Shown here piece by piece: positions 1 through 64,000 of a stretch of 64,000 nt of DNA. Origin of the DNA: Fimbriimonadaceae bacterium (GTDB lineage: Bacteria > Armatimonadota > Fimbriimonadia > Fimbriimonadales > Fimbriimonadaceae); the NCBI GenBank assembly GCA_026129685.1, contig JAHCHO010000002.1:186001-250000 (forward strand), in the 5' to 3' direction. Below the pieces are notes generated by a model. It searched no databases. It worked only from the letters and a program-made list of their open reading frames with translations, and was not told the origin of the DNA. The position numbers were made by a program, and so were the translations under genes. The first letter of the stretch is position 1; the number at the start of each line of letters is the position of its first letter.

Positions 1-211
1 CGATCACCCGCTCGTCCCGGTCCCCGAGCATCTTCGCCCGCAGGTTCCGGATCATGTCGAGAATCAGGTCGGACGGCTCGGCGAGCTTCGGGTAGTAGTT
101 CTTGAGATAGTAGTAGACGTTTTCAAAGTCAATGAACACCGCCGCATAGCGGCGGGCGGCGTTCGGCCAGCGTAGTAAATCGGGAATCAGCGTTGCGTCT
201 CGTGTAACCAT
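1..211 (-). CDS. NYN-domain (PIN-like nuclease fold) protein, 3' part cut by window edge
   Basis: Only the first 70 codons are visible; the gene runs off the left edge. After about 22 residues the protein reads AVFIDFENVYYYLKN, the hydrophobic strand followed by the D-x-E-N signature that opens NYN domains (LabA/DUF88 family). These are PIN-like folds often acting as metal-dependent RNases or as regulators. The ATG at 211 is preceded by AGGAG at a normal distance, which fixes the start. Known for the family: many members have accessory C-terminal RNA-binding domains, but that part is outside the window, so substrate and role cannot be stated. It is transcribed in the same direction as the DUF4015 gene upstream (32 nt gap), so the two may share a transcript. 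Confidence 0.7.
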   Translation of the reverse strand, partial: MVTRDATLIPDLLRWPNAARRYAAVFIDFENVYYYLKNYYPKLAEPSDLILDMIRNLRAKMLGDRDERVI

Positions 212-243
212 ACATGCTCCTAATGTTTCGTCGGCCCGGACGC

Positions 244-1431
244 TTACCGCGCCTTCGGGACGGGTTTGGCGGCCTTGTCCGGATTCGCCACAAGAAGGTC
301 GGACGTGTCCTTGACCGCCGCCTCGGTGTAGCGGTTCTTGGCGTTCCATAGCAGGTACTCCGAATAGCCCAGTTCTCGGGCCGCCTTGATCTGGGCCCGC
401 ACTTCCTTGGCTCCGTACGCGACGCCTCCGAGCGAGAAATCCTGCAACCACGGTCGCAACGCCTTGTCCGGCAGTCGCCTTCGGTAGTCGCCGAGGCTCT
501 TCAGCACGATCGCGTAGGGACTGGAAGTCGGGTCCTTGATTCCATATTCCCCTCGCGCGTAGTGCGAGGGGTACACCATCGGGCAGATCAGGTCGAAAGG
601 CTCTGCCGTGGTCTCCAGTTCCTGTCCGATCCCCTGGTCCTTCGTCGTCGAACTGATGATGCCGAACACGTCCGCGCTCAGCACCGCCCCACGCTCGTGG
701 ACCCTTTTCCGGATGGTCCGTGCGAACGCCGCGATCACCTCGGAATGGCGCGCTTCCGGTTCCGGGTAGCTCTTCCGGCTCGGGAAGACCATCGACGCCG
801 TCTTCCCCTCGCTCGGGAAGCGCACGTAATCCAACTGAATCTCGGGAAAGCCCAGGTCGAGGGCGTAGTCCACGATCGAAGCAAGGTACTCCCAGTTCGC
901 TTGGTTGTACGGGTCGAGCCACGGGTAGCCCGCGCGATCCTTCCAGACCTTCCCGTCCGCTGTCTTCACCGCTCGATCGGGGCGCGCCACCGGGACGAAG
1001 CTGTCCCGGAAACAGGCGATGCGCGCGATCGGGTAGACCTTCGCCTCCTTCAGGCGCTCCATCAGTTTCTCCGGCTTGCCGACCGCAACCCGCGTCGCTC
1101 CCGACTTGTCCGCCAGTTCGATCCCGGTCCTAAAGTAAACGATCCCGGCGTCGCGCACGTCGATGACGATACTGTTCAACTCCGTGCGACCCATCATGGC
1201 GAGAACGGCGTCCATCTTCTTGGTGGAGCCCGCCGACCAAGCCGTCAGATAGAGGCCGCGAACGTGTTCGGGCCGCGCGTACGGTGGCTTCGGCTTCTCG
1301 ACCGATGCGGGCGCGGCGGGCGGACGACCGGTGCCCGACTTTGTCGGCGAAGGGCCCCCGCATGATATGATCAGGCAGACGCCAAGGATGGCGACGAGAG
1401 CATGAGGAAAGCGCGCACGGAATTGCGACAC
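244..1431 (-). CDS. DUF4015-family putative glycoside hydrolase, lipoprotein
   Basis: A 395-residue protein with a short lipoprotein signal (hydrophobic run ending LIISC, Cys about residue 24) and then a complete DUF4015 domain, a TIM-barrel fold related to glycoside hydrolases. Visible family hallmarks are IDVRDAG near residue 90, IQLDYVRFP near 200, SADVFG near 255, CPMVYPSHY near 285, PWLQDF near 328 and a closing LLWNAKNRY. The Asp in LDYVRFP and the Asp in SADVFG are candidate catalytic acids, but substrates of this family are poorly known. The start is GTG at 1431: TAAAAT lies 6 nt upstream with no Shine-Dalgarno, pointing to leaderless initiation. Its first 30 nt overlap the divergent deacetylase gene. 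Probably anchored in the envelope and acting on a polysaccharide. Confidence 0.8.
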   Translation of the reverse strand: MSQFRARFPHALVAILGVCLIISCGGPSPTKSGTGRPPAAPASVEKPKPPYARPEHVRGLYLTAWSAGSTKKMDAVLAMMGRTELNSIVIDVRDAGIVYFRTGIELADKSGATRVAVGKPEKLMERLKEAKVYPIARIACFRDSFVPVARPDRAVKTADGKVWKDRAGYPWLDPYNQANWEYLASIVDYALDLGFPEIQLDYVRFPSEGKTASMVFPSRKSYPEPEARHSEVIAAFARTIRKRVHERGAVLSADVFGIISSTTKDQGIGQELETTAEPFDLICPMVYPSHYARGEYGIKDPTSSPYAIVLKSLGDYRRRLPDKALRPWLQDFSLGGVAYGAKEVRAQIKAARELGYSEYLLWNAKNRYTEAAVKDTSDLLVANPDKAAKPVPKAR

Positions 1432-2337
1432 CGTCTTATTTTAGCCCTTTCGGCATGCCTGATTCCCGCGGGTTGCGGGCAGGCGCCGCCGATCCCGGCG
1501 GCCAGCGGTCGGCTCGAGAACCAAGCGACCCCCGCCCCCGAGCCGATGCCCCGCGCCACCGATCGGGCCGCGAATCTTCAGGGCGACGTGCTGATCGTCG
1601 AGTACCACAAGATCGCCGCTGCCGAAGCGCGCTGGGACCGCTCGCGCGCCCGATTCCGAGCCGACCTCGAACGGTTCTACAAGATGGGGTTCCGGCCCGT
1701 CACCGTCGGGCAGTACCTGGACGGCAACATGCCCTTGCCTCCGGGTGCGTCGCCGATTGTGTTCACGTTCGACGATTCGCACCCTAGCCAATTCCGGCTG
1801 CTTAAGGATGGTTCGGTGGACCCCGATTGCGCCGTCGGCATCTGGCGATCCTTCGCCGAAAAGCACCCCGATTTCCCGGTGCGGGCGACCTTCTACGTGC
1901 TTCCGCCGACCCCATGGGGCCAACCGAAGCAACTCGCCGCCAAGTACGCGCTGCTCAAGGAATGGGGTTGCGAACTCGGTAGCCACACCGTCACCCACAC
2001 CAGCCTCAAGAAACTGGACGCAGAGGGGGTCAAGCGCGAACTCGCGGGAGCGATCGATTTCATCGAGGCCGCCGGTTTCCGTTGCCGAACCATCGCCCTG
2101 CCCTATGGGATCGCCCCCAAAGACGAGCGACTGCTGCGCGCCTTCGAGTACCGGGGCAAACGCTATGCCATGGAGGGAGCGCTCCTCGTCGGCGCCAACC
2201 CGGCCCGGTCGCCCTCCGCCTCCGCGCGCGACGCTTTCCGCCTGCCCCGCATCCAAGGGATCGAAGGGGACATGGGCATCACCTATTGGCTCGATAGGGT
2301 CGAGCAAGGCGGCGTGCGTCCATACGTGGCGAAGTGA
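1402..2337 (+). CDS. polysaccharide deacetylase (NodB/CE4-like), lipoprotein
   Basis: A 311-residue protein with a lipoprotein signal (lipobox IPAGC, Cys about residue 25), a low-complexity Pro/Ala linker and a NodB-type domain. The domain shows VEYHKI near residue 70, the metal/catalytic TFDDSH near 125, the zinc motif GSHTVTH (H-x3-H) near 195 and ALPYG near 232, in the family order. CE4 enzymes remove N- or O-acetyl groups from peptidoglycan, chitin-like or other exported polysaccharides; which one here is unknown. ATG 1402 gives a basic n-region; an in-frame TTG at 1423 would still leave a usable signal peptide and would remove most of the overlap with the divergent DUF4015 gene. A TATGAT at about 1366 is a possible -10. 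The divergent pair may act on the same cell-surface polymer. Confidence 0.85.
   Translation: MRKARTELRHRLILALSACLIPAGCGQAPPIPAASGRLENQATPAPEPMPRATDRAANLQGDVLIVEYHKIAAAEARWDRSRARFRADLERFYKMGFRPVTVGQYLDGNMPLPPGASPIVFTFDDSHPSQFRLLKDGSVDPDCAVGIWRSFAEKHPDFPVRATFYVLPPTPWGQPKQLAAKYALLKEWGCELGSHTVTHTSLKKLDAEGVKRELAGAIDFIEAAGFRCRTIALPYGIAPKDERLLRAFEYRGKRYAMEGALLVGANPARSPSASARDAFRLPRIQGIEGDMGITYWLDRVEQGGVRPYVAK
1438..1443 (-). promoter_or_regulatory. -10 hexamer TAAAAT, leaderless-type promoter of the DUF4015 gene
   Basis: TAAAAT sits 6 nt before the GTG start and there is no ribosome-binding site between them. Transcription would begin at or next to the start codon. The hexamer lies inside the coding sequence of the divergent deacetylase. 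No -35 element is recognisable. Confidence 0.5.
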
Positions 2338-2346
2338 CCCTTCTGC

Positions 2347-2352
2347 CAGAAT
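2347..2352 (+). promoter_or_regulatory. -10-like CAGAAT 6 nt before the PPK2 start
   Basis: CAGAAT followed by 6 nt and the ATG, with no Shine-Dalgarno. This matches the spacing of the other leaderless-type starts in the window, but the first base is not the canonical T, so it is one of the weaker examples. Confidence 0.3.
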
Positions 2353-2358
2353 CTGCCC

Positions 2359-3189
2359 ATGAGCGGTTGCCGCATCGTGCGTCCGAACGAGTTCCTTGAA
2401 CTGAGCGACCTGAGTCCCGAGCCTCCGAAAGGAACCGACAAGGATGCGGTCGAGGAACGTCGCGACGCGCTGCTGAAGGAACTTGGTGAGTTGGAGGACC
2501 TGCTCTTCTTCGCGAGCCGACACTCCGTGCTCCTCGTGTTTCAAGGCATGGACACCGCCGGCAAGGACGGCGCGATCCGACGGATCCTCGCCGGCCTCAA
2601 CTCGCTGGGGGTGCGCGTCGCGGGCTTCAAGCGGCCGACGGAAGAGGAACTCGGGCACGACTTCCTTTGGCGCGTCCACCGGCAGACTCCGAGACGCGGC
2701 GATATCGTGCTTTTCAACCGCTCCCACTACGAGGATGTCCTGGTCGTAAGGGTGCACGGTCTGGCCCCTCCCGAAGCGATCGAGGGCCGCTACGGTCACA
2801 TCAATGCCTTCGAGCGGCTTCTCCTCGACAACGACACCATCTTGCTGAAGTTCTTCCTCCACATCTCGAAGGACGAGCAGAAGCGACGGCTTCTCGAACG
2901 AGAGGAGCAACCGGAAACCGCCTGGAAACTCGCCGCCGCCGACTGGAAGGAGCGCGAACACTGGGACGCCTACCAAGAGGCCTACGCCCTCGCCCTCGCC
3001 CGTTGCTCACCACCAGAGGCGCCTTGGCGGGTGGTGCCCGCCGAAAAGAAGTGGTACCGCGACTTCGCCGTCCTCGAAGCCCTCGTCGAGGCCCTACGCC
3101 CGTACCGTCAGGAATGGAACGACTACCTGGACAGGACGGGGGCGCGGGCGAAGGCCGAGCTGGCGGAGTACCGCAAGCCGAAGGCCTGA
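2359..3189 (+). CDS. ppk2: polyphosphate kinase 2 (PPK2, class III-like)
   Basis: The 276-residue length fits single-domain PPK2. Walker A is FQGMDTAGKDGAI near residue 60, the family LFNRSHYEDVLVVRV stretch (Walker B region) near 120, RYGHINAFE near 145, and the lid region with HISKDEQKRRLLER followed by ETAWKLAAADWKER. The closing APWRVVPAEKKWYR segment is usual. PPK2 enzymes transfer phosphate from polyphosphate to nucleotides; the RYGHINAFE and APWxVVPAxxKWYR segments look most like class III enzymes, which accept both AMP and ADP, but class assignment by eye is tentative. Cytoplasmic. It lies 21 nt after the deacetylase, with its own possible promoter. Confidence 0.9.
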   Translation: MSGCRIVRPNEFLELSDLSPEPPKGTDKDAVEERRDALLKELGELEDLLFFASRHSVLLVFQGMDTAGKDGAIRRILAGLNSLGVRVAGFKRPTEEELGHDFLWRVHRQTPRRGDIVLFNRSHYEDVLVVRVHGLAPPEAIEGRYGHINAFERLLLDNDTILLKFFLHISKDEQKRRLLEREEQPETAWKLAAADWKEREHWDAYQEAYALALARCSPPEAPWRVVPAEKKWYRDFAVLEALVEALRPYRQEWNDYLDRTGARAKAELAEYRKPKA

Positions 3190-3261
3190 CGTCCCGACCG
3201 GTTCGAAACCCGCAACCCGGTCGGCGAACCGGCCGTAGAGGGTAACGTCATTGGTGCAAAC

Positions 3262-3816
3262 ATGCTTGGACTCTGGATTTCATTGGGTCTCGTCGTGCTC
3301 CTCGTTTTCGTGGGGATCGGCGCGTACAACAGCTTGGTCTCGCTCCGGCAAGAGACGAACAACGCCTGGGGCCAAATCGACGTTCAGCTGAAACGCCGCT
3401 ACGACCTCATCCCGAACCTTGTCGAGACGGTGAAGGGGTACATGAAACACGAGCAGGACACGCTCGAAAAGGTCATTCAGGCCCGCAACATGGCCCTCTC
3501 CGCGAACGGCCCGCACGACAAGGCGACCGCCGAAACCGCGGTGGCCTCGGCCCTCAGCGGTTTCTTCGCCCTCGCCGAGTCGTACCCCGATCTGAAGGCG
3601 AACACGAACATGATCGAGCTTCAGGAGGAACTGCGCTCCACCGAGAACAAGATTTCGTTCGCCCGCCAGTACTACAACGACATCGTGACGCGCTACAACA
3701 CCAAGATCGAAGCGTTCCCGTCGAACATCTTCGCCGGGATGGGCAACTTCAAGCCCAAGGAGCTCTTTGAACTGGACAACCCGGTCGAGCGGGAGCCCGT
3801 CAAAGTCCAGTTCTGA
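3262..3816 (+). CDS. lemA: LemA family protein
   Basis: A 184-residue protein with one N-terminal transmembrane helix (residues about 3-24) and the characteristic helical segment NNAWGQIDVQLKRRYDLIPNLVETVKGYM, shown here only in outline, at residues 36-65, followed by long amphipathic helices up to FKPKELFEL near the C-terminus. LemA proteins are membrane-anchored four-helix bundles with the bulk outside the cytoplasm; their biochemical role is not established, though they are often linked to membrane stress and to TPM-domain proteins. No TPM-domain partner lies next to it here. Length matches the family. A clear rho-independent terminator follows. Confidence 0.9.
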   Translation: MLGLWISLGLVVLLVFVGIGAYNSLVSLRQETNNAWGQIDVQLKRRYDLIPNLVETVKGYMKHEQDTLEKVIQARNMALSANGPHDKATAETAVASALSGFFALAESYPDLKANTNMIELQEELRSTENKISFARQYYNDIVTRYNTKIEAFPSNIFAGMGNFKPKELFELDNPVEREPVKVQF

Positions 3817-3841
3817 CGCCATCCATACGACGCGTATCAAT

Positions 3842-3873
3842 GGGGTCCCTGCCGCTCGGCAAGGACCCCTTTT
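3842..3873 (+). terminator. rho-independent terminator after lemA
   Basis: GGGGTCC pairs with GGACCCC around an inner TGCC/GGCA stem, followed by TTTT. It lies 26 nt after the lemA stop and just before the 3' end of the convergent ligase-like gene. Confidence 0.85.
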
Positions 3874-3877
3874 CGGT

Positions 3878-5296
3878 TCACTCGGGAAGTCCGAGCCGCC
3901 GACGCACCGTCGCCAGCGTGTCCGCGTCGCCTGGGTTAAGGTCCGGCCGGCGACGCACCACGTGCGCCTTGGCGACCTTCAGACCGCACCGGTGCCGGGT
4001 TGAGGGCCAGACCTCTTCGACCGCGATTTCGTAGACCCACTCGGGAAGCACCGCGAGCACGGGACCGGACCGCTCGACCGCGTTGTTTCGAACATACCGA
4101 TCGATGAGGTCGCGTTCGGACTCCGGAAGTCCCTGGGCGGTTTTCGCGAACGGCGTCGGCTGGTCACCCGACCAGACCCCGAAAGTCGGTAACTCGTACC
4201 GGCCCGCGCCGCGCTGGGCATAGAGCAGGACGGCGCAGACCGTCACCGGTTCGCTGCGCCACGTTTGCCAAGCCGGACGCGCCCCGTAGGCCGCGTCGGC
4301 TCGCTTCAGGATCAAGCCGCACGCGCCGAGTCCCCGAGCATGCGCTCGCCGCGCCTCGAGCCCCCCCGGGGCTTCCTCGATCAGATCGGGGCATCGCAAC
4401 GGCTCCCGAACGAGCCCGCGCAACCGAGCGCGCCGAAGCGACAGGGGGAACGCCCGCAAGTCCTCCCCTGCCTCGAAAAGTGCGTCGACCACCACCATGT
4501 CCCTTCCGTCCGGCGAGAGGACCCCTTCCAGCACCGTCCCCGGAGGCAGGAGCAGGAGCGCGCTCATCAGGGCCGACGACGTGACGGCGACCTGGTGGAA
4601 ATCCTCGCTCCAGCAGAACGTCCCCTCCGCGTCGCGGACCGCCTGAATCCGCCGGCCTGGCCACAGGTAGTCGGCGACCTGGCCGCCGCCATCCCCGGAG
4701 TAGGGGACGATCCTGGCGAACGGCAACGGACCGAACGCCGCATCGGTCGCTCCCTCGAAAACCCCGCTCCAACCGGGCGCGGAGCGTGATCCCGCCATCA
4801 GCCAACGAGCGACCGAGACCCGACTCACGGATCGGACCTCCGCGATCGCTTCCGCGAGGTGGTCGATCCCAATCCCCAACCGTCCACCCAGAAGCCGTTT
4901 GAAGTATGGCCACCGCGCGGACGGATCGAGGGCCGCCAGCAGATGCAGCGCGCCTCCAAGCGAAGAGCCTCCTTGCAGGATCGCCAACCCATCCGCCAGA
5001 TCGGGCGCGCGTTCGCCCGACGCGGTGCCCAGGAGGCGGGACAGGCCTTCGGCGGTGTCGTCCGCCCCGCGCAGAGCCTCCGAGAAGAGCCAGTCCGGCA
5101 ACCCCGCACGATCCCGCACCTCGTCCACGAGCGCCCCGCGCGTGAACCGTGAACGCCATGGAGCGACCAGCCACCGGACGGCGGCGGCGGCGTCCGCATC
5201 GCTCGCCCCTTCAAAGTAGGCCCGCCAAGCCACGACGCGACGCGCGTCGTCGGGGGCGGCCTCGTAAGCCTCGACCGCTTCTGCGAACCGATTCAA
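3878..5296 (-). CDS. catalytically degenerate ATP-dependent DNA ligase homologue
   Basis: The 472-residue protein aligns by eye over its whole length with the 'ligase-associated' ATP-dependent DNA ligases that travel with an MBL-fold exonuclease. It keeps the N-terminal helical domain, the DALFEAGEDLRAFPLSLRRARL segment of motif IV in outline, and the OB-fold part (VLLYAQRG, FGVW, RYVRNN, VEEVWPSTRHRCGL). Catalytic motifs are eroded. Motif I, normally EWKWDGIR, reads DYLWPGRR, so the adenylated Lys is Leu and the Asp is Pro. Motif III DGE reads EGV. Motif V reads CGLILKR instead of EGVMLKR. The WWKWK block is WQTWRS. The frame is open and normal in length, so this is a pseudoenzyme rather than a decayed gene. 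It overlaps the exonuclease by 4 nt (ATGA) and is translated second. Confidence 0.8.
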   Translation of the reverse strand: MNRFAEAVEAYEAAPDDARRVVAWRAYFEGASDADAAAAVRWLVAPWRSRFTRGALVDEVRDRAGLPDWLFSEALRGADDTAEGLSRLLGTASGERAPDLADGLAILQGGSSLGGALHLLAALDPSARWPYFKRLLGGRLGIGIDHLAEAIAEVRSVSRVSVARWLMAGSRSAPGWSGVFEGATDAAFGPLPFARIVPYSGDGGGQVADYLWPGRRIQAVRDAEGTFCWSEDFHQVAVTSSALMSALLLLPPGTVLEGVLSPDGRDMVVVDALFEAGEDLRAFPLSLRRARLRGLVREPLRCPDLIEEAPGGLEARRAHARGLGACGLILKRADAAYGARPAWQTWRSEPVTVCAVLLYAQRGAGRYELPTFGVWSGDQPTPFAKTAQGLPESERDLIDRYVRNNAVERSGPVLAVLPEWVYEIAVEEVWPSTRHRCGLKVAKAHVVRRRPDLNPGDADTLATVRRRLGLPE

Positions 5297-6294
5297 CCGG
5301 TGCCCTCCTCCTCAGACCCGAAGGGCGTCTCGAGCGGGGCCGCGTCGAGTCCTTGTTCCCTCAGGTAGCGGGCGACGAGTTTGGTGAACCCGTGGGTCGG
5401 CCGCACCCTCTCCGCCCCCGATTCCCGCACCGCACCGAGCAACGCCGGCCAGTCCACGTGGTCGCTGATAACGAACCCCATGTCGGCTTCGAGCCGTCGC
5501 CGCGCCCCGCGTAACGCCATCCAACCCGAGGCGAACGCGGTCGAGAAGGAACGGAATCGCCGCATCCAAGACGTCCCCTCGACTCCCGGCGGCGCGATCA
5601 CGAGGGCACGGGTCCAATCCGTGTCGAGCGGAGCGTTCGCCACTGGGGTCGCAAGGGGCAGAACAACGCCCGCTTCCCGGTAGGCGTCCGTCATCGTGGC
5701 GACCGCGTCGTGAAGGAAGACCGGACCGATGCCAGGATCGACGCCCCCGAGAAGCCGTTGCGCCTTCCCGAGCGAATAGCCCATCAGGATGCTCGCCCGT
5801 CCGGCCGACCGGTTCGCTCGCCACCAAGCGTTGATCTTCGCGAACTCTGCCCCTGCGTCGGGCCAACGATACAGCGGCGACCCGAACGTGCACTCGGTCA
5901 CGAGCGTGTGGCACCGCACGGGCTCGAACGACCGCACCGTCGGGTCCGGGGCCGTCTTGTAGTCCCCCGTCACGACCCATACCTCCCCCCCGTACTCGAC
6001 GCGCACCTGGGCCGAACCGAGAATGTGCCCCGCCGGATGGAGCGACACGCGAACGCCGCGAAGCGTGCGCGCCTCGCCGTACTCGACCGGCGTCACGTTC
6101 GTCGCGGGTCCGAGGCGCAACCGAAGTACCCCCGCCCCTTCCCGCGAGCAGAGGTACCGTCGCGAACCGCGCCGCGCGTGGTCGCCGTGCGCGTGCGTGA
6201 CGATGGCCCGCTCCACCGCCCGCCACGGGTCGATGTGGAAGTCGCCCGCCTCGCAGTAGAGGCCGTCCGGGGTCAACCGCAACAAATCGGCCAT
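5293..6294 (-). CDS. ligase-associated DNA exonuclease (MBL-fold, beta-CASP type)
   Basis: A 333-residue metallo-beta-lactamase-fold nuclease. THAHGDHAR near residue 37 is the HxHxDH metal motif; LHPAGHILGS near 85, VVTGDYK near 105, the ECTFG segment near 130 and the closing SDHVDWPALL and PTHG motifs near 285-305 complete the set, so this partner looks intact. Family members process DNA 3' ends and are encoded with an ATP-dependent ligase and often an Lhr helicase; no helicase is next to it here. The open frame extends upstream, but homology begins at MADLLRLTPDGLYCEAG, so the ATG at 6294 is chosen; TATACT lies 8 nt upstream of it and no Shine-Dalgarno is seen. The ligase-like gene follows with an ATGA overlap. 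Confidence 0.88.
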   Translation of the reverse strand: MADLLRLTPDGLYCEAGDFHIDPWRAVERAIVTHAHGDHARRGSRRYLCSREGAGVLRLRLGPATNVTPVEYGEARTLRGVRVSLHPAGHILGSAQVRVEYGGEVWVVTGDYKTAPDPTVRSFEPVRCHTLVTECTFGSPLYRWPDAGAEFAKINAWWRANRSAGRASILMGYSLGKAQRLLGGVDPGIGPVFLHDAVATMTDAYREAGVVLPLATPVANAPLDTDWTRALVIAPPGVEGTSWMRRFRSFSTAFASGWMALRGARRRLEADMGFVISDHVDWPALLGAVRESGAERVRPTHGFTKLVARYLREQGLDAAPLETPFGSEEEGTG

Positions 6295-6302
6295 CGCGAA
6301 CG

Positions 6303-6308
6303 AGTATA
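6303..6308 (-). promoter_or_regulatory. -10 hexamer TATACT, leaderless-type promoter of the exonuclease-ligase unit
   Basis: TATACT lies 8 nt before the ATG at 6294 with no Shine-Dalgarno in between. Its position agrees with the homology-based start. Confidence 0.5.
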
Positions 6309-6435
6309 CAAGCGTCGGGGTGTCTCGACCGGCCGTCCCATTGAGCGAGGTTCGCCGACCACCGAGGCCCGTGCACACCCCCGACCCGTAGGGTCGAAGG
6401 AGCGAAGGAGCGCGCGTTCCACCCGTCTGGACGTA

Positions 6436-6465
6436 TTGACTTGCGCCAGACGATTCTGCTAGTGT
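6436..6465 (+). promoter_or_regulatory. candidate sigma70-type promoter for the small outer-membrane protein
   Basis: TTGACT (6436-6441), an 18 nt spacer and TAGTGT (6460-6465) lie about 105 nt before the GTG start of the gene at 6571. The -35 is good, the -10 weak. The 276 nt between the exonuclease start and this gene holds nothing else recognisable. Confidence 0.4.
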
Positions 6466-6570
6466 ACGTCCGGCAGGATTGCCACCCATACGCTGGATCA
6501 TGGGTCTCGTAACTCAGGGAAGAGATCGAGACTGAGCGCAATCGAGTCCCGGCGGCCAGCAAGGAGTAAC

Positions 6571-7104
6571 GTGTCCGTGAAGAAACTTGCGCAAGTTCTG
6601 ATCATCGGCGGCGTTTTCGCCGTCGCCCCCTTCGCCAACGCCCAGGACAACATGGGTCCCAAGCAGGGCTCCAAGAGCGTGTCCTTCAACTCGCTGTACG
6701 ACGACATCGGCGGTACGAAGAGCTCGACCCTCAATCTCGCCGGGTCCTACTTCTTCTCCAACGCGGTGGAGGGGCTTGCCGGCGTCAGCTTCAGCGAGCT
6801 TAAGAGCGGCGGCACCGTCAAGTTCACGACCTTCGGGATCGGGGCCAACTACTACTTCGGCAACAACGTCAACTCCGTGGCGGCTTGGCACCCCTACCTC
6901 GGAGTCCGGTTCGCCCGGCTGAACGTCGAGGTTCCGGGCGGTAGCGGACACGCGGACGAGTGGGCGGGCGCCCTCGGCATGCACTACTTCATCAAGCCGG
7001 GCGTCTCGGTCAACCCCGAACTCCGCATCGGCCGTGTGAACGGCGGCGGCGTGAGCGACCGGCTCACGTCCTTCGGCGTCGGCCTCACCGTCTGGCTCGA
7101 CTGA
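6571..7104 (+). CDS. small outer-membrane beta-barrel protein
   Basis: A 177-residue protein with a Sec signal peptide (hydrophobic IIGGVFAVAPF, cleavage after ANA near residue 24). The mature part is a run of short amphipathic strands alternating with turns rich in Gly, Asn and Asp, for example GANYYFGNN near residue 92 and HPYLGVRFARLNVEV near 110. It ends in FGVGLTVWLD, the aromatic/hydrophobic pattern of a last barrel strand. This resembles the generic 8-stranded 'outer membrane protein beta-barrel' families. The GTG start is supported by AAGGAG 5 nt upstream, one of the clear Shine-Dalgarno starts in the window. Function unknown; a strong hairpin terminator follows, so it is monocistronic. 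Confidence 0.75.
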   Translation: MSVKKLAQVLIIGGVFAVAPFANAQDNMGPKQGSKSVSFNSLYDDIGGTKSSTLNLAGSYFFSNAVEGLAGVSFSELKSGGTVKFTTFGIGANYYFGNNVNSVAAWHPYLGVRFARLNVEVPGGSGHADEWAGALGMHYFIKPGVSVNPELRIGRVNGGGVSDRLTSFGVGLTVWLD

Positions 7105-7127
7105 TCCCGGTTAACCGTGATCCGGCA

Positions 7128-7163
7128 AACGCCTCGCCCAACCGGGCGGGGCGTTTCGGTTTG
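7128..7163 (+). terminator. rho-independent terminator after the outer-membrane protein
   Basis: A 12-bp stem (7128-7139 with 7144-7155, one G-U pair) with a 4-nt loop AACC, followed by TTTCGGTTTG. It sits 23 nt after the stop codon. Confidence 0.8.
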
Positions 7164-7190
7164 TCCACACTGTCCGCCAGCCCCGTCCGC

Positions 7191-7196
7191 TAGAAT
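7191..7196 (+). promoter_or_regulatory. -10 hexamer TAGAAT, leaderless-type promoter of the ribokinase gene
   Basis: TAGAAT is separated by 7 nt from the ATG at 7204. No Shine-Dalgarno lies between them. The preceding terminator isolates this unit from the upstream gene. Confidence 0.5.
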
Positions 7197-7203
7197 TCAG
7201 GGC

Positions 7204-8121
7204 ATGGTCGTCGTCGTCGGTAGCGCCAACATGGACCTCGTCGCCCGCGTGCCCCGTTTTCCCGAACCGGGGGAGACCATCCACGGCCGGGAATTCGCCA
7301 CCTACCCCGGCGGCAAAGGCGCGAACCAGGCGGTGGCGGTCGGCAAACTGGGAGGCCGCGTCGCCTTCGTCGGGAAGGTGGGGCGGGACGCCTTTGGCGA
7401 TGCGCTGGAAGCCAGCCTGAACTCCGCCGGCGTCGACACCGACCTGCTCGCGCGGAGCGACGCCCCCACCGGGACCGCGATCATTCTTGTCGATGACCGG
7501 GCGGAAAACCAGATCGTCGTGATCGGCGGCGCGAACGCCACCCTCACCCCGACCGAGGCGGAGCGGTGCGTCCGGTCGCTGGACGCGCGGGTCGCCCTCT
7601 TCCAACTTGAAACCCCGCTCGAGACCGTCGCCGCCGGTCTCGCCGAAGCGAAACGACGCGGGATGACGACGATCCTCAACCCGGCCCCCGCCGTCCTCCT
7701 CCCTGCGGAAATCCTCGCCAGCGTGGACATCCTGACCCCCAACCGAACCGAAGCGGGCGCTCTTGCCGGACTCTCGGACGCCGAACCCGAGGCGCTCATC
7801 GCCGCCCTTCTCGACCTCGGCGTCGGGGCGGTGGCGATGACCCGAGGCAAGGACGGCTGCGTCTTCGGCACCCGCGACCGGACGATCGCCATCCCCTCCG
7901 TCGACGTTCGGGCGGTGGACACCACCGCCGCCGGCGACGCCTTCAACGGCGCGCTCGCCCTCTTCCTCGCGGAGGGCCGCCCCGTCGAACAGGCGATCGC
8001 CGGCGCCAACCGGGTCGGCGCTCTTGCCGCGACCAAGCCCGGCGCCCAGACCTCGATGCCGACCCGCGCGGAACTGGAGGCGCTGGACGAGGTGCGCGGC
8101 ATCCCCGCACGGTTCTCCTGA
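7204..8121 (+). CDS. rbsK: ribokinase (PfkB family)
   Basis: A 305-residue PfkB-family sugar kinase. It opens with VVVVGSANMDLVARVPRFP, has the substrate-binding GGKGANQAVAV near residue 42, TGTAIILVD near 93, NPAPA near 158, TPNRTEA near 178, and the closing PfkB signature DTTAAGDAFNGALA near 238 with the catalytic Asp. The GGKGANQA and ANMD motifs favour ribokinase over fructokinase or adenosine kinase. It phosphorylates D-ribose to ribose 5-phosphate in the cytoplasm. The open frame begins at 7117 but the family N-terminus and the TAGAAT box 7 nt upstream both point to ATG 7204. No ribose transporter lies nearby. Confidence 0.9.
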   Translation: MVVVVGSANMDLVARVPRFPEPGETIHGREFATYPGGKGANQAVAVGKLGGRVAFVGKVGRDAFGDALEASLNSAGVDTDLLARSDAPTGTAIILVDDRAENQIVVIGGANATLTPTEAERCVRSLDARVALFQLETPLETVAAGLAEAKRRGMTTILNPAPAVLLPAEILASVDILTPNRTEAGALAGLSDAEPEALIAALLDLGVGAVAMTRGKDGCVFGTRDRTIAIPSVDVRAVDTTAAGDAFNGALALFLAEGRPVEQAIAGANRVGALAATKPGAQTSMPTRAELEALDEVRGIPARFS

Positions 8122-8196
8122 TCTCCGCCGCTCAACATCCAGGCGGCTTCTGGACGGTGCCAAGACCCTGTCGGCGAACGACGGAGGCCAAGCGGA

Positions 8197-8202
8197 TACA
8201 CT
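8197..8202 (+). promoter_or_regulatory. -10 hexamer TACACT, leaderless-type promoter of the M20 peptidase gene
   Basis: TACACT, then 7 nt, then GTG at 8210. No Shine-Dalgarno is present. Confidence 0.45.
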
Positions 8203-8209
8203 GGTTGGC

Positions 8210-9328
8210 GTGATTGACGAAGCCCGTTTGGTCGGCCTCTTTCTCGACCTGTGCCGCATCGAGAGTCCCGCCCTGGCGGAAAGCGAGTGCGTGGCCTACG
8301 TGCGGCGTCTCCTGGAAGGAGTCGGGCTCGAGGTCTGGGAGGACGACGCGGGCGCCCGGATCGGGGGCGACGCGAACAACTTGATCGCCAAGCTCCCCGG
8401 CAACAAACCCGGCGCACCGAGCGTGTTTCTGAGCGCCCACTTCGACACCGTCGAACCCACCGTCGGACTCGAAATCGAGGAGAGGGACGGCGTGTTCTAC
8501 TCGAAATCGGACACCATTCTCGGCGCCGACGACTACGCGGGCATGGCCCCCGCCATCGAGGCCGTTCGCGTCCTGAAGGAGAGCGGCGAACCGCACGGCG
8601 ACGTCTACCTGCTGCTGAGCGTGGCGGAAGAGATCGGCCTGAAGGGAGCCGAATCGCTGAAGATCGAAGACCTGAACCTGGACTTTGGCTACGTGCTCGA
8701 CACCGGCCCCCCCGTCGGCAGCTTCGTCACCCGCACCGCGACGCACGACAAACTCGACGTGACCCTCGTCGGCAAACCGGCCCACGCGGGCAAGCACCCG
8801 GAACTCGGCATCAACGCCATCCAAATGGCGGCGCGAGCGATCGAGGGGATGAAACTCGGGCGCCTCGATGACGAACTGGTGGCCAACCTGGGGATCATCT
8901 CCGGCGGGACGGCGGTGAACGTGGTCTGCCCGAGCGTCACCATCCGCGCCGAAGTCCGGGGTACCGACGTCGCCGCCCTCGACGCCCAAGTGGACCACAT
9001 GATCCAGCGCTTTGAGCGGGCGGCGCGGGAATTCGGCGGCGAGGCGCGGGTCGAGCACGAACGCCACTACGTCTCCTACCATATCCCCGACGAGGCCCCC
9101 GTGGTCCGGGTCGCGATGCGCGCCAGCGAACGGCTCGGGCTCAACCCGTTCCTGCGCACCACCCTCGGCGGCTCGGACGCAAACGTGTACAACGCCAAGG
9201 GCGTCCCCACGATCGTCGTCGCCACCGGCATGAGCGAGATCCACACCCACGACGAGTTCGTCAGCCGGAAGGACCTGGTGGACACCGCCCGCCTCGCTTA
9301 CGAGTTGCTCGTCGAAGCCGCCCGGTAG
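8210..9328 (+). CDS. M20-family zinc peptidase (peptidase T-like)
   Basis: A 372-residue M20 metallopeptidase. Zinc ligands and catalytic residues are in place: SAHFDTV near residue 80 (H-x-D), GADDYAG near 107 (bridging Asp), VAEEIG near 143 (catalytic Glu pair), VLDTGPP near 163 and a closing IHTHDEFV near 347 (His). The dimerisation/lid domain lies between about 180 and 290 (KPAHAGKHPELGINA). This arrangement is typical of PepT-like tripeptidases and related M20B enzymes; the exact substrate cannot be read. The open frame extends upstream to 8024 in a frame that overlaps ribokinase, so the GTG at 8210, with TACACT 7 nt upstream, is preferred. It ends 1 nt before the convergent exonuclease III gene. 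Confidence 0.88.
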   Translation: MIDEARLVGLFLDLCRIESPALAESECVAYVRRLLEGVGLEVWEDDAGARIGGDANNLIAKLPGNKPGAPSVFLSAHFDTVEPTVGLEIEERDGVFYSKSDTILGADDYAGMAPAIEAVRVLKESGEPHGDVYLLLSVAEEIGLKGAESLKIEDLNLDFGYVLDTGPPVGSFVTRTATHDKLDVTLVGKPAHAGKHPELGINAIQMAARAIEGMKLGRLDDELVANLGIISGGTAVNVVCPSVTIRAEVRGTDVAALDAQVDHMIQRFERAAREFGGEARVEHERHYVSYHIPDEAPVVRVAMRASERLGLNPFLRTTLGGSDANVYNAKGVPTIVVATGMSEIHTHDEFVSRKDLVDTARLAYELLVEAAR

Positions 9329-9329
9329 G

Positions 9330-10102
9330 TCAAACGTCGAACTCGGCGACCACCGCCGTGTGGTCGGATGGCTTTTCGCCCTGACGTAGCGTCCGGTCTA
9401 TCGTGCAACTCGTCGCTCGCACGGCGAGGGGCGCCGTCGCGTACACGTGATCGATGCGCCAACCCAGGTTGTTCTCGAACGAACGGGGGATGACGTAGTC
9501 CCAAAACGTATAGTGGCCCGGCCCCTGGTGGAACCGTCGGAACACGTCCTCGAAGCCCCAATCCACAAGAGCGGCCAGGCGGGCGAATTCGTCCGGGTGG
9601 TGGCCCACCTTCCCCAGGTGGCGGCGCGAGTCCCACACGTCGTCCGGCGTCGGCGCGACGTTCATATCGCCGACCCACACGATCGGTTCGTCCGGCCGAT
9701 GGCGGCTCGCGAAGAGGGCGCGGAGCCGCTCCATCCACCGAAGCTTGTAGTCAAACTTGTCGCTCCCGACGACCGTCCCGTTCGGGACGTAGGTGTTGAC
9801 CACCGTCACCCCGCCGACGCTCGCCTCGATCAGGCGACAGTCTTCGGGAAACCGGGGATCCTCGAAGCCGCGCCGAACCCCGAGGATGGAATGACGGCTG
9901 ACGAGGGCGACCCCGTTGTAGCTCTTCTGGCCGTAGATCTCGACGTTCCAGCCCATCTCCTCGAACTCGAAACGGGGGAACTTGTCGTCCGCGCACTTGG
10001 TCTCCTGCAAGGCGAGCACGTCCGGTTCGTGGACCGCGAGCCACTCCAGCACCGCGTCGAGGCGCATCCGAATCGAGTTGACGTTGAGGGTGGCTATCTT
10101 CA

Positions 10103-10103
<1 letters not shown>
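9330..10103 (-). CDS. xth: exodeoxyribonuclease III (AP endonuclease family)
   Basis: A 257-residue EEP-fold nuclease. Motifs in order: ATLNVNSI near residue 4 (Asn), LALQETK near 30 (catalytic Glu binding Mg), SYNGVALVS near 60, VNTYVPNG near 105, WVGDMNVAP near 148 (Asp/Asn), IDHVYAT near 218 and SDHTAVV near 248 (Asp-His). This complete set marks an active exonuclease III/AP endonuclease that repairs abasic sites. The open frame extends upstream over trpE, but MKIATLNVNSIR is the family N-terminus. Start ATG 10103 overlaps the trpE stop by one base (TGATG), so the two genes are translationally coupled, an unusual pairing of tryptophan synthesis and DNA repair. Confidence 0.92.
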
Positions 10104-11593
<1,490 letters not shown>

Positions 11594-11640
11594 TGTGGCA
11601 CCGAAGCCGACGCGCGATGGACCAAGGACCGGCCCGACGA

Positions 11641-12900
11641 TCAGGCCTTGTTGGCGCGGCGCATGGCGACCACCCCCAAGACCAGGAGGGGCAACCAGAT
11701 CGGGGCGAAAACGAGCACGTAGATGCCGACCGATCCGAGCCAGCGGCCCGCCGCCGACAGCCCGTTCACCGCGTGAGCCCACGTATCCTCCGCCCAATTC
11801 TTCGGAGCCTCCGGCTTGCCGACCTGTACGCGCTGCGTGAAGGTGCCGACGATCGTGCTCATCGAGGCCGCGTTGCGCAGGTACCGCCGTTGACCTTCGA
11901 GCGACTCGATTTCGAGCCGAACCTGGCCCAACCTCGACTTCACTTGGAGGATGTCTCCGATGCGGCTGGCCTTGGAGAGGATCGTCAGGTACTGGTCCTC
12001 TTCGACCTTCAGCGCCTTGACCCGCGCTTCGAGGTCCACCACCTGAGCGGTGACGTCCTGGCCGTTCACGCTCTCGCCCTTGACCTCGCCAAGCGCCCGC
12101 AACTGCTCCATGGCCGTGTCGAACCGCTTTTCGGGTACCCGCATCGTCACGTTCGTCACCGGCAGGTTGCCCTCCAAGTAGTTGATCGAGCTGTTCTCGA
12201 CGTAGCCGCCCAGGCTCTGCGCGAGGCTCGTCGCCCGAGCCATCGCCGCCCGCGCGTCGCCGACCGTCAACTCCAGGTTGGCGTTGCGGATGACCATCGT
12301 CGGGAGGGTCGGGACCTCGCCGCCCTGGATGTTGGAGTAACTCTCCTTGTCCGCCGGCACGGGCGCGGCGGTGGCAGGGACCTCGGCCTGGCCACGCCCA
12401 CCCACGCGTTCGCGAAGCGCCTTGGCCTCCACGCCGCCGTCCCGAAAGGTTGTTTGGTCAGGGGCCTGTCCCTGGTACCGCAAGTCCAAGTCGGCTTTCG
12501 CCGATTCCCGCTCCATTGGAATCGAAGCGGCGGCGGTAGCACCGGAATCCAGTGACTTGAGGTCGGCGGAGCCCGAAAGTCGCGCCGAGTACTTCGACTG
12601 GGCAAGGATCGGGAACATCACCGCCACCAGCAAGATGACCGCGACCCCACCGAACGACCATCGGGCCAGCGGCGGGACGTTGGGCAGGAACCGGCGGCGA
12701 CCCGCCCTGGAAAGCGCTCCTTCCAGCCCCTCCACGCCCGGGTCCTTGGCCAAACGACGAATCTCAAAACCGAGTGCTCGCATGAATTCGACCTCCTCGC
12801 GGAGAACCGGGTCGGTTTCGATGGCGCGCGCGACCTCCGCCGCCCGCTCCGGGGCGAGTTCGCCGTCCAGATAGGCCTTCAGATCGTCGCGCACGCTCAT
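11641..12900 (-). CDS. DUF4349 membrane protein with anti-sigma-like N-terminus
   Basis: A 419-residue protein translated with a 4-nt overlap (ATGA) after an ECF sigma factor. Residues 1-50 (DLKAYLDGELAPERAAEVARAIETDP) look like the start of an anti-sigma domain, but the zinc HxxxCxxC residues are absent. A transmembrane helix lies near residue 83-103 (VAVILLVAVMFPI). From about 200 to 365 it is a DUF4349 domain (VIRNANLELTV, GGYVENSS, MRVPEKRFDTAM) with a coiled-coil hairpin in the second half, and it ends with a second transmembrane helix (VLVFAPIWLPLLVLGVV) and MRRANKA. Context makes it the likely membrane-bound partner or regulator of the sigma factor; ligand or signal is unknown. Close to the anti-sigma/DUF4349 fusions seen elsewhere. 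Confidence 0.75.
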   Translation of the reverse strand: MSVRDDLKAYLDGELAPERAAEVARAIETDPVLREEVEFMRALGFEIRRLAKDPGVEGLEGALSRAGRRRFLPNVPPLARWSFGGVAVILLVAVMFPILAQSKYSARLSGSADLKSLDSGATAAASIPMERESAKADLDLRYQGQAPDQTTFRDGGVEAKALRERVGGRGQAEVPATAAPVPADKESYSNIQGGEVPTLPTMVIRNANLELTVGDARAAMARATSLAQSLGGYVENSSINYLEGNLPVTNVTMRVPEKRFDTAMEQLRALGEVKGESVNGQDVTAQVVDLEARVKALKVEEDQYLTILSKASRIGDILQVKSRLGQVRLEIESLEGQRRYLRNAASMSTIVGTFTQRVQVGKPEAPKNWAEDTWAHAVNGLSAAGRWLGSVGIYVLVFAPIWLPLLVLGVVAMRRANKA

Positions 12901-13448
12901 TGTTCGCCTCCGACTATGGTCTTCCGCAGGTTGAGAAACGCGTGATGGAGTCTCGACTTCACCGTCCCGACGGGGACGCCCAGCATCGTGGCGATCTCGT
13001 CGTAGGTCAGCTGCTCGATCTCGTGCAAAACGACCACCTCGCGGTGCTCGGAAGTCAGACCCAACAGAGCGCCGCGCAACGCCTCTCGGTTCACGATGGC
13101 GCCTTCGGCGTCGCCGCCCGGTCGCTCCCAGAGGCTTTCGACCGGTATCTCGCGCCCCGTCTTGCGGATCGCGTTGCGGCAGTGGTTGTGCGCGATGCCG
13201 AACAGCCAGCCGCGAAAGCTGGCCCGCTCGTCGTATCGCTTGATCGTTTGCTGCACCGTCACGAAGGTCTCCTGAGCGACGTCGGACGCCAGGTCGCGCG
13301 GCACCCGTCGCCCGCAGAAGCGATAGACGTCCGCGTAGTAGCGGCGCACCAGTTCGGAGAGCGCGTCGCGTTGACCGCGTTTCGCTCGCCTCACCTCGTC
13401 CAAAACCTCTTCGGTGGCGTGGGGGCTGCCCGTCGGCGACTCCATCAT
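12897..13448 (-). CDS. ECF-type RNA polymerase sigma factor
   Basis: A 183-residue sigma-70 family protein with region 2 (LVRRYYADVYRFCGRRVP and AQETFVTVQQTIKRY, then FRGWLFGIAHNHCRNAIRK) at residues about 28-98 and region 4 (LTSEHREVVVLHEIEQLTYDEIATMLGVPVGTVKSRLHHA, in outline) at about 125-170. No region 1 or 3, as expected for ECF factors. It directs RNA polymerase to stress- or envelope-type promoters; the target set is not visible here. It overlaps the DUF4349/anti-sigma-like gene by 4 nt, which is the usual sigma/anti-sigma pairing and implies the partner holds it at the membrane. Start codons ATG-ATG at 13448/13445. It is divergent from ddl with only 60 nt between. Confidence 0.9.
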   Translation of the reverse strand: MMESPTGSPHATEEVLDEVRRAKRGQRDALSELVRRYYADVYRFCGRRVPRDLASDVAQETFVTVQQTIKRYDERASFRGWLFGIAHNHCRNAIRKTGREIPVESLWERPGGDAEGAIVNREALRGALLGLTSEHREVVVLHEIEQLTYDEIATMLGVPVGTVKSRLHHAFLNLRKTIVGGEQ

Positions 13449-13508
13449 CGTCTCACGGCCTATTCATGTCGGTCAAGGGCCGAACCGTTCAACCATAATT
13501 CAAGTTCG

Positions 13509-14861
13509 ATGTCCACGGACGGGACCGCCCCCGAGACGATTCGCACGCGCGCTCCGGTCGTGCTCGTTTCGACCGCCAACGAGCCGGAGACGATTCGCGG
13601 CGCGATCGTCGCCGCCCGGAGGGGTGGCCGCCTCGTCGCCGTCTACCAACCATACCGTCACCGAACCCTTCAGGGACGCGCCGAAGCGTTCGCCGAAGCC
13701 CTTTCCGAGGCGGACGCCGTCGTCCTCGCCGACATCGATCCCGGCGACGAGCCTCCCGTCCCCGGCGTCAGCGCCGCCCAGATCGCCGATCACCTTCGCG
13801 TGCCGACCCGCCACGTCCCCGCCTGGAGATACCTGACCCACCCAAGGTTGACGGGACTGGAGGCGACGGACACCATCCTGCTCCTCGGCTCGCCCAACCT
13901 TGCCGGACTTGGACCCGGCATCGCCGCCGCCTTCGACCCGCGAGAGCGGACTCGTGTCGCCGTCGTCTACGGGGGCACGAGCGCCGAGCGTGAGGTCTCC
14001 GTCCATTCAGGGCGAGAGGTCCACCGAGCCCTCGTCGCCCGTGGCTACGACGCCTTTCTGGTGGACCTGGCCGACCTCCTCCTCGGCGAGGCGTCGGTCG
14101 CCCCTTTCGTTGGCCCCAACCGTCCCGACGTCGTCTTCCTCGCCGTTCACGGCACCCACGGGGAGGACGGAGCGACGCAGGGCTTCTTCGAGTTGCTCGG
14201 CCTACCCTACACCGGCTCAAACGTGCTCGCAAGCGCCGTCGGCATGGACAAGAACCTGACAAAGGCCGTCCTTGAACGCGCCGGCCTGCCCGTGCCGCGC
14301 GGCGAACTCCTGACCAAGCCGAATCGCGCGACCAGTCTCCCGCCCCCCGTCGTCGTCAAGCCCAACGCGCAAGGCTCCACCGTCGGCCTCAGTTTCGTCG
14401 AATCCACCGACCAACTCGAACGCGCCATCGAGCACGGCTACCGATACGACGACGCCCTCCTCGTCGAGGAATGGCTCCGGGGCATGGAGATCTCTGTCCC
14501 CGTCCTCGGCGACCGCGCCCTCCCTCCGGTGGAGATCGCCCCCAAGTCCGGCCGCTACGACTTCGCCTCGAAATACGTCCCCGGCGCGACCGAGGAGATC
14601 GTTCCCGCCCGCCTTCTCGCGCCGACCTTGGCCCTCGTGCAGGAGTTCGCCGTTCGGGCCCACGGCGCGCTCGGCTGTCGGGGTGCGACGCGAACGGACA
14701 TGATCGTTGCCGAAGACCGCATCACCATCCTCGAGGTGAACACCTTGCCGGGAATGACGAGCACCTCCTTGCTCCCGAACAGCGCGCGCGCCGTCGGTGT
14801 CTCCTTCGAGGATCTCGTCGAGTGGATCGTGCAGGACGCCCTCCGCCATGCCCAAGCGTAA
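13509..14861 (+). CDS. ddl: D-alanine--D-alanine ligase with an N-terminal MurC C-terminal-like domain
   Basis: A 450-residue protein, about 130 longer than a plain Ddl. Residues about 150-450 are a full ATP-grasp Ddl: VAVVYGGTSAEREVSVHSG, FLAVHGTHGEDGATQGFFELLGLPYTGS in outline, VVKPNAQGSTVGLS, and TDMIVAEDRITILEVNTLPGMT. It joins two D-Ala for the peptidoglycan stem. Residues about 12-140 resemble the C-terminal domain of UDP-MurNAc:L-Ala ligase MurC: EPETIRGAIVAARR, AVYQPYRHRT (MurC FQPHRxTRT), ADAVVLADI, GDEPPVPGV (MurC GEAPIPG) and TDTILLLGSPNLAGL. The MurC DYGHHP motif is replaced by STANEP, and the MurC UDP-binding and ATP-binding domains are absent because upstream DNA encodes the sigma factor on the other strand. 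ATG 13509; CATAAT lies 9 nt upstream. First gene of the division cluster. Confidence 0.88.
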   Translation: MSTDGTAPETIRTRAPVVLVSTANEPETIRGAIVAARRGGRLVAVYQPYRHRTLQGRAEAFAEALSEADAVVLADIDPGDEPPVPGVSAAQIADHLRVPTRHVPAWRYLTHPRLTGLEATDTILLLGSPNLAGLGPGIAAAFDPRERTRVAVVYGGTSAEREVSVHSGREVHRALVARGYDAFLVDLADLLLGEASVAPFVGPNRPDVVFLAVHGTHGEDGATQGFFELLGLPYTGSNVLASAVGMDKNLTKAVLERAGLPVPRGELLTKPNRATSLPPPVVVKPNAQGSTVGLSFVESTDQLERAIEHGYRYDDALLVEEWLRGMEISVPVLGDRALPPVEIAPKSGRYDFASKYVPGATEEIVPARLLAPTLALVQEFAVRAHGALGCRGATRTDMIVAEDRITILEVNTLPGMTSTSLLPNSARAVGVSFEDLVEWIVQDALRHAQA

Positions 14862-15585
14862 GAAGAAAGGTCGTCTCCGCCTTCGTCCCGGCTTCTGGTG
14901 GCTGCTGTTCGTTGCCAACACGGCCGTCGGATTGATGACCAGTCCCCTCACCTCTGCGACCAAGGTGGCGGTCGAGGGCGCGGAGCCCTTCGACCGGGAC
15001 CGAATCGCCAAGGAACTGCGACCTCTCGAGGGCCAACCCTGGTCCGCCGGCGCGGGCGCCAAAGTGCAGACCAAGGTGCTCGCGCTACCGGACGTGCGCA
15101 CCGCTAGGCTGAGCCAGAACCTCTTCGGCCGGGGACTGCTCCAACTCACCTACCGCGACGCCGTCGCCCAACTGGACAAAGCGCCCGGCATGGTCCTTGC
15201 CTCGGACGGCACGGTGTATCTCTCCACCCGAAAGTGGGAGGGGTTACCCTTGCTGAGCCTGGACCCCGTGCTGCAGAAACCGATCGTCGGCTTTTGGCAG
15301 CCGTGGAAACCGAGGGAGGTCGCCAACGTCTGCCGAGCCCTCGACCGCTTGGGTTCGCCGCGCGAGTTTGCGGTTCGCGTGGACGCCCGCGGAGCGGTGT
15401 GCTTAAATAGACAATCGGGCGGCAGTATCGTTCTCGGCTCGACCGAAGACCTAGACGCCAAACTCGACAAGGTCCGCGAAGCGTTACGGGAGGAGCCGAC
15501 TCTGTTGCGGCCAGGGTTCGAATTTGACGTGACGGTGCCGGACCGAGCCGTTTTGCGTCGTACCGACTCCAAGGAACCATCGTGA
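14848..15585 (+). CDS. ftsQ: cell division protein FtsQ/DivIB-like
   Basis: A 245-residue bitopic membrane protein: basic N-tail (MPKRKKKGRLRLRPG), one transmembrane helix (FWWLLFVANTAVGLM, residues 16-32), then an extracytoplasmic POTRA-like domain (VAVEGAEPFDRDRIAKEL, LPDVRTARLSQNLF) and a beta-domain. This is the FtsQ/DivIB layout, and its place between ddl and ftsA is the classical position. FtsQ links the divisome core to FtsB/FtsL and septal synthases. Sequence similarity by eye is weak, so context carries much of the call. Start ATG 14848 overlaps the end of ddl by 14 nt and gives the expected basic tail; the stop overlaps the next GTG (GTGA). Confidence 0.75.
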   Translation: MPKRKKKGRLRLRPGFWWLLFVANTAVGLMTSPLTSATKVAVEGAEPFDRDRIAKELRPLEGQPWSAGAGAKVQTKVLALPDVRTARLSQNLFGRGLLQLTYRDAVAQLDKAPGMVLASDGTVYLSTRKWEGLPLLSLDPVLQKPIVGFWQPWKPREVANVCRALDRLGSPREFAVRVDARGAVCLNRQSGGSIVLGSTEDLDAKLDKVREALREEPTLLRPGFEFDVTVPDRAVLRRTDSKEPS

Positions 15586-16358
15586 ACCCCTTCGTCTCGC
15601 GCTTCGGACGCAACTCGTGGATCATCTCGCTCAGCGCGATGTCTCTGGCTCTGGGCCTGATGCTCAGCATGGCCTGGCTCACCGCCGAGACCCGCGAATC
15701 GCGGTTCAACCAGTTGCCCTTCGACCTGCGCACGCGCATCACCGCCAGCACCCTGGACTTTGAGACCGAGTACGTCAAGGTCCAACGGGAACTCAAGACG
15801 GTGCGCGACTCCCTCGCCGAGATCCGCGAGGAGAACACCAAACTCCAGAACGCCGTCGCCGACCAGACCAAGTCCACGAAGGTGCTCAACGAAGGATTGC
15901 AGGAACTCAAGGCCTACGCCGGCCTGACCGAGGTCGAAGGGCCCGGAGTCATGATCACCCTCAAGGACTCCGAGAAGGAGGCCCCTCCCGGATTCAGTTC
16001 GTCCGAGGTCGCCATCCACGACATCGACGTCCTGAAGGTCGTCAACGAGCTGTGGAACGCGGGCGCCGAAGCGGTCAGCGTGAACAACCTGCGGATCGGT
16101 CCGCGGACCAACTTCCGGTGCGTCGGAAGCGTGATCCTCGTGGATCGCGTCCAGATCGCGTCCCCGGTGGTGATTCGGGCGATCGGCGACGCGAAGACGC
16201 TCCTTGGGGCGATGAACCTGCCGCTGAGCGTTCTCGCCGAGCTTCGGTCGTTCGACGCTTCGATGGCGACCGTTCAAGAAGTGGATCGCATGCGCCTCCC
16301 CGCGTTCTCGGGTTCGACCAAGAGCACCAGCATGAGGGTTGTGGAGCCGAAGAGCTAA
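15582..16358 (+). CDS. DUF881 membrane protein (YlxW/YlxX-like)
   Basis: A 258-residue protein with an N-terminal transmembrane helix (SLALGLMLSMAWL, residues about 18-31), a coiled coil at about 65-108 (VQRELKTVRDSLAEIREENTK in part) and a DUF881 domain: GVMITLKD near 128, DIDVLKVVNELWNAGAEAVSVNNLRI near 152 in outline, and VGSVILVD near 190. DUF881 genes sit next to ftsQ and sbp in division clusters of Firmicutes and Actinobacteria; their molecular role is not established. GTG 15582 overlaps the ftsQ stop (GTGA). The next gene, sbp, starts 3 nt after its stop, so it is in the same operon. Confidence 0.85.
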   Translation: MNPFVSRFGRNSWIISLSAMSLALGLMLSMAWLTAETRESRFNQLPFDLRTRITASTLDFETEYVKVQRELKTVRDSLAEIREENTKLQNAVADQTKSTKVLNEGLQELKAYAGLTEVEGPGVMITLKDSEKEAPPGFSSSEVAIHDIDVLKVVNELWNAGAEAVSVNNLRIGPRTNFRCVGSVILVDRVQIASPVVIRAIGDAKTLLGAMNLPLSVLAELRSFDASMATVQEVDRMRLPAFSGSTKSTSMRVVEPKS

Positions 16359-16361
16359 GCC

Positions 16362-16751
16362 GTGATCTTCATCCCCGTCATCTTCCTGCTCGTCGGCCTG
16401 GTCATCGGGCTCCTCCTGTTACCGCCCCTCAAAGGAGTCGCGGGCACGTACCTGGCGCTCGCCTGCCTCGCGGGCTTGGACAGCCTTCTCGGCGGCGTCC
16501 GCGCCTCCCTCGAGAGCAAGTTTCACGCCGACGTGCTCGTGACCGGGTTCGTCTTCAACACGATGATCGCCTTCGGCCTCGGATGGCTCGGTGATCAGAT
16601 CGGGCTGAACCTCTTTCTCGCCGCCGCCCTTGTACTGGGCACCCGAATCTTTACAAACTTGAGTCTCATCCGCCGATACGCTTTGACTCGCATCAGCGAC
16701 GCCCTTGCGCGACGACGGCTGCAACGTCAGGAGGCGAACAAACCGGAATGA
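16362..16751 (+). CDS. sbp: small basic membrane protein Sbp (DUF1290)
   Basis: A 129-residue protein with four hydrophobic segments: residues 2-20 (FIPVIFLLVGLVIGLLLLP), about 27-45 (TYLALACLAGLDSLLGG), about 62-80 (VLVTGFVFNTMIAFGLGWLG) and about 83-98 (LNLFLAAALVLGTRIF). The LAGLDSLLGGVRASLE segment and the phrase RIFTNLSLIRR are typical of DUF1290, the family of Bacillus Sbp. Function is not known beyond its constant position beside ftsQ/ftsA/ftsZ. The C-terminus is strongly basic. GTG start at 16362, tight against the DUF881 stop; its own stop overlaps the ftsA ATG (ATGA). Confidence 0.82.
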   Translation: MIFIPVIFLLVGLVIGLLLLPPLKGVAGTYLALACLAGLDSLLGGVRASLESKFHADVLVTGFVFNTMIAFGLGWLGDQIGLNLFLAAALVLGTRIFTNLSLIRRYALTRISDALARRRLQRQEANKPE

Positions 16752-17980
16752 CCTCCGATCTGCTCTACGTACTCGACCTGGGAACCACCAAAGCCGCCTG
16801 CCTGGGCGCCGAACACGACCTTAGCGGCAACTTGCAGGTGCGCGTTGCCGCGACCGCCCCCGCCAAGGGACTCCGCAAGGGCCGAATCGAAGACCCCGAT
16901 ATGGCCGCGGTCACGATCGACGAACTTGTCCGCAAGACCGAACAGCTGTGCGGGCGCGAGATCAAGGACCTCGTGGTCGGCCTCGGCGGCGCCCACGTCC
17001 AGAGCGCCAGTTCCCAGGGCTTTGTCCCGATTTTCCCTCCCGGGCGCGTCGTCAACCGCGAGGACGTTCTCCACGTGATCAACCACAGCCGACAGATACC
17101 GGTCGGCGCGGATAGAGAGCAGATTCACGCGCTGCCGCGCGAATTCCGCCTCGACGGGCGTCGGGGCATCAAAGAGCCGATCGGAATGACCGCGAGCAAG
17201 CTCGAGGTCCTGACCTGCATCCTGACCGCCCGAACGGCGGAGATCACCGTCTTCGAGCGGGCCCTCCAACTGGCGGGCCGGCGCGCGATCCAGATCGTGC
17301 CCTCCGTCGTCGCCTCCGCCCTCGGCGTGACCACCAAGGAGGAACGCGAGCGAGGCATCGCCGTCGTCGATCTCGGCGGCGGCACCACCACGATCGCCGT
17401 GTTCGTCGGGGGCGCCCTCGCCTACGTCGGCGCGATCCCGATCGGCGGGCAGACGGTGACCAACGATATCCGCCTCCTGCTCAAGACCACCGAGGAGGAA
17501 GCCGAGCGGCTGAAGCACCAGCACGGCGCCGCCCTCGGGATCGCCGCCGAAGAAGGCGAGTCCGTCGAGGTCCGCCAGGCGGATCAGGAACACCCGCGCC
17601 CGATGAGTCGCCGGGTCCTCTGCGAGATTATCGAGAGCCGAATGCGCGAGTTGGCGGGCCAAATCTCCGCCAAACTGGACGAATTCGGCGGCCCGCGCGA
17701 GCTTGATGCGGGAATCGCCATCACCGGGGGAGGCAGTTTGCTCGCCGGAATCGGTACGCTCTTCGCGAACTCGCTTCCGAAGACCACGATCACGGTGCGG
17801 GCGCCCCAAGTCGGGGGCGCGTACGGCAGTATCGTGAGCCGCCCCGCGATGGCCACGGCGGTCGGGTTGGCGAGGTTTGGCCTCGAAAGCGTGGAAGACG
17901 AATTGGTATCCGCCGGAGGGGGCGAGGGTTGGCGCGACCGCGTTCGGTCGTTCTGGTCTTTGTTCGGCGGGAAGTCCTAG
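16748..17980 (+). CDS. ftsA: cell division protein FtsA
   Basis: A 410-residue actin-like ATPase that tethers FtsZ to the membrane. Phosphate-1 LDLGTTKAACLGAE at residue 9, SHS2-type 1C domain with VVGLGGAHVQS near 77, phosphate-2 VVDLGGGTTTIAVF near 205, adenosine motif ITGGGSLLAGI near 318. The C-terminus WRDRVRSFWSLFGGKS is the amphipathic membrane-targeting helix, separated by a short linker. All elements expected of FtsA are present and the length is normal. ATGA overlap with sbp shows coupling. ftsZ follows after 71 nt, enough for a separate start signal but no clear promoter is seen there. Confidence 0.93.
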   Translation: MTSDLLYVLDLGTTKAACLGAEHDLSGNLQVRVAATAPAKGLRKGRIEDPDMAAVTIDELVRKTEQLCGREIKDLVVGLGGAHVQSASSQGFVPIFPPGRVVNREDVLHVINHSRQIPVGADREQIHALPREFRLDGRRGIKEPIGMTASKLEVLTCILTARTAEITVFERALQLAGRRAIQIVPSVVASALGVTTKEERERGIAVVDLGGGTTTIAVFVGGALAYVGAIPIGGQTVTNDIRLLLKTTEEEAERLKHQHGAALGIAAEEGESVEVRQADQEHPRPMSRRVLCEIIESRMRELAGQISAKLDEFGGPRELDAGIAITGGGSLLAGIGTLFANSLPKTTITVRAPQVGGAYGSIVSRPAMATAVGLARFGLESVEDELVSAGGGEGWRDRVRSFWSLFGGKS

Positions 17981-18051
17981 GTTTTGAGCGGGAACCACCG
18001 TCGTGGTTCTCGAAGTAACGTCGGGCGACGGTCGCCCACGGCGGTGCGGGT

Positions 18052-19278
18052 TTGCGCAAGAAGCGAGTTTTGGAGACGGATGCGAACGTGAGCAGCAACA
18101 ACGCGGTCATTAAAGTCGTCGGCGTCGGCGGCGGTGGTTCCAACGCGGTCAACCGGATGGTGGAGTCCGGCATTCGCGGGGTGGAGTTCATCGCCATGAA
18201 CACGGACGTGCAGGTCTTGGACCTGAGTTCGGCGGGCAAGAAACTGCCCCTTGGCGCGAACCTGACGCGCGGACTCGGCACCGGTGGCGACCCCGAAAAG
18301 GGTCGTGCCAGCGCCGAGGAGAGCCGCAACGAGATTCGAAAGGCCCTCGAAGGCTCCGACATGGTCTTCATCACCGCCGGCATGGGCGGCGGCACCGGCA
18401 CCGGCGCGGCCCCCGTCATCGCCGAGATCGCCCGCGAGATGGGCGCCCTCACGGTGGCCGTCGTCACGCGCCCCTTCACCTTTGAGGGCGGTCGGCGGCG
18501 CAAGGTCGCCGAAGCGGGCGTCACCGGCCTCATCGGCCGGGTGGACACCATCATCACCATCCCCAACGACCGGCTCCTTTCTGTCGTCGAGCGCCGAACC
18601 ACCCTCGGCGACGCGTTCCGGGTCGCGGACGACGTGCTTCGCCAGGGCGTCCAGGGAATCAGCGACATTATCACCGTCCCCGGCATGATCAACGTCGATT
18701 TCGCCGACGTGCGCGCGATCATGGCCGACGCGGGCCCCGCCCTTATGGGAATCGGCTACGGCGTCGGCGAGCAGCGCGCCATCCAAGCCGCCCAGTCCGC
18801 CACCAACAGCCCCCTGCTCGAGCAGACCATCCACGGCGCGAAGGGCCTCCTCGTCAACATCACGTCTTCCGAAGACCTCACCCTCAGCGAGGCGACCGAC
18901 GCGATGGAGTACATCCAGAGCCTGTGCGACGAGGAAGAGGCGAACATCTTCTTCGGCACCGTCGTGGACCCCGACATGGACGGCTCGGTTCGGATCACCG
19001 TCTTGGCGACGGGCTTCGCGCCGACCTCCGCCGAGGAGACCACCGCCCGCGAGGCCGCGTTCGGGAGGTTCACGCGTCCCGAGACTCCTGCCCGCACCGC
19101 CGAGACGCACCGCATGGTGACTCCCGCCGCCGATCCGGGTCCGAGCCCAACCCGGAAGAGCGTCTGGGACCGGATGCCCTCACCTCAGCGCGAACGGACC
19201 GAGCCGGCGGAGGGGTCGGACGATTCCGACCTCGACATCCCCGCCTTCATCCGCGAGCACAAGAAGCGCGACCGCTGA
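18052..19278 (+). CDS. ftsZ: cell division protein FtsZ
   Basis: A 408-residue tubulin-like GTPase that forms the division ring. [13 protein letters not shown] near residue 22, FIAMNTDVQ near 45, the tubulin signature [18 protein letters not shown] near 108, [15 protein letters not shown] near 142, the T7/synergy region near 205-215 ([16 protein letters not shown]), a linker of about 70 residues, and the conserved C-terminal peptide [16 protein letters not shown] that binds FtsA and other partners. Start is not certain: TTG 18052 gives [20 protein letters not shown] 18070 or GTG 18088 would be shorter and still keep the GTPase domain. Last gene of the division cluster; short interspersed repeats begin 4 nt after its stop. 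Confidence 0.95.
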
Positions 19279-19282
19279 CCCT

Positions 19283-19405
19283 TGTCATTCTGAGCGAAGC
19301 GAAGAATCCCGGTCCTGTAAGCCCGGTCCTGTCATTCTGAGCGAATCGACGAATCTCGGACTCCGACCGCAGCCCTGTCATTCTGAGCGCAGCGAAGAAC
19401 CCCGG
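19283..19405. repeat. three direct copies of a ~30-nt TGTCATTCTGAGCG interspersed repeat
   Basis: Copies at 19283-19312, 19330-19359 and 19376-19405. Each begins TGTCATTCTGAGCG, continues with a (A)GCGAAGAA(T/C)-type stretch and ends in CGG. Spacing is 46-47 nt but the intervening DNA also contains pieces of the unit. A fourth copy, inverted, is at 20376-20402 and two more lie inside dapF. Similar 'TCATTCTGAGCGAAGCGAAGAATC' elements are known from many unrelated bacterial genomes. The stretch 19406-19566 that follows holds nothing else I recognise. Confidence 0.8.
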
Positions 19406-19566
19406 CTCCGCAAAAAGAACCCTGGTTCCCGCACCCCTAGGCGGGCCGACGTTGGCCGCCCGGTAGAAGCCCTTTCGATTCGGTCCACCCCGAGAGGGTG
19501 GCAGACGTCAGCCCTGCGGTCAAATACCCCGGGGAAGTGCCTTCCACCCAACCGGACCCCGCTGCG

Positions 19567-19742
19567 ATGCCGGAACTCCCACGCCCGGCCAGAAGGTGGC
19601 TGGATCGCACCCGCGGAAGCCATCGGCAATTCGTCCATCCGGTGAAACCGGGCGTCAGGACCGTCAGCGGACATTCGAGCGAAGAGATGCGCCCGAGACG
19701 CTGAAGAGCGTCTTGAGGCAGGCCGGATTGGACAAGGAATGA
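19567..19742 (+). pseudogene. hicA: disrupted hicA toxin gene
   Basis: The frame starting at ATG 19567 reads MPELPR, which matches the usual HicA opening, then jumps to WLDRTRGSHRQFVHP with the SH of the HicA active site. About 12-15 codons of the expected alpha-1 region are missing. It continues VKPGVRTVSGHSSEEMRP and then loses frame near 19690: one inserted base there would restore ETLKSVLRQAGLDKE and a stop at 19740-19742 that overlaps the hicB ATG. Both an internal deletion and a single-base frameshift are therefore visible. HicA is an mRNA-cleaving toxin; this copy should be inactive. The downstream hicB is intact. Confidence 0.7.
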
Positions 19743-19954
19743 CCCGATACGCGGTGGTGTTCGAGAAAGGCGAGCGAAGCTGGTCGGCCTACGTGCCGGA
19801 CCTGCCGGGTTGCGTGGCGACGGGGAAGACGCGCAAGGAGACGGAGGCGACGATCCGCGAGGCGATCGCTTTCCACCTGGAGGCGATGCGGCTTCGGAAG
19901 TTGCCGATTCCGCCCTCGATTTCGACCGCGACGAACGTGCGGGTACCGGGCTGA
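19739..19954 (+). CDS. hicB: HicB-family antitoxin, orphaned
   Basis: A 71-residue HicB-type protein: MTRYAVVFEKGERSWSAYVPDLPGC is given here only in outline, with the typical A-Y-x-PDLPGC at residues 17-25, TGKTRKETEATIREAIAFHLEAM through residue 51 in outline, and a short tail PPSISTATNVRVPG. It is the compact HicB form with the partial RNase H-like fold and no DNA-binding ribbon-helix-helix tail. HicB neutralises HicA by direct binding. Its own partner upstream is broken, so it either persists as a relic or acts against the second HicA at 21.0 kb. ATG overlaps the hicA-remnant stop (ATGA), the original operon arrangement. Confidence 0.8.
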   Translation: MTRYAVVFEKGERSWSAYVPDLPGCVATGKTRKETEATIREAIAFHLEAMRLRKLPIPPSISTATNVRVPG

Positions 19955-19959
19955 CTTCG

Positions 19960-20260
19960 CTCGGGCGCGGACGTAGGTCGTCAGGTCGGAGTCGCGGAAG
20001 TAGCCCAGGCTCCCCACTCAGAGGAACGGGCCGACGCCTGCCTCGATCTCGCCCGCGAGCTCCCCGTAGGGCCAGTACTCGAACCAGTCGGTCAGGGTCT
20101 GGGAGCCGTTCAGATACGCCACCACCGAGCCCAAGGGTTGGTCAGGTGGTCGCGCTTCTCCGAACCCTCCACGTGCCCGACCACTTCCCCCATCGGGGAG
20201 ATCAGGAGCGTCACGACACCCGAGGAGGGCTTGATGGTCGGGTGGTTCGATGTGGCCGGC
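19960..20260 (-). pseudogene. remnant of an RHS/YD-repeat protein (C-terminal core end)
   Basis: Reading the minus strand, fragments in changing frames spell the end of an RHS core: VTLLISPMGEVVGHVEGS, DHLTNP, then after a 1-nt shift GSVVAYLNGSQTLTDWFEYWPYGEL, then a TGA where Trp is expected in PFL(W)VGSLGY, and FRDSDLTTYVRARAK. The D-x-LGS-V and EYWPYGE motifs are typical of RHS repeat-associated core domains. At least one frameshift and one nonsense codon make it non-functional. It lies immediately after hicB and shares a perfect 25-nt stretch (20060-20084) with the second remnant at 21412-21436. Confidence 0.65.
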
Positions 20261-20803
20261 AACGACAGAACCCTCCTCACGCGCCGACCACCCTTGGGTG
20301 TCACCCTGACGAAGGAAGGATCCCGGAAGAGGCGTTGGGCGCGCCGACTCACCATCGCCACGGCAGGCGGACCGTGATTCTTCGATCCGCTCAGAATGAA
20401 CAGGCCATCGGCCGTGGTCGCCTGCCCCGCCCGCGCTTGCCGCTCTTTTCGACCGCGATCCCGACCATCTAGGTCATTCTACGCCAGGTTCGGCGAATCG
20501 CCAAGGGAATCTCGGTCGTTGCCCTTTCCTGCGCAGGCCCTCGCCCGCTTCCCCGCGACCGCACATCTCAAGGAACGAAGACCATCCGATCCGCACCCCG
20601 ACGGGGCGCCAGAACCATGCCGAGAGCGACGCGCTTGGCTCGACGTGACCATCCCCTCGCCCCCTGTGCGAGTTGACCGACCAACGGCACGAGCGATTTC
20701 ACCACGCCCTGGTACCAGCAGCTCCGAGGGAGCCTCACGTGGAGTCGGGGAGGATGGCGCACGGCTGCGGGACGCTCGTGGCCGAGTTTGGAGGTTCCTC
20801 GGC
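20261..20803. repeat. non-coding accessory stretch with scattered interspersed repeats
   Basis: No convincing gene. Holds a copy of a TGTCACCCTGACGAAGGAAG-type repeat at 20299-20328 (inverted partner at 22001-22030), an inverted copy of the TGTCATTCTGAGCG repeat at 20376-20402, and a ~43-nt element at 20473-20516 that recurs diverged at 22156-22200. The rest (about 20520-20800) shows no motif I can name. Confidence 0.6.
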
Positions 20804-20809
20804 TAAACT
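20804..20809 (+). promoter_or_regulatory. -10 hexamer TAAACT, leaderless-type promoter of hicBA
   Basis: TAAACT, then 6 nt, then the GTG of hicB at 20816, with no Shine-Dalgarno. It gives the intact toxin-antitoxin pair its own start signal. Confidence 0.5.
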
Positions 20810-20815
20810 GGACGC

Positions 20816-21022
20816 GTGAGACAGGTCTTGGTCTATCAAGGCGAAAGCGGTCTTTGGGTGGCCGAGGTGCCCAGCCTTCCCGGGTGCGTCAGCCAAGGCG
20901 AGACGCGGGAGGAGGCGATTCTCAACGTTCGCGAGGCGATCGGTCTTCACACCGAGTCTCTGCTCGCCAACCGGCAGGAGGTCCCGCCGGACCGCCTCAA
21001 CGCGGTGCTGATCGCGATTTGA
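20816..21022 (+). CDS. hicB: HicB-family antitoxin
   Basis: A 68-residue HicB protein with VLVYQGESGLWVAEVPSLPGC at the start (in outline), the EVPSLPGCVSQGETREEA motif at residues 16-33, VREAIGLHTESLL near 39-51 and a short tail. Same compact type as the HicB at 19.7 kb but only moderately similar. It precedes the toxin gene, the opposite order to the first module. GTG start at 20816 fits the family N-terminus and the TAAACT box. The stop overlaps the hicA TTG, so toxin translation depends on that of the antitoxin. Confidence 0.82.
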   Translation: MRQVLVYQGESGLWVAEVPSLPGCVSQGETREEAILNVREAIGLHTESLLANRQEVPPDRLNAVLIAI

Positions 21023-21240
21023 GCCACCTGCCCCGAATCTCCGGGCGCGACCTCCGCAAAGCCTTGGAGAAGGCGGGGTTCGCGCTGGATCGGCAACGAG
21101 GGAGTCACATGACCCTCGTTCGGCGCGAGCCCTTCGCCGCCGTCACGATTCCCGACCACCGCGAACTCGACGCCGGCACTCTGCGGGCCGCGATCCGAGG
21201 CGCGGGACTCACGGTCGAAGAGTTGAAGCGGCTGCTCTGA
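21019..21240 (+). CDS. hicA: HicA-family mRNA interferase toxin
   Basis: A 73-residue HicA: LPRISGRDLRKALEKAGF at residues 4-21, RQRGSHMTL with the active-site His near 30, PFAAVTIPDHRELDAGTLRAAI from 38 in outline, and GLTVEELKRLL at the end. This is a complete double-stranded-RNA-binding-like fold of the HicA toxins that cut mRNA. The start is TTG 21019, overlapping the hicB stop by 3 of 4 bases (TTGA); no other start keeps the full N-terminus. Contrast with the damaged hicA at 19.6 kb. The open frame upstream of 21019 overlaps hicB and is not coding. Confidence 0.82.
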   Translation: MSHLPRISGRDLRKALEKAGFALDRQRGSHMTLVRREPFAAVTIPDHRELDAGTLRAAIRGAGLTVEELKRLL

Positions 21241-21399
21241 GGCGCGCGTGGAGCGCGCCCTGTCCCTAACCTCGGCCGAGGAAGACTCAAAGGCGGGTCG
21301 AGGGGCTGCGATGGGCGCCGGAAAGGGAGTGAGGCGAGACGTCCCGGTAACCGGCGGACCGGTGGGCTTGGGTTTGTGAAGGCGCTGGGCTGGATGGAA

Positions 21400-21812
21400 C
21401 GATCCTTTAATCTCCCCGTAGGGCCAGTACTCGAACTGAGCGATCAGGTTCTGGGAGGGGTCGAGATAAGCGACCACGCTGCCCAGCGGGTCGGTGAGGA
21501 AGTCGCGAAGCGTCCCGTCCCGCACCTCCGCCACGACCTCGCCGCCCAGCACCACGAACAGCGAGTCCCCGCCGCTCGACCGCCGCGCCTGGAGGTAGTC
21601 CGCTGAGCCTGCCCTGAGAGACAAAGGGTACCAGACGAAGGTGGTCGTGACCCCGGACAGAACCGTCTTGCGGCGCAGGTCGTCCACGTCGAACGTCGCC
21701 GTCGACACCGTCCCCGTCTCCTCGGAACGGTCAGGTCATTGGTAATGTCCGCATAGGAGTAGGTGGCCTTGATCCCGCCCGCCTCGCAAAGCTTGGCCAG
21801 CACGCCCGCTGT
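21400..21812 (-). pseudogene. second RHS/YD-repeat remnant, with repeat insertion
   Basis: Minus-strand frames give LAKLCEAGGIKATYSYADITNDLT, then after a frameshift near 21730 TVSTATFDVDDLRRKTVLSG, DYLQARRSSGGDSLFVVLGG and DPLGSVVAYLDPSQNLIAQF with EYWPYGE, all recognisable as the end of an RHS core. Between FVW and DYLQ an extra YPLSLRAGSA corresponds exactly to an interspersed repeat unit (21599-21626), so a short repeat has inserted in frame. After WPYGE the sequence loses RHS character. No start, no toxin tip. The stretch 21241-21399 between hicA and this remnant holds nothing recognisable. Confidence 0.65.
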
Positions 21813-22200
21813 CCCCACTGCATCGTGCTCGTCGTCCCTCCGACCAGCATCGCTTTGGCCGATCCACCGCAGAGCCTGCCCTGAGGAACGAAGCGAACTG
21901 CATGGTTTGCCGACTGCCGCCCTGATGCCACTTGAGGGACGATTGCTGGACGGTGGCAGGGGAACGAAGGGGGAGACGTCCGGGTGTTCGGCGGAACGCG
22001 TTCCGGGATCCTTCCTTCGCCAGGATGACAAATCCCACGGACGACTTCGTGCGCCGCGAGTCGGCAAAGCCCGCCCAAAGGAACGAACGGTCCGGGAGGG
22101 CGTAGCGCTTGGCGACGGGCACGCGCCCATGACACTCCTGTGCCAACCCATCGGGGACATTGTACGACAGGTTCGCTGACTCGCCAACGGATGTTCGAGG
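21813..22200. repeat. repeat-rich non-coding stretch between RHS remnant and tRNA-Gly
   Basis: Contains two copies of a ~27-nt unit resembling (C/T)CGGCA(A/G)AGCC(C/T)GCCC (21868-21895 and 22061-22087; a third is inside the RHS remnant at 21599-21626), an inverted copy of the GTCATCCTGGCGAAGGAAGG-type repeat (22001-22030) and the diverged second copy of the 20473-20516 element (22156-22200). No open frame here has recognisable homology. Confidence 0.6.
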
Positions 22201-22210
22201 GCTTGCGCCC

Positions 22211-22227
22211 AATCCGGCCGCCGGATT
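22211..22227 (-). terminator. hairpin just downstream of tRNA-Gly
   Basis: AATCCGG-CCG-CCGGATT, a perfect 7-bp stem with 3-nt loop, 3 nt beyond the encoded CCA of the tRNA. There is no U-tract, so it may be a processing or weak termination signal. Confidence 0.4.
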
Positions 22228-22229
22228 CT

Positions 22230-22303
22230 TGGAGCGGGCGATGGGAATCGAACCCACGTGGCCAGCTTGGAAGGCTGGAGCTTTACCATTAAGCTACGCC
22301 CGC
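22230..22303 (-). tRNA. tRNA-Gly(UCC)
   Basis: Read on the minus strand: acceptor GCGGGCG pairs with CGCCCGC, D-arm GCTTAATGGTAAAGC, anticodon arm CCAGC-CTTCCAA-GCTGG with anticodon TCC, T-arm GTGGG-TTCGATT-CCCAC, discriminator T and an encoded CCA at 22232-22230. 74 nt including CCA, the normal length for tRNA-Gly. It forms the right-hand border of the decayed accessory stretch. Confidence 0.97.
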
Positions 22304-22409
22304 TCGGAACCTCCGTATTGTACCAAGGGCGTCGGGCACGACCGTTCTCCGGTGGCCCCTCGGTGTGGACGCATCCGCCAAGTTCGGTGAGCCCATTGGG
22401 CGGTGAGCC

Positions 22410-23321
22410 TCAGTCGCCCAACCAGCGTCCGGAGAAGACGCGCTCCGCCGGCCCGGTCATGAAGACCGTCCCATCCTCCCCATACTCGATGCGCAGATCG
22501 CCGCCAGGAAGGGTCACGATGACGTCGCGATCGGCACGACCGGTGCGGAAGGCGGCGACGGCCGAGGCGCACGCCCCCGTCCCGCAGGCGAGGGTCGCCC
22601 CCGCCCCGCGCTCCCAGGTCCGTTGGCGAAGATGCCCCCGGTCCATCACCTGTACGAAGTGGACGTTCACCCGCGCCGGAAACTCCGGGTGCCCTTCGAG
22701 GACGGGCCCCCAGGACTCGAGGGGGACCGACGCGACGTCGTCGACGAACAGGGTCAGGTGGGGGTTGCCCATCGAGGTGGCGGTACCGGCGAGGATCGCG
22801 TCGCCCACGGCAACGGGGCGGTCCAAGAACTCCTCGGCCGGGTCGTCGGAAGGGTGAAACCGGGGTTCTTCGTTTCGCTCGGCCTGGCTTCGGGATTCCT
22901 CGCTTCGCTCAGAATGACAGCCGCATGTCATGCCGATCTCGCCCCGCGTGAGGCGAGCGCGGCCCATGTCCACTCGAACCTGCCCGTCGGAAAGCGACTC
23001 AAGGCGAAGCACTCCTGCCCCCGTTTCGACCTCGATCTCGTCGGCGTCCGTCCGTCCCGCCTCGCGAACGAAGCGCGCGAAGCAGCGGACGCCGTTGCCG
23101 CACATTTCGCTCTCGCTCCCGTCGGGATTGAACATGCGCATGCGCAACGCCGCCCTCTCGCCGGGAAGGGCGAGGATCAGGCCGTCGCCACCGATGCCGA
23201 ACCGACGGTTGTTGAGCCGACGGGCCAGGTCGGGCAACTCGGCGTCGTCGAAGGACCGGGCGAAGGCGTCGACCATGACGAAGTCGTTTCCCAGCCCGTG
23301 CATCTTGACGAACTCGATCAC
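22410..23321 (-). CDS. dapF: diaminopimelate epimerase, with in-frame repeat insertion
   Basis: Converts LL- to meso-diaminopimelate for lysine and peptidoglycan synthesis. 303 residues, about 25-30 longer than usual. [13 protein letters not shown] at residue 6, [11 protein letters not shown] near 44, the first catalytic Cys in [13 protein letters not shown] near 77, [10 protein letters not shown] near 190, and the second catalytic Cys in [13 protein letters not shown] near 245 are all present. Between residues about 133 and 157 the segment [20 protein letters not shown] is the translation of an interspersed DNA repeat, placed in a loop between conserved blocks, and the frame is kept. Start GTG 23321 overlaps the hfq stop (GTGA). 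The frame upstream of 23321 overlaps hfq and is not coding. Confidence 0.92.
22860..22919 (-). repeat. two tandem interspersed-repeat copies inside dapF
   Basis: 22892-22919 read on the minus strand is TGTCATTCTGAGCGAAGCGA and on to GGAATCCCG; 22860-22886 is a diverged second copy (GAGCGAAACGAAGAACCCCGG core). They are the same family as the copies at 19.28-19.41 kb and supply about 20 codons to dapF. Confidence 0.8.
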
Positions 23322-23584
23322 GCTTCCGAGTCGCCGGTAAAGCCTTCGTCGTCCTCGTTCGGCCGGTACGAGCTGATCGGCCGGCTCGGCACGATGCTCG
23401 TGATGGAGTGCTTGTAGACCATCTGGGTCGGCTTGCCCGGGGAATCGAGCAGCACGGTGAAGGAGTCGAAGCCGCGCACGTGGCCCCGAAGCTGCACTCC
23501 GCCCACCAGATAGATGGTAACGCCGATGTTCTCTTTGCGTACCTGGTTCAGGAACATGTCCTGCAGGTTGATCGCCTTTGCCAT
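23318..23584 (-). CDS. hfq: RNA chaperone Hfq
   Basis: An 88-residue Sm-like protein. Sm1 is [21 protein letters not shown] in outline at residues 6-26, [19 protein letters not shown] from 28 in outline, and Sm2 is [17 protein letters not shown] at 53-69 with the YKHAIS-like core that forms the proximal RNA-binding pore. A short acidic tail follows. Hfq forms hexamers that pair small RNAs with mRNAs. The start [11 protein letters not shown] at ATG 23584 is the family start and is preceded by GAGGACGAG. It lies 11 nt after miaA, the same miaA-hfq order as in Proteobacteria, and overlaps dapF by 4 nt. Confidence 0.94.
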
Positions 23585-23595
23585 GGTTCTCGTCC

Positions 23596-24498
23596 TCAAA
23601 CAAACCCAATCGAATGCAATGCATGTTCGACGAGCCGATCCCGGTCCTCACCACCCAGCCACCCCAGGTTGGGCTCGGACCGGAGCCACGTGCGTTGCCG
23701 TTTGGCATAGCGCCGTGTTTCCTCTACGATGCGCGACTCCGTCGCGTGCCGCGAGGCGCCGCCTTCGAGAAAGTCCCAGATCGCGCCGTAGCCGATCGCC
23801 CGAAGGCCCGGCCATTGCCGATCCGCGCCACCGTCGCGCAATCGGGTGACCTCCTCGATCCACCCATTGTGCATCATGTTCGCCACCCGGTGGACGATCC
23901 GACGCTCCAACTCCTCGGGGGTTGTGAGGATCGCATGCTTGACCCGCCGAAACGGAGGCAGTTTCACGGGCACCAACGATGGTTCGCCAAGGACCCGTTC
24001 GAGCGCGCGCCGAACGCGAACGGGGTTCATGAGGTCGATCCGCGCCGCGACCTCCGGGGCTCGTTGGGTGAGGTCTTCGACCAGCGTCGCGGGGCCCTCG
24101 TCCCGCTCGCGGCGCTCGAGTTCCGACCGGAGCGCTGGGTCGGGGGACTCTCGAAGGTCGGCGTATTCCTCGAAGAGCGCGCGCACGTAGAACCCGGTGC
24201 CTCCCACGAGGATCGCGGAACGGCCCCCGGCGAACGCCTCGGTCAAGACGGCCTGGGCCTCACGGACGTACTCGCCCACGCCAAACCTCTCGGACGGATC
24301 GCGGATGTCGACCAGTCGGTAGTCCGCCTTGCGAAGGGGTTTTCCGGTTCCCACGTCCAGGCCCCGGTAGATCTGGAACGCGTCGGCGTTGACGAGATCG
24401 GCGCCCGTGCGGTCGGCCAGCGCTTCGGCGAGATCGCTCTTTCCGGATGCGGTCGGCCCCATGAGGGCGAGGAGGAAAGGGACCCGTTCCGGACTCAC
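23596..24498 (-). CDS. miaA: tRNA dimethylallyltransferase
   Basis: A 300-residue P-loop enzyme adding a dimethylallyl group to A37 of tRNAs reading UNN codons. Walker [17 protein letters not shown] near residue 12, [18 protein letters not shown] near 36 (usually DSxQxYRGMDIGTAKP; here the first Ser is Ala), [15 protein letters not shown] near 62, [12 protein letters not shown] near 98 and [11 protein letters not shown] near 265, the RYAKRQxTW signature. Start GTG 24498 gives [21 protein letters not shown]-like N-terminus and overlaps the stop of the upstream gene (GTGA). The longer frame upstream overlaps that gene and has no homology. Confidence 0.93.
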
Positions 24499-25604
24499 GA
24501 CTTCGCCGCTTCGAGCAGGATTCGTTTGATCGTCCAAGCCCAACCCACGTCGGCGACGTTCGTGATCTTGTGGGGGTTCGCCATCGGGTCCACCCGGGTC
24601 AGCCACCGGGTTAGCGACCACATCGGGCGCTTGAGATCCTTACGGCGATGGGCGGAAAAGGAGGCGACGATCAGGTGCGGGAAGTCCTCGTCCGGGGCGT
24701 CGAACCAGTTGAGGTACGAGCGGGTCAGATGCCCCCACGCCCGCCGATACCGTTCGGCGGTCTTCGAGGCAAAAGTGCCGGGAACCTCGTGCATCTCCGG
24801 GAACACCTGGCACAGGAGATCCGGGTACCAGGCGTCACCCGCCTTCTCAACCCGATCCGACCACCGCCAGGCGCCGACGGTCTCGTCGAACAACCGGTGA
24901 ATGCCGCGCGCCACTCGGTTCGCGTCGCTCCGGTAGCCGGCGGCGCCCGGATCCTTGCGTTCGGTCAGGTAGTCGGCAACGTCCTTCAGTCCTGCATAGA
25001 CCTCGCAGTTGTCCATGAGCAATCCGTCGTTCGGGTGCGGCTCCCCGGTTCCCAACTTGGTCGAACTCTCCTGGTACGCCCGGGTCAGACCGGGAATACC
25101 GCTCTCGTCTTGGCGCTTGATCTGGTTCCGGATGTTGGCCCTCGCGATGTTCCGGATCGCGTTGGCGTTGACGTCCCACCAGCCATGGTCGCCGGTGGCG
25201 CGCACGTATCGAACCGCGAGTTGAAGGAACGTCGCCGCGTATGCGTCGTGGCTGTCCGGGTCCATCTTCTGCTTGAGGTCGGCATCGAGGGTGTCGGGCA
25301 CGAGATACCGGGCGCCGTTGATCGAGCCCAGATTGCGGATGTAAGCCTCCAGGTGCCCCCGGGCCAGTTCGGGGTTCGTGGTGACGACGGTCAGCAGGGC
25401 AAGGTTGCCGAAGTACCAATGGACGCCCTTCTGGTCGCCCATCCGTAGCGCCCCTTGGAACGGTCCGTCCGGCACGATGAACCGCCTATAGATGGTGGCG
25501 GGTTCGAGGCCGGGCAGGCTCGCGAGGGCGTCGCCCACCTCTTTGGGCGTCACCGCACCGTCCTGGGCGCCTAGGAGGGACATGGCGAGGAGGGTGGCGA
25601 GCAT
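24495..25604 (-). CDS. secreted protein of unknown function, possibly alpha/alpha-toroid glycan enzyme
   Basis: 369 residues with a short signal peptide (MLATLLAMSLLGAQ). I do not recognise the family with confidence. The mature part is mostly helical, rich in Trp and Tyr, with repeated helix-turn patterns such as WDVNANAIRNIARANI near 145, LLMDNCEVYAGLKDVADYL near 195 in outline and RWSDRVEKAGDAWYPDLLCQVFPEM near 240 in outline. This resembles six-hairpin glycosidases or polysaccharide lyases of the (alpha/alpha)6 type; that is a guess from pattern. It is translationally coupled (GTGA) to miaA and begins the miaA-hfq-dapF unit. TAGGAT lies 7 nt before ATG 25604, and AGAGGGA between them could be a Shine-Dalgarno. 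Confidence 0.55.
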   Translation of the reverse strand: MLATLLAMSLLGAQDGAVTPKEVGDALASLPGLEPATIYRRFIVPDGPFQGALRMGDQKGVHWYFGNLALLTVVTTNPELARGHLEAYIRNLGSINGARYLVPDTLDADLKQKMDPDSHDAYAATFLQLAVRYVRATGDHGWWDVNANAIRNIARANIRNQIKRQDESGIPGLTRAYQESSTKLGTGEPHPNDGLLMDNCEVYAGLKDVADYLTERKDPGAAGYRSDANRVARGIHRLFDETVGAWRWSDRVEKAGDAWYPDLLCQVFPEMHEVPGTFASKTAERYRRAWGHLTRSYLNWFDAPDEDFPHLIVASFSAHRRKDLKRPMWSLTRWLTRVDPMANPHKITNVADVGWAWTIKRILLEAAKS

Positions 25605-25611
25605 TCCCTCT

Positions 25612-25617
25612 ATCCTA
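25612..25617 (-). promoter_or_regulatory. -10-like TAGGAT before the secreted protein-miaA-hfq-dapF unit
   Basis: TAGGAT, 7 nt, ATG 25604. Unlike most other starts of this type the 7 nt include GAGGG, so either a leaderless start or a Shine-Dalgarno start from a more distant promoter is possible. Confidence 0.35.
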
Positions 25618-25631
25618 CGCCGGTCGTCGCC

Positions 25632-27125
25632 CTATTCGTCCTTTTGCGGTCCGTGGCAATCCATGCACAGTCCGGTCTGCCAAGCATCGCCGATGTCCAC
25701 CGGGTGCTTGAAGGCGAGTCCCTCGACGTTGGTCTCGCGCTTTCCGCCGGGTGGGACCTGCGAGAGGATCGTATGGCAGGTCTGGCAGTTCTTGGTGAGC
25801 ACCTTGCCCTCCGGGCTGACGTGCTTGTCGTCGTGGCATCGGAAGCAACCCAAGGAGTGGACGTGATCGAGGTTGCTCGGATACCCCTTCCAACTAACCT
25901 TCATTTCGGGGAAGTAGTTCGTGCGGTAGATCTCCTGAACCTGGGCGATCGCCGTCACGAGCTTGGGCTGGAGGGTCGCGAACTGGTCCTTGTAGTTGTC
26001 CTGGTAGTACTTGAGGATATCGGCCCGAATGGTCGCGATGGCCTCCGCTTCGGTCTTGTACGGCTTTTCGAGGGCGTCCTTGGCGGTCATCTTGATCTCG
26101 GGGATGCTCCGGTCGATCAGGTTGCGGGCGAGCGCCTGGTTCAGCGTGACCTCCGGCGGCCGATATTGGTGCGAGGGCCGGTTGTGGCAGTCGATGCAGT
26201 CCACGATCCGCCGCTCGCCCTTCTTGAGGTCTTCGTCCGTCGCCTTGAGCTCGGTGCTTCGGTAGACCGTTACCTTCCCGTTCTTGTCCTTGGACTCGAC
26301 GTACGGGATGATCTGGCGCTGCCGATCGGTCGAGACGTAGCTGATCTCGTTCTCGATGTACATGTGCGCGTGGATGCCCTCGCTGGCGCCCTGCTGGACG
26401 CCGCCGATCTTCATCAGCATGCTGATCTGGGCCTCCGTGTTCTCGGGATCGCTCAGGAAGTACTTTCGGTCCTTCAGCTTCTGGCTGTAGAAGTGGTCCG
26501 GCCAGTGGCAGTGCTCGCAGGTCTCGCGGGCGGGGCGCAGGTTCGCGACCGGGGTTTCGATCGGGCGGCTGTACTTGTTGAAGAGGGTCGAGTAGACCTG
26601 ATAGGAGCCCGAGATCTTCGACCGCACGTACCAGTCGGTCCCGGCTCCGATGTGGCATTCCGCGCACTTGACCTTCGCGTGGGGCGAATGCTGGTACGCC
26701 ACGTACTCCGGCTTCATCACGTTGTGGCAAGTTTCGCCGCAGAACTTAACCGACTCGGTGTACTCGTACGCTTGGTAGGACCCGAAACCGGAGACGAGCA
26801 TGAGGCCGAGGCCGCCAAAGAGGAACATGAGGAACGCGAAGCGCTGCTTGCTCTCGTTGAAGTCGATCGTCGGCAAGCGCTTGGCCTCTTCGCCTCGGCG
26901 CTTTCGGCGAACCGCCCGGTAGAGCCCGACGAGCGCGACGAACAGCCCGAACAGCATCACTCCGGGCAAGGCGATGAACGTGATGAGTCCCAAGTACGGG
27001 CTCCCGGTTCGCGAGAAGCTGTCCAGGATGAACAGAAACACGATCATGCAGAAGCTGATTCCGAAGATCGTCATTCCGATCAGCGAGGTCGTGTTGTAGA
27101 AGACGTCGGGCAATCGTCGTTTCAT
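25632..27125 (-). CDS. seven-haem NapC/NirT-family inner-membrane cytochrome c, ImcH-like
   Basis: 497 residues. Three N-terminal transmembrane helices (about 15-35, 45-67, 92-113) end directly in SVKFCGETCHNVM, a C-x3-CH haem site near 130. Six CxxCH sites follow: CAECH, CEHCH, CIDCH, CFRCH, CQTCH, CMDCH, seven in all. The HNVMKPEY...HAKVKCAECH block and RPARETCEHCHWP are hallmarks of the long NapC/NirT quinol-oxidising proteins. Size, three helices and seven haems match ImcH of Geobacter, which passes electrons from menaquinol to periplasmic carriers. No nitrite or nitrate reductase is encoded nearby, so it is unlikely to be an NrfH or NapC partner. It follows the CbcL-like gene by 70 nt on the same strand. 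Confidence 0.85.
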   Translation of the reverse strand: MKRRLPDVFYNTTSLIGMTIFGISFCMIVFLFILDSFSRTGSPYLGLITFIALPGVMLFGLFVALVGLYRAVRRKRRGEEAKRLPTIDFNESKQRFAFLMFLFGGLGLMLVSGFGSYQAYEYTESVKFCGETCHNVMKPEYVAYQHSPHAKVKCAECHIGAGTDWYVRSKISGSYQVYSTLFNKYSRPIETPVANLRPARETCEHCHWPDHFYSQKLKDRKYFLSDPENTEAQISMLMKIGGVQQGASEGIHAHMYIENEISYVSTDRQRQIIPYVESKDKNGKVTVYRSTELKATDEDLKKGERRIVDCIDCHNRPSHQYRPPEVTLNQALARNLIDRSIPEIKMTAKDALEKPYKTEAEAIATIRADILKYYQDNYKDQFATLQPKLVTAIAQVQEIYRTNYFPEMKVSWKGYPSNLDHVHSLGCFRCHDDKHVSPEGKVLTKNCQTCHTILSQVPPGGKRETNVEGLAFKHPVDIGDAWQTGLCMDCHGPQKDE

Positions 27126-27195
27126 GGGTTCGGGTCCTTAGGGTGGGTTCGCTCCGAGGGGTCGAATCCCTGCCGCAAATTCGGGAGCGTCGCCG

Positions 27196-29046
27196 CTAGG
27201 CGGGCGGCTCCTCGGGCGACGGGCCATCGGCGGTGGGCTCGGCGGGTTCGTCCGGCTCGACCGTCGGCTCCGACGGCGAGGGCTCCTCGGCGGGAGGCGC
27301 GGGAATCTGGCCCTCCCTCACGAGGCGTTCGTACTCAAGGGGATGATGGTGCCGCAATTCGTCGGCCGTGATCTTGCCGGTGATCCAGACCCGGCTCATC
27401 GGGAAGGAGCGCGGATTAAGGCTGGCGTTGTACATGTGCCAGGTAAGGATCGCGAGGAACGCGAGGACCGCCTCGTAGGAGTGGGCGATGTACGCGGCCG
27501 GGATGGCCATCGGCGGAAGGAACGACCCGAAGAAGACCGGGAACCACAGGATGAGGCCGGTGATTCCCATCAAGGGCACGCCCCAGTACTCGGCCAAGTA
27601 GTCGAGCTTGCTGCGGAAGGAGTATTTGCCGTACTTGGGTGGCTCTTCCTCAAGGCCGAGATAGTGCCGGGACAGATGGACGAAGTGCTCGATGTCCTGT
27701 TTCGTCGGCAACATGCTCCACGACTTGATGCTGAAGCCGTGCCTGGCCCAGCGCACGAGCAACTCGGTCACGTGGACGATGAAGACGAGGATGAGCCCGA
27801 CGCCCGCCACGCGGTGGACCCAGCGCGCGACGTCCATCCCCCCGATGAACCCGTAGAACGCTCGGAAGACCGAGTCGTCGGACTGGCGAACCGGGAGTCC
27901 CGTCAGGATCAGCGAGACGAAACACACGATCATCATCGCGTGCTGAAGGCGATGGGAGAGGGTCATGCGGTCGAACAGCACGACCTCGCCGGAAATCCTA
28001 GCTTGGCGCTGGCGAAAGGCGTGCACCCCGACCGCCGCCACCAGGAGGACGGCCCCGACCCCCGCCGTCGCGAAAGGATTGCCCGCCTGTAGCAGACTCT
28101 GGTAGATCGCGATGACGATCGGAAGGAAGCCGAAGGAAAGGAGCGCGCCGACCAGGCGGCCGCAAGGCGGCTCCCTCTTGCCGAACACGGTGGTGCGCAG
28201 GTCCAGGACCACCCCGATGAACAGGAAAGAGGTCATCCCCACGACCAACACCACGAAGAACAAGAGGATGCCGCTCAGGATCGGTTCCTGGGCGATCCGG
28301 AGGTTCATGTGGTTGGCGCCGGAAACGGCGAAGCCCTGGGAGGCGCCCGGGTGGCATCCGGACTGGGCGCACGTCAGGACCAGATTGTCGGGATGGGTGG
28401 TCGCCCGCGGATCGGTGTGGGTCAGAACCCCGTGGTTTCCGTGGCAGTCGATGCAGATCGCCGTCTTGAGATTGCCGAATCGAAGGAGCGCCTTCCCGTG
28501 GAAGCTGTGGTCGTACGATTCCACCGCCCCGACGTTCTTGTCGTACTGAGCCATTCGGCTCATGTCGCGGTGGCAGCCTTCGCAGACCTCGACCTTCTGC
28601 TTCCGGGTCCACGTGCCGCGAATGTGGACGGCGTGAGGGTCACCGCCGCCGTGGCAGGTCGCACAGGTCGGATGGTCGCCCGCCTTCTTGTCGGGGCGAG
28701 CGTGGACGCTGGTCTGGTAAGCCTCGGACGCTTCGGGGTGGCAATCGGCGCAAGCGGGCATCGCCCGCTTCATCTCCTCGGTGTGGGGCGCCTCGGGCGT
28801 GAACGCGGAGTGGCAGTCGCGACAGTCGAACCCCTTGTGGGGCGAGGCGTCGAGCGACTCGAAGCGGACCGGGGGACCGGTTTCGGCCTCCGGGGCGTGG
28901 CAGTTTAGGCACTCTTGCGTCGATTCGCTCGGACCAGGGGCTGGCGCTTCCGGTGGGGGCGACTGCCCGAACACGAGGGCCGCGACGAACGGCCCGAGGG
29001 CCAGGGCGAGAGGCAGTCCTTTGATCCAGCCGCGTTTCCGCTCCAT
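27196..29046 (-). CDS. multihaem cytochrome c / cytochrome b fusion, CbcL-like
   Basis: 616 residues. Signal/anchor at residues 8-27 (GLPLALALGPFVAALVFG). A periplasmic domain to about residue 240 holds seven haem sites: CLNCH, CRDCH, CADCH, CATCH, CEGCH, CIDCH and a C-x4-CH (CAQSGCH). The rest is a membrane domain with about seven helices; HRLQHAMM, WVHRVAGV, IVHVTELLVRW and LTWHMYN supply haem b ligands in the manner of formate dehydrogenase gamma-subunit (FdnI-type) cytochromes b. An acidic Pro/Glu-rich tail closes it. The c-then-b order is that of Geobacter CbcL, a quinol oxidase for low-potential extracellular respiration. Start ATG 29046 (MERKRGWIKG) gives the signal peptide; the longer frame does not. 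Confidence 0.83.
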   Translation of the reverse strand: MERKRGWIKGLPLALALGPFVAALVFGQSPPPEAPAPGPSESTQECLNCHAPEAETGPPVRFESLDASPHKGFDCRDCHSAFTPEAPHTEEMKRAMPACADCHPEASEAYQTSVHARPDKKAGDHPTCATCHGGGDPHAVHIRGTWTRKQKVEVCEGCHRDMSRMAQYDKNVGAVESYDHSFHGKALLRFGNLKTAICIDCHGNHGVLTHTDPRATTHPDNLVLTCAQSGCHPGASQGFAVSGANHMNLRIAQEPILSGILLFFVVLVVGMTSFLFIGVVLDLRTTVFGKREPPCGRLVGALLSFGFLPIVIAIYQSLLQAGNPFATAGVGAVLLVAAVGVHAFRQRQARISGEVVLFDRMTLSHRLQHAMMIVCFVSLILTGLPVRQSDDSVFRAFYGFIGGMDVARWVHRVAGVGLILVFIVHVTELLVRWARHGFSIKSWSMLPTKQDIEHFVHLSRHYLGLEEEPPKYGKYSFRSKLDYLAEYWGVPLMGITGLILWFPVFFGSFLPPMAIPAAYIAHSYEAVLAFLAILTWHMYNASLNPRSFPMSRVWITGKITADELRHHHPLEYERLVREGQIPAPPAEEPSPSEPTVEPDEPAEPTADGPSPEEPPA

Positions 29047-29178
29047 GGAATCGTTGTCTCGGTGAGCCGGTCGGCTCGGTCGGGGCCTTGCTGGGGCCAA
29101 GGGTCGAGAGCGTTCGAAGAACGAAGAGCCGAGTCGCTGGTCGCGGCCCGGCTCTTCGGTTCGGTCGTCCGCGCGGGG

Positions 29179-29493
29179 CTAGCCGGGGAGCTTGTCGGCC
29201 TTGATGTCGTCGATGTTCTTGGCGCCGTTCTTGTTCGAGTCCTTGCCCTCGACCGCCTTCAGGGTGTCGGGGGTGAGCTTCTTGGACGTGCCGAGGGTCG
29301 TCTTCAGGTCCTCCCCATAGGGGTTGAGCTTGCCGCCCTTCGCGGAGGTGTGGCAGACGGCGCACTTCGCCTTGCCGAGGGTGGAGTCCGGCTTCACGCC
29401 GTACTGCTTCGCGAAGATGGGGCCGAAGGTGCCGAACCCGAAGGATCCGACGGTGAGACCGAGAACGCCGATGAGAAGCGCGGTTTTTCGCAT
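29179..29493 (-). CDS. small periplasmic monohaem cytochrome c
   Basis: 104 residues with a signal peptide (MRKTALLIGVLGLTVGSFGFG) and one haem site, KCAVCHTSA near residue 45, followed by KLNPYGEDLK. A loose tail with DSNKNGAKNIDDIKA resembles the Asp-rich dockerin-like calcium loop (DxNxxG) often found at the end of small secreted cytochromes. Likely a soluble electron shuttle between the inner-membrane cytochromes encoded downstream and the decahaem protein encoded divergently. ATG 29493 is preceded by GAGGT. It leads the three-gene minus-strand cytochrome group, with 132 nt to the CbcL-like gene. Confidence 0.8.
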   Translation of the reverse strand: MRKTALLIGVLGLTVGSFGFGTFGPIFAKQYGVKPDSTLGKAKCAVCHTSAKGGKLNPYGEDLKTTLGTSKKLTPDTLKAVEGKDSNKNGAKNIDDIKADKLPG

Positions 29494-29976
29494 GTCAACC
29501 TCAAATGGGATGTCGAAGGGGTTCGCCACGGTGCGAGGCCCTCACTTCGTCTGACGATGACTTAACCGTATGGATTCGTCAGAAGTCAACAATATCCGTC
29601 ATTCTAATCTGGCGGACTGCGTCAAGATTGCTTACGGCGATGTCGCCGAGGCGTCCCGGTGAACCTGAGCCGACCACGAATCACGCGCCGGTGATGCGTG
29701 GGACCATGGTCCCTGGCGAAGCCGACCGCCGCAAGGAACCTGGCGCGCGTTCGCAAAACGGGACGCCGGCGTCGAGAGCGCCGGGCGGACGCGAACGCTA
29801 GAACCAATCTATACCGACTAGTCTTGATACTTAGGAATATGCCCAATGGGGGGCATTCGACAAATTTGAGAAAATATCGCCAAATCGTGCAGGAACCGAT
29901 CGACGACCCACCAAAATGAATCGCAAAGGTCCGTCAGATCGGTGCGACGAGCGCACCCCGGTCCTTTGGAGAAAAG
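29494..29976. other. divergent control region between the two cytochrome gene groups
   Basis: 483 nt without a credible gene. AT content rises sharply compared with the surroundings, mainly at 29560-29640 and 29800-29890. On the minus strand TTGACT (about 29594-29589) lies roughly 17 nt before TTAAG(T), a weak promoter candidate for the monohaem gene. On the plus strand ATGCCC-AATGGG-GGGCAT near 29836-29854 forms a small inverted repeat that could be an operator upstream of the decahaem gene. Neither is strong. This region would set whether both cytochrome groups are expressed together. Confidence 0.5.
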
Positions 29977-30951
29977 ATGCGACTCGAGACCGTTGTTCTA
30001 GGAGTGGGCTTGGTCTCCCTCGTCCTCGGCGCCACCGCCCAAAAGGCGGTTCCGGACCAGCCGAAGGGAATCGCCGCCGCCTTGTTCGCCAAAGCCTCGG
30101 AGGACGACTACGTGGGCGCCGAGACGTGCGCGGGATGTCACGCCGAGCACGTCGCGGAGTTCAAGAACTCGGGCCACGCGGCCTACTCGAACGACCCGCG
30201 CGCACCCCTGAGCAAGCGAGGGTGCGAGGGCTGTCACGGCCCGGGCAAGTTCCACCTCGACGAAGAGCACCCGGAGAACGTCGCGTTCACGAAGCTTTCC
30301 GCCAAGGAATCCAACGCGGCCTGCATGCGGTGCCACGCCGAGACGATGAGCCAGTCGCAGTGGCATCGAACGAGCCACCAGCAGGCGAACCTGGCCTGCG
30401 TCTCCTGCCACCAAATTCATACGAACACGCCGGCCGACGAGAAACTCGCCAAGGCGAAGATCGCGAGCGTGTCCAGCCCGCTCGTGGTCGCCAAGCCGGC
30501 CACCAAGAAACTCCTCAAGGCGGACGAGGTCACGCTCTGCTCGTCCTGCCACCAGGCGGAGTCCGCCCAGTTCCGACTCAACTCCCACCACCCGCTTCCC
30601 GAGGGCCGGGTGACCTGCTCCGATTGCCACGCCACCCATCCTACGAACAAGGCCCGCAAGACGGTCGACATCGTCAAGGAGAAGTGCGCGTCCTGCCACG
30701 CCGAGCACACGGGTCCTTTCGTGTTCGAACACGACCCGGTCGCCGGACTCACCGGAGACGGTTGCGCCGAGTGCCATCGGTCCCACGGTTCGCACAACCC
30801 GAAGCTTCTCAAGTCCTTCTCGCGTGGCCTGTGCGCCAGTTGCCACACGGAGAAGACCACGACCCACTACCCCGGACGCACCTGCTGGTCCGCCGGGTGT
30901 CACGTCGCGCTTCACGGATCGAACAGCGACTCTCGGTTCCTCAAGCCGTGA
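29977..30951 (+). CDS. decahaem periplasmic cytochrome c, MtrA/DmsE/PioA-like
   Basis: 324 residues, signal peptide at 1-22 (VVLGVGLVSLVLGATAQ). Ten haem sites: CAGCH, CEGCH, CMRCH, CVSCH, CSSCH, CSDCH, CASCH, CAECH, CASCH and a final C-x4-CH (CWSAGCH) followed by VALHGSNSD. Length, ten haems and the closing CH-x3-HGSN are those of the MtrA/DmsE/PioA family, which inserts into an outer-membrane barrel and conducts electrons through it. The next gene encodes just such a barrel, 19 nt later. ATG 29977 has GGAGAAAAG just upstream. It would receive electrons from the ImcH- or CbcL-like proteins, possibly through the monohaem cytochrome. Confidence 0.9.
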   Translation: MRLETVVLGVGLVSLVLGATAQKAVPDQPKGIAAALFAKASEDDYVGAETCAGCHAEHVAEFKNSGHAAYSNDPRAPLSKRGCEGCHGPGKFHLDEEHPENVAFTKLSAKESNAACMRCHAETMSQSQWHRTSHQQANLACVSCHQIHTNTPADEKLAKAKIASVSSPLVVAKPATKKLLKADEVTLCSSCHQAESAQFRLNSHHPLPEGRVTCSDCHATHPTNKARKTVDIVKEKCASCHAEHTGPFVFEHDPVAGLTGDGCAECHRSHGSHNPKLLKSFSRGLCASCHTEKTTTHYPGRTCWSAGCHVALHGSNSDSRFLKP

Positions 30952-30970
30952 CCGCGCCAAGGATAGACCC

Positions 30971-32641
30971 ATGACTCGCATCGAACGAGCAACAGGCATG
31001 AAACAGAAGAGCCGCGCGTTGGTCGCGCTCCTTTCCCTCGGTTGCCTCGCTTCCATCGCCGGGGCTCAAAACGAACCCCCGGCCGCGGCGCCCGACGAGC
31101 CCGCCGTCGCCGAACGGAAAGGCCCCGTCCTCGAAGTCGGCTGGGGCGACTGGAATCTGAGGGGCAGCGACACCTTTTTCCGACGCTACGGCGGGCCGGC
31201 GCGCGGCTTCTTCATCAAGGACTTCTCGCACTTGTTGACGAACGACGCCGCATCGTACCGGGCGTCGTGGGACGTGCGGGGGTTGCCGCAAGACGATCAC
31301 TGGATGAACGGAACCGTGGTTCTGAACTACGGTCGCACCGTGCTCCAAGGCTGGTCGACCAAGAGCGAGTTCACCGACTCGAGTCCGTTCACGATGCCCG
31401 TGAGCGAGCAGAAGGCGGTCGAGGTTCTCGCCAAGCAACGGTTGACCCACGATGCCGCCGTCACGCTCCGGTACTCGATGGAACAAAAGGACCGCTACCT
31501 GGAGGCGCCCAGACCGGAACGCCACCAGCGCACCCGTTACTTGGACCTCAACGCCCAGGGCGCCGTCGCGGGCGGACAGGGCGGCGTCGGCTACACCGAC
31601 TTCCGGTACTGGGACCGCACCGACAAACGGCCGGACACGCAGGTTCAACGCTGGACCGCCCACTACGACCGTAACCTGACGCCGACCATCGACGCGGGCG
31701 GGTCGTACGCGCATTCGCGGATCACTCAGACCGGCTCCCCAAACAGCACGGTCGAGAGCTACGCGCTCGGCGCCGGCTGGCAGATGAGCGACCGGACGGA
31801 CCTGAGCTTCGCTTTCAAGCACGACAAGATCGAGGTGCCCGTCGTGCGGAACAGCTACGTTCGCGAGCGGATCACCGCCGGCGGGCGACTGGTCCATCGG
31901 CTCGGCGCCTGGACGGCGAACGTCGGCTATACCCACCGCGAGGCGGAGAGGGTGCGCGCCGACCGATCGTTCGTGGACGTCCCGATCTGGGACAAGACGG
32001 ACGTTCGGCTGACGGGCAAGCTTGGCGAAGGGCTCCGAATGACGATTCGCGGGACCTACGAACACCTGCGCGGCCGCCCGGTGATGGTGATGGCGGACAC
32101 CCGCTCCACCTACTGGGACGACAACCGGACGTTCCAAGCCAAGGTGGACAAGACGGCCGACCGCTTCGGAGCGTACGGGTCGGTCACGTACCGCGCGCAA
32201 AGGAACACGCTGCGGGACGTGAACATCAAGACGACCGCCTTCAACCTGGGCGGCACGTTCGACGCCTCCTCGAGTCTATCGTTCTTCGGAGAGGTTTCAT
32301 CCGAGAAGACGGATGCCACCGGCGAAGGCGTTCAGAACCGAAACTTCGACGCCTTCTTCCCGAGCAGCCGGGTGGTCGCACTCGGGGCGAGCTACGGGTT
32401 CAAGCCCGAGTTCAGCCTGACCGCCACCTACACCCAGATCGGGACGGACAACGTGAACCCGATGTTCGAACGAGGCGGCAACTACAAGGGCCGATTCCTG
32501 ACGCTCGGGCTCGTCCACCGGACGAAGCAGGGCAACGAGTTCGGCGTCCTGTTCGCGCCGTGGCACTACGAAGACAAGACGGACGCCTCGGTCAACTACG
32601 CGGCTTCGGTGATCGCCCTTACGGGCAAGGTGAAGTTCTGA
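30971..32641 (+). CDS. MtrB/PioB-like outer-membrane beta-barrel porin
   Basis: 556 residues. Signal peptide within residues 10-33 (MKQKSRALVALLSLGCLASIAGA in outline) and then a long series of amphipathic strands, e.g. AVTLRYSMEQKDRYLE, RTRYLDLNAQGAV, WTANVGYTHREAE, TKTTAFNLGGTF-like turns, ending in VIALTGKVKF with the C-terminal Phe expected for BAM-assembled barrels. I see no CXXC such as in Shewanella MtrB. Total length suggests fewer strands than the 26-28 of MtrB. Its place between a decahaem MtrA-like gene and an octahaem lipoprotein gene is the main evidence that it is the sheath of a porin-cytochrome complex. ATG 30971 has AAGGAT 6 nt upstream; ATG 30998 is an alternative with a shorter n-region. 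Confidence 0.78.
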   Translation: MTRIERATGMKQKSRALVALLSLGCLASIAGAQNEPPAAAPDEPAVAERKGPVLEVGWGDWNLRGSDTFFRRYGGPARGFFIKDFSHLLTNDAASYRASWDVRGLPQDDHWMNGTVVLNYGRTVLQGWSTKSEFTDSSPFTMPVSEQKAVEVLAKQRLTHDAAVTLRYSMEQKDRYLEAPRPERHQRTRYLDLNAQGAVAGGQGGVGYTDFRYWDRTDKRPDTQVQRWTAHYDRNLTPTIDAGGSYAHSRITQTGSPNSTVESYALGAGWQMSDRTDLSFAFKHDKIEVPVVRNSYVRERITAGGRLVHRLGAWTANVGYTHREAERVRADRSFVDVPIWDKTDVRLTGKLGEGLRMTIRGTYEHLRGRPVMVMADTRSTYWDDNRTFQAKVDKTADRFGAYGSVTYRAQRNTLRDVNIKTTAFNLGGTFDASSSLSFFGEVSSEKTDATGEGVQNRNFDAFFPSSRVVALGASYGFKPEFSLTATYTQIGTDNVNPMFERGGNYKGRFLTLGLVHRTKQGNEFGVLFAPWHYEDKTDASVNYAASVIALTGKVKF

Positions 32642-32708
32642 TCATGAACAATCGACGATTTGCGGTTCTCGAAACCGCGGAAATGCAAGCGACGAGCGGA
32701 GGAATGCT

Positions 32709-34199
32709 ATGAAATCGAAGTGGCTTTTGACGCTCTTTGCCGTTGTGCCATTCACGGTGGCGATGCTCCTACTACAGAGCTGCGGCGGCGAAGGGGGTCC
32801 CGTTGGGGGTGGAGGAGGCGACGATGGTCTGCCGCCGATCACCCAGCAGTTCTTGGCCCTGTTGCCCGCCGGACAAGCGGGCGCGACCTATGTGGGCACC
32901 AACAAGTGTGCCGAGTGTCACGGTGGCGGCGGCGGCGGAGCGGTCTCGTCGAAGGCCCCGTCCGAGGGTGAGAACATTCACGCGGACTGGCTGATGACGA
33001 AGCACGCGGGCGAAAACGTCGGCTGCGAGCGGTGCCACGGCCCCGGCAGTAAGCACGCCGCCGGTCCCTCGGCGGAGAACATCCTGACCCACGCGAAGTC
33101 CACGTCGCCGATCGTGTGCGCCCAGTGCCACGGCAAGATTTACGATGAGTGGAACACGAGCATGCACAGCCGGATCGTGGAGGCCCCGGTCGAAGAGGCG
33201 GGCCAAAATCCGCAGAACTACGGCCGAAGCTCCCAGTGCATCGCCTGCCACAGCGGCGTGACCCGCACGTTCGTGGCCAAGGGCGGCAACCTGCCCGACC
33301 TGTCGGACGAGCAGATTCGCGAGCTCTCGGAAGAGACGATGAACACGGTTCCGCACACCGCGAGCTGTGTCACCTGTCACGACCCGCACAAGAACACCAC
33401 GAACTTGAGCGCCGGCGGCAAGGAGGTTCAACTCCGCGCCAGCACGTTCAACACGGACACCGCGCCGATCGCTCCCGGCACCACCGCCGCGAGCTTCGTG
33501 AAGTTCAACCACGTGTGCGGCCAGTGCCACAACGGACGCGGCGCGAGCGGCACCGACGCCAAGCTCCGCAGCGGCACCGCCCGCCCCAACATGCACGACT
33601 CGAACCAGTTCAACATGCTAATGGGCATCGGCGGTGTCGAGGGTGAGGGTCCGGTCGTTCGGAACACCGCCCACGCGAACGCCCCCGGCCAGTGCACGCA
33701 CTGCCACATGGCGGACGCGCGACACTCGTACGTGGTCAACATCGAGAAGGGTTGCCAGCCGTGCCACACCGCCGCCGACGCGGCGGCGCGATCCGCCACC
33801 CTGAAGACGCAGATCGTCAGCTCGCTGTACGCCCTGCGCGGCCGCATGGAGGCTTGGGCGCTCGCCAAGTTCGGCGACGTGGACATGTGGGAGTACACCT
33901 CCAACATCACCGCCGAAGGCAAGACGCCTCCGCCCCAGACCGACGCGTCCATCCCGATCGAGATCAAGCGGGCTCGGCACAACTACTACTTCGTGTTGCG
34001 GGACAGCGCCTATGGCCCCCACAACGCCAAGTACGCCCAGCATCTGATCACGGTCGCCAACAACAACATCAGCGCGATCCCGGGCGGCGTCTACCAGGCG
34101 CGTCCGACCAACCTGACCACCGACCAAAAGTTCGCCATTCTCCGCGCGGACGCCGCCAAGGCGCGCCGCAACGAGATGACGGTACGCGACGTCGAATGA
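32709..34199 (+). CDS. octahaem lipoprotein cytochrome c, candidate surface terminal reductase/oxidase
   Basis: 496 residues, lipoprotein signal (LLLQSC, Cys about 25) and a Gly-rich tether (GGEGGPVGGGGGDDG). Eight haem sites: CAECH, CERCH, CAQCH, CIACH, CVTCH, CGQCH, CTHCH and CQPCH, all before residue 360; a helical C-terminal part (RARHNYYFVLRDSAYGPHNAKYA in outline) follows, as in octahaem HAO/cytochrome c554-like folds. Position after the MtrA-like and MtrB-like genes suggests the outer face of the conduit, the role of MtrC or OmcB elsewhere, though it is not related to MtrC by eye. A catalytic octahaem reductase is the alternative. GGAGGAATGCT before ATG is a strong Shine-Dalgarno. A strong terminator follows. 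Confidence 0.82.
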   Translation: MKSKWLLTLFAVVPFTVAMLLLQSCGGEGGPVGGGGGDDGLPPITQQFLALLPAGQAGATYVGTNKCAECHGGGGGGAVSSKAPSEGENIHADWLMTKHAGENVGCERCHGPGSKHAAGPSAENILTHAKSTSPIVCAQCHGKIYDEWNTSMHSRIVEAPVEEAGQNPQNYGRSSQCIACHSGVTRTFVAKGGNLPDLSDEQIRELSEETMNTVPHTASCVTCHDPHKNTTNLSAGGKEVQLRASTFNTDTAPIAPGTTAASFVKFNHVCGQCHNGRGASGTDAKLRSGTARPNMHDSNQFNMLMGIGGVEGEGPVVRNTAHANAPGQCTHCHMADARHSYVVNIEKGCQPCHTAADAAARSATLKTQIVSSLYALRGRMEAWALAKFGDVDMWEYTSNITAEGKTPPPQTDASIPIEIKRARHNYYFVLRDSAYGPHNAKYAQHLITVANNNISAIPGGVYQARPTNLTTDQKFAILRADAAKARRNEMTVRDVE

Positions 34200-34211
34200 C
34201 CCCGTGGCCCG

Positions 34212-34239
34212 GCGGAGGTCCGACCCGGTCGGCCTCCGC
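34212..34239 (+). terminator. stable hairpin after the octahaem gene
   Basis: GCGGAGG/CCTCCGC outer stem and CCGAC/GTCGG inner stem, just before the terminator at 34251. No U-tract of its own; probably an mRNA 3'-end stabiliser. Confidence 0.5.
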
Positions 34240-34250
34240 AGAGCCTCTCG

Positions 34251-34289
34251 AGGCGGACCGGTCGGGACCCTGACCGGTTCGCCTTTTTT
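34251..34289 (+). terminator. rho-independent terminator ending the cytochrome-porin operon
   Basis: A 13-bp stem (34251-34263 with 34272-34284, one G-U pair), 8-nt loop GGGACCCT and TTTTTT tail. It separates the decahaem-porin-octahaem operon from ccmF. Confidence 0.92.
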
Positions 34290-34345
34290 GTTCTACAGTA
34301 GAGTACAGAAAGGGAATCCTGACGGACGCGCCGGCGTTCCGATAG

Positions 34346-36754
34346 GTGGACTCCCTCAAGGAAGATCGCTTGGAAGACAAGATCCCGGTTCTGCCGTCCC
34401 CGCCCGACTGGTCCCTGATGGTCGGAAGCCTCGGTCGCTTCTGCGTCTGGTTTGGCGTCGTGGCGTTCATCGTCGCGATCGTCGTCTGGGGCTTCGGCGA
34501 GAAGTCGCCGAAACTCCGAACCGTCGCGATCGGCTCGTTCGTCGTGGGTTGCCTCTCGCTTTTCGGGGCGTTCGCCTCGTTGGCGGTGCTGTTCGCGGAG
34601 AACCGGTTCGAATTCGCTTACGTCTGGGGGCACGCCGATACGAAGAACGCGCTCCAGTACCGGATCGCCGGCATCTGGTCGGGCCAGGAGGGCAGTTTCC
34701 TGCTCTGGGGCTGTTGTGCGGCGATCTTCGGCCTGCTCACCGTCCACCGCACGGGCGCGTACCGTCGCTGGTACACGATCGGTTACTCAGCGTTTCTGGG
34801 CTCGATCTGCGGCATCCTCAGCTACGAAACTCCCTTCAACCTCAACCTGCTCGACGGCAAGCCGATCGTGCCGGAAGAGGGCGTCGGCCTCGCTCCCTCG
34901 CTTCAGAACTACTGGGTGACCATCCACCCCCCCACGATCTTCCTCGGCTTTGGGTCGCTCACCGTCCTGTTCTGCCTCGCCTTCGCGGCGCTCGCCACCA
35001 AGGACCTCAAAGGTTGGGTGCCGATCGTCCGACCCTGGGCGCTCGTTTCCCTCGCCGTCTTGGGCCTCGGCCTGTGCATGGGCGGGTTCTGGGCCTACGA
35101 GACGCTCGGTTGGGGCGGATTCTGGATGTGGGACCCGGTCGAGAACGTCAGCTTTGTCCCCTGGGTTCTGTGCGCCGCCTTCATCCACGGCCTGATGGTC
35201 CAGACGACCAAGAACAAGTGGATCTTCTCCAACTTGATCATGGGGGCGGTTCCCTTCCTCGCCTTCGTGTACGGCACGTTTCTGACCCGGTCGGGCTTCC
35301 TCGCCGACACGAGCGTCCACAGCTTCGCCGAGATGAACAGCACCGCCCTGAAGGTCTTGCTCGGGTTGCTCGTGACGTACGCGGCGGGCTTCACCGGCCT
35401 CTGGCTGTGGCGCATGGTGCAGGCTCGCGGCGAGTCCGCGCCCGCCGAGCCCGCGAAGGGGTTGCACCGAGAAGGCTTCTTCCGCTGGGGTTCGGTCTTG
35501 CTCGCCGGAATCGGCCTGGCGACGGCGATCGGAATGAGCGTGCCGTTCTTCATGGCGGTGGCCGGTCGGCCCCCTAAGGTCGTCGCCGAAGAGGTGTACC
35601 ACCAGATTCTTCCCTTCCTGTTCCTTCCGTTGATCCTCGCGATGGCGGCGGGTCCCTTCGTCTCGTGGCGCGGCGAGCCGACGTCCTCGGTGCTCAAGAA
35701 GCTGTACGGCGCCTTCTGCGTCTCCTTCGGGATGGTCGGCATGACGATGATGCTCGTCACGATGACCCCGCTCCGCAACCAACTCGCCATCGGCGGCATC
35801 ATGAACTTCCCGATGGGCCAACGGGTCTACGCCCTTCCTTGGATGCTGATCCTGATCGGCCTCTGCTACTTCGCGATCGTCGCCAACGTGATCAAGATCG
35901 CGGAGCTTTGGAGGAGGTCGAAACTCGGCACGATGTCGTACCTCACCCACTTCGGCGTCGCCGTCTTGATGCTCGGGCTCATCGTCTCGCGCGGCTTCGA
36001 GACCAAGACCGACCTGTTCGTTCAGGAGGGCACCCCCGGCCAAGGCCTCGGCTACACCGTGACCTACAAAGGCCAGACTTCCAACCTGAAGGACCGCGAC
36101 AACAAAGTGCTTCTCGAGGTCGCCGGTCAAGGCCACACCTTCACCGCTCGACCCGGTCTGTACTACGTCACGGCGGCGGACGGAGCGGAGAACCCGATGG
36201 TGTGGCCGCACATCGAACGGTATCCCTTCCACGACGTGTACCTCGCCCTGCACCCACGACAGACTGAAGCCACCGACACAGTCGCTCTCCACCCCGGCGA
36301 GTCGTTCCGCTTTGATCGCTACACCTTCACTTACGAGTCGCCGACGCGCCAAGGCGAGCCCGGCATGGCGGGCACCCAGTTCGGGGCCAAGGTCACCGTT
36401 CATGACGGGCACGGCCACACCACCGTCACTCCCGGCATGCGGTTGGCGGCGGGCGGCCCGGAGAAGGTCCCCGCCCCGATCGGGAACGGCCTCTACCTCA
36501 CGATGGAGGGGATGGACGTCAGCGCCGGGTCCGTCACCTTCCAAGTCCACTTCACGAACCCGATCTACCCGATCGAGATGTTCTACAAGCCGATGACCAT
36601 CCTGGTCTGGCTCGGGACCGGCATCATGACCCTCGCCGGCCTCGCCGCCGCCTACTACCGACGGCGCGTCCCGGTACTCGTCCCGGCCAACCCGCGCGAA
36701 CACCGACCCGGCGATCGCGTCCCGACCCAGAACGCGCCGGGCTTGACGACGTAA
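34346..36754 (+). CDS. ccmF: cytochrome c haem lyase subunit CcmF
   Basis: 802 residues, longer than the roughly 650 of E. coli CcmF. Numerous transmembrane helices. Conserved blocks: YVWGHADTKNALQYRIAGIWSGQEGSFLLW near 100 in outline, NPF-like TPFNLNLL near 155, YWVTIHPPTIFLGFG near 190 with a periplasmic His, and the WWD-type haem-handling motif WGGFWMWDPVENVSFVPW near 255, then LTRSGFLADTSVHSFAE near 315. Large periplasmic domain near 560-740. CcmF joins haem from CcmE to CxxCH sites. GTG 34346 is the start by frame and lies after an operon terminator, so it begins a new unit with ccmE. Its location beside 33 haem sites makes functional sense. ccmABCDGH are not in the window. Confidence 0.92.
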   Translation: MDSLKEDRLEDKIPVLPSPPDWSLMVGSLGRFCVWFGVVAFIVAIVVWGFGEKSPKLRTVAIGSFVVGCLSLFGAFASLAVLFAENRFEFAYVWGHADTKNALQYRIAGIWSGQEGSFLLWGCCAAIFGLLTVHRTGAYRRWYTIGYSAFLGSICGILSYETPFNLNLLDGKPIVPEEGVGLAPSLQNYWVTIHPPTIFLGFGSLTVLFCLAFAALATKDLKGWVPIVRPWALVSLAVLGLGLCMGGFWAYETLGWGGFWMWDPVENVSFVPWVLCAAFIHGLMVQTTKNKWIFSNLIMGAVPFLAFVYGTFLTRSGFLADTSVHSFAEMNSTALKVLLGLLVTYAAGFTGLWLWRMVQARGESAPAEPAKGLHREGFFRWGSVLLAGIGLATAIGMSVPFFMAVAGRPPKVVAEEVYHQILPFLFLPLILAMAAGPFVSWRGEPTSSVLKKLYGAFCVSFGMVGMTMMLVTMTPLRNQLAIGGIMNFPMGQRVYALPWMLILIGLCYFAIVANVIKIAELWRRSKLGTMSYLTHFGVAVLMLGLIVSRGFETKTDLFVQEGTPGQGLGYTVTYKGQTSNLKDRDNKVLLEVAGQGHTFTARPGLYYVTAADGAENPMVWPHIERYPFHDVYLALHPRQTEATDTVALHPGESFRFDRYTFTYESPTRQGEPGMAGTQFGAKVTVHDGHGHTTVTPGMRLAAGGPEKVPAPIGNGLYLTMEGMDVSAGSVTFQVHFTNPIYPIEMFYKPMTILVWLGTGIMTLAGLAAAYYRRRVPVLVPANPREHRPGDRVPTQNAPGLTT

Positions 36755-36774
36755 ACTAGAGAGACTCTTCCACC

Positions 36775-37170
36775 ATGAGCACCAGCCGAACCTTCCCGAA
36801 AGGCCTCGTTATCACGATCATCGTGGCCCTCGTCGCCGTGAGCGCGATCGTGGTCGCTTTCCTCCAGAACGCCAGCCCCTACGTCACCGTGGCGCAAGCC
36901 AAGCAGATTCAGGGCGACAATCTCCACCTGGCGGGCGACATCCTGAAGGAAACGTTGAAGAGCGACATGAAGAAGGGCGTCATCACCTTCGACATCCGCG
37001 ACGAGAAAGGCGAGGTATGCACCGTCGTCTACAAGGGTATGCCCCCCGCCAATATGGGCGAGGCGACCAAAGTCGTCGCCATCGGCGGCATGAAGGACGG
37101 CCGGTTCCACTCCGAGAAGATGCTGGTGAAGTGCCCCTCGAAGTACGAGGCGGAAGCCAAGAAGGTCTAG
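36775..37170 (+). CDS. ccmE: haem chaperone CcmE, CXXXY variant
   Basis: 131 residues: one N-terminal transmembrane helix (LVITIIVALVAVSAIVVAFL, residues 11-30) and a periplasmic OB-fold (VAQAKQIQGDNLHLAGDIL, ITFDIRDEKGEVCTVVYKGMPPANMGEATKVVAIG in outline). CcmE carries haem covalently to CcmF. In most bacteria the haem-binding motif is HDENY; here the matching position reads CPSKY, so a Cys replaces the His in a C-x3-Y motif. This variant is known from some archaea, deltaproteobacteria and other lineages (System I*). It lies 20 nt after ccmF and shares its transcript. It ends 3 nt before the convergent glmS. Confidence 0.87.
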   Translation: MSTSRTFPKGLVITIIVALVAVSAIVVAFLQNASPYVTVAQAKQIQGDNLHLAGDILKETLKSDMKKGVITFDIRDEKGEVCTVVYKGMPPANMGEATKVVAIGGMKDGRFHSEKMLVKCPSKYEAEAKKV

Positions 37171-37173
37171 GCC

Positions 37174-39003
37174 TTACTCGACCGTCACGGACTTCGCCAG
37201 GTTCCTCGGCATATCGATCTCGCAGCCGTTGAGGCGGGCGACGTGGTACGCGAGCATCTGCATGGGGATGATCGAGAGCAGGGCGTCCAGGTAGTCGAAG
37301 TCGCCGTTGGGGATTTTAACCGTCACGTTCGCCACCCGGTCGACGATGCCGTCGTCCTCGGTCGTGATGGCGAGGACGGTTCCGCCCCGCGCCTGGATCT
37401 CGCGCATGTTGCTGACGATCTTGTCCCGCACCGAGCTTTCGCTGGCCCCGAAAACCGCCATCACCCCTTCGTGAACCAGGGCGAGCGGCCCGTGCTTCAT
37501 TTCGCCGGCCGGACACTCGACGGTCGGGATGTAGGCGATCTCCTTGAGCTTCAGCGCTCCTTCGAGGGCGACGTAGGCGTCCGCGCCGCGGCCCATGAAG
37601 AAGAACAGGGGCGCGCCGCGCACCTGCTCCGCGAGCTTCACGATCTCGGGTTCGAGTTCTAGAACGGCCTTGGCCCGCTCGCTCAGCCCCTGCATCTCCT
37701 TGGCGATCGCCTGCACGCGCACGCCGGGCATTTCCTTCACCTGCGCGATGTAGAGCGCCAGGAGGGTGAGCGTCATGACTTGAGCGGTGTACGCCTTCGT
37801 GCTGGCCACCGATATTTCCGGGCCGGCCTGGGTGTAGAGGGTCCGGTCGCACTCGCGCGCGATGCTCGATCCCACGACGTTGACGATCCCGAGCGTCCGA
37901 ATCCGCTTCTCCTTGCACAGGCGCAAAGCGGCGAGCGAGTCGGCGGTCTCGCCGGACTGCGATATGAAGATCGCCAGGGATCGGGGTGACAGCACGGGGT
38001 CGCCGTACCGAAACTCGCTGCTGTAGTAGCAGTCGGTCGGGAGGCGGAGCGCCGACTCGAACAGGTGCTTGCCCATGAGCCCGGCGTGGTAGGCGGTGCC
38101 GCAGGCGATGATGTTCACCCGGTCGATCTCGTGCCAGACGAAATCGGAGAACATGCGCTCCAGGCGAATCCCGAAATCCTCGTCGATCCGGCCCGCGAGC
38201 ACCTGGCGCATGACCTGCGGCTGCTCGTGGATTTCTTTGCGCATGAAATGCTCGTACCCGCCCTTCTCCGCCGCCGCGACGTCCCAGTCGATGTGCTCGA
38301 CCTTGACGGGCAACTCGCGCCCGTCGCCGTCGGTGAGTCGGAGCGTCTCGGCGGTCATGATGGCGATCGTGTCTTCTTCGAGGACGACGATTTCGCGGGT
38401 GTAGGGCAACAGGGCCGGAATGTCGCTCGCCAACATGTTCTCGCCCGCGCCCAGGCCAAGCACGAGCGGGCTCGCGTTGCGGACGGCGACGACCTTGCCG
38501 GGTTCGCGCTTGGACATCACGACGAGGGCGTACGCGCCGCGAAGTTGGCGAACCCCGTGCCGAACCGCCTCCTCGAGCGAGACCCCCTTCGCGTACTCCG
38601 CGCCGATCACGTGGGCGGCGACTTCGGTGTCGGTCTCCGACCGGAACTCGTGCCCCGCCCGCGCCAAGTCCATCTTCAGTTCAAGGTAGTTCTCGATGAT
38701 GCCGTTGTGGATGATCGCGATCTGCTCGAAGCGGTCGTAATGCGGGTGGGCATTGGTGTCGGTAGGGCCGCCGTGGGTCGCCCACCGTGAGTGCCCGATC
38801 GCCATCGTGACGCCGTCCGGTCGTCCGCCGACGAGTTTGCCCAACTCGGTGAGCTTGCCCGCGCGCTTCATGATGCCGATCTCGCCGCCGTCCAGATAGG
38901 CGATGCCGGCGCTGTCGTAGCCACGGTACTCCAACCGCTTCAGTTGGTCGTAAACAACGTCGATGGCGTTCCGTGCGCCGATGTAACCCGCGATCCCACA
39001 CAT
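37174..39003 (-). CDS. glmS: glutamine--fructose-6-phosphate aminotransferase (isomerizing)
   Basis: 609 residues, the standard length. MCGIAGYIG puts the nucleophile Cys at position 2 of the ORF (Cys1 after Met removal). Glutaminase domain: HSRWATHGGPTDTNAHPH near 75 in outline, HNGIIENY near 100. Two SIS sugar isomerase domains: ACGTAYHAGLMGKHLFE near 302, SQSGETADSLAAL near 350 and ASTKAYTAQV near 402, then GRGADAYVALEGALKLKEI near 480 in outline, and C-terminal CEIDMPRNLAKSVTVE. It makes glucosamine 6-phosphate for cell-wall precursors. ATG 39003 is fixed by the catalytic Cys; TACTAT lies 8 nt upstream, with no Shine-Dalgarno. No glmS ribozyme-like structure is apparent in the very short upstream region. 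Confidence 0.96.
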   Translation of the reverse strand: MCGIAGYIGARNAIDVVYDQLKRLEYRGYDSAGIAYLDGGEIGIMKRAGKLTELGKLVGGRPDGVTMAIGHSRWATHGGPTDTNAHPHYDRFEQIAIIHNGIIENYLELKMDLARAGHEFRSETDTEVAAHVIGAEYAKGVSLEEAVRHGVRQLRGAYALVVMSKREPGKVVAVRNASPLVLGLGAGENMLASDIPALLPYTREIVVLEEDTIAIMTAETLRLTDGDGRELPVKVEHIDWDVAAAEKGGYEHFMRKEIHEQPQVMRQVLAGRIDEDFGIRLERMFSDFVWHEIDRVNIIACGTAYHAGLMGKHLFESALRLPTDCYYSSEFRYGDPVLSPRSLAIFISQSGETADSLAALRLCKEKRIRTLGIVNVVGSSIARECDRTLYTQAGPEISVASTKAYTAQVMTLTLLALYIAQVKEMPGVRVQAIAKEMQGLSERAKAVLELEPEIVKLAEQVRGAPLFFFMGRGADAYVALEGALKLKEIAYIPTVECPAGEMKHGPLALVHEGVMAVFGASESSVRDKIVSNMREIQARGGTVLAITTEDDGIVDRVANVTVKIPNGDFDYLDALLSIIPMQMLAYHVARLNGCEIDMPRNLAKSVTVE

Positions 39004-39011
39004 GCTTGTCA

Positions 39012-39017
39012 ATAGTA
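39012..39017 (-). promoter_or_regulatory. extended -10 TGC-TACTAT, leaderless-type promoter of glmS
   Basis: TACTAT preceded by TGC (extended -10), 8 nt before an ATG whose position is fixed by the catalytic Cys. No Shine-Dalgarno. One of the most secure examples of the pattern. Confidence 0.55.
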
Positions 39018-39106
39018 GCATCGGGAGGCTAGACCCGGCTTACCAGGGAATCCGCGCAAAGGGCGATCCGAACCCGTCGGACGGGTCTAGAATGAGGGTG
39101 GGCTCG

Positions 39107-39514
39107 ATGGACACGTCGATCATCCTCGGCATCTTCGTCGCTTTCGGCTACGCCACGCTGTTGCTGGTGGGGTACGTCTACGGCCTCTTCAGCCTGTTCC
39201 GCGGGATCGGTCGGGGCGCGTTCGCCAAGTTCAACCGGAGTTTGGTGCTTCGCACGGTCGTCGCCGGGTCCGCCTTCCTCGCCGTCACCGCGGAGTTGCT
39301 TCCGATCGACGCCCTGTTGCGCAACACGCTGGCCGTCTGTCTGTTTCTCGTCCACGCCGGGCCGTGTTCCCTTGGGTTCGCCTTGGGCCGGGCCGAGTAC
39401 GCCGAAGACGACGCCGAACGGCGGAAAGAGCGCACCGCCGAGTGGCTGAGCCGATGGGAGCAGGGCGATTCGGCGGACGCCGCCCCCGACCCGCCGGATT
39501 CGGAAGGACTATAA
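39107..39514 (+). CDS. small integral membrane protein of unknown function
   Basis: 135 residues. Hydrophobic segments at about 4-27 (IILGIFVAFGYATLLLVGYVYGLF in outline), 49-66 (VVAGSAFLAVTAELLP) and 70-92 (LLRNTLAVCLFLVHAGPCSLGFAL in outline), then a charged cytoplasmic tail (YAEDDAERRKERTAEWLSRWE) ending in acidic, Pro-rich sequence. No family recognised. ATG 39107 is supported by GAGGGTGG a few nt upstream; an in-frame ATG at 39092 lies inside a TAGAAT box. aspC begins 7 nt after its stop and has its own -10 box overlapping this stop region. Confidence 0.6.
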   Translation: MDTSIILGIFVAFGYATLLLVGYVYGLFSLFRGIGRGAFAKFNRSLVLRTVVAGSAFLAVTAELLPIDALLRNTLAVCLFLVHAGPCSLGFALGRAEYAEDDAERRKERTAEWLSRWEQGDSADAAPDPPDSEGL

Positions 39515-39515
39515 T
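39510..39515 (+). promoter_or_regulatory. consensus -10 TATAAT, leaderless-type promoter of aspC
   Basis: A perfect TATAAT, 6 nt, then GTG at 39522. It overlaps the stop codon of the preceding small membrane protein gene. No Shine-Dalgarno. Confidence 0.55.
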
Positions 39516-39521
39516 GCGACG

Positions 39522-40703
39522 GTGGGCGTCTTAGCCTCGCGAACCGACCTTCTCCAACCTTCTCCGACCCTGGCCATGACCGCGCGGGCGCGCGCCTTGG
39601 TCGCGGAGGGGCACGACGTGGTGTCGTTCGCCGCGGGCGAGCCCGATTTCAACACCCCCGAGCCCGTCTGCCACGCCGCCTCCGAGGCCATTCGCAAAGG
39701 CTTCACCAAGTACACGCCGACGACCGGAATTCCCGACCTCAAGCAGGCGGTGGTGGACAAGATGGCCCGTGAGAACGGCGTAACCGTGCGCCCGGAGAAC
39801 GTGGTCGTCAGTTGCGGGGCCAAGCAAAGCCTGTTCAACGCGATCATGACCCTCGTCGACCCTGGCGACGAGGTGATCGTCTTCGCGCCCTTCTGGGCGA
39901 CCTACAGCGACCAGATTAAGCTTGCCGGAGGCACTCCCGTCGTGGTCGCGACCCGCGCCACCGACGATTTCGTGCCTCGACTCGAGGACCTGACGGCCGC
40001 GATCACCGCCAAAACCAGGGCGATCCTGCTGAACAGCCCCACCAACCCCACGGGCGCCGTTTACCCGCGCGAAACGCTGAAGGAGATCGCCGCGACCGCG
40101 ATCCGCCACGACCTCTGGGTGATCGCGGACGAGATCTACGAGCGACTCGTCTACGGCAAGACGCACACCTCGTTGGCCTCCCTCGGCGCGGAAATCGCCT
40201 CGCGAACCGTGACGGTGGTCGGGGTCAGCAAGTCCTACTCGATGACGGGCTGGCGAATCGGTTTCGCCGTCGCGCCCGTCGAGGTGGCCAAGGCGATGGG
40301 CAACCTGCAGGACCAGGTGACGAGCAACCCAACCTCCTTCGCGCAAAAGGGAGCCGTCGTGGCGCTGGGACTGCCCAACGAGACGATGGAGGGCATGCGC
40401 GGCGAATTCGAGGGTCGCCGCGACCTCGTTCTGCGCAAACTGAGGGCGATTCCCGACCTCGACGTCCGAACTCCCGGCGGCGCCTTCTACGTGTTTCCGG
40501 ACGTCCGCCCGTACTTGGGAGGCGAGATCGCAAACGATTCGGCCCTCGCGGAAGCACTGCTGGAGCGGGCTCGCGTCGCCACCATCCCCGGGTCGGTGTT
40601 TCAAGCCCCCGGGTTCCTGCGCCTGAGCTACGCCGCAAGCCGACACGACATCGACCGAGGCGTCGATCGCATCGCCGAGTTCCTCGTTTCCCTTCGCCCA
40701 TGA
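39522..40703 (+). CDS. aspC: aspartate aminotransferase (class I, PLP-dependent)
   Basis: 393 residues of fold-type I aminotransferase, subgroup I-gamma by eye. FAAGEPDFNTPE near residue 40, GIPDLKQAVVDK near 75, GAKQSLFNA near 103, NSPTNPTGAVYPRE near 170, DEIYERLVYG near 203, and the PLP-binding SKSYSMTGWRIGFAVAP with Lys near 238. Arg for the substrate carboxylate lies in FLRLSYAAS near 370. It exchanges amino groups between aspartate and 2-oxoglutarate; some relatives also accept prephenate. GTG start at 39522 is backed by the TATAAT box 6 nt upstream. The stop overlaps the rnc ATG (ATGA), coupling the two genes. Confidence 0.9.
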   Translation: MGVLASRTDLLQPSPTLAMTARARALVAEGHDVVSFAAGEPDFNTPEPVCHAASEAIRKGFTKYTPTTGIPDLKQAVVDKMARENGVTVRPENVVVSCGAKQSLFNAIMTLVDPGDEVIVFAPFWATYSDQIKLAGGTPVVVATRATDDFVPRLEDLTAAITAKTRAILLNSPTNPTGAVYPRETLKEIAATAIRHDLWVIADEIYERLVYGKTHTSLASLGAEIASRTVTVVGVSKSYSMTGWRIGFAVAPVEVAKAMGNLQDQVTSNPTSFAQKGAVVALGLPNETMEGMRGEFEGRRDLVLRKLRAIPDLDVRTPGGAFYVFPDVRPYLGGEIANDSALAEALLERARVATIPGSVFQAPGFLRLSYAASRHDIDRGVDRIAEFLVSLRP

Positions 40704-41404
40704 TCCCGAAGCACATCCCGCTCAGGAGCCAGGAGTTGTTCGACCTCGCGGTCCGGCACAGCTCGGCCTGCGCCGACCCGGTCCATGAGAGCTACGAGCG
40801 ACTCGAGTTCTTTGGCGACTCCGTCCTGGGTCTCGTGATCGCGCAGTACCTGTACGAACACCACCCGGACTGGGATCAGGGCATGCTGAGCAAGGCCAAG
40901 TCCAGCGTCGTCCAAGAGGGTCCTCTCGCCGAGACGGCGGAAAGGCTGGGCTTGGATCAGCACATCCGGCTGAGCCCTTCCGAAGTCGCCTTCGGCGGAA
41001 AGAAGCGGCCGTCGGTTTTGGCCGACGTGCTGGAGGCGATCATCGGCGCGGTGTACCTTGAGAGCGGGATCGAGGTGGCGCGCTGGTTCGTGCTGGAACA
41101 GCTTCACCCCTTCCTGATGCGGGTCCAGACCGGTGACGTCAGTCCCAACGACCACAAGTCCAAGCTACAGGAACTCGCCCAAGCGAACTGGCGCAAGACG
41201 CCAACCTACCGCATTACCGGGGAAACCGGGGTCGCCCACAACAAGAAGTTCCACGTCGAAGTGCTGTTCGACGACGAAGTCATGGGGGACGGCTACGGAC
41301 GCTCGAAGAAGGAGGCCGAACAGGCCGCCGCCCATGCGGCGGTCGAGATGATCGAGCGAGCTCTCCGCATGCGCGAAACCGCCCGCCACCCCTTCGACGA
41401 ATAG
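40700..41404 (+). CDS. rnc: ribonuclease III
   Basis: 234 residues. RNase III domain: FDLAVRHSSA near 15 in place of the usual ALTHRSY, signature ERLEFFGDSVLGLVIA near 33, LSKAKSSVV near 63, and ADVLEAIIGAVYLESG near 108 with the catalytic Asp/Glu. Double-stranded-RNA-binding domain: DHKSKLQELAQANWRKTPTY from 150 in outline, FHVEVLFDDEVMGDGYGRSKKEAEQAAA near 190 in outline. Cuts double-stranded RNA in rRNA processing and mRNA decay. The N-terminus is short compared with E. coli but keeps all catalytic residues. ATGA overlap with aspC. It ends 3 nt before the convergent GH89 gene. Confidence 0.93.
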   Translation: MIPKHIPLRSQELFDLAVRHSSACADPVHESYERLEFFGDSVLGLVIAQYLYEHHPDWDQGMLSKAKSSVVQEGPLAETAERLGLDQHIRLSPSEVAFGGKKRPSVLADVLEAIIGAVYLESGIEVARWFVLEQLHPFLMRVQTGDVSPNDHKSKLQELAQANWRKTPTYRITGETGVAHNKKFHVEVLFDDEVMGDGYGRSKKEAEQAAAHAAVEMIERALRMRETARHPFDE

Positions 41405-41407
41405 CCG

Positions 41408-43918
41408 CTACTTCGCCGACCGCAGAAAGACCCCGCCCGACGAATCCGCGCCGCCGTCGCAACGGACGTCCGCGACGATCGTCGCCTTCCCCTTCTCGGG
41501 CCGGCGGAGGCGAAAGTCGTTCGCCACGTCCTCGGTCCCGGTGCGCCCGTTGTGCTCGTCCACGGCGACGGTTTCGCCGTCCACGACCAAGCGAACCCGG
41601 CGGATCTCGAGGCGGTGGGCGCCCTCCTCGTACTGGAAGCGGACGATCACGTCCCCCGACGTCGTTACGCTGTCGGGAAGCGGCCATTCCACCGTCGTCC
41701 AGGATTCGCCGATCTGCCCCCGCGTCCACCGTCCGACCATCGCGCCCATCGAGAAGTCGCCGGGAACCTCGGCCTCGTACTGCTTCAGTTCGGCGATCCA
41801 GGCGTTCGCCGACTCCACGACGTCGGGGATCGGCGTCGGACTCTTGACGCCGGGCCTCGTGATCCAGGCCTCTTCCCACCGCCGAACGTCCAACGGGGTG
41901 CCCGACCACTGCCCCTCGATCCACGCTCGCCATCGGTTCGCGTAGTAATCCGTCAGCAGTCCGGACCACACTTTGGCGGCATACTCGGACAAGACTGGCC
42001 CGCCCCACACGGTGATCTGGCGCTTCGCGTCCTCCTCGTACCGATCCCCTTCGCGGGGCAGGTCGCCCCAACTTCGGGCCATTCGCGTCCAGCGATCCAG
42101 CCGATAGAGCGGGTGCGACGCGTAGAACCGGTCCGCCCGGGCGACCAACTCCATGAACGTCTGAAACGCCTCTCGAGCGGACTTCTCGTCACCGAGCCCG
42201 GTCGCGACTACGGCGGCGCGCAGGTAGTCGTCGGCGACGAGAAGCGTCCATTGGGCGACCGACTCGATCACGTCGTTCCGATAGAGTGCCGATGCCGACA
42301 GGGACTTGCCATCGACCAAAAGGCGCTCGACCGACCGTCGGAACTCCTTGCTGTTGTTCACCCTCCCCCGGGTGCCGATCCCCAGGTTCGCCGGACGTTG
42401 TTGCAGGAGGTGAAGGGAGTGCGTTCCCGGGTCGCGCGCGTAGACGGTCTGGCTCAGCAACCGCCACGCCTCCTCGGCCGCCGCCGAAGCCGTACCGTAG
42501 CGGGCCCGAGCGTAGCGAGGGAGCCACGTCTGAAGGTCGATCGGCCGGGTACTCCAGGCGCTTTCGAACAGCAGTTCGTGAACCACCTCGTTGTTCTCCG
42601 TGCCTTCGGCGGAAATGCCAAAACCGACGAGATTGCCGCGCGCCGGATCGGCCACCGTCGAGGCCGCCAACGGCGCGACCAAGGCCAAGCTTCCGGCCAT
42701 CGTGTTCTGCCCTCCCCAGTTCGGGATGGTGCTCATCACCCAGCGCTTGCCGTGAAAGGCGTCGGTCAGTTTCCAGACCTTGATCGCTTCGGTGTAAAGG
42801 TCGAGGACGATCATCTTGTCGTCGGGCACCCTGCGCAGGAGCGCGGCCCGCGACTCGGCGTCCCAGAAGTCGCGCGCGTTGAAGAACAGCCAGCCCTGCA
42901 TCACCCAGGTGCCCTCCGGATCGCCCGCCTTGATGGCCGAATACACGGCGTCGCCGAACTGCTCCAGTTCCGCGAGGCGGGTCGCCCGGTCGTCGGAGAC
43001 GGGCACTTCCATCTCGTTGAAGCTGTCCGCCAGGTAAAGGTCGGCGTCTCCGAACTCCGCTTGCCACTCCTTGATGAACCGTCCGCCAATCTCGGCGTAA
43101 AGGGGCGAGAGGGGATGGAGAATCCAGCTCTGGTGATCGCCCTCAAAACCCGCCCAGGGCTTCATCGGGAGGACGTTCGCATCGGGGCGCGCGCGTTTGA
43201 ACCCCTTCGGCACGAAGCCGGCGAAAGCGGGGGCGATCGGCTCGATCCCAAGGTCCCTCATCCGAGCGAGGATCTTCTTCTGCAGCGCCACCGAGCGGCG
43301 CAGGTAGGACGGCAACAGCGGCCCGTCGTGCTTGTTCAGATTGCCCATCCGATGCCATGGCAGGAACGCCGGGCCCGTGAAGTATCCGCCGAGTTCCTCG
43401 TCGGTGACCCCGTAGGACTTCCACACCTTCGCCCAGATCGCTTCGGACCCGACGGGCGCGAACATCGCGCTTCCGCCGTGCAGGGCCATCACGTCGAGGT
43501 ACCGCTCCCAATCCGGCCATTGATAGAAGGCGGTCGTGTAGCCAAAGGCGCAGACGTTGTCCTGCAGCACGAACCTAAACGGCGATTGCACGCGCCGCTT
43601 GGCCAGGTCGGGAAGCGGCGAGCGAACATGGGAGACGTTGGCCCCGCCCCAGGTGATCATCGCTTGGCAGCCGTCGCGCAGGTAGTCGTACGCCCCACGG
43701 CACAGGGCGACGGGCGTGTTGCCGCGCACCCGCACCCGACCTTCGGACGCCTCGATTTCGTACCAGGGGTTGTCCCGGTCCTCCACGAGGGTCAGGTCGA
43801 ACTTGCTCGCGGCGGCGGGAACGCGGCGAACCAGAAGGGCGCGAACCGCCTCGATCGTCGGAGCGGCCAGGGTCGACGCGGCGGAAAGAACCAGGGACAA
43901 GAGCAAAGCGGCGCGCAT
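41408..43918 (-). CDS. alpha-N-acetylglucosaminidase (GH89, NAGLU-like), secreted
   Basis: 836 residues with a signal peptide (MRAALLLSLVLSAASTLAA). N-terminal small domain, then the GH89 barrel: FVLQDNVCAFGYTTAFYQWPDWERYLDVMALHG near 115 in outline, AFLPWHRMGNLNKHDGPL near 195, APAFAGFVPKGF near 240, YLADSFNEMEVP near 295 with a candidate acid/base Glu, and FGISAEGTENNEVVHEL near 440 with a candidate nucleophile Glu (NAGLU PEGxxQNEVVY). After about residue 690 an added C-terminal region contains MGRWTRGQIGESWTTVEWPLPDS, resembling a beta-sandwich carbohydrate module. GH89 enzymes release alpha-linked GlcNAc from glycosaminoglycans and mucin. ATG 43918 has GAAGAGG before it. Followed upstream on the same strand by GH44 (41 nt gap). 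Confidence 0.88.
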   Translation of the reverse strand: MRAALLLSLVLSAASTLAAPTIEAVRALLVRRVPAAASKFDLTLVEDRDNPWYEIEASEGRVRVRGNTPVALCRGAYDYLRDGCQAMITWGGANVSHVRSPLPDLAKRRVQSPFRFVLQDNVCAFGYTTAFYQWPDWERYLDVMALHGGSAMFAPVGSEAIWAKVWKSYGVTDEELGGYFTGPAFLPWHRMGNLNKHDGPLLPSYLRRSVALQKKILARMRDLGIEPIAPAFAGFVPKGFKRARPDANVLPMKPWAGFEGDHQSWILHPLSPLYAEIGGRFIKEWQAEFGDADLYLADSFNEMEVPVSDDRATRLAELEQFGDAVYSAIKAGDPEGTWVMQGWLFFNARDFWDAESRAALLRRVPDDKMIVLDLYTEAIKVWKLTDAFHGKRWVMSTIPNWGGQNTMAGSLALVAPLAASTVADPARGNLVGFGISAEGTENNEVVHELLFESAWSTRPIDLQTWLPRYARARYGTASAAAEEAWRLLSQTVYARDPGTHSLHLLQQRPANLGIGTRGRVNNSKEFRRSVERLLVDGKSLSASALYRNDVIESVAQWTLLVADDYLRAAVVATGLGDEKSAREAFQTFMELVARADRFYASHPLYRLDRWTRMARSWGDLPREGDRYEEDAKRQITVWGGPVLSEYAAKVWSGLLTDYYANRWRAWIEGQWSGTPLDVRRWEEAWITRPGVKSPTPIPDVVESANAWIAELKQYEAEVPGDFSMGAMVGRWTRGQIGESWTTVEWPLPDSVTTSGDVIVRFQYEEGAHRLEIRRVRLVVDGETVAVDEHNGRTGTEDVANDFRLRRPEKGKATIVADVRCDGGADSSGGVFLRSAK

Positions 43919-43959
43919 CCTCTTCCCATTCGGTGCCGGACCGCCGATGCCCTGCGGGT

Positions 43960-45495
43960 CTAGCCGAGGACGTCGATCAGCGTCGCACTCATTGCCGGGA
44001 GGGTGACGGACGGGGAGACCCCGGACACCGGGGTGAACTCCGGCGAGTCCCCCGCCAAGACGAAGGCTCGGGCCATCGCCGCAGACCAGGTCAGACCCGA
44101 GACTTGGACGAGCAAGGGACCCTCCGTCTTGTTCAACAGCACCAGGACGTAGTGGCCGGGGTCCGCACGAAACCGGCTCGCCCAGACCGAGAGCCTTCCG
44201 CGTTCGCCGGTCGGAAAGGAGGCGTCGATCGAAACGTCGCCAAACGTGCTCCCCCGGCCATCGAAATTGCGGTACATCCGGAACGCCGCGCGGCTGAAAC
44301 GGGTGTCCTGCCAGTTCAACTCCCAGTGGGTGGCCAGTTCGACCCCGTAACGTCCAAAACACCCGAGCGCGTCCGCCGTGGCGATCGCCCCGCTGATGTG
44401 GTGGTCGGCGCCGAAGTTCCACTCGGTGAGCGCGAGTTTGGTGCCGGGATAGTGGTTGGCGATGCGATCACGGTGGTCGGCGATGAAGCGCAACGGCTGG
44501 TTGCCCAGCATGTCCCGGGTGATCCACGAGTTCTCGACGTAAGTCTCGTCCCAGAGCGACCGTGGCGCGTTGACGCGCGCGGCGGACGCGACGGCGTCCG
44601 TGTCTCCATCGGTCACCCGGCGATTGCTCGCGTCGCGGTGCTCGGAGTAGAAGTGGTAATCGAGGTAGTCGAGCAGTCTCGTACCCGCACTTTGAGAAGC
44701 CGTGCGGAACCCGTCCAAATAGAAGTCGGTGAACGACCGCCCGTTCGCGTCGGGAGCGTTTACCAGGTTGTACGACTCGAACCAGCCGAAGCCGCTCGGG
44801 CCGACGATCTTGGCCTCGGGCGCGATCTGCTTGACCGTCGTCGCCATCGGAACGCTCCGCGCGAGCATCTCCGCGTAGGTGGCCTTGTCGGGGTGGACTT
44901 CCGCGTGGGTGTACGCCCATAGGCCGGGCTCGTTGTCGAGGCAGAACCAGAGCGGTTGGCCTTGGCGCACGTTCGGAAGGTACCGCTCGTGCAGAGCCCG
45001 GACGAACTGACCCTGGAAGACGTTGCGGTCGGATCGTGTCGGACGTGCCCCGGTCGGCGAATTGGTGCGCCAGTTCCGATGGAAGCGCGTGTTGAGATAG
45101 TCGGGCGAGTTCCGCACGTCTCCGCCCCCGTTCTTGTCCGCCGACACGTAGTCCTGGAGCGAGAGTTGGACCAACCCGCCCCGCCGGGTCGCGAACATCG
45201 GGTCGAGCGTCTTGGTCATCGCCAGGCCGGGCGTGTCCGCTTCCTCGAGGAACCCGTCGTTCTGGAAGTACCAGTCCGAACCGGCGTTGCTCGCGTTGGT
45301 CTCCCAGTTGTAAGCGGTGTGGCGGTTGCCCCCGATCCGAACGATCGAGAAGTGGGCGGGATCCCCCGTCACCGCGTTGAGGGCGTTGATGCCGTAGACG
45401 TACGGGGAGATCGGACCCACCGGCGTCGCCGTACTGAGGGTCACCGTGATCGAATCGGCGACCAAGGCGGCGCAAGCGAACACGATCGCGATCAT
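43960..45495 (-). CDS. glycoside hydrolase family 44 endoglucanase/xyloglucanase-like, secreted
   Basis: 511 residues, signal peptide MIAIVFACAALVADS. The GH44 opening is clear: ISPYVYGIN near 30, RIGGNRHTAYNWETNASNAGSDWYF near 55 in outline. Catalytic acid/base Glu in CLDNEPGLW near 185, nucleophile Glu in LALTEWNFG near 355, DYLDYHFYSEH near 275. A beta-sandwich domain closes the protein, as in all GH44. Family members cut beta-1,4-glucans, especially xyloglucan and carboxymethylcellulose. Start ATG 45495; an in-frame ATG closer to the signal core is not obvious. It sits upstream of GH89 on one strand, so the two may be co-transcribed and act on the same plant or microbial polysaccharide mix. 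Confidence 0.88.
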   Translation of the reverse strand: MIAIVFACAALVADSITVTLSTATPVGPISPYVYGINALNAVTGDPAHFSIVRIGGNRHTAYNWETNASNAGSDWYFQNDGFLEEADTPGLAMTKTLDPMFATRRGGLVQLSLQDYVSADKNGGGDVRNSPDYLNTRFHRNWRTNSPTGARPTRSDRNVFQGQFVRALHERYLPNVRQGQPLWFCLDNEPGLWAYTHAEVHPDKATYAEMLARSVPMATTVKQIAPEAKIVGPSGFGWFESYNLVNAPDANGRSFTDFYLDGFRTASQSAGTRLLDYLDYHFYSEHRDASNRRVTDGDTDAVASAARVNAPRSLWDETYVENSWITRDMLGNQPLRFIADHRDRIANHYPGTKLALTEWNFGADHHISGAIATADALGCFGRYGVELATHWELNWQDTRFSRAAFRMYRNFDGRGSTFGDVSIDASFPTGERGRLSVWASRFRADPGHYVLVLLNKTEGPLLVQVSGLTWSAAMARAFVLAGDSPEFTPVSGVSPSVTLPAMSATLIDVLG

Positions 45496-45555
45496 CGCGT
45501 TTTGTTTGATTCATTCGGGGTGGCGGAGGTTCCCTCGGGCCCCCCCCCGTTCGCG

Positions 45556-45879
45556 TCAAAGGAACCGAACGTGCTCGATCAGGTCGCCGGCGAGCCGGTA
45601 GATCGCCACCGCCTCCCTCGTCGATCCGTCGCGGTACCCCTCCAAATACTCGTGATCGACCACGTAGGCGCCGTGCCGAATGCGGTGGGAAATCGTGCAA
45701 CGAACGTTCGGTTCCCGGGAGAACGCGTCGGCGTACCGCGCGCGGAAAGCCTCGGCGCCTCGGCAGATCGCCTTCCCGTCCCCCGTTTCGACCAGCACGT
45801 CCTCCGTGTAGCAGGCGACGAACGCGGTCACGTTCCGCGCGTTGTAAGCCTCGAGTTGCCGCTCGACCGGGTCGCCCAT
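45556..45879 (-). CDS. SnoaL-like / NTF2-fold protein
   Basis: 107 residues, a single cone-shaped NTF2-like domain: ERQLEAYNARNVTAFVACYTEDVLVE at residues 6-31 in outline, GAEAFRARYADAFS near 42, then four strands (TISHRIRHGAYVVDHEYLEGYRDGS in outline, AVAIYRLAGDLIEHVRFL). The YNARDxxAFxxxYxxDV opening is typical of nuclear-transport-factor-2-like isomerase/cyclase or unknown-function proteins. No active-site Asp-His pair of known enzymes can be assigned. CATACT lies 7 nt before ATG 45879 with no Shine-Dalgarno. Cytoplasmic; apparently monocistronic. Confidence 0.75.
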   Translation of the reverse strand: MGDPVERQLEAYNARNVTAFVACYTEDVLVETGDGKAICRGAEAFRARYADAFSREPNVRCTISHRIRHGAYVVDHEYLEGYRDGSTREAVAIYRLAGDLIEHVRFL

Positions 45880-45886
45880 AGGACGC

Positions 45887-45892
45887 AGTATG
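45887..45892 (-). promoter_or_regulatory. -10-like CATACT, leaderless-type start of the NTF2-like gene
   Basis: CATACT, 7 nt, ATG 45879, no Shine-Dalgarno. Confidence 0.4.
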
Positions 45893-46034
45893 CCCGGAAC
45901 GTCGGGTCGGTCGGACCGATCCGCCGGGCAAACGGGCGCATCCTCACAATTCTGGAAAGTTTTGGGCAGATGGGTGACTTTCGTGATATGGTTTGTGTCG
46001 TGCCGCCCGATAGACGGCGGTTTGGAACGGTCGC

Positions 46035-47147
46035 ATGCAACGTTGCTCGGTTATCGCCACCCTTCTCATCGCCCTTTCCGCTCTCCTCGTCGGTTGCGGC
46101 GGCAGTTCGTCGGAGCCGGAGGCCCGACTCGTCGGCACGGTGGAGGGCCGTGTGTACGCGCCGAACGGGGCCCTTCCCATGGCCGGCGCGACGGTGTCCT
46201 CGCCCGACGCGCGCGGCTCGACGGTCACCAACGCCCAAGGTGATTTCCGGTTGGAGAACGTCCCCGCCGGCAACACTCCGATCACGATCCGAAAGGGAGG
46301 CTGGACGAAGATCGTGAACAAGGCGGTGACCGCGAACCAGGTTGCGCGCCTGACCGCCTCCGAAGGAACGTTGCCCTCCCAGGTGGCAAACGGCGCACCG
46401 CGAATCGCCGTGGTGTTGGGTCAGTGGGACAAGATGGAGGACGTTCTGGCAAAGCTCGGAATGGGGCAATTGGACGACGTCGGCCACCTCCGACGCGGCA
46501 CCGAGTCCTTTTCGATCGTGGCGGACGGTGCCGCGTTCCGAACGCTCGTTTCGAGCGCCGCGAACCTCGCGCAGTACGACATGATCTTCGTGAACTGCGG
46601 CGCCGATCTGAACCCGGAGGGTCTCGACCTCGAGGTTGCCAAGACCAACGTCCGCAACTGGGTCAACCAGGGGGGCGTTCTGTACGTCACCGACCTTTCC
46701 TACCCGATCGTGGAACAGGTCTTTCCGACCGACATCGTGTTCGAGGGGATGGTCGGCCAGGACGGCATCACGACCGAGGGTACCGTTCACGACGCGGCCC
46801 TTCTCGCCTGGCTCGGCGCGCGCGAACAACTGACCGCCGGCAAGGTCCACATCGGCGGCTTCCTCAGCGGATGGGCGGTCATCAGGACCCTAGGCCCGAA
46901 CACGACGAACCTGGTGGACGGTCTGGTTACCTTCAACGCGGGCGCGCGCCCGAACGGCTCCCGAAGGGGCCACGACCACGGGTTGGGCGACCTGCGGCCG
47001 ACGACGAACGAGGTTCGGCCCCTGACCGTCACCTTCATGCACGGAAGCGGGCGCGTGCTCTACACCTCCTATCACACGGCGGAAGAGCCCAGTCTGAACC
47101 TCCGTCCTCAGGAGTACATCCTGGGGTACCTGGCGCTCTCCCTCTAG
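46035..47147 (+). CDS. lipoprotein with carboxypeptidase-regulatory-like and ThuA/GATase-like domains
   Basis: 370 residues. Lipoprotein signal LLIALSALLVGC, Cys near 21. Residues about 34-115 form a carboxypeptidase regulatory-like beta-sandwich: GTVEGRVYAPNGALPMAGATVSSPD, TVTNAQGDFRLENVPAG, both in outline. Residues about 120-370 read RIAVVLGQWDKMEDVLAKLG, YDMIFVNCGAD, NWVNQGGVLYVTDLSYPIVEQVFP in outline and GSGRVLYTSYHTAEE, the pattern of a Rossmann-like ThuA/type 1 glutamine amidotransferase-like domain without an obvious catalytic Cys. Likely a periplasmic or surface binding protein. Function unknown. ATG 46035 has no clear ribosome-binding site. Convergent with the next gene, overlapping by 4 nt. 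Confidence 0.65.
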   Translation: MQRCSVIATLLIALSALLVGCGGSSSEPEARLVGTVEGRVYAPNGALPMAGATVSSPDARGSTVTNAQGDFRLENVPAGNTPITIRKGGWTKIVNKAVTANQVARLTASEGTLPSQVANGAPRIAVVLGQWDKMEDVLAKLGMGQLDDVGHLRRGTESFSIVADGAAFRTLVSSAANLAQYDMIFVNCGADLNPEGLDLEVAKTNVRNWVNQGGVLYVTDLSYPIVEQVFPTDIVFEGMVGQDGITTEGTVHDAALLAWLGAREQLTAGKVHIGGFLSGWAVIRTLGPNTTNLVDGLVTFNAGARPNGSRRGHDHGLGDLRPTTNEVRPLTVTFMHGSGRVLYTSYHTAEEPSLNLRPQEYILGYLALSL

Positions 47148-48466
47148 CCGCGCGGCGTTCCGATCGGAGCCCCGCGTTCGAGAGGCTCCGATCGGTCCAC
47201 GCTCGCACCGAGGCGGGCCAGTTCGTGGAGGGTTCGACCCGAGCCGGCGACGACGACGGTGCGGTCGAACTGCCTCCGGGCGACGAGCCGCCAACCGTCG
47301 AACTCGAAGCCCTGCCACACGCCGTCGTCCGCACGCACGTCCTGGACGGCGGGGAGGTTTGCCTTGAGGCGCGACGGCCAGTTGTCCGAACGAGAGATCG
47401 CCAACGTCAGGGTGTCCCCCGTCTTTGCGTTCATCCAGTCGGACCGCAAGAACGCGCTCGCCTGACCGATCCGCTCGTAGCTCTGGTCGGCTTGGGCGCG
47501 TGCCGCTTCGGCCGTCGGGCCGGTCGCCAGATGGAGCTCGCCGGCGGGGTCCAGGTACAGGGCACCGTGGATCGTCCACTCGCCCGTGCTGACGGCGAAG
47601 TCGCCCGTCCCCAACCAGGGGGGCACGGTGCGCACCTTCGCGTTCATTCTGTCCCCTTGGCGAAGGGAGATCATGAGCGAGTCGTCCACCAACTCCAACT
47701 CGATCTGGAGGTCTTCGGGGACGTTGTCGCGATCCACCACGGGCTTTCGGCCGGCGAACGGCCGGGGCGCGGGCGGGGCCTTTTCCTGATAGTCGGACCC
47801 CAGGTAGGTGAAGCCCTCTGGAACGGCTATCCGGCCGATCCAAGCCCCCTTTCCCAGTTTGGAGCGCGCCCGCAGGGCCGTCAGATCCAGCTCGTAAGTC
47901 TGAAGGGTCGGACGCGCGGCGCGTTCCAGCCAGGAGCCATCCACCCATCCGCGCATGACCCGCCGGTCCTGCTCGAACCCGTAGTCCCGGAGCGTCGTGG
48001 CCTCGCCTCGGGTCAGCACTTGCTCGGCGGCGAACGCCTCCTCGCCACCCGGACGAAGAGCGCGCAACAAGGCGCCGGTCTCACGGTCGAGCACGACTTC
48101 GGAATGGCGCGCCGTGGTCGTCAACCGATACCGATCGACCGACCGGTTCAGGATTGGTTCGCCATCGACCCGCGTCGCCCCCATCACGTCCACCGCGGCG
48201 AACCATGGGACCGCCCGGTCCAGCAGTTGCACGGCAAATCGGCGGTCGCCTTCAATCCAGCGGTAGGCGCGCTCGCCCTCGACCGCGAACAAGTCGGCCC
48301 TTCCGTCCCCTCGGGGAGTCCCGGCGATGGTCAGATCGCCGGACCGCAGCAGGTACGCCGAGCCACCCCCTTCGAGACGAGCAAAGACTTGGATCGTCCC
48401 CTCCGTCGACCTTCCCACCCCTGGATGCAACAAGGCCGCGACCATCGCGAGGACGAGCGAACTCAT
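47144..48466 (-). CDS. secreted protein of unknown function
   Basis: 440 residues with a signal peptide (MSSLVLAMVAALLHPGVG). Family not recognised. The N-terminal half is all-beta with spaced strands (AYRWIEGDRRFAVQLLDRAVPWFAAVD, YRLTTTARHSEVVLDRETGALLRALR, both in outline), somewhat like the outer-membrane lipoprotein-sorting or RseB fold: a small protein-sized half-barrel reading 'evaluate, reference, coefficient' strands. The second half has WIGRIAVPEGFTYLGSDYQEKAP and VPPWLGTGDFAVSTGEW, again beta-rich. No cysteines or catalytic motifs stand out. Its 3' end overlaps the lipoprotein gene by 4 nt in convergent orientation. TAGATT lies 3 nt before the ATG. Confidence 0.5.
   Translation of the reverse strand: MSSLVLAMVAALLHPGVGRSTEGTIQVFARLEGGGSAYLLRSGDLTIAGTPRGDGRADLFAVEGERAYRWIEGDRRFAVQLLDRAVPWFAAVDVMGATRVDGEPILNRSVDRYRLTTTARHSEVVLDRETGALLRALRPGGEEAFAAEQVLTRGEATTLRDYGFEQDRRVMRGWVDGSWLERAARPTLQTYELDLTALRARSKLGKGAWIGRIAVPEGFTYLGSDYQEKAPPAPRPFAGRKPVVDRDNVPEDLQIELELVDDSLMISLRQGDRMNAKVRTVPPWLGTGDFAVSTGEWTIHGALYLDPAGELHLATGPTAEAARAQADQSYERIGQASAFLRSDWMNAKTGDTLTLAISRSDNWPSRLKANLPAVQDVRADDGVWQGFEFDGWRLVARRQFDRTVVVAGSGRTLHELARLGASVDRSEPLERGAPIGTPRG
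47160..47195. terminator. 12-bp hairpin at the convergent gene end
   Basis: CCGATCGGAGCC (47160-47171) and GGCTCCGATCGG (47184-47195) pair perfectly around a 12-nt loop. It lies just after the lipoprotein stop and within the last codons of the opposing gene. No U-tract, so termination efficiency is uncertain. Confidence 0.45.
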
Positions 48467-48529
48467 GACAATCTAGACGCTATCCGGCGGCAGAGGCAAC
48501 GGCAGAATCGCGGTCCGTGCGGTCTGCGC

Positions 48530-48535
48530 TAACAT
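48530..48535 (+). promoter_or_regulatory. -10 hexamer TAACAT, leaderless-type promoter of the cupin gene
   Basis: TAACAT, 7 nt, ATG 48543, no Shine-Dalgarno. Confidence 0.45.
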
Positions 48536-48542
48536 CCGACCC

Positions 48543-48902
48543 ATGGCCGCACACGTGCACCTTCCGGGCGACGACGCCGAGGATCACCCCATCGCCCTTC
48601 TCGCGCGCCGTCGCGTCGCGGGGGATCGCATGCTCCTGGCGGACGTGCGCTTGCAGAAGGGGTGCCACGTCGCGACCCATTCGCACGAGAGCGAGCAGAT
48701 CGCGTTCGTCGTCTCCGGCCGGGTGACTTGGCGGCTGGGCGAGCCCGGGTCCGCCGAATACCGTGAGGAGACCGTCGGGGCGGGCGCCGTCGTCGTGCTG
48801 CCTTCCGGCTTTCCCCACGGCGTGGACGCGCTCGAGGACACCCACATCGTGGACGTGCTCAGCCCTCCCGGGGAGATGGGGGTGGACTCGCAACGGACGT
48901 GA
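48543..48902 (+). CDS. small cupin-domain protein
   Basis: 119 residues forming one cupin beta-barrel. Motif 1 is GCHVATHSHESEQIAFVVSGRVTW in outline at residues 39-62 (metal His-x-His and Glu/Gln), motif 2 is AGAVVVLPSGFPHGVDALED in outline near 80-99 with the third His. Such single cupins are metal-binding sensors, isomerases or dioxygenase-like proteins; the substrate is not readable. Its last 44 nt overlap the end of the convergent GH26 gene. Leaderless-type start signal at 48530. Confidence 0.78.
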   Translation: MAAHVHLPGDDAEDHPIALLARRRVAGDRMLLADVRLQKGCHVATHSHESEQIAFVVSGRVTWRLGEPGSAEYREETVGAGAVVVLPSGFPHGVDALEDTHIVDVLSPPGEMGVDSQRT

Positions 48903-49920
48903 CGGATGAGCCCTTCATGCACTCGGACAGAACCCGTGGCGATCCGAACACGTCCCGAAGCCTGTCGGGCGGGTTGCCGCTGAAGACGAGCCCGTCCCAA
49001 CTCATGAAGTAGACCCAGGGTTGCTGCTCGAGAATCTCGGGGGACGGGATTTCCGAGTTCTCGGAAAGAGCGACGGGCTTCCCGTTGGCCAACTTGGCGA
49101 CGCGGTCGTACCACTCTTGGGGAAAGGTCTCGTGCCCTTTCTCGGGGTAGATGTCCGCTCCGAGCAGGTCCACCCGGTCGTGGCCGGGGAAGAAGGCCTC
49201 GACCCCCTCGCGCGGCCGATCCGAGTTCCATGCCCAAAGGAGGTTCGTCAGCCTGTGACGCTTGGTGAACCGTTCGAAGATCATCGTCCAGAGCGCCACG
49301 AATCGTTCCGGCTTCCCGCCCCACCAGAACCAGGACCCGTTCATCTCGTGGTAGGGACGGAACACGATGGGGATGCGCTCGTCCCGCAGGGCGGCGAATG
49401 CGACGGCAAGCCGATCCACGTGCTCGGCCCAAACCTTGTTCAGAGGGGTGCCTTCGGTCAGAATCGCGTCCCAGTCCGCGTCGGTGATCTTGCAGATCAC
49501 GCCACCCTGAAAATCGCACGGCTCCCCGACGGTCGGACTGGCCTGGTGATAGGTGATCACCACGATCCGGCCCGCCCGATGGTGTTCCCGAATCTGGTCG
49601 AGGAGTCTTGGACGGTACTTCACGTTGTCGGTGTCGTGACGTTCGTCCGAGAAGCCCCATTCACCGCCCCAGACGACCGGGTACTTACCGGTGATCTCCT
49701 CGACCCTTTCCGAGATCACCGACATCCGAGGCATTTGGTTGTGCTGCCCGCTCAGCGTAAACTTGCCCTGGATGGAGTCGAGGTACGCGAGGAGTTCGCG
49801 CGCTTCGGGCGAGGCGTCGGGATTCGCGGGAGCGGTGCTCATGGTCTGGGTTCCGGGCGAGGAGACCGAGGTCCGGACTCCGGCGGCGGCCATCGCCAAC
49901 GCGAGGGCGAGCGCCCACAT
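48859..49920 (-). CDS. glycoside hydrolase family 26 (beta-mannanase-like), secreted
   Basis: 353 residues, signal peptide MWALALALAMAAAGVRTSVSS. GH26 barrel: LAYLDSIQGKFTLSGQHNQ near 45, YPVVWGGEWGFSD near 78, IVVITYHQASP near 115, the acid/base Glu in FRPYHEMNGSWFWWG near 178 and the nucleophile Glu in ALSENSEIPSP near 280. The pattern of Trp around the active site fits beta-mannanases, though GH26 also contains xylanases and lichenases. CATAAT lies 6 nt before ATG 49920 with no Shine-Dalgarno; the longer upstream frame would add a basic extension before the signal and is not preferred. Its C-terminal codons overlap the convergent cupin gene. Confidence 0.85.
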   Translation of the reverse strand: MWALALALAMAAAGVRTSVSSPGTQTMSTAPANPDASPEARELLAYLDSIQGKFTLSGQHNQMPRMSVISERVEEITGKYPVVWGGEWGFSDERHDTDNVKYRPRLLDQIREHHRAGRIVVITYHQASPTVGEPCDFQGGVICKITDADWDAILTEGTPLNKVWAEHVDRLAVAFAALRDERIPIVFRPYHEMNGSWFWWGGKPERFVALWTMIFERFTKRHRLTNLLWAWNSDRPREGVEAFFPGHDRVDLLGADIYPEKGHETFPQEWYDRVAKLANGKPVALSENSEIPSPEILEQQPWVYFMSWDGLVFSGNPPDRLRDVFGSPRVLSECMKGSSVTSVASPPPSPREG

Positions 49921-49926
49921 GAACCG

Positions 49927-49932
49927 ATTATG
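49927..49932 (-). promoter_or_regulatory. -10-like CATAAT, leaderless-type start of the GH26 gene
   Basis: CATAAT, 6 nt, ATG 49920, no Shine-Dalgarno. It agrees with the signal-peptide-based choice of start. Confidence 0.42.
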
Positions 49933-50020
49933 CCGTCGCCGGCTGACCGACGCGTCCGGACGCGATCGACGCCCGCAAAAAACGCGAAACCTCACCCGGC
50001 GACGCGCGCGTATAACGGGC

Positions 50021-50428
50021 ATGTCGGACGATATGATGTCTCAGCACTCCCTCAACGTCGGATCCACGTTCCCCTGGCACGAAATCTACGCGCCGGACGC
50101 GGACAAGGCGATCGAGTTCTACACCACGTGCCTCGACTTCGGAACCGAGTCCATGGACATGGGGCCGATGGGCAAGTATCACATGCTCACCAAGAACGGC
50201 CAAGCCATTGGTGGCGTCATGGGCACGGCGAGCATGGAGCACGGCGAGCAGATTCCCCCGCACTGGGCCGTCTACCTTTCGGTCGACGACGTGGACGCCC
50301 GAGTCGCGAAGTGCCTGGAGCACGGTGCCTCTGTCGTGGTGCCGGCGATGGACGTCCCCAACGTGGGCCGCATGGCGCTCATTGCCGACCCGCAGGGCGC
50401 CCACCTTTGGCTGTACAAAGGCGCGTAA
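50021..50428 (+). CDS. VOC-family (glyoxalase/dioxygenase fold) protein
   Basis: 135 residues, two beta-alpha-beta-beta-beta units: FPWHEIYAPDADKAIEFYTTCLDF at 15-38 in outline, then GQAIGGVMG near 66, HWAVYLSVDDVDARVAKCLEHGASVVVPAMDVP near 85 in outline and GRMALIADPQGAHLWLYKG at the end. This is the VOC form close to YdeN/'glyoxalase/bleomycin resistance' proteins that share lyase-like roles; metal-binding His/Glu positions are partly kept (H at 18, H at 128). Substrate unknown. Starts at ATG 50021 or, if the TATAAC box at 50011 is the -10, at ATG 50033/50036. Confidence 0.78.
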   Translation: MSDDMMSQHSLNVGSTFPWHEIYAPDADKAIEFYTTCLDFGTESMDMGPMGKYHMLTKNGQAIGGVMGTASMEHGEQIPPHWAVYLSVDDVDARVAKCLEHGASVVVPAMDVPNVGRMALIADPQGAHLWLYKGA

Positions 50429-50470
50429 AGCGCCCCCGAGGCGACCCCGGGTGGCCCGGGGTCGTCCGAC

Positions 50471-51295
50471 TCAGGCCGGTCCGAACGTCGGATGCCGCGC
50501 GAAGGCGATCGCCGCCGTCGCATAGAAGGCGAGGGAGTAGCCCAACTCCTGGAATCCGACGTGTTTGGGGGGCCGCACCTTCGCAAGGGGCGAAAGGCCA
50601 TACGCGGCGCGGACGAGCAGCAAGGCATACCCGGCGGCCAGGACCGGAGGTTCGCCCGGCCGGGACCACGCCGCGCCGAGGGCGAGGCCGGCAAGCGCGG
50701 TGCCCCACGCGGCGACCCGCCCGGCGCGCGGGGCGTCCGTACCCTTCAGCCGCATCCGAACGTAGAGAATCGCCCCCCACGCCTTGGCGGCGACCACGGC
50801 CCCCCCGGCGAGCCCGACCCAAAGCCAATCGCCAAGGGTCGGTCCGCGCGCGAGCAGGCCGATCGCCGCGAGAGGGGTCGTCACGAGGGCCCCGAGAAGC
50901 TCCCGTCCCAGGTGGCCCGGCCGGACCGCCGCGTCCACGACGCAGAAGAGGCCCGCGAGAAGCCCGGTCGCGGCGAGCGGTTCGATCAGGCCAGGTCCGC
51001 CGAGCCGGACGGCCACGCCAACCGAGGCGACGGCCAACCCAAGGCACACGGCTCCGACGGCCAGACCGAAGCGCGTGCGGGGGTACGTTTTGCGCAACCG
51101 AAGGTCGCGAAGGCCAAGCCGCAACGGTCGGTAGGCGACGAAACCGAGCAGGACGGCGAGCGTCGCCGCGCACCCGGCCCAACTCGGACCCCACATCAGG
51201 CCGAAGATCGGCGGCTCCAGCACGAAGGCCCAACTGCCGTGTTCGGAAGGCAGAACGGTGGTGCGCCAGAGGGACGGGGGCCGCGCGCGGGACAT
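50471..51295 (-). CDS. YwiC-like integral membrane protein
   Basis: 274 residues. The family signature PSEHGSWAFVLEPPIFGLM lies at residues 16-34, followed by about eight transmembrane helices (e.g. AATLAVLLGFVAY, FGLAVGAVCLGLAVASVGVAV, LAATGLLAGLFCVVDAAV, LLGALVTTPLAAIGLL). The final LGYSLAFYATAAIAF is typical too. YwiC-like proteins have no established function; in Bacillus the gene neighbours nitrate respiration genes and fnr, which makes an anaerobic or membrane-energetics role possible but unproven. ATG 51295 places the PSEHGSW motif at the right distance from the N-terminus. Divergent from the LacI-type gene with 168 nt between. Confidence 0.75.
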   Translation of the reverse strand: MSRARPPSLWRTTVLPSEHGSWAFVLEPPIFGLMWGPSWAGCAATLAVLLGFVAYRPLRLGLRDLRLRKTYPRTRFGLAVGAVCLGLAVASVGVAVRLGGPGLIEPLAATGLLAGLFCVVDAAVRPGHLGRELLGALVTTPLAAIGLLARGPTLGDWLWVGLAGGAVVAAKAWGAILYVRMRLKGTDAPRAGRVAAWGTALAGLALGAAWSRPGEPPVLAAGYALLLVRAAYGLSPLAKVRPPKHVGFQELGYSLAFYATAAIAFARHPTFGPA

Positions 51296-51354
51296 CCTGC
51301 CGACGAGTTTGCCGCGACGATGTGGAAAACTTTCTAAATTCCCGCACAAACCTC

Positions 51355-51383
51355 TTGGCTTTTCTCGGCCCGGGTGCTATAGT
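51355..51383 (+). promoter_or_regulatory. sigma70-type promoter of the LacI-family gene
   Basis: TTGGCT (51355-51360), 17-nt spacer, TATAGT (51378-51383) with TGC directly before it (extended -10). Best-formed promoter in the window, leaving an 75-nt or so untranslated leader. Confidence 0.7.
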
Positions 51384-51446
51384 CTCGGACTAAGCGTTTC
51401 ATCAGCGTCCCAATGCCGGGGACGGCGGGCCGACCAAACGCTTGGT
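51380..51446. promoter_or_regulatory. candidate operators for the LacI-type repressor
   Basis: TAGTCTCGGACTA (51380-51392) is a 5-bp-arm inverted repeat over the -10/+1 region. ACCAAACGCTTGGT (51433-51446) is a near-perfect palindrome centred on CG, the form typical of LacI-family operators, and its core AAACGCTT recurs inverted as AAGCGTTT at 51392-51399. The position between promoter and start suggests autoregulation. Confidence 0.45.
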
Positions 51447-51463
51447 AACGACGCGACAGACCG

Positions 51464-52477
51464 ATGGCACAGCGAACCCGACGTGGAGTGACCCTGCGCG
51501 ATGTGGCGGATCGAGCGAACGTCAGCTCGGCGACCGCGTCGTCGATCCTGAACGGGTCCAAGTCCAACACCCGCGTGTCGACGGAAACCCGGGAACGCGT
51601 CATGACCGTCGCCCAAGAACTGGGCTACCGTCCGAACGCGATCGCCCGCGCCTTGGTGAGGCAGGCGACCGACATCCTCGGATTGTACTTCGGTTACGGC
51701 CATCTCGAGCCGCACGACCCCTTCCACGCCGAGGTGCTGACCGGTCTCCAGGCGGGTTGCGACGAGACCCAACGCGACCTGCTGATCCACTACTCGTTCC
51801 ACCGGCGCAACGTGGACGAGGTCTACCGAGAGTTGGTGGGCGGCAAGATCGACGGACTGGTGATGCTGGCGGCGCCCGGCGACCCCCTTGTCGAGCGGGT
51901 TCGTCAAGCGCGTCTGCCGGTGGTGGCGATGACCGACAAGATCGAGGGGATCCCCTCCGCGATCGCGGACGACGAAGCCGGTTCGCGGGCGATCGCGGAG
52001 CACCTGCACGCCAAAGGCCATCGCTCGGTCTTCTATCGACTCTGTCCGGGCGAGTCGGATTCGGCCGGAAGACGCTACCAGGCGTTCGTGTCGCGCGCTT
52101 TCCAACTCGGCATTCGGGTTTATCCGGCGCGGACCGAGGACTGGAAGGGCGCGCTCGGACCCGAGGAGCACAAGTTGCTCGACAAGCGACAGGAACTCGG
52201 CATCACGGCGGCGGTGTGCTGGGGCGACCCCAGCGCGAACGCGCTGCTCGCACACTGCCTGGGGCACGGCATCGATGTCCCAAGACAGTTGGCGATCGCC
52301 GGGTTCAACGGCATCGAGCCTCCGGTCGTCCCCGCCCGCGTCCTCACCACGGTTCGCGCGTCTTGGTCCAAGGTCGCCCATCGCGCGGTCGGCCTGCTCG
52401 TCGACATGTTGGAGGGTCGCAGCGTCCCGATGCTGACCATCCTCCCCACCGAATTCTCTCCGGGCGACACCACGTAG
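51464..52477 (+). CDS. LacI-family transcriptional regulator
   Basis: 337 residues. N-terminal helix-turn-helix GVTLRDVADRANVSSATASSILNGSKS with the hinge helix NAIARALVR, positions 8-64 in outline. The rest is a periplasmic-binding-protein-like effector domain (DILGLYFGYGH, FHAEVLTGLQAGCDE, GKIDGLVML, PVVAMTDK, GHRSVFYRL, AVCWGDPSANALL, LAIAGFNGIEPP, VRASWSKVAHRAVGLLVDML). LacI-type regulators bind sugars or nucleosides and control catabolic genes. The effector cannot be read. Glycan-degrading genes lie on both sides (GH26 at 49 kb, GH127 at 61 kb), so a carbohydrate signal is plausible. ATG 51464 follows the operator candidates by 18 nt. Confidence 0.9.
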   Translation: MAQRTRRGVTLRDVADRANVSSATASSILNGSKSNTRVSTETRERVMTVAQELGYRPNAIARALVRQATDILGLYFGYGHLEPHDPFHAEVLTGLQAGCDETQRDLLIHYSFHRRNVDEVYRELVGGKIDGLVMLAAPGDPLVERVRQARLPVVAMTDKIEGIPSAIADDEAGSRAIAEHLHAKGHRSVFYRLCPGESDSAGRRYQAFVSRAFQLGIRVYPARTEDWKGALGPEEHKLLDKRQELGITAAVCWGDPSANALLAHCLGHGIDVPRQLAIAGFNGIEPPVVPARVLTTVRASWSKVAHRAVGLLVDMLEGRSVPMLTILPTEFSPGDTT

Positions 52478-52534
52478 CCCCCGTTCCGCCGACGCCTTCC
52501 AACGGAGGAGGCGTCTCACTCTCGAGGTCCCGCA

Positions 52535-53350
52535 ATGAAGCAGTCCCGTGCCTTTACCCTCATCGAACTCCTCGTCGTGATCGCGATCATCGCGATCCTC
52601 GCCGCGATCCTCTTCCCGGTCTTCGCCCAAGCCAAGGCCTCGGCGAAGACCATCTCGACCGTCTCGAACCTCAAGCAGATCACGCTCGGCGGCCTGATGT
52701 ACGCGGGCGACTACGACGACGTCGCTCACCTCTACCAGGACGTGACGACCTCGCCGACGGCCGGCTACTACCGCCTACTCGAGCCGTACATCAAGAGCCG
52801 GCCGCTCGTGTTCGACGCCGCCCGCGGCGTCCCGGTCGACACGAGCAGCTCGGTCAACTGGGCCTGGTCGCAGTTCGTCAGCCTTTCGGCGAACCGAAAC
52901 GGCTGGTTGGCTTACGAGCCGTTCACCCCGCCCGACCAGTTCTTCCCGCGCGTCTACCGCTCGATCTCCTCCCAGGAGGAGCCCAGCAAGCGCGCCGCCT
53001 ACACGATCACGACGCGACCGACGGAGAACCTCACCGCCGGTTACAACTTCCTGACCGACGAGGCGGGATGCGCGGTCGGCGTTCAACCGCTGACCGTCGC
53101 GAACACGCGGTTCAACCGGGTGTACGTCGCCGCCTTGAACTTCCATCGCGAGAAGATCCTGACCGGATTCGGCGACGGTCGAGCGGCGTCGGTGTCCTTC
53201 AAGCGCGTCGGTTCGGTTCGCAACACGGTGAGCGAGGCGGAAGACTGCGCCGGCTATGGCCCCAACAACGGAACGTTCATCCCGTTGCCCCACGACCAGG
53301 GCGGCATCGACACGACGTTCTGGGGCAAGTGGAACAATCCGACCCAGTAG
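52535..53350 (+). CDS. type IV prepilin-like protein with DUF1559-type body
   Basis: 271 residues. Class III signal: short basic MKQSRA then the cleavage motif [22 protein letters not shown], in outline, followed by [34 protein letters not shown], the LKQI...YAxDYDD pattern of the H-x9-DG/DUF1559-like prepilins that Armatimonadota and Planctomycetes carry in many copies. The long C-terminal globular part has two Cys ([16 protein letters not shown]) that may form a disulphide, and [18 protein letters not shown] with the 'DGR' near the end. Cleaved by prepilin peptidase and exported by a pseudopilus-type machinery, final role unknown. A hairpin (52491-52515) precedes it. The small gene at 53351 starts directly after its stop. 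Confidence 0.85.
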
Positions 53351-53557
53351 ATGAAGAACCCTCTCAATCCGGCGGTCGTGTGGGCGATCATCGTGGCGGT
53401 GGTGTTGGTCGCGGGGGTGAGCATTTGGCTGGCCACGCGGACGAACACGCAGCCCGTTGACCTCACGAAGGTGACCAAGGAGCAACTCGAGGACCCGGAC
53501 CCGCCGAAGCGGGGTCAACCGGGGTACCGCGAACGCATCACCGACCCGCCCAACTAG
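53351..53557 (+). CDS. small single-pass membrane protein, probable partner of the prepilin-like gene
   Basis: 68 residues: short N-tail, one transmembrane helix (VVWAIIVAVVLVAGVSIWLA, residues 9-28), then a hydrophilic tail rich in Pro, Asp and Lys (LEDPDPPKRGQPGYRERITDPPN). ATG follows the prepilin stop codon without any gap, so it is translationally coupled. Small TM proteins of this kind commonly follow DUF1559-type prepilin genes in this phylum (recalled, not checked). Function unknown. Confidence 0.65.
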   Translation: MKNPLNPAVVWAIIVAVVLVAGVSIWLATRTNTQPVDLTKVTKEQLEDPDPPKRGQPGYRERITDPPN

Positions 53558-53584
53558 TCGGCCGACCCTCGGGTCACCTCTTCT

Positions 53585-53608
53585 CGGTCCCGCCGTCCGG
53601 CGGGACCG
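53585..53608 (+). terminator. 10-bp hairpin between the prepilin unit and the ABC exporter operon
   Basis: CGGTCCCGCC-GTCC-GGCGGGACCG, a perfect 10-bp stem with a 4-nt loop, 12 nt before the ATG of the first ABC gene. No T-run follows. It may end the prepilin transcript or act as a leader structure of the exporter operon. Confidence 0.5.
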
Positions 53609-53620
53609 TACCCCTCTTCC

Positions 53621-55474
53621 ATGGGTGCCACCCATCCCGCTTTGAAGCCGCATCCGCGACTCACGCTCGGTGAGTTCTTTCGCGTTCTTCGGCGGTTCTG
53701 GCCGTTCGTCGCCCGATATCGCGGCAAGTTCGCACTCGGCCTGCTTCTCGTCCTAGTGGCGGTTCCGCTCGGGCAGTTCTCGGTGTTTCTGACTCGCGAC
53801 GTCACGAACCGGATTCTCGCCGCGAGCGAGGAGAGCGTCGAGGCGCGCTGGGGCGCCGTCCTCGCCATCGTCGGCCTCCAGGCGGCGTTCTGGCTCGTGA
53901 GCAGCCTTCTCGCGACGGCCCGCGAGGTGATCGAGTGGTACCTGTCGATGCGCAGCACGTACGACCTGCGCATGGCGTTCTACCGCCACCTCTACCGTCT
54001 GCCGCTCAGTTTCCTGCAACAGCGCCCGCCCGGCGAGCACCTCTATCGAGCCACCGAGGACATCGGGCCCCGCGACGGCGACGGTTACGCTCCCGGGCTC
54101 ATGGGCATGATCTGCCGTCAGGCGCCGCAGTTGCTGGAAGCGGTCTACGGCGTGGTTTGGGGCGCCTTTCTACTTTCGCTGGTCGATCCGAACCTCGCAT
54201 GGATGCTCGCCGCTTACATCGTCCCGTTCGCGCTCTGCGCCAACTGGATGTACGACAAGATGCGCCAATCCGCCTTTGCCGCCAGAGGCATGGCGGCCTA
54301 CGAGCAGGCGGTCCTCCGAGACTCGATCGCCGGTCTCCGGACCCTCAAGAGCATCGGGCGTACCCTTCTTCAGCGCCGAATCTACGCACGGGCGGCCTCG
54401 GACACCAAGCGGTGCCAGAACCAACTGAACTTCCAGACGGTGCTCACGACCCAAGGGCTGATCATCGGGTTCCGTCTGGCGTTCAGCGCGATCGTGTTCG
54501 TCTACATTTCGAACCGCGTCATGGCGGGGACGGCGACGATCGGAGACTGGGTGGTCACCTTCCTCTTGGTGAACGAGGCCCAGACCCCCCTGGAGAAGGC
54601 GGTCCAGGTGATCCAGCAAATCCGTATTCTCATCGTGCCCGCGCAACGCGTGCTCGAGACGCTCGACGTGGAGCCGACCCTCCACGACCCGCCGAACGCG
54701 GTGGCCCTCGGCCCGCTGGAGGGTCGCGTTCGGTACGAGAACGTGAGCTTCGAGTATCTGCCCGGGGTGCCTGTGTTGCGGAACGTGACGTTCGAGATCG
54801 CGCCCGGTGAGCACGTGGGTTTCGTCGGACCGAGCGGCGCGGGCAAGAGCAGTCTCTTGGGACTCTTCCTACGGCTGTACGCCCCCAGCCACGGGTCGGT
54901 GACAATCGATGGCGTCGACGTGTCGGACGTTCGCCTCGACTCCTTACTGTCGCAGTGCGCGGTCGTACCCCAGACGGCGTTCCTCTACGAGGGCACGATC
55001 CGGGACAACGTGCTGTACGGCGACCCGGACGCGAGCGACGCGGCTTTCGCGCAAGCCTGCCGAGACGCGGGCGTCGCCGACTTCGTCGAGCGGCTCGCCG
55101 ACGGCTACGACACCTGGATCGGCGAGGGCACCCTGCTTTCGGGCGGCGAGAAGCAACGCGTATGCATTGCGCGTGCCCTCATCCGGAATCCGCGCGTCCT
55201 GATCCTCGACGAGGCGACGTCAAGCCTGGACTCGCGCACCGAGTCGGAAATCCTCGAGTGCCTCAACCGCATCGCGCAAGGACGGACCGTGATCTCCATC
55301 GCGCATCGTCTCCGGGCGGTGATGCGTTGCGACCGCATCCACGTCCTGAGCCAGGGCCGAATCGTGCAAGTAGGGTCCCACGCCGATCTCGTCGAGCGCG
55401 ACGGTCTCTTCCGCGAGATGTGGCAAGAGCAGACCGCCGAGGCCCTGCTGGCGGGGGTGGGCGACGATGCGTGA
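53621..55474 (+). CDS. ABC exporter half-transporter (subunit A)
   Basis: 617 residues. A type IV (exporter) transmembrane domain with about six helices to residue 330 (FALGLLLVLVAVPLGQF, WGAVLAIVGLQAAFWLVSSLL, MICRQAPQLLEAVYGVVWGAFLLSLV in outline, ILIVPAQRVLETL closing) and a nucleotide-binding domain: Walker A GPSGAGKSSLLGLF near 405, Q-loop VVPQTAFLYEGTIRDN near 450, signature LLSGGEKQRVCIARAL near 505, Walker B VLILDEATSSLDS near 528, H-loop ISIAHRL near 560. Substrate unknown. Its stop overlaps the next ABC gene by 8 nt, and the ATG has no visible Shine-Dalgarno, just the preceding hairpin. Confidence 0.9.
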   Translation: MGATHPALKPHPRLTLGEFFRVLRRFWPFVARYRGKFALGLLLVLVAVPLGQFSVFLTRDVTNRILAASEESVEARWGAVLAIVGLQAAFWLVSSLLATAREVIEWYLSMRSTYDLRMAFYRHLYRLPLSFLQQRPPGEHLYRATEDIGPRDGDGYAPGLMGMICRQAPQLLEAVYGVVWGAFLLSLVDPNLAWMLAAYIVPFALCANWMYDKMRQSAFAARGMAAYEQAVLRDSIAGLRTLKSIGRTLLQRRIYARAASDTKRCQNQLNFQTVLTTQGLIIGFRLAFSAIVFVYISNRVMAGTATIGDWVVTFLLVNEAQTPLEKAVQVIQQIRILIVPAQRVLETLDVEPTLHDPPNAVALGPLEGRVRYENVSFEYLPGVPVLRNVTFEIAPGEHVGFVGPSGAGKSSLLGLFLRLYAPSHGSVTIDGVDVSDVRLDSLLSQCAVVPQTAFLYEGTIRDNVLYGDPDASDAAFAQACRDAGVADFVERLADGYDTWIGEGTLLSGGEKQRVCIARALIRNPRVLILDEATSSLDSRTESEILECLNRIAQGRTVISIAHRLRAVMRCDRIHVLSQGRIVQVGSHADLVERDGLFREMWQEQTAEALLAGVGDDA

Positions 55475-57299
55475 TCCACGTCCCCTCTTCACGCTGACGG
55501 AAGAGGAGGCGCTCGCCGAGCATCCCGCCCTAACGAAGAAAGGGGCATGGGAAGCGCTCAAATTCTGCCTGCCTTGGCTCAAGCCCTACGTTGCGAAGTT
55601 AACGCTGATCACCCTCGCCGATATCGGGTTGCTCGCGCTCTCTTTCGTGCCGCCCTGGTTCACGACGTTCATGCTGGACAGCGCTTTGCCCCAAAATGAC
55701 TGGGCGCTGGTCTGGCGCATCGTGCTCCTCATGCTGGCGACGGGCATCACGATGCTCGTCATGCAAACGGCGCGGGACTATGTCTACTTCTACGTGGAAC
55801 TAAAGATACAACTCGACATCCGGAACCGAATGTACCGACAGATCCAGCGGTTGAGCATGAACACGATCGACGGACGTCCTGTCGGGCAGATGGTGGACCG
55901 GGTGCTGATCGACTCCGACCGCGTCGGCCATACGATCTATCGCATCATTCCCACCTTTCTTATGGTCGTTCAGTTCGCGCTGCTGTTCGCATACGTCAGC
56001 TACGTGGACCCGCTCATCACCGGCATCGTCGTGTTGTTCCTGATCCCTTGGACCATGCTGTTCCACTGGGTCACCACCATCGGTCGGGAGATCGACCGGC
56101 GTCGCCTGTACTGCTGCGAGATGCGGGACGCCACCATCCAGCAGGCGGCGTCCTCGTTCTCCATTACCAAGAGCTTCGGGCGTTCGAGGCACGAGGTGTT
56201 CAAGCACGGCCGGCGGGCGACGGCGGTCCAGCGCCTTGGAAACCAGAACTACCTCATTCTGGTGTGGTTCGAGTTCGCGACCGTACGGCTACTGCCCTAC
56301 CTTAAGACCACGACGGTGTACCTCTACTTCATGCGCAAGGTCGTCCTCGGCGAAATGACCCTCGGCATGACCGCGCCGATGATCGCTTACCTCGGCCGCC
56401 TCAACTTCCCGCTGGAGCGCATCGCGAACTTCTACAACTGGGTCCGCCAAACGATGGTCAGCACGGAGCGCCTTATGGCCTTTCTGCAGGTGCGTCCGGA
56501 CGTGATGGATCGCCCCGGAGCGACGCGGCTCTCGGGCCTCGCCGGCCGCGTTCGAGTCGAGAACGTCTCGTTTTCGCGGGCGAACCGTGGCCGCGTGCTG
56601 GACGACGTGACGATGGTGCTGGAGCCCGGACGAACGACCGCCCTCGTCGGCCCAAGCGGGGCCGGGAAGAGCACGCTGGTGGCAATGCTGTTGCGTCTTC
56701 ACGACCCAGAGGAGGGACGGGTCGTGGTCGACGATCGCGATTTGCGCGACGTTCGCCTCGATTCCTACCTGCGGCGAGTCGCGGTCGTCCAACAGGAGAC
56801 CTTCGTCTTTGGCGGCACCCTCGCCAACAACGTGAAGTTGGGCAAGCCGCGCGCGAGCGACGACGAGGTCCGCGCCGTGTTGGGTCGGGTAGGTTTGGGG
56901 GACTGGTTGGCGAGCCTTCCCGATGGGCTCGACCAGGACCTGCAAAGTGGCCACGGCCTGTCGGTCGGCCAGAAGCAGCGGATCGGCATCGCGCGCGCGT
57001 TGATCGGCGACCCGGGCTTGGTGATCCTCGACGAGCCGACGTCCGCCCTAGACGGCCCGACGGAGCGCGACATCATGGCTACCCTCAAGGACGTGTTCGG
57101 CGCGAAGACCGTGCTGCTGGTGACGCACCGGCTGCACACCGTGATCGACGCCGACACGATCGTCGTGATCGACCAGGGTCGGGTCGTGGAGTCGGGTTCG
57201 CACGAGTCGCTACGGGAGGCCGGCGGCGTCTACGCGCGGCTGATCGGGGAGTACGGTAAGCACCCGTCTGCCGTCGGCGTAGGGGGGGCCGCGCGATGA
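55467..57299 (+). CDS. ABC exporter half-transporter (subunit B)
   Basis: 610 residues, same exporter layout as the previous gene but clearly different. Transmembrane domain to about residue 330 (LITLADIGLLALSFVPPWFTTFML in outline, WRIVLLMLATGITMLVMQT, LMVVQFALLFAYVSY), then NBD with Walker A GPSGAGKSTLVAMLL near 395, Q-loop VVQQETFVFGGTLANN near 440, signature LSVGQKQRIGIARAL near 492 (V replaces the first G of LSGGQ), Walker B LVILDEPTSALDGP near 516 and H-loop LVTHRLH near 548. Pairing of two non-identical half-transporters suggests a heterodimer, as in BmrCD or TM287/288. It overlaps the HlyD-like gene by 4 nt. Confidence 0.9.
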   Translation: MRDPRPLFTLTEEEALAEHPALTKKGAWEALKFCLPWLKPYVAKLTLITLADIGLLALSFVPPWFTTFMLDSALPQNDWALVWRIVLLMLATGITMLVMQTARDYVYFYVELKIQLDIRNRMYRQIQRLSMNTIDGRPVGQMVDRVLIDSDRVGHTIYRIIPTFLMVVQFALLFAYVSYVDPLITGIVVLFLIPWTMLFHWVTTIGREIDRRRLYCCEMRDATIQQAASSFSITKSFGRSRHEVFKHGRRATAVQRLGNQNYLILVWFEFATVRLLPYLKTTTVYLYFMRKVVLGEMTLGMTAPMIAYLGRLNFPLERIANFYNWVRQTMVSTERLMAFLQVRPDVMDRPGATRLSGLAGRVRVENVSFSRANRGRVLDDVTMVLEPGRTTALVGPSGAGKSTLVAMLLRLHDPEEGRVVVDDRDLRDVRLDSYLRRVAVVQQETFVFGGTLANNVKLGKPRASDDEVRAVLGRVGLGDWLASLPDGLDQDLQSGHGLSVGQKQRIGIARALIGDPGLVILDEPTSALDGPTERDIMATLKDVFGAKTVLLVTHRLHTVIDADTIVVIDQGRVVESGSHESLREAGGVYARLIGEYGKHPSAVGVGGAAR

Positions 57300-58441
57300 G
57301 CCGATCGATCTTTCAGCCCGAGTGGCGCACCCAAAGCCGTCGAAAGCGACGGTTCTACGCCCACTACATGGGGTGGCTCGAGAAGACCGGCTACGTCGTC
57401 GTCACGCTGCTGGTGGCGGGGTTCGTCGGGTCGTTCTTCTATTCGGTGGACGAGTGGGTCACCGCCGACGACGTACCGATCGAAGGGCGGACGGTGCAGG
57501 AACTGACCGCCGCCGCCGGGGGCACCCTGGTTCGCATCGCCGTTCGAACCGGGCAAGAGGTGAAGGCGGGGCAGGTGCTGTTCGAGTTCGCCGGGGCGCG
57601 CGCCCCCGTCCGCGTGCTCGCCCCGCAGGACGGAACCTTGGTCCTCGCCCCTGAGTTGAAGCCCGGGCCGATCGCGGAGGGGCAGGCGCTGGGCGCCTTG
57701 CGGAACTACGACCGGCTCGTCGTCCGCCCGAGTCTTACCGGCAAGTCCGTCGCCAACGCGGCGGTCGGCCAGCGCGCGGAAATCTCGAACGTGCGGGTAC
57801 CGGGGCCGGGCAACACCTTGTTGCGCCTCAACATCGGTGACCGGACCCTCGTCTCCCGTAGACTCGCTGAAACGGCGGTGCGCGATGCCCTCGACGCCAC
57901 CCTCGTGGGCAAGTCCGTCGTGGCAAGGGAGGACGCTCCCCTCACGATCACCAAGGTCGGCGACATCGAGGTCGAGGCGTCGATCAAAGCCGTCCCCGAC
58001 GGAGCGGCGACGGTGGAACCGGACCCGGCACACGACGCGACGTTGCCCGGCAAGGTCGAGGAGGGCAACCCGACATTGACCGCCCAACTGGGGGACCTGC
58101 CGCCGGAGGCGAAGCGGGCCGCCGTTCAGGCGTTGCGCGCCCAACTCGCCAAGAGTGGAATCGTGCTGGGCAACCAGAACTACCGCATCGAAGACCTCCT
58201 CGATCCCCGCTTCGTCGTCAAGCTGACGGCGGACAAGCCGGGCTCGGCGACCGACGCGATCCCCGCCGCAACGATCAAGCGCAGCTACGAAGCCGTCGTC
58301 GCCTTGGCAGACGAGCGGGTGACCGAATCGCTGCGGCAGGCCGTGAGGGACGCCGAGGCCCAGGGTCGGTCGGTGACGGCCCGCGTCCAAGTCCGTACCG
58401 GGGCGCGCCCGGTCGCCTACTTCCTGTTGCGTCGCTCCTAG
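57296..58441 (+). CDS. HlyD-like/membrane-fusion-type accessory protein of the ABC exporter
   Basis: 381 residues. Basic N-tail (SRRKRRFYAHYMGWLEK), one transmembrane helix (TGYVVVTLLVAGFVGSFFY, residues about 33-52), then an extracytoplasmic part with a split biotinyl-lipoyl-like half (GGTLVRIAVRTGQEVKAGQVLFEF near 78 in outline, VLAPQDGTLVLAPELKPGPIAEGQALGALRNYDRLV near 113 in outline) and later beta segments. The order 'attach - lipoyl - barrel' resembles periplasmic adaptor (HlyD/NHLM) proteins but the long coiled-coil hairpin is missing and the C-terminus (ARVQVRTGARPVAYFLLRRS) is unusual. ATGA overlap with the ABC gene places it in the same export system. No outer-membrane TolC-like protein is nearby. 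Confidence 0.62.
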   Translation: MSRSIFQPEWRTQSRRKRRFYAHYMGWLEKTGYVVVTLLVAGFVGSFFYSVDEWVTADDVPIEGRTVQELTAAAGGTLVRIAVRTGQEVKAGQVLFEFAGARAPVRVLAPQDGTLVLAPELKPGPIAEGQALGALRNYDRLVVRPSLTGKSVANAAVGQRAEISNVRVPGPGNTLLRLNIGDRTLVSRRLAETAVRDALDATLVGKSVVAREDAPLTITKVGDIEVEASIKAVPDGAATVEPDPAHDATLPGKVEEGNPTLTAQLGDLPPEAKRAAVQALRAQLAKSGIVLGNQNYRIEDLLDPRFVVKLTADKPGSATDAIPAATIKRSYEAVVALADERVTESLRQAVRDAEAQGRSVTARVQVRTGARPVAYFLLRRS

Positions 58442-58451
58442 ATCCGAAGTC

Positions 58452-60567
<2,116 letters not shown>

Positions 60568-60575
<8 letters not shown>

Positions 60576-62265
60576 TCCTCGTGCCGACCCCGTTCGCGAA
60601 GCCGCCGACCTGAGCATGGAGCGGAGACTCAAACGCTTCGTGGTCGATGCCGACAGCGACCCCGCGCGCCTCTTCGCGCGCCGAAGTCGCAGCGCGACGG
60701 CCGGCGACTGGTACGGCGAGCACCTCGGCAAATGGCTTTCCGCCGCATCGCTCGCCGCCGGCCGAACCGGCGATGCGGGCCTCGCGCGGACGGTCGGCGA
60801 CATCGTGGGCTTCTTGGCCAAGGAGCAGGACCCGGATGGGTACCTGGGCACCTACTCGGAGGACAACCCGGCACGCTTCGACCGAGATACTGCCGAGGGG
60901 GTTCGGACGTGGGATCTCTGGAACGTCGCGACCCTGCTCGGCGGATTGCTCGACGCCTCGGAGACCTGCCAAGAGGCCGCCGCCGTCGCGGACCGCCTCG
61001 GCGCCAAAATCGTCGCGTCGTTCCCGCCGGGACGGTCGGTCCTCGCGCAGGGGAACCACCAGGGTCTTTCGGCCGCCGCGTTGCTCTGGCCGTTCGCGCG
61101 GTGGGTCGCCCAAGAACCATCCGCGCGGAACCGGGCGTTCCTGTCCCGTCTGGCGGGCGAATTCGACGAGGAGCCTCGGGGGCTGATCTCGGGACCACGG
61201 GAAGGTCGCGACGCCTCCAAGCTCGGCACGGGTAAGGCCTACCAGTTGTGCCTGGCGTATCGCGGCCTGGGCGAGGCGTCGATCGTGCTGGATCGGCCCG
61301 AGTGGCGGGAGGCGGCCGTCCGGTTCTGGAAGAACGTGCGCGAGCGGCACCTGACGCCCTGGGGCGGCCCCTGGGGGGGCGTCGCATCGCACCTCGAGGT
61401 CTTCAACGACGGTGGCTTTTTCAGTCCCTATGGGTTGGTCGAGACCTGCTCGACGATGGCATGGATGGACCTTTCCCACGCGCTCTTCGAGGCGACGGAC
61501 GAAGCGGTTTACGCGGACGAATGGGAGCGGTCCGCCTTCAACGCGCTCCTTGGCGCCCGGCACGCGAACGGGGAGGACTGGGCCTACTTCAGCCCCGCGA
61601 ACGGGCCAAGGACGCACACGTACGAATGGGCGTGCTGCAAGTCGAGCGGCGCGCTGGCCCTCGAGCGCTTCGTGGGACGGCGATCTTCGGCCACCACGAC
61701 GGAGTTGTCCCTGGCGGTACCCCACGCCGGACGATTCGAGTGCGAAGGCGCGGTCGTCGACGTCGCGACGACCTACCCGAATCCCGGTTGGTTGACCGTC
61801 ACCGTCAACCGCCCCTCCCCAACCCGCCTGACCGTGCGGTTTCGAGCGAACGCCGGGGTCGCCAAGGTGAACGGTTTCGTGCAAAACGGGGCATGGTGGG
61901 TCTGCGACCGCCTGGGTTCGGGTCCCGAGGCGGCCACCGTCGAACTCGCCATGCCGCTCGAGATCGTCCGGGCCCAACACCGGGTCATCCACCATGAGTG
62001 CGAGGTCCTTCGGCTGGACTACCTGGCGTTGCGGCAAGGGCCGGTCTGCTTCGCCTACGAGCCGCTCGACGGATTCGCCCGCGAGGCCACCGTGCGCATG
62101 CCGACCCTCTTCGACGCGTCTCGATTCCGCGCCTCGAACGACGGAACGGGCTACGACCTCGACGCCCCGGGCCATGCGCCGATTCGGTTCGTTCCCTATG
62201 CCAAGGCGGGACGAGAGCGTGCGGACGGCTGGCGAAACACCTGGCTCCCGGTGGTGTGGCAGTGA
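60568..62265 (+). CDS. glycoside hydrolase family 127 (beta-L-arabinofuranosidase-like, DUF1680)
   Basis: 565 residues with an (alpha/alpha)6 barrel. GEHLGKWLSAASLAA near 50, DPDGYLGTYSED near 90, WDLWNVATLLGGLLDA near 112, TGKAYQLCLAYRGL near 220, LVETCSTMAWMDLSHALFE near 290 with the conserved Glu and Cys, and the Zn-thiolate catalytic region WACCKSSGALALE near 355 containing the paired Cys. GH127 enzymes use a Zn-coordinated Cys as nucleophile and release beta-L-arabinofuranose; related members act on other sugars. No signal peptide, so it is intracellular. GTG 60568 has GGAGG 7 nt upstream. Overlaps the ARH-like gene (8 nt) and CitDE (GTGA). Confidence 0.85.
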
Positions 62266-63377
62266 CCGAAGCGAGGGCCGGACACGCCGGTCCGGACGTG
62301 CGCGCCGACTGCCTGGTGACCGTACGCTACGACGACCAAGCTCGATTCGCGTTCGAGTCGCCCGTAGCCGCGCTCTACCGTGGCCAAACCGAGGTCCTCG
62401 CGAGAAACGCGTTGGCGAGACTCGGCGCAAGCGGATGCTCGGTGGAAGTGGTGGACGCCGGAGCCCTTCCCTTCACGATCGTCGCGCGCCTCGAAGCGGC
62501 GGTGCGACGGATGGGCCGAGCGAGGTCCGCCGCCCTGCCCACCGGGCCATCCCCCCTAACCCTCGACGAAGTTCGAGCCCGACGACTTCGGACCCGCCTC
62601 TACCTGCCGGGGGACACCCCGAAGTTCTTTCCCAACGCCTGCCTCTACGGGGCGGACGCCTTGATCCTGGACCTCGAAGATTCGGTCGCGACGCCCGACA
62701 AGGACCAGGCTAGGATCCTCGTCCGCGAAGCGCTGAGGACGCTCGACTTTGGGGAATCGCTCCGAACCGTCCGTATTGACGGTGTGGAAGACGTCGGGGC
62801 GCTCGCGGGCTCGCCCGTCGACCTGTTCTTCGTTCCGAAGTGCGAGGACGTCCGCGACGTGCTGGCGGTCGTCGAACTCGCCCCGAACACGGCGGTGGTT
62901 CCGATTCTGGAGTCCGCGTTGGCGGTGCAGCGAGCCTACGAGATCGCGTCGGCCCACCCCAACGTCGTCGCCCTCGCCCTCGGGGCCGAGGACTACCGCA
63001 AGGACTTGGGCGTCGATCGTTCGCCGGACGGCGCAGAGCTGGCCTGGGCGCTCGGCGCGCTCGTCAACGCCGCGCGGGCGGCCGGGGTCGCACCCCTCGG
63101 CTCCGTTTTCGCGGGGATCGACGACGATGCCGGCTTCGAGGCTTCCTGCCGCGCGATGCGGGCGCAAGGCTTCGTCGGAGTCGCCTGCCTCCATCCGCGC
63201 CAGGTCGGCTTGGCCCACCGGGCGTTCGCGCCGACCGAGGCCGAGTTGGAGAGGGCGCGAAGGGTCGTCGCCGCCTTCGAGGCGTCGCCCGGTGGCGCGA
63301 TCGCCGTCGACGGGCGAATGGTCGATCTTCCCATTTACCAGCGGGCGAAGTCCACCCTGCGGGAGGCGGGCGAATGA
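62262..63377 (+). CDS. citE: citrate lyase beta chain fused to an N-terminal CitD-like acyl-carrier domain
   Basis: 371 residues. Residues about 5-85 resemble citrate lyase gamma (CitD): SPVAALYRGQTEVLARNALARLGASGCSVEVVDAGALPFTIVARLEAA, in outline, matches CitD SSVEKQFGDAIR...VLARxxVRGVxxxVDDKGALDCxxRARLEA position by position. But the Ser that carries the phosphoribosyl-dephospho-CoA group (about residue 14, LESxD in CitD) is Arg, and no Ser occurs in the first 32 residues. Residues about 105-371 are a CitE/HpcH aldolase: LYLPGDTPKF, ADALILDLEDSV (metal-binding Glu/Asp), VRIDGVED, FVPKCED, PILESA, LALGAEDYRKD, VGVACLHPRQV. CitE cleaves citryl-ACP or related acyl units to oxaloacetate. GTG start overlaps the GH127 stop; ATGA overlap with citF. 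Confidence 0.85.
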   Translation: MTEARAGHAGPDVRADCLVTVRYDDQARFAFESPVAALYRGQTEVLARNALARLGASGCSVEVVDAGALPFTIVARLEAAVRRMGRARSAALPTGPSPLTLDEVRARRLRTRLYLPGDTPKFFPNACLYGADALILDLEDSVATPDKDQARILVREALRTLDFGESLRTVRIDGVEDVGALAGSPVDLFFVPKCEDVRDVLAVVELAPNTAVVPILESALAVQRAYEIASAHPNVVALALGAEDYRKDLGVDRSPDGAELAWALGALVNAARAAGVAPLGSVFAGIDDDAGFEASCRAMRAQGFVGVACLHPRQVGLAHRAFAPTEAELERARRVVAAFEASPGGAIAVDGRMVDLPIYQRAKSTLREAGE

Positions 63378-64000
63378 AGCGGTTCGAAACCTCCGAGTTC
63401 GTCGTGAACGGTGCCGGACGATCGGTTCCGTTGTTCTGCGACCGCCGATCCTGGCGCCCCTACGCGGAGCCGAGGGGCGTCCCCCCTCCCGTGGTCCGCG
63501 TCGAACGGGCGCCCCGGTCTTGTCGCGAGTTCCCGGCCTCGGGCGACAAGCGCGCCCCATCCTTGCGCGAGGCGATCGTCCGGGCAAACCTCCATGACGG
63601 GGCCACCATCTCGACCCACCACCACTTTCGCGACGGGGACCTGACCGCCCTCCAAGTCTTCGAGGTCGCCCGCGAACTCGGCTTGCGGAACTTGCGCTGG
63701 TTCCCCTCCGCCACGTTCCCCTGCCACCGAGCGCTGATCCCTTACCTTGAGGACGGGACGATCCGGTGCATCGAGGGGAGCCTCAACGGACCGCTGGGGG
63801 ACTTCGCCACGGACGGGCGGATGGGCGGCCCGTCCGTACTCCGTTCGCACGGGGGCCGATACCGGGCGGCGCAGGACGGGGAAGTGACCATCGACCTGGC
63901 GGTCATCGCCGCGCCCTGCGCGGACGCCTTTGGAAACGCGAACGGTCTTCGGGGGGCGGCGGCGTGCGGACCCCTCGGCTTCGCCTTGGCCGACGCCCAG
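63374..64000 (+). CDS. citF: citrate lyase alpha chain, 3' end beyond the window
   Basis: The first 209 codons are visible and the frame is open at the window edge. DGATISTHHHFRDGDLT near residue 78 is the CitF signature (ISFHHHFRxGD in the family), LRNLRWFPSATFPCH near 108, and GSLNGPLGDFATDGRMGGPSVLRSHGGR near 132 in outline, then DLAVIAAPCADAFGNANG near 178, all as expected for the alpha subunit that swaps acetyl for citrate on the carrier protein. ATG 63374 overlaps the CitDE stop (ATGA). With CitDE this gives a citrate lyase minus its ligase and prosthetic-group synthesis genes (citC, citG, citX), which may lie further downstream. Confidence 0.88.
   Translation, partial: MKRFETSEFVVNGAGRSVPLFCDRRSWRPYAEPRGVPPPVVRVERAPRSCREFPASGDKRAPSLREAIVRANLHDGATISTHHHFRDGDLTALQVFEVARELGLRNLRWFPSATFPCHRALIPYLEDGTIRCIEGSLNGPLGDFATDGRMGGPSVLRSHGGRYRAAQDGEVTIDLAVIAAPCADAFGNANGLRGAAACGPLGFALADAQ

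Follow-up and report, generated by a model that had tools for sequence, protein, structure and literature searches.

How a DNA ligase gene can persist apparently stripped of the means to perform ligase chemistry is the question raised by a reading frame in a Fimbriimonadaceae genome (G000; 3.94 Mb, 99% complete, 18 contigs). The stretch of DNA analysed here (the window) is 64,000 nucleotides long, and all coordinates given for it below are on the minus strand. The gene in question (3878-5296) has a TTG start and specifies a 472-residue protein that profile matches, alignment and a predicted fold identify as a homologue of LigB-type (TIGR04120/PRK09247) ATP-dependent DNA ligases. It is the second member of a two-gene unit, the first being a gene with an ATG start for a MBL/beta-CASP ligase-associated exonuclease (TIGR04122; 5293-6294). 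The TTG codon overlaps the exonuclease stop in the four nucleotides TTGA (5293-5296), bearing out the claim of the sequence-only reading that an intact frame is coupled to an exonuclease gene. The pair stands isolated between a convergent LemA-like gene (named by eye) and a divergent gene. A consensus search returned no promoter or terminator match at the locus, and such a search is expected to find few here. As to composition, the exonuclease and the ligase homologue (3878-6294) stand apart from most neighboring genes in their unusually low lysine content (about 1.1-1.2%) and in being arginine-rich.

The two genes fare differently against the profiles of their families. The exonuclease scores 448.9 bits against a TIGR04122 cut-off of 325, and its metal-site motifs are present. 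The ligase homologue reaches 173.8 bits against a cut-off of 400 for TIGR04120 and 192 against 543 for PRK09247; its matches are to ligase models only, and a Pfam search of the protein gave no match. A three-domain architecture, homology over the full length and the exonuclease neighbor place it in the LigB-type family by descent. The low score, LWPG in place of KxDG and the alteration of motifs III to VI set it outside the active TIGR04120 ligases.

The extent of the loss was assessed in a MAFFT alignment with exonuclease-linked ligases, using 84 catalytic relatives as reference. In the nucleotidyl-transfer domain (residues ~196-348; 4253-4711), motif I reads ADYLWPGRR where the relatives have [AV]EWKWDGIR (ADYLWPGRRIQ, 4643-4675), lysine being replaced by leucine at residue 211 and aspartate by proline at residue 213. 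Motif III is VLEGV instead of VLDGE (4520-4534), motif IV ACGLILK instead of xEGLMLK (CGLILK, 4304-4321; Glu to Cys) and motif V WQTWR instead of WWKWK (4256-4270). The Y-GVGR stretch reads ACGLILKRADAAYGA--, the GR pair ahead of motif V being gone, and 28 residues are missing between motifs III and IIIa. Motif VI, in the OB domain, is RRRPDL for RWRxDK (RxRxDK in its general form; 3938-3955). Altogether the protein has lost the lysine and aspartate of motif I, the glutamates of motifs III and IV, both motif V lysines and the motif VI lysine. The lysine, aspartate and glycine of motif I and the glutamates of motifs III and IV are invariant among the 84 relatives, as is the aspartate of the motif III DGE, its glycine occurring in 83. 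The motif readings originally made from the sequence (DYLWPGRR, EGV, CGLILKR, WQTWRS) were thus correct, except that CGLILKR, labelled motif V at the time, is motif IV in the usual numbering, WWKWK being motif V. Given the established chemistry of ligases, loss of the residues that charge the enzyme with AMP strongly implies that this pseudo-ligase would be unable to self-adenylate, as first proposed.

Could the protein be a working ligase with its lysine elsewhere? One account (PMC10211241) allows that catalytic residues may have shifted position in certain pseudoenzymes. Against this idea, a scan of the whole protein found no KxDG, although a relocated copy had been named as the finding that would overturn the pseudo-ligase interpretation; the pocket has also lost the residues that would work with the lysine, and lysine constitutes only about 1% of the protein. 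We consider a displaced lysine highly improbable. A frameshift concealing motif I was ruled out because the alignment crosses the motif without a gap.

The helical DNA-binding domain (DNA_ligase_A_N-like, residues ~1-195; 4712-5296) was delimited from predicted helices H2-H167 and alignment with the corresponding domain of catalytic relatives, and the C-terminal OB-fold domain (residues ~349-472; 3881-4252) from predicted strands E351-E449. An AlphaFold2 model (pLDDT 86.7, pTM 0.71), built from an alignment of 33 sequences and leaning on catalytic ligase homologues, predicts that the three-domain ligase fold is retained; it is matched best in fold by archaeal ligases and by human LIG1 on nicked DNA (Z ~20-22, rmsd ~5 A over 460 residues). 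With the frame and the predicted fold kept and the catalytic motifs lost, the protein is a candidate pseudoenzyme. The initial suggestion that the N-terminal and OB-fold regions are kept holds for the predicted fold and fails for the sequence: 19 of 41 conserved columns survive in the N-terminal domain and 34 of 57 in the OB domain, compared with 27 of 57 in the nucleotidyl-transfer domain. Nor are losses concentrated at the active site (15 of 27 active-site columns versus 61 of 128 other conserved columns, p 0.30).

Whether close relatives share the loss had been proposed as a check; they do not. Both congeners (G001 and G002, of the phylum Armatimonadota, deposited as Fimbriimonadaceae bacterium and "Chthonomonas sp. 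UBA2387") have a normal ligase with EWKWDG beside the exonuclease, which rules out a genus-wide loss of the lysine, and KxDG is kept in 66 of 66 exonuclease-linked ligases from other bacteria. The exonuclease scores above cut-off in 19 of 85 genomes of the family, and a phylum-wide search added four; in all 23 of these Armatimonadota genomes, including the 19, a ligase-family gene accompanies it (in G008 the pair is split across a contig end). Degenerate ligases were found in five of the 19 Fimbriimonadaceae: G000, G074 (KWNG), G079 (KRRG), G081 (KWTG) and G073. The last encodes a homologue of just 340 residues (L180:6603-7625, plus strand) from which the nucleotidyl-transfer domain has been cleanly removed, leaving the DNA-binding domain fused to the OB domain in a single frame next to an intact exonuclease. 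G189, from another Armatimonadota family, shows a different pattern of damage, with KWEG, EGLMLR and WRIWK present and motif VI lost. In Planctomycetota (the phylum of Limnoglobus), G870 carries EPARDG (Lys to Ala), EGE, QGLLLR and WVWG with the exonuclease adjoining (ligase at L227:2110-3738, minus strand). In its relative G841 the corresponding locus encodes a ligase that is catalytic by its motifs (L228:1670-3340, minus strand), the exonucleases being 87% and the ligases ~70% identical. In G870 the losses do fall preferentially on active-site columns (13 of 27 versus 32 of 128 others, p 0.017). None of the seven degenerate copies contains a stop or a frameshift, either of which had been named as a sign of plain decay. 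The count is a lower bound, because the surveys used score cut-offs and the G189 protein scores above the cut-off.

Other candidates were rejected. The five Fimbriimonadaceae genomes with a degenerate ligase hold no second TIGR04120 gene, and a second catalytic copy in G000 was ruled out, only LigD and the pseudo-ligase having been found. Low-scoring Gemmatimonadota matches (300-350 bits) proved to be KYDG ligases of another subfamily. Separately, contig C112 of the planctomycete G830 contains a 210-residue frame (L229:1987-2616, minus strand) with a complete ligase OB domain (PF04679), motif VI intact, and no nucleotidyl-transfer domain; its first 80 residues resemble, by eye, a fragment of 5-formyltetrahydrofolate cyclo-ligase.

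Common to all seven degenerate ligases is the absence of the motif VI lysine and of the GR pair; in each, one or more of the motif V lysines is missing too. Four (G074, G079, G081 and G189) retain the motif I lysine and have lost the aspartate, motif V or motif VI instead, so that inactivity is a less secure conclusion for these four than for G000, G073 and G870. This retention is one of two points in favor of some residual or altered nucleotide chemistry, such as step 3 sealing of pre-adenylated nicks or sensing of AppDNA and abortive ligation products. The other is that ATP-dependent ligases mutated at the lysine can seal nicks that are already adenylated. Yet motifs III, IV and V contribute to the AMP pocket too, and the G000 protein has lost all three along with the 28-residue piece; G073 lacks the entire domain. 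Such chemistry appears improbable.

In the phylogeny of the exonuclease, G000 groups with the catalytic congeners (support 100/98). The remaining four cases from the family fall together in a clade (100/99) nested in a catalytic group. A single origin of the Fimbriimonadaceae pseudo-ligases occurs in 0 of 200 bootstrap trees and is ruled out by this tree. A tree of the two outer ligase domains gave one origin in 16% of bootstraps; it was not used for placement because its branches are extreme (6.2 for G000 and 2.1-3.8 for the other cases, against a median of 0.59). Counting G189, ligase chemistry would thus appear, from the motifs, to have been lost in about four separate lineages, with the exonuclease kept in each. 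Recurrence of the same kind of loss in independent genomes also bears on whether the G000 gene might be a sequencing or assembly artefact or come from a chimaeric bin. In favor of this, the assembly comprises 18 contigs and may be of metagenomic origin; on the other side, the gene sits unbroken within a 498-kb contig beside its usual partner, and the exonuclease groups with those of the congeners. An artefact is scarcely credible.

The exonuclease was said at the outset to look active, and none of the seven cases has a damaged exonuclease: of the 58 near-invariant columns, G000 and four of the other cases retain every one, G081 retains 56 and G870 54. The rest of the repair cluster, which is widespread in bacteria and whose role is stated to be unknown (PMC10140301), is less constant. 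Among 24 exonuclease-ligase genomes, 21 have the helicase (TIGR04121) and 20 the phosphoesterase PdeM (TIGR04123); the four-member pseudo-ligase clade has both. Neither was found in G000, where the best matches reach 118.8 bits against a cut-off of 850 for the DEXH/Lhr helicase and 29 bits against 150 for PdeM, and G189 likewise lacks both. The congener G002 retains the two genes on contigs apart from the ligase-exonuclease pair. LigD is encoded about 20 kb from the pseudo-ligase in G000. Since no LigD-like match is listed for the four-member clade, loss of ligase chemistry is no simple consequence of having LigD.

Estimates of selection, which had been called for, gave a divided answer. Pairwise dN/dS between G000 and G002 is 0.57 (0.44-0.72) for the ligase and ~0.23 for the exonuclease; between G870 and G841 the values are 0.50 (0.40-0.65) and ~0.30. 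Changes polarised with outgroups number 105 versus 19 for G000 (184 unclear) and 48 versus 9 for G870 (many unclear). Apportioning them on the assumption of equal dS per branch, with dS near saturation, yields a branch dN/dS of ~0.7-0.95 for the G000 pseudo-ligase and ~0.6-0.85 for G870. The pairwise value is therefore below 1 and the branch value near neutral: selection on the pseudo-ligase branches is strongly relaxed, and close to neutral in G000. As all three domains are similarly relaxed, there is no clear sign of special protection of DNA-binding surfaces. An IQ-TREE codon model gave 0.09 for the ligase and 0.03 for the exonuclease within the four-member clade; the model was saturated, at ~2-10 changes per codon on each branch, and was not used.

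The high branch dN/dS makes slow decay, caught before the first stop, the main rival explanation. Cluster partners and ligase chemistry would have been lost, leaving the ligase gene to drift and only the exonuclease under selection. Absence of helicase and PdeM from a genome 99% complete fits this scenario, as do the broad loss of conserved columns across all domains and the approach of dN/dS to 1. Several features speak against it. Seven degenerate copies in about four lineages are free of stops and frameshifts. Gaps relative to the catalytic sister (11 in G000 versus G002, five in G870) are all whole-codon, an outcome with a neutral chance of ~(1/3)^11 for G000, and neutral simulations put the probability of no stop at ~0.0004 for G000 (0.6 substitutions per site) and 0.05-0.11 for the younger G870. 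The four-member clade has retained the gene over a long divergence, its members being separated by 0.8-1.1 changes per site on the exonuclease tree. Finally, GC content by codon position in the G000 gene (0.75/0.55/0.80) is coding-like and near the values of neighboring genes. On balance, we regard decay as a serious but unlikely explanation.

The reading we favor, with a probability of roughly 0.6, is that a LigB-type ligase has turned pseudoenzyme and is probably kept as a DNA-binding, non-catalytic partner of the putatively co-transcribed MBL exonuclease. Independent, similar losses in other bacteria suggest that the "ligase" does something in addition to joining DNA, and we infer that this further job is to partner the exonuclease. 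Counted against the partner reading are the high dN/dS of the pseudo-ligase, the like relaxation of its three domains and the lack of active-site bias in its losses. The nuclease-plus-scaffold arrangement put forward in the sequence-only reading stands to the extent that recurrence in about four lineages fits it better than a one-off decay; fast nonsynonymous change and relaxation of all domains weaken it and leave decay some room.

A broader proposal, whose chances we judge to be even, is that the ligase of this cluster may be a conserved non-ligating clamp or loader of the exonuclease. Already on the reading we favor, the exonuclease would need the ligase protein as a clamp or platform at DNA breaks, apart from any sealing, the helical DNA-binding and OB domains closing around the duplex. 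Sealing would then be an additional activity, dispensable where another ligase can seal (LigD here) or where sealing is unwanted; the catalytic site would drift freely, and the binding role would retain the gene. On the broader proposal, lineages past the need for sealing might repeatedly produce pseudo-ligases, down to a DNA-binding-plus-OB "mini-clamp" without a catalytic domain. In G000, where helicase and phosphoesterase are also lost, the result would be a two-component nuclease-plus-clamp. The platform mechanism is supported by the constant pairing of the two genes, the approximately four losses with the exonuclease kept, the G073 deletion sparing the outer domains, known exonuclease-ligase fusions and the precedent of human LIG4 and Artemis.

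The LigB-type family itself is already known. The pseudo-ligase shares with the "cisplatin damage response" ligases (TIGR04120/PRK09247) three-domain homology and a TIGR04122 exonuclease directly upstream; it differs from the helicase (Lhr)-ligase-exonuclease-phosphoesterase cluster in lacking the motif I lysine and an intact pocket, and G000 further lacks the helicase and the phosphoesterase. In the fusions of Opitutus terrae and Antarctic Dry Valley metagenomes (PMC10140301) the same two components are physically joined, whereas here they are separate, and loss of ligase activity is not reported for the fusions. Human DNA ligase IV likewise works beside an MBL-fold nuclease (PMC3664939; PMC9638927; PMC10858965): its DNA-binding domain binds Artemis (PMC3664939), and an inactive form still promotes repair (PMC9638927), demonstrating a non-catalytic role. 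However, the active site of LIG4 is natural and its inactive form engineered, and subfamily and pathway differ. The closest published parallel is noncanonical prokaryotic PolX (PMC9226535), a bacterial repair family in which substitutions and deletions abolished the synthetic activity and a nuclease was kept. In PolX a single protein carries the nuclease as one of its domains, and activity was assayed; in the present case the nuclease is the product of a separate gene, known from its sequence. A search of the open-access literature turned up no description of a bacterial pseudo-DNA-ligase or of the recurrent non-catalytic form.

Repeated natural loss of ligase chemistry beside a retained exonuclease marks the latter as the member of the pair that cells continue to need, and suggests a role for the ligase protein beyond sealing. 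The planctomycetes G870 and G841, with ligases ~70% identical, one dead and the other catalytic as judged from their motifs, amount to a natural experiment and, together with G073, provide ready test objects. A non-catalytic role of the pseudo-ligase would parallel, in bacteria, that of human ligase IV.
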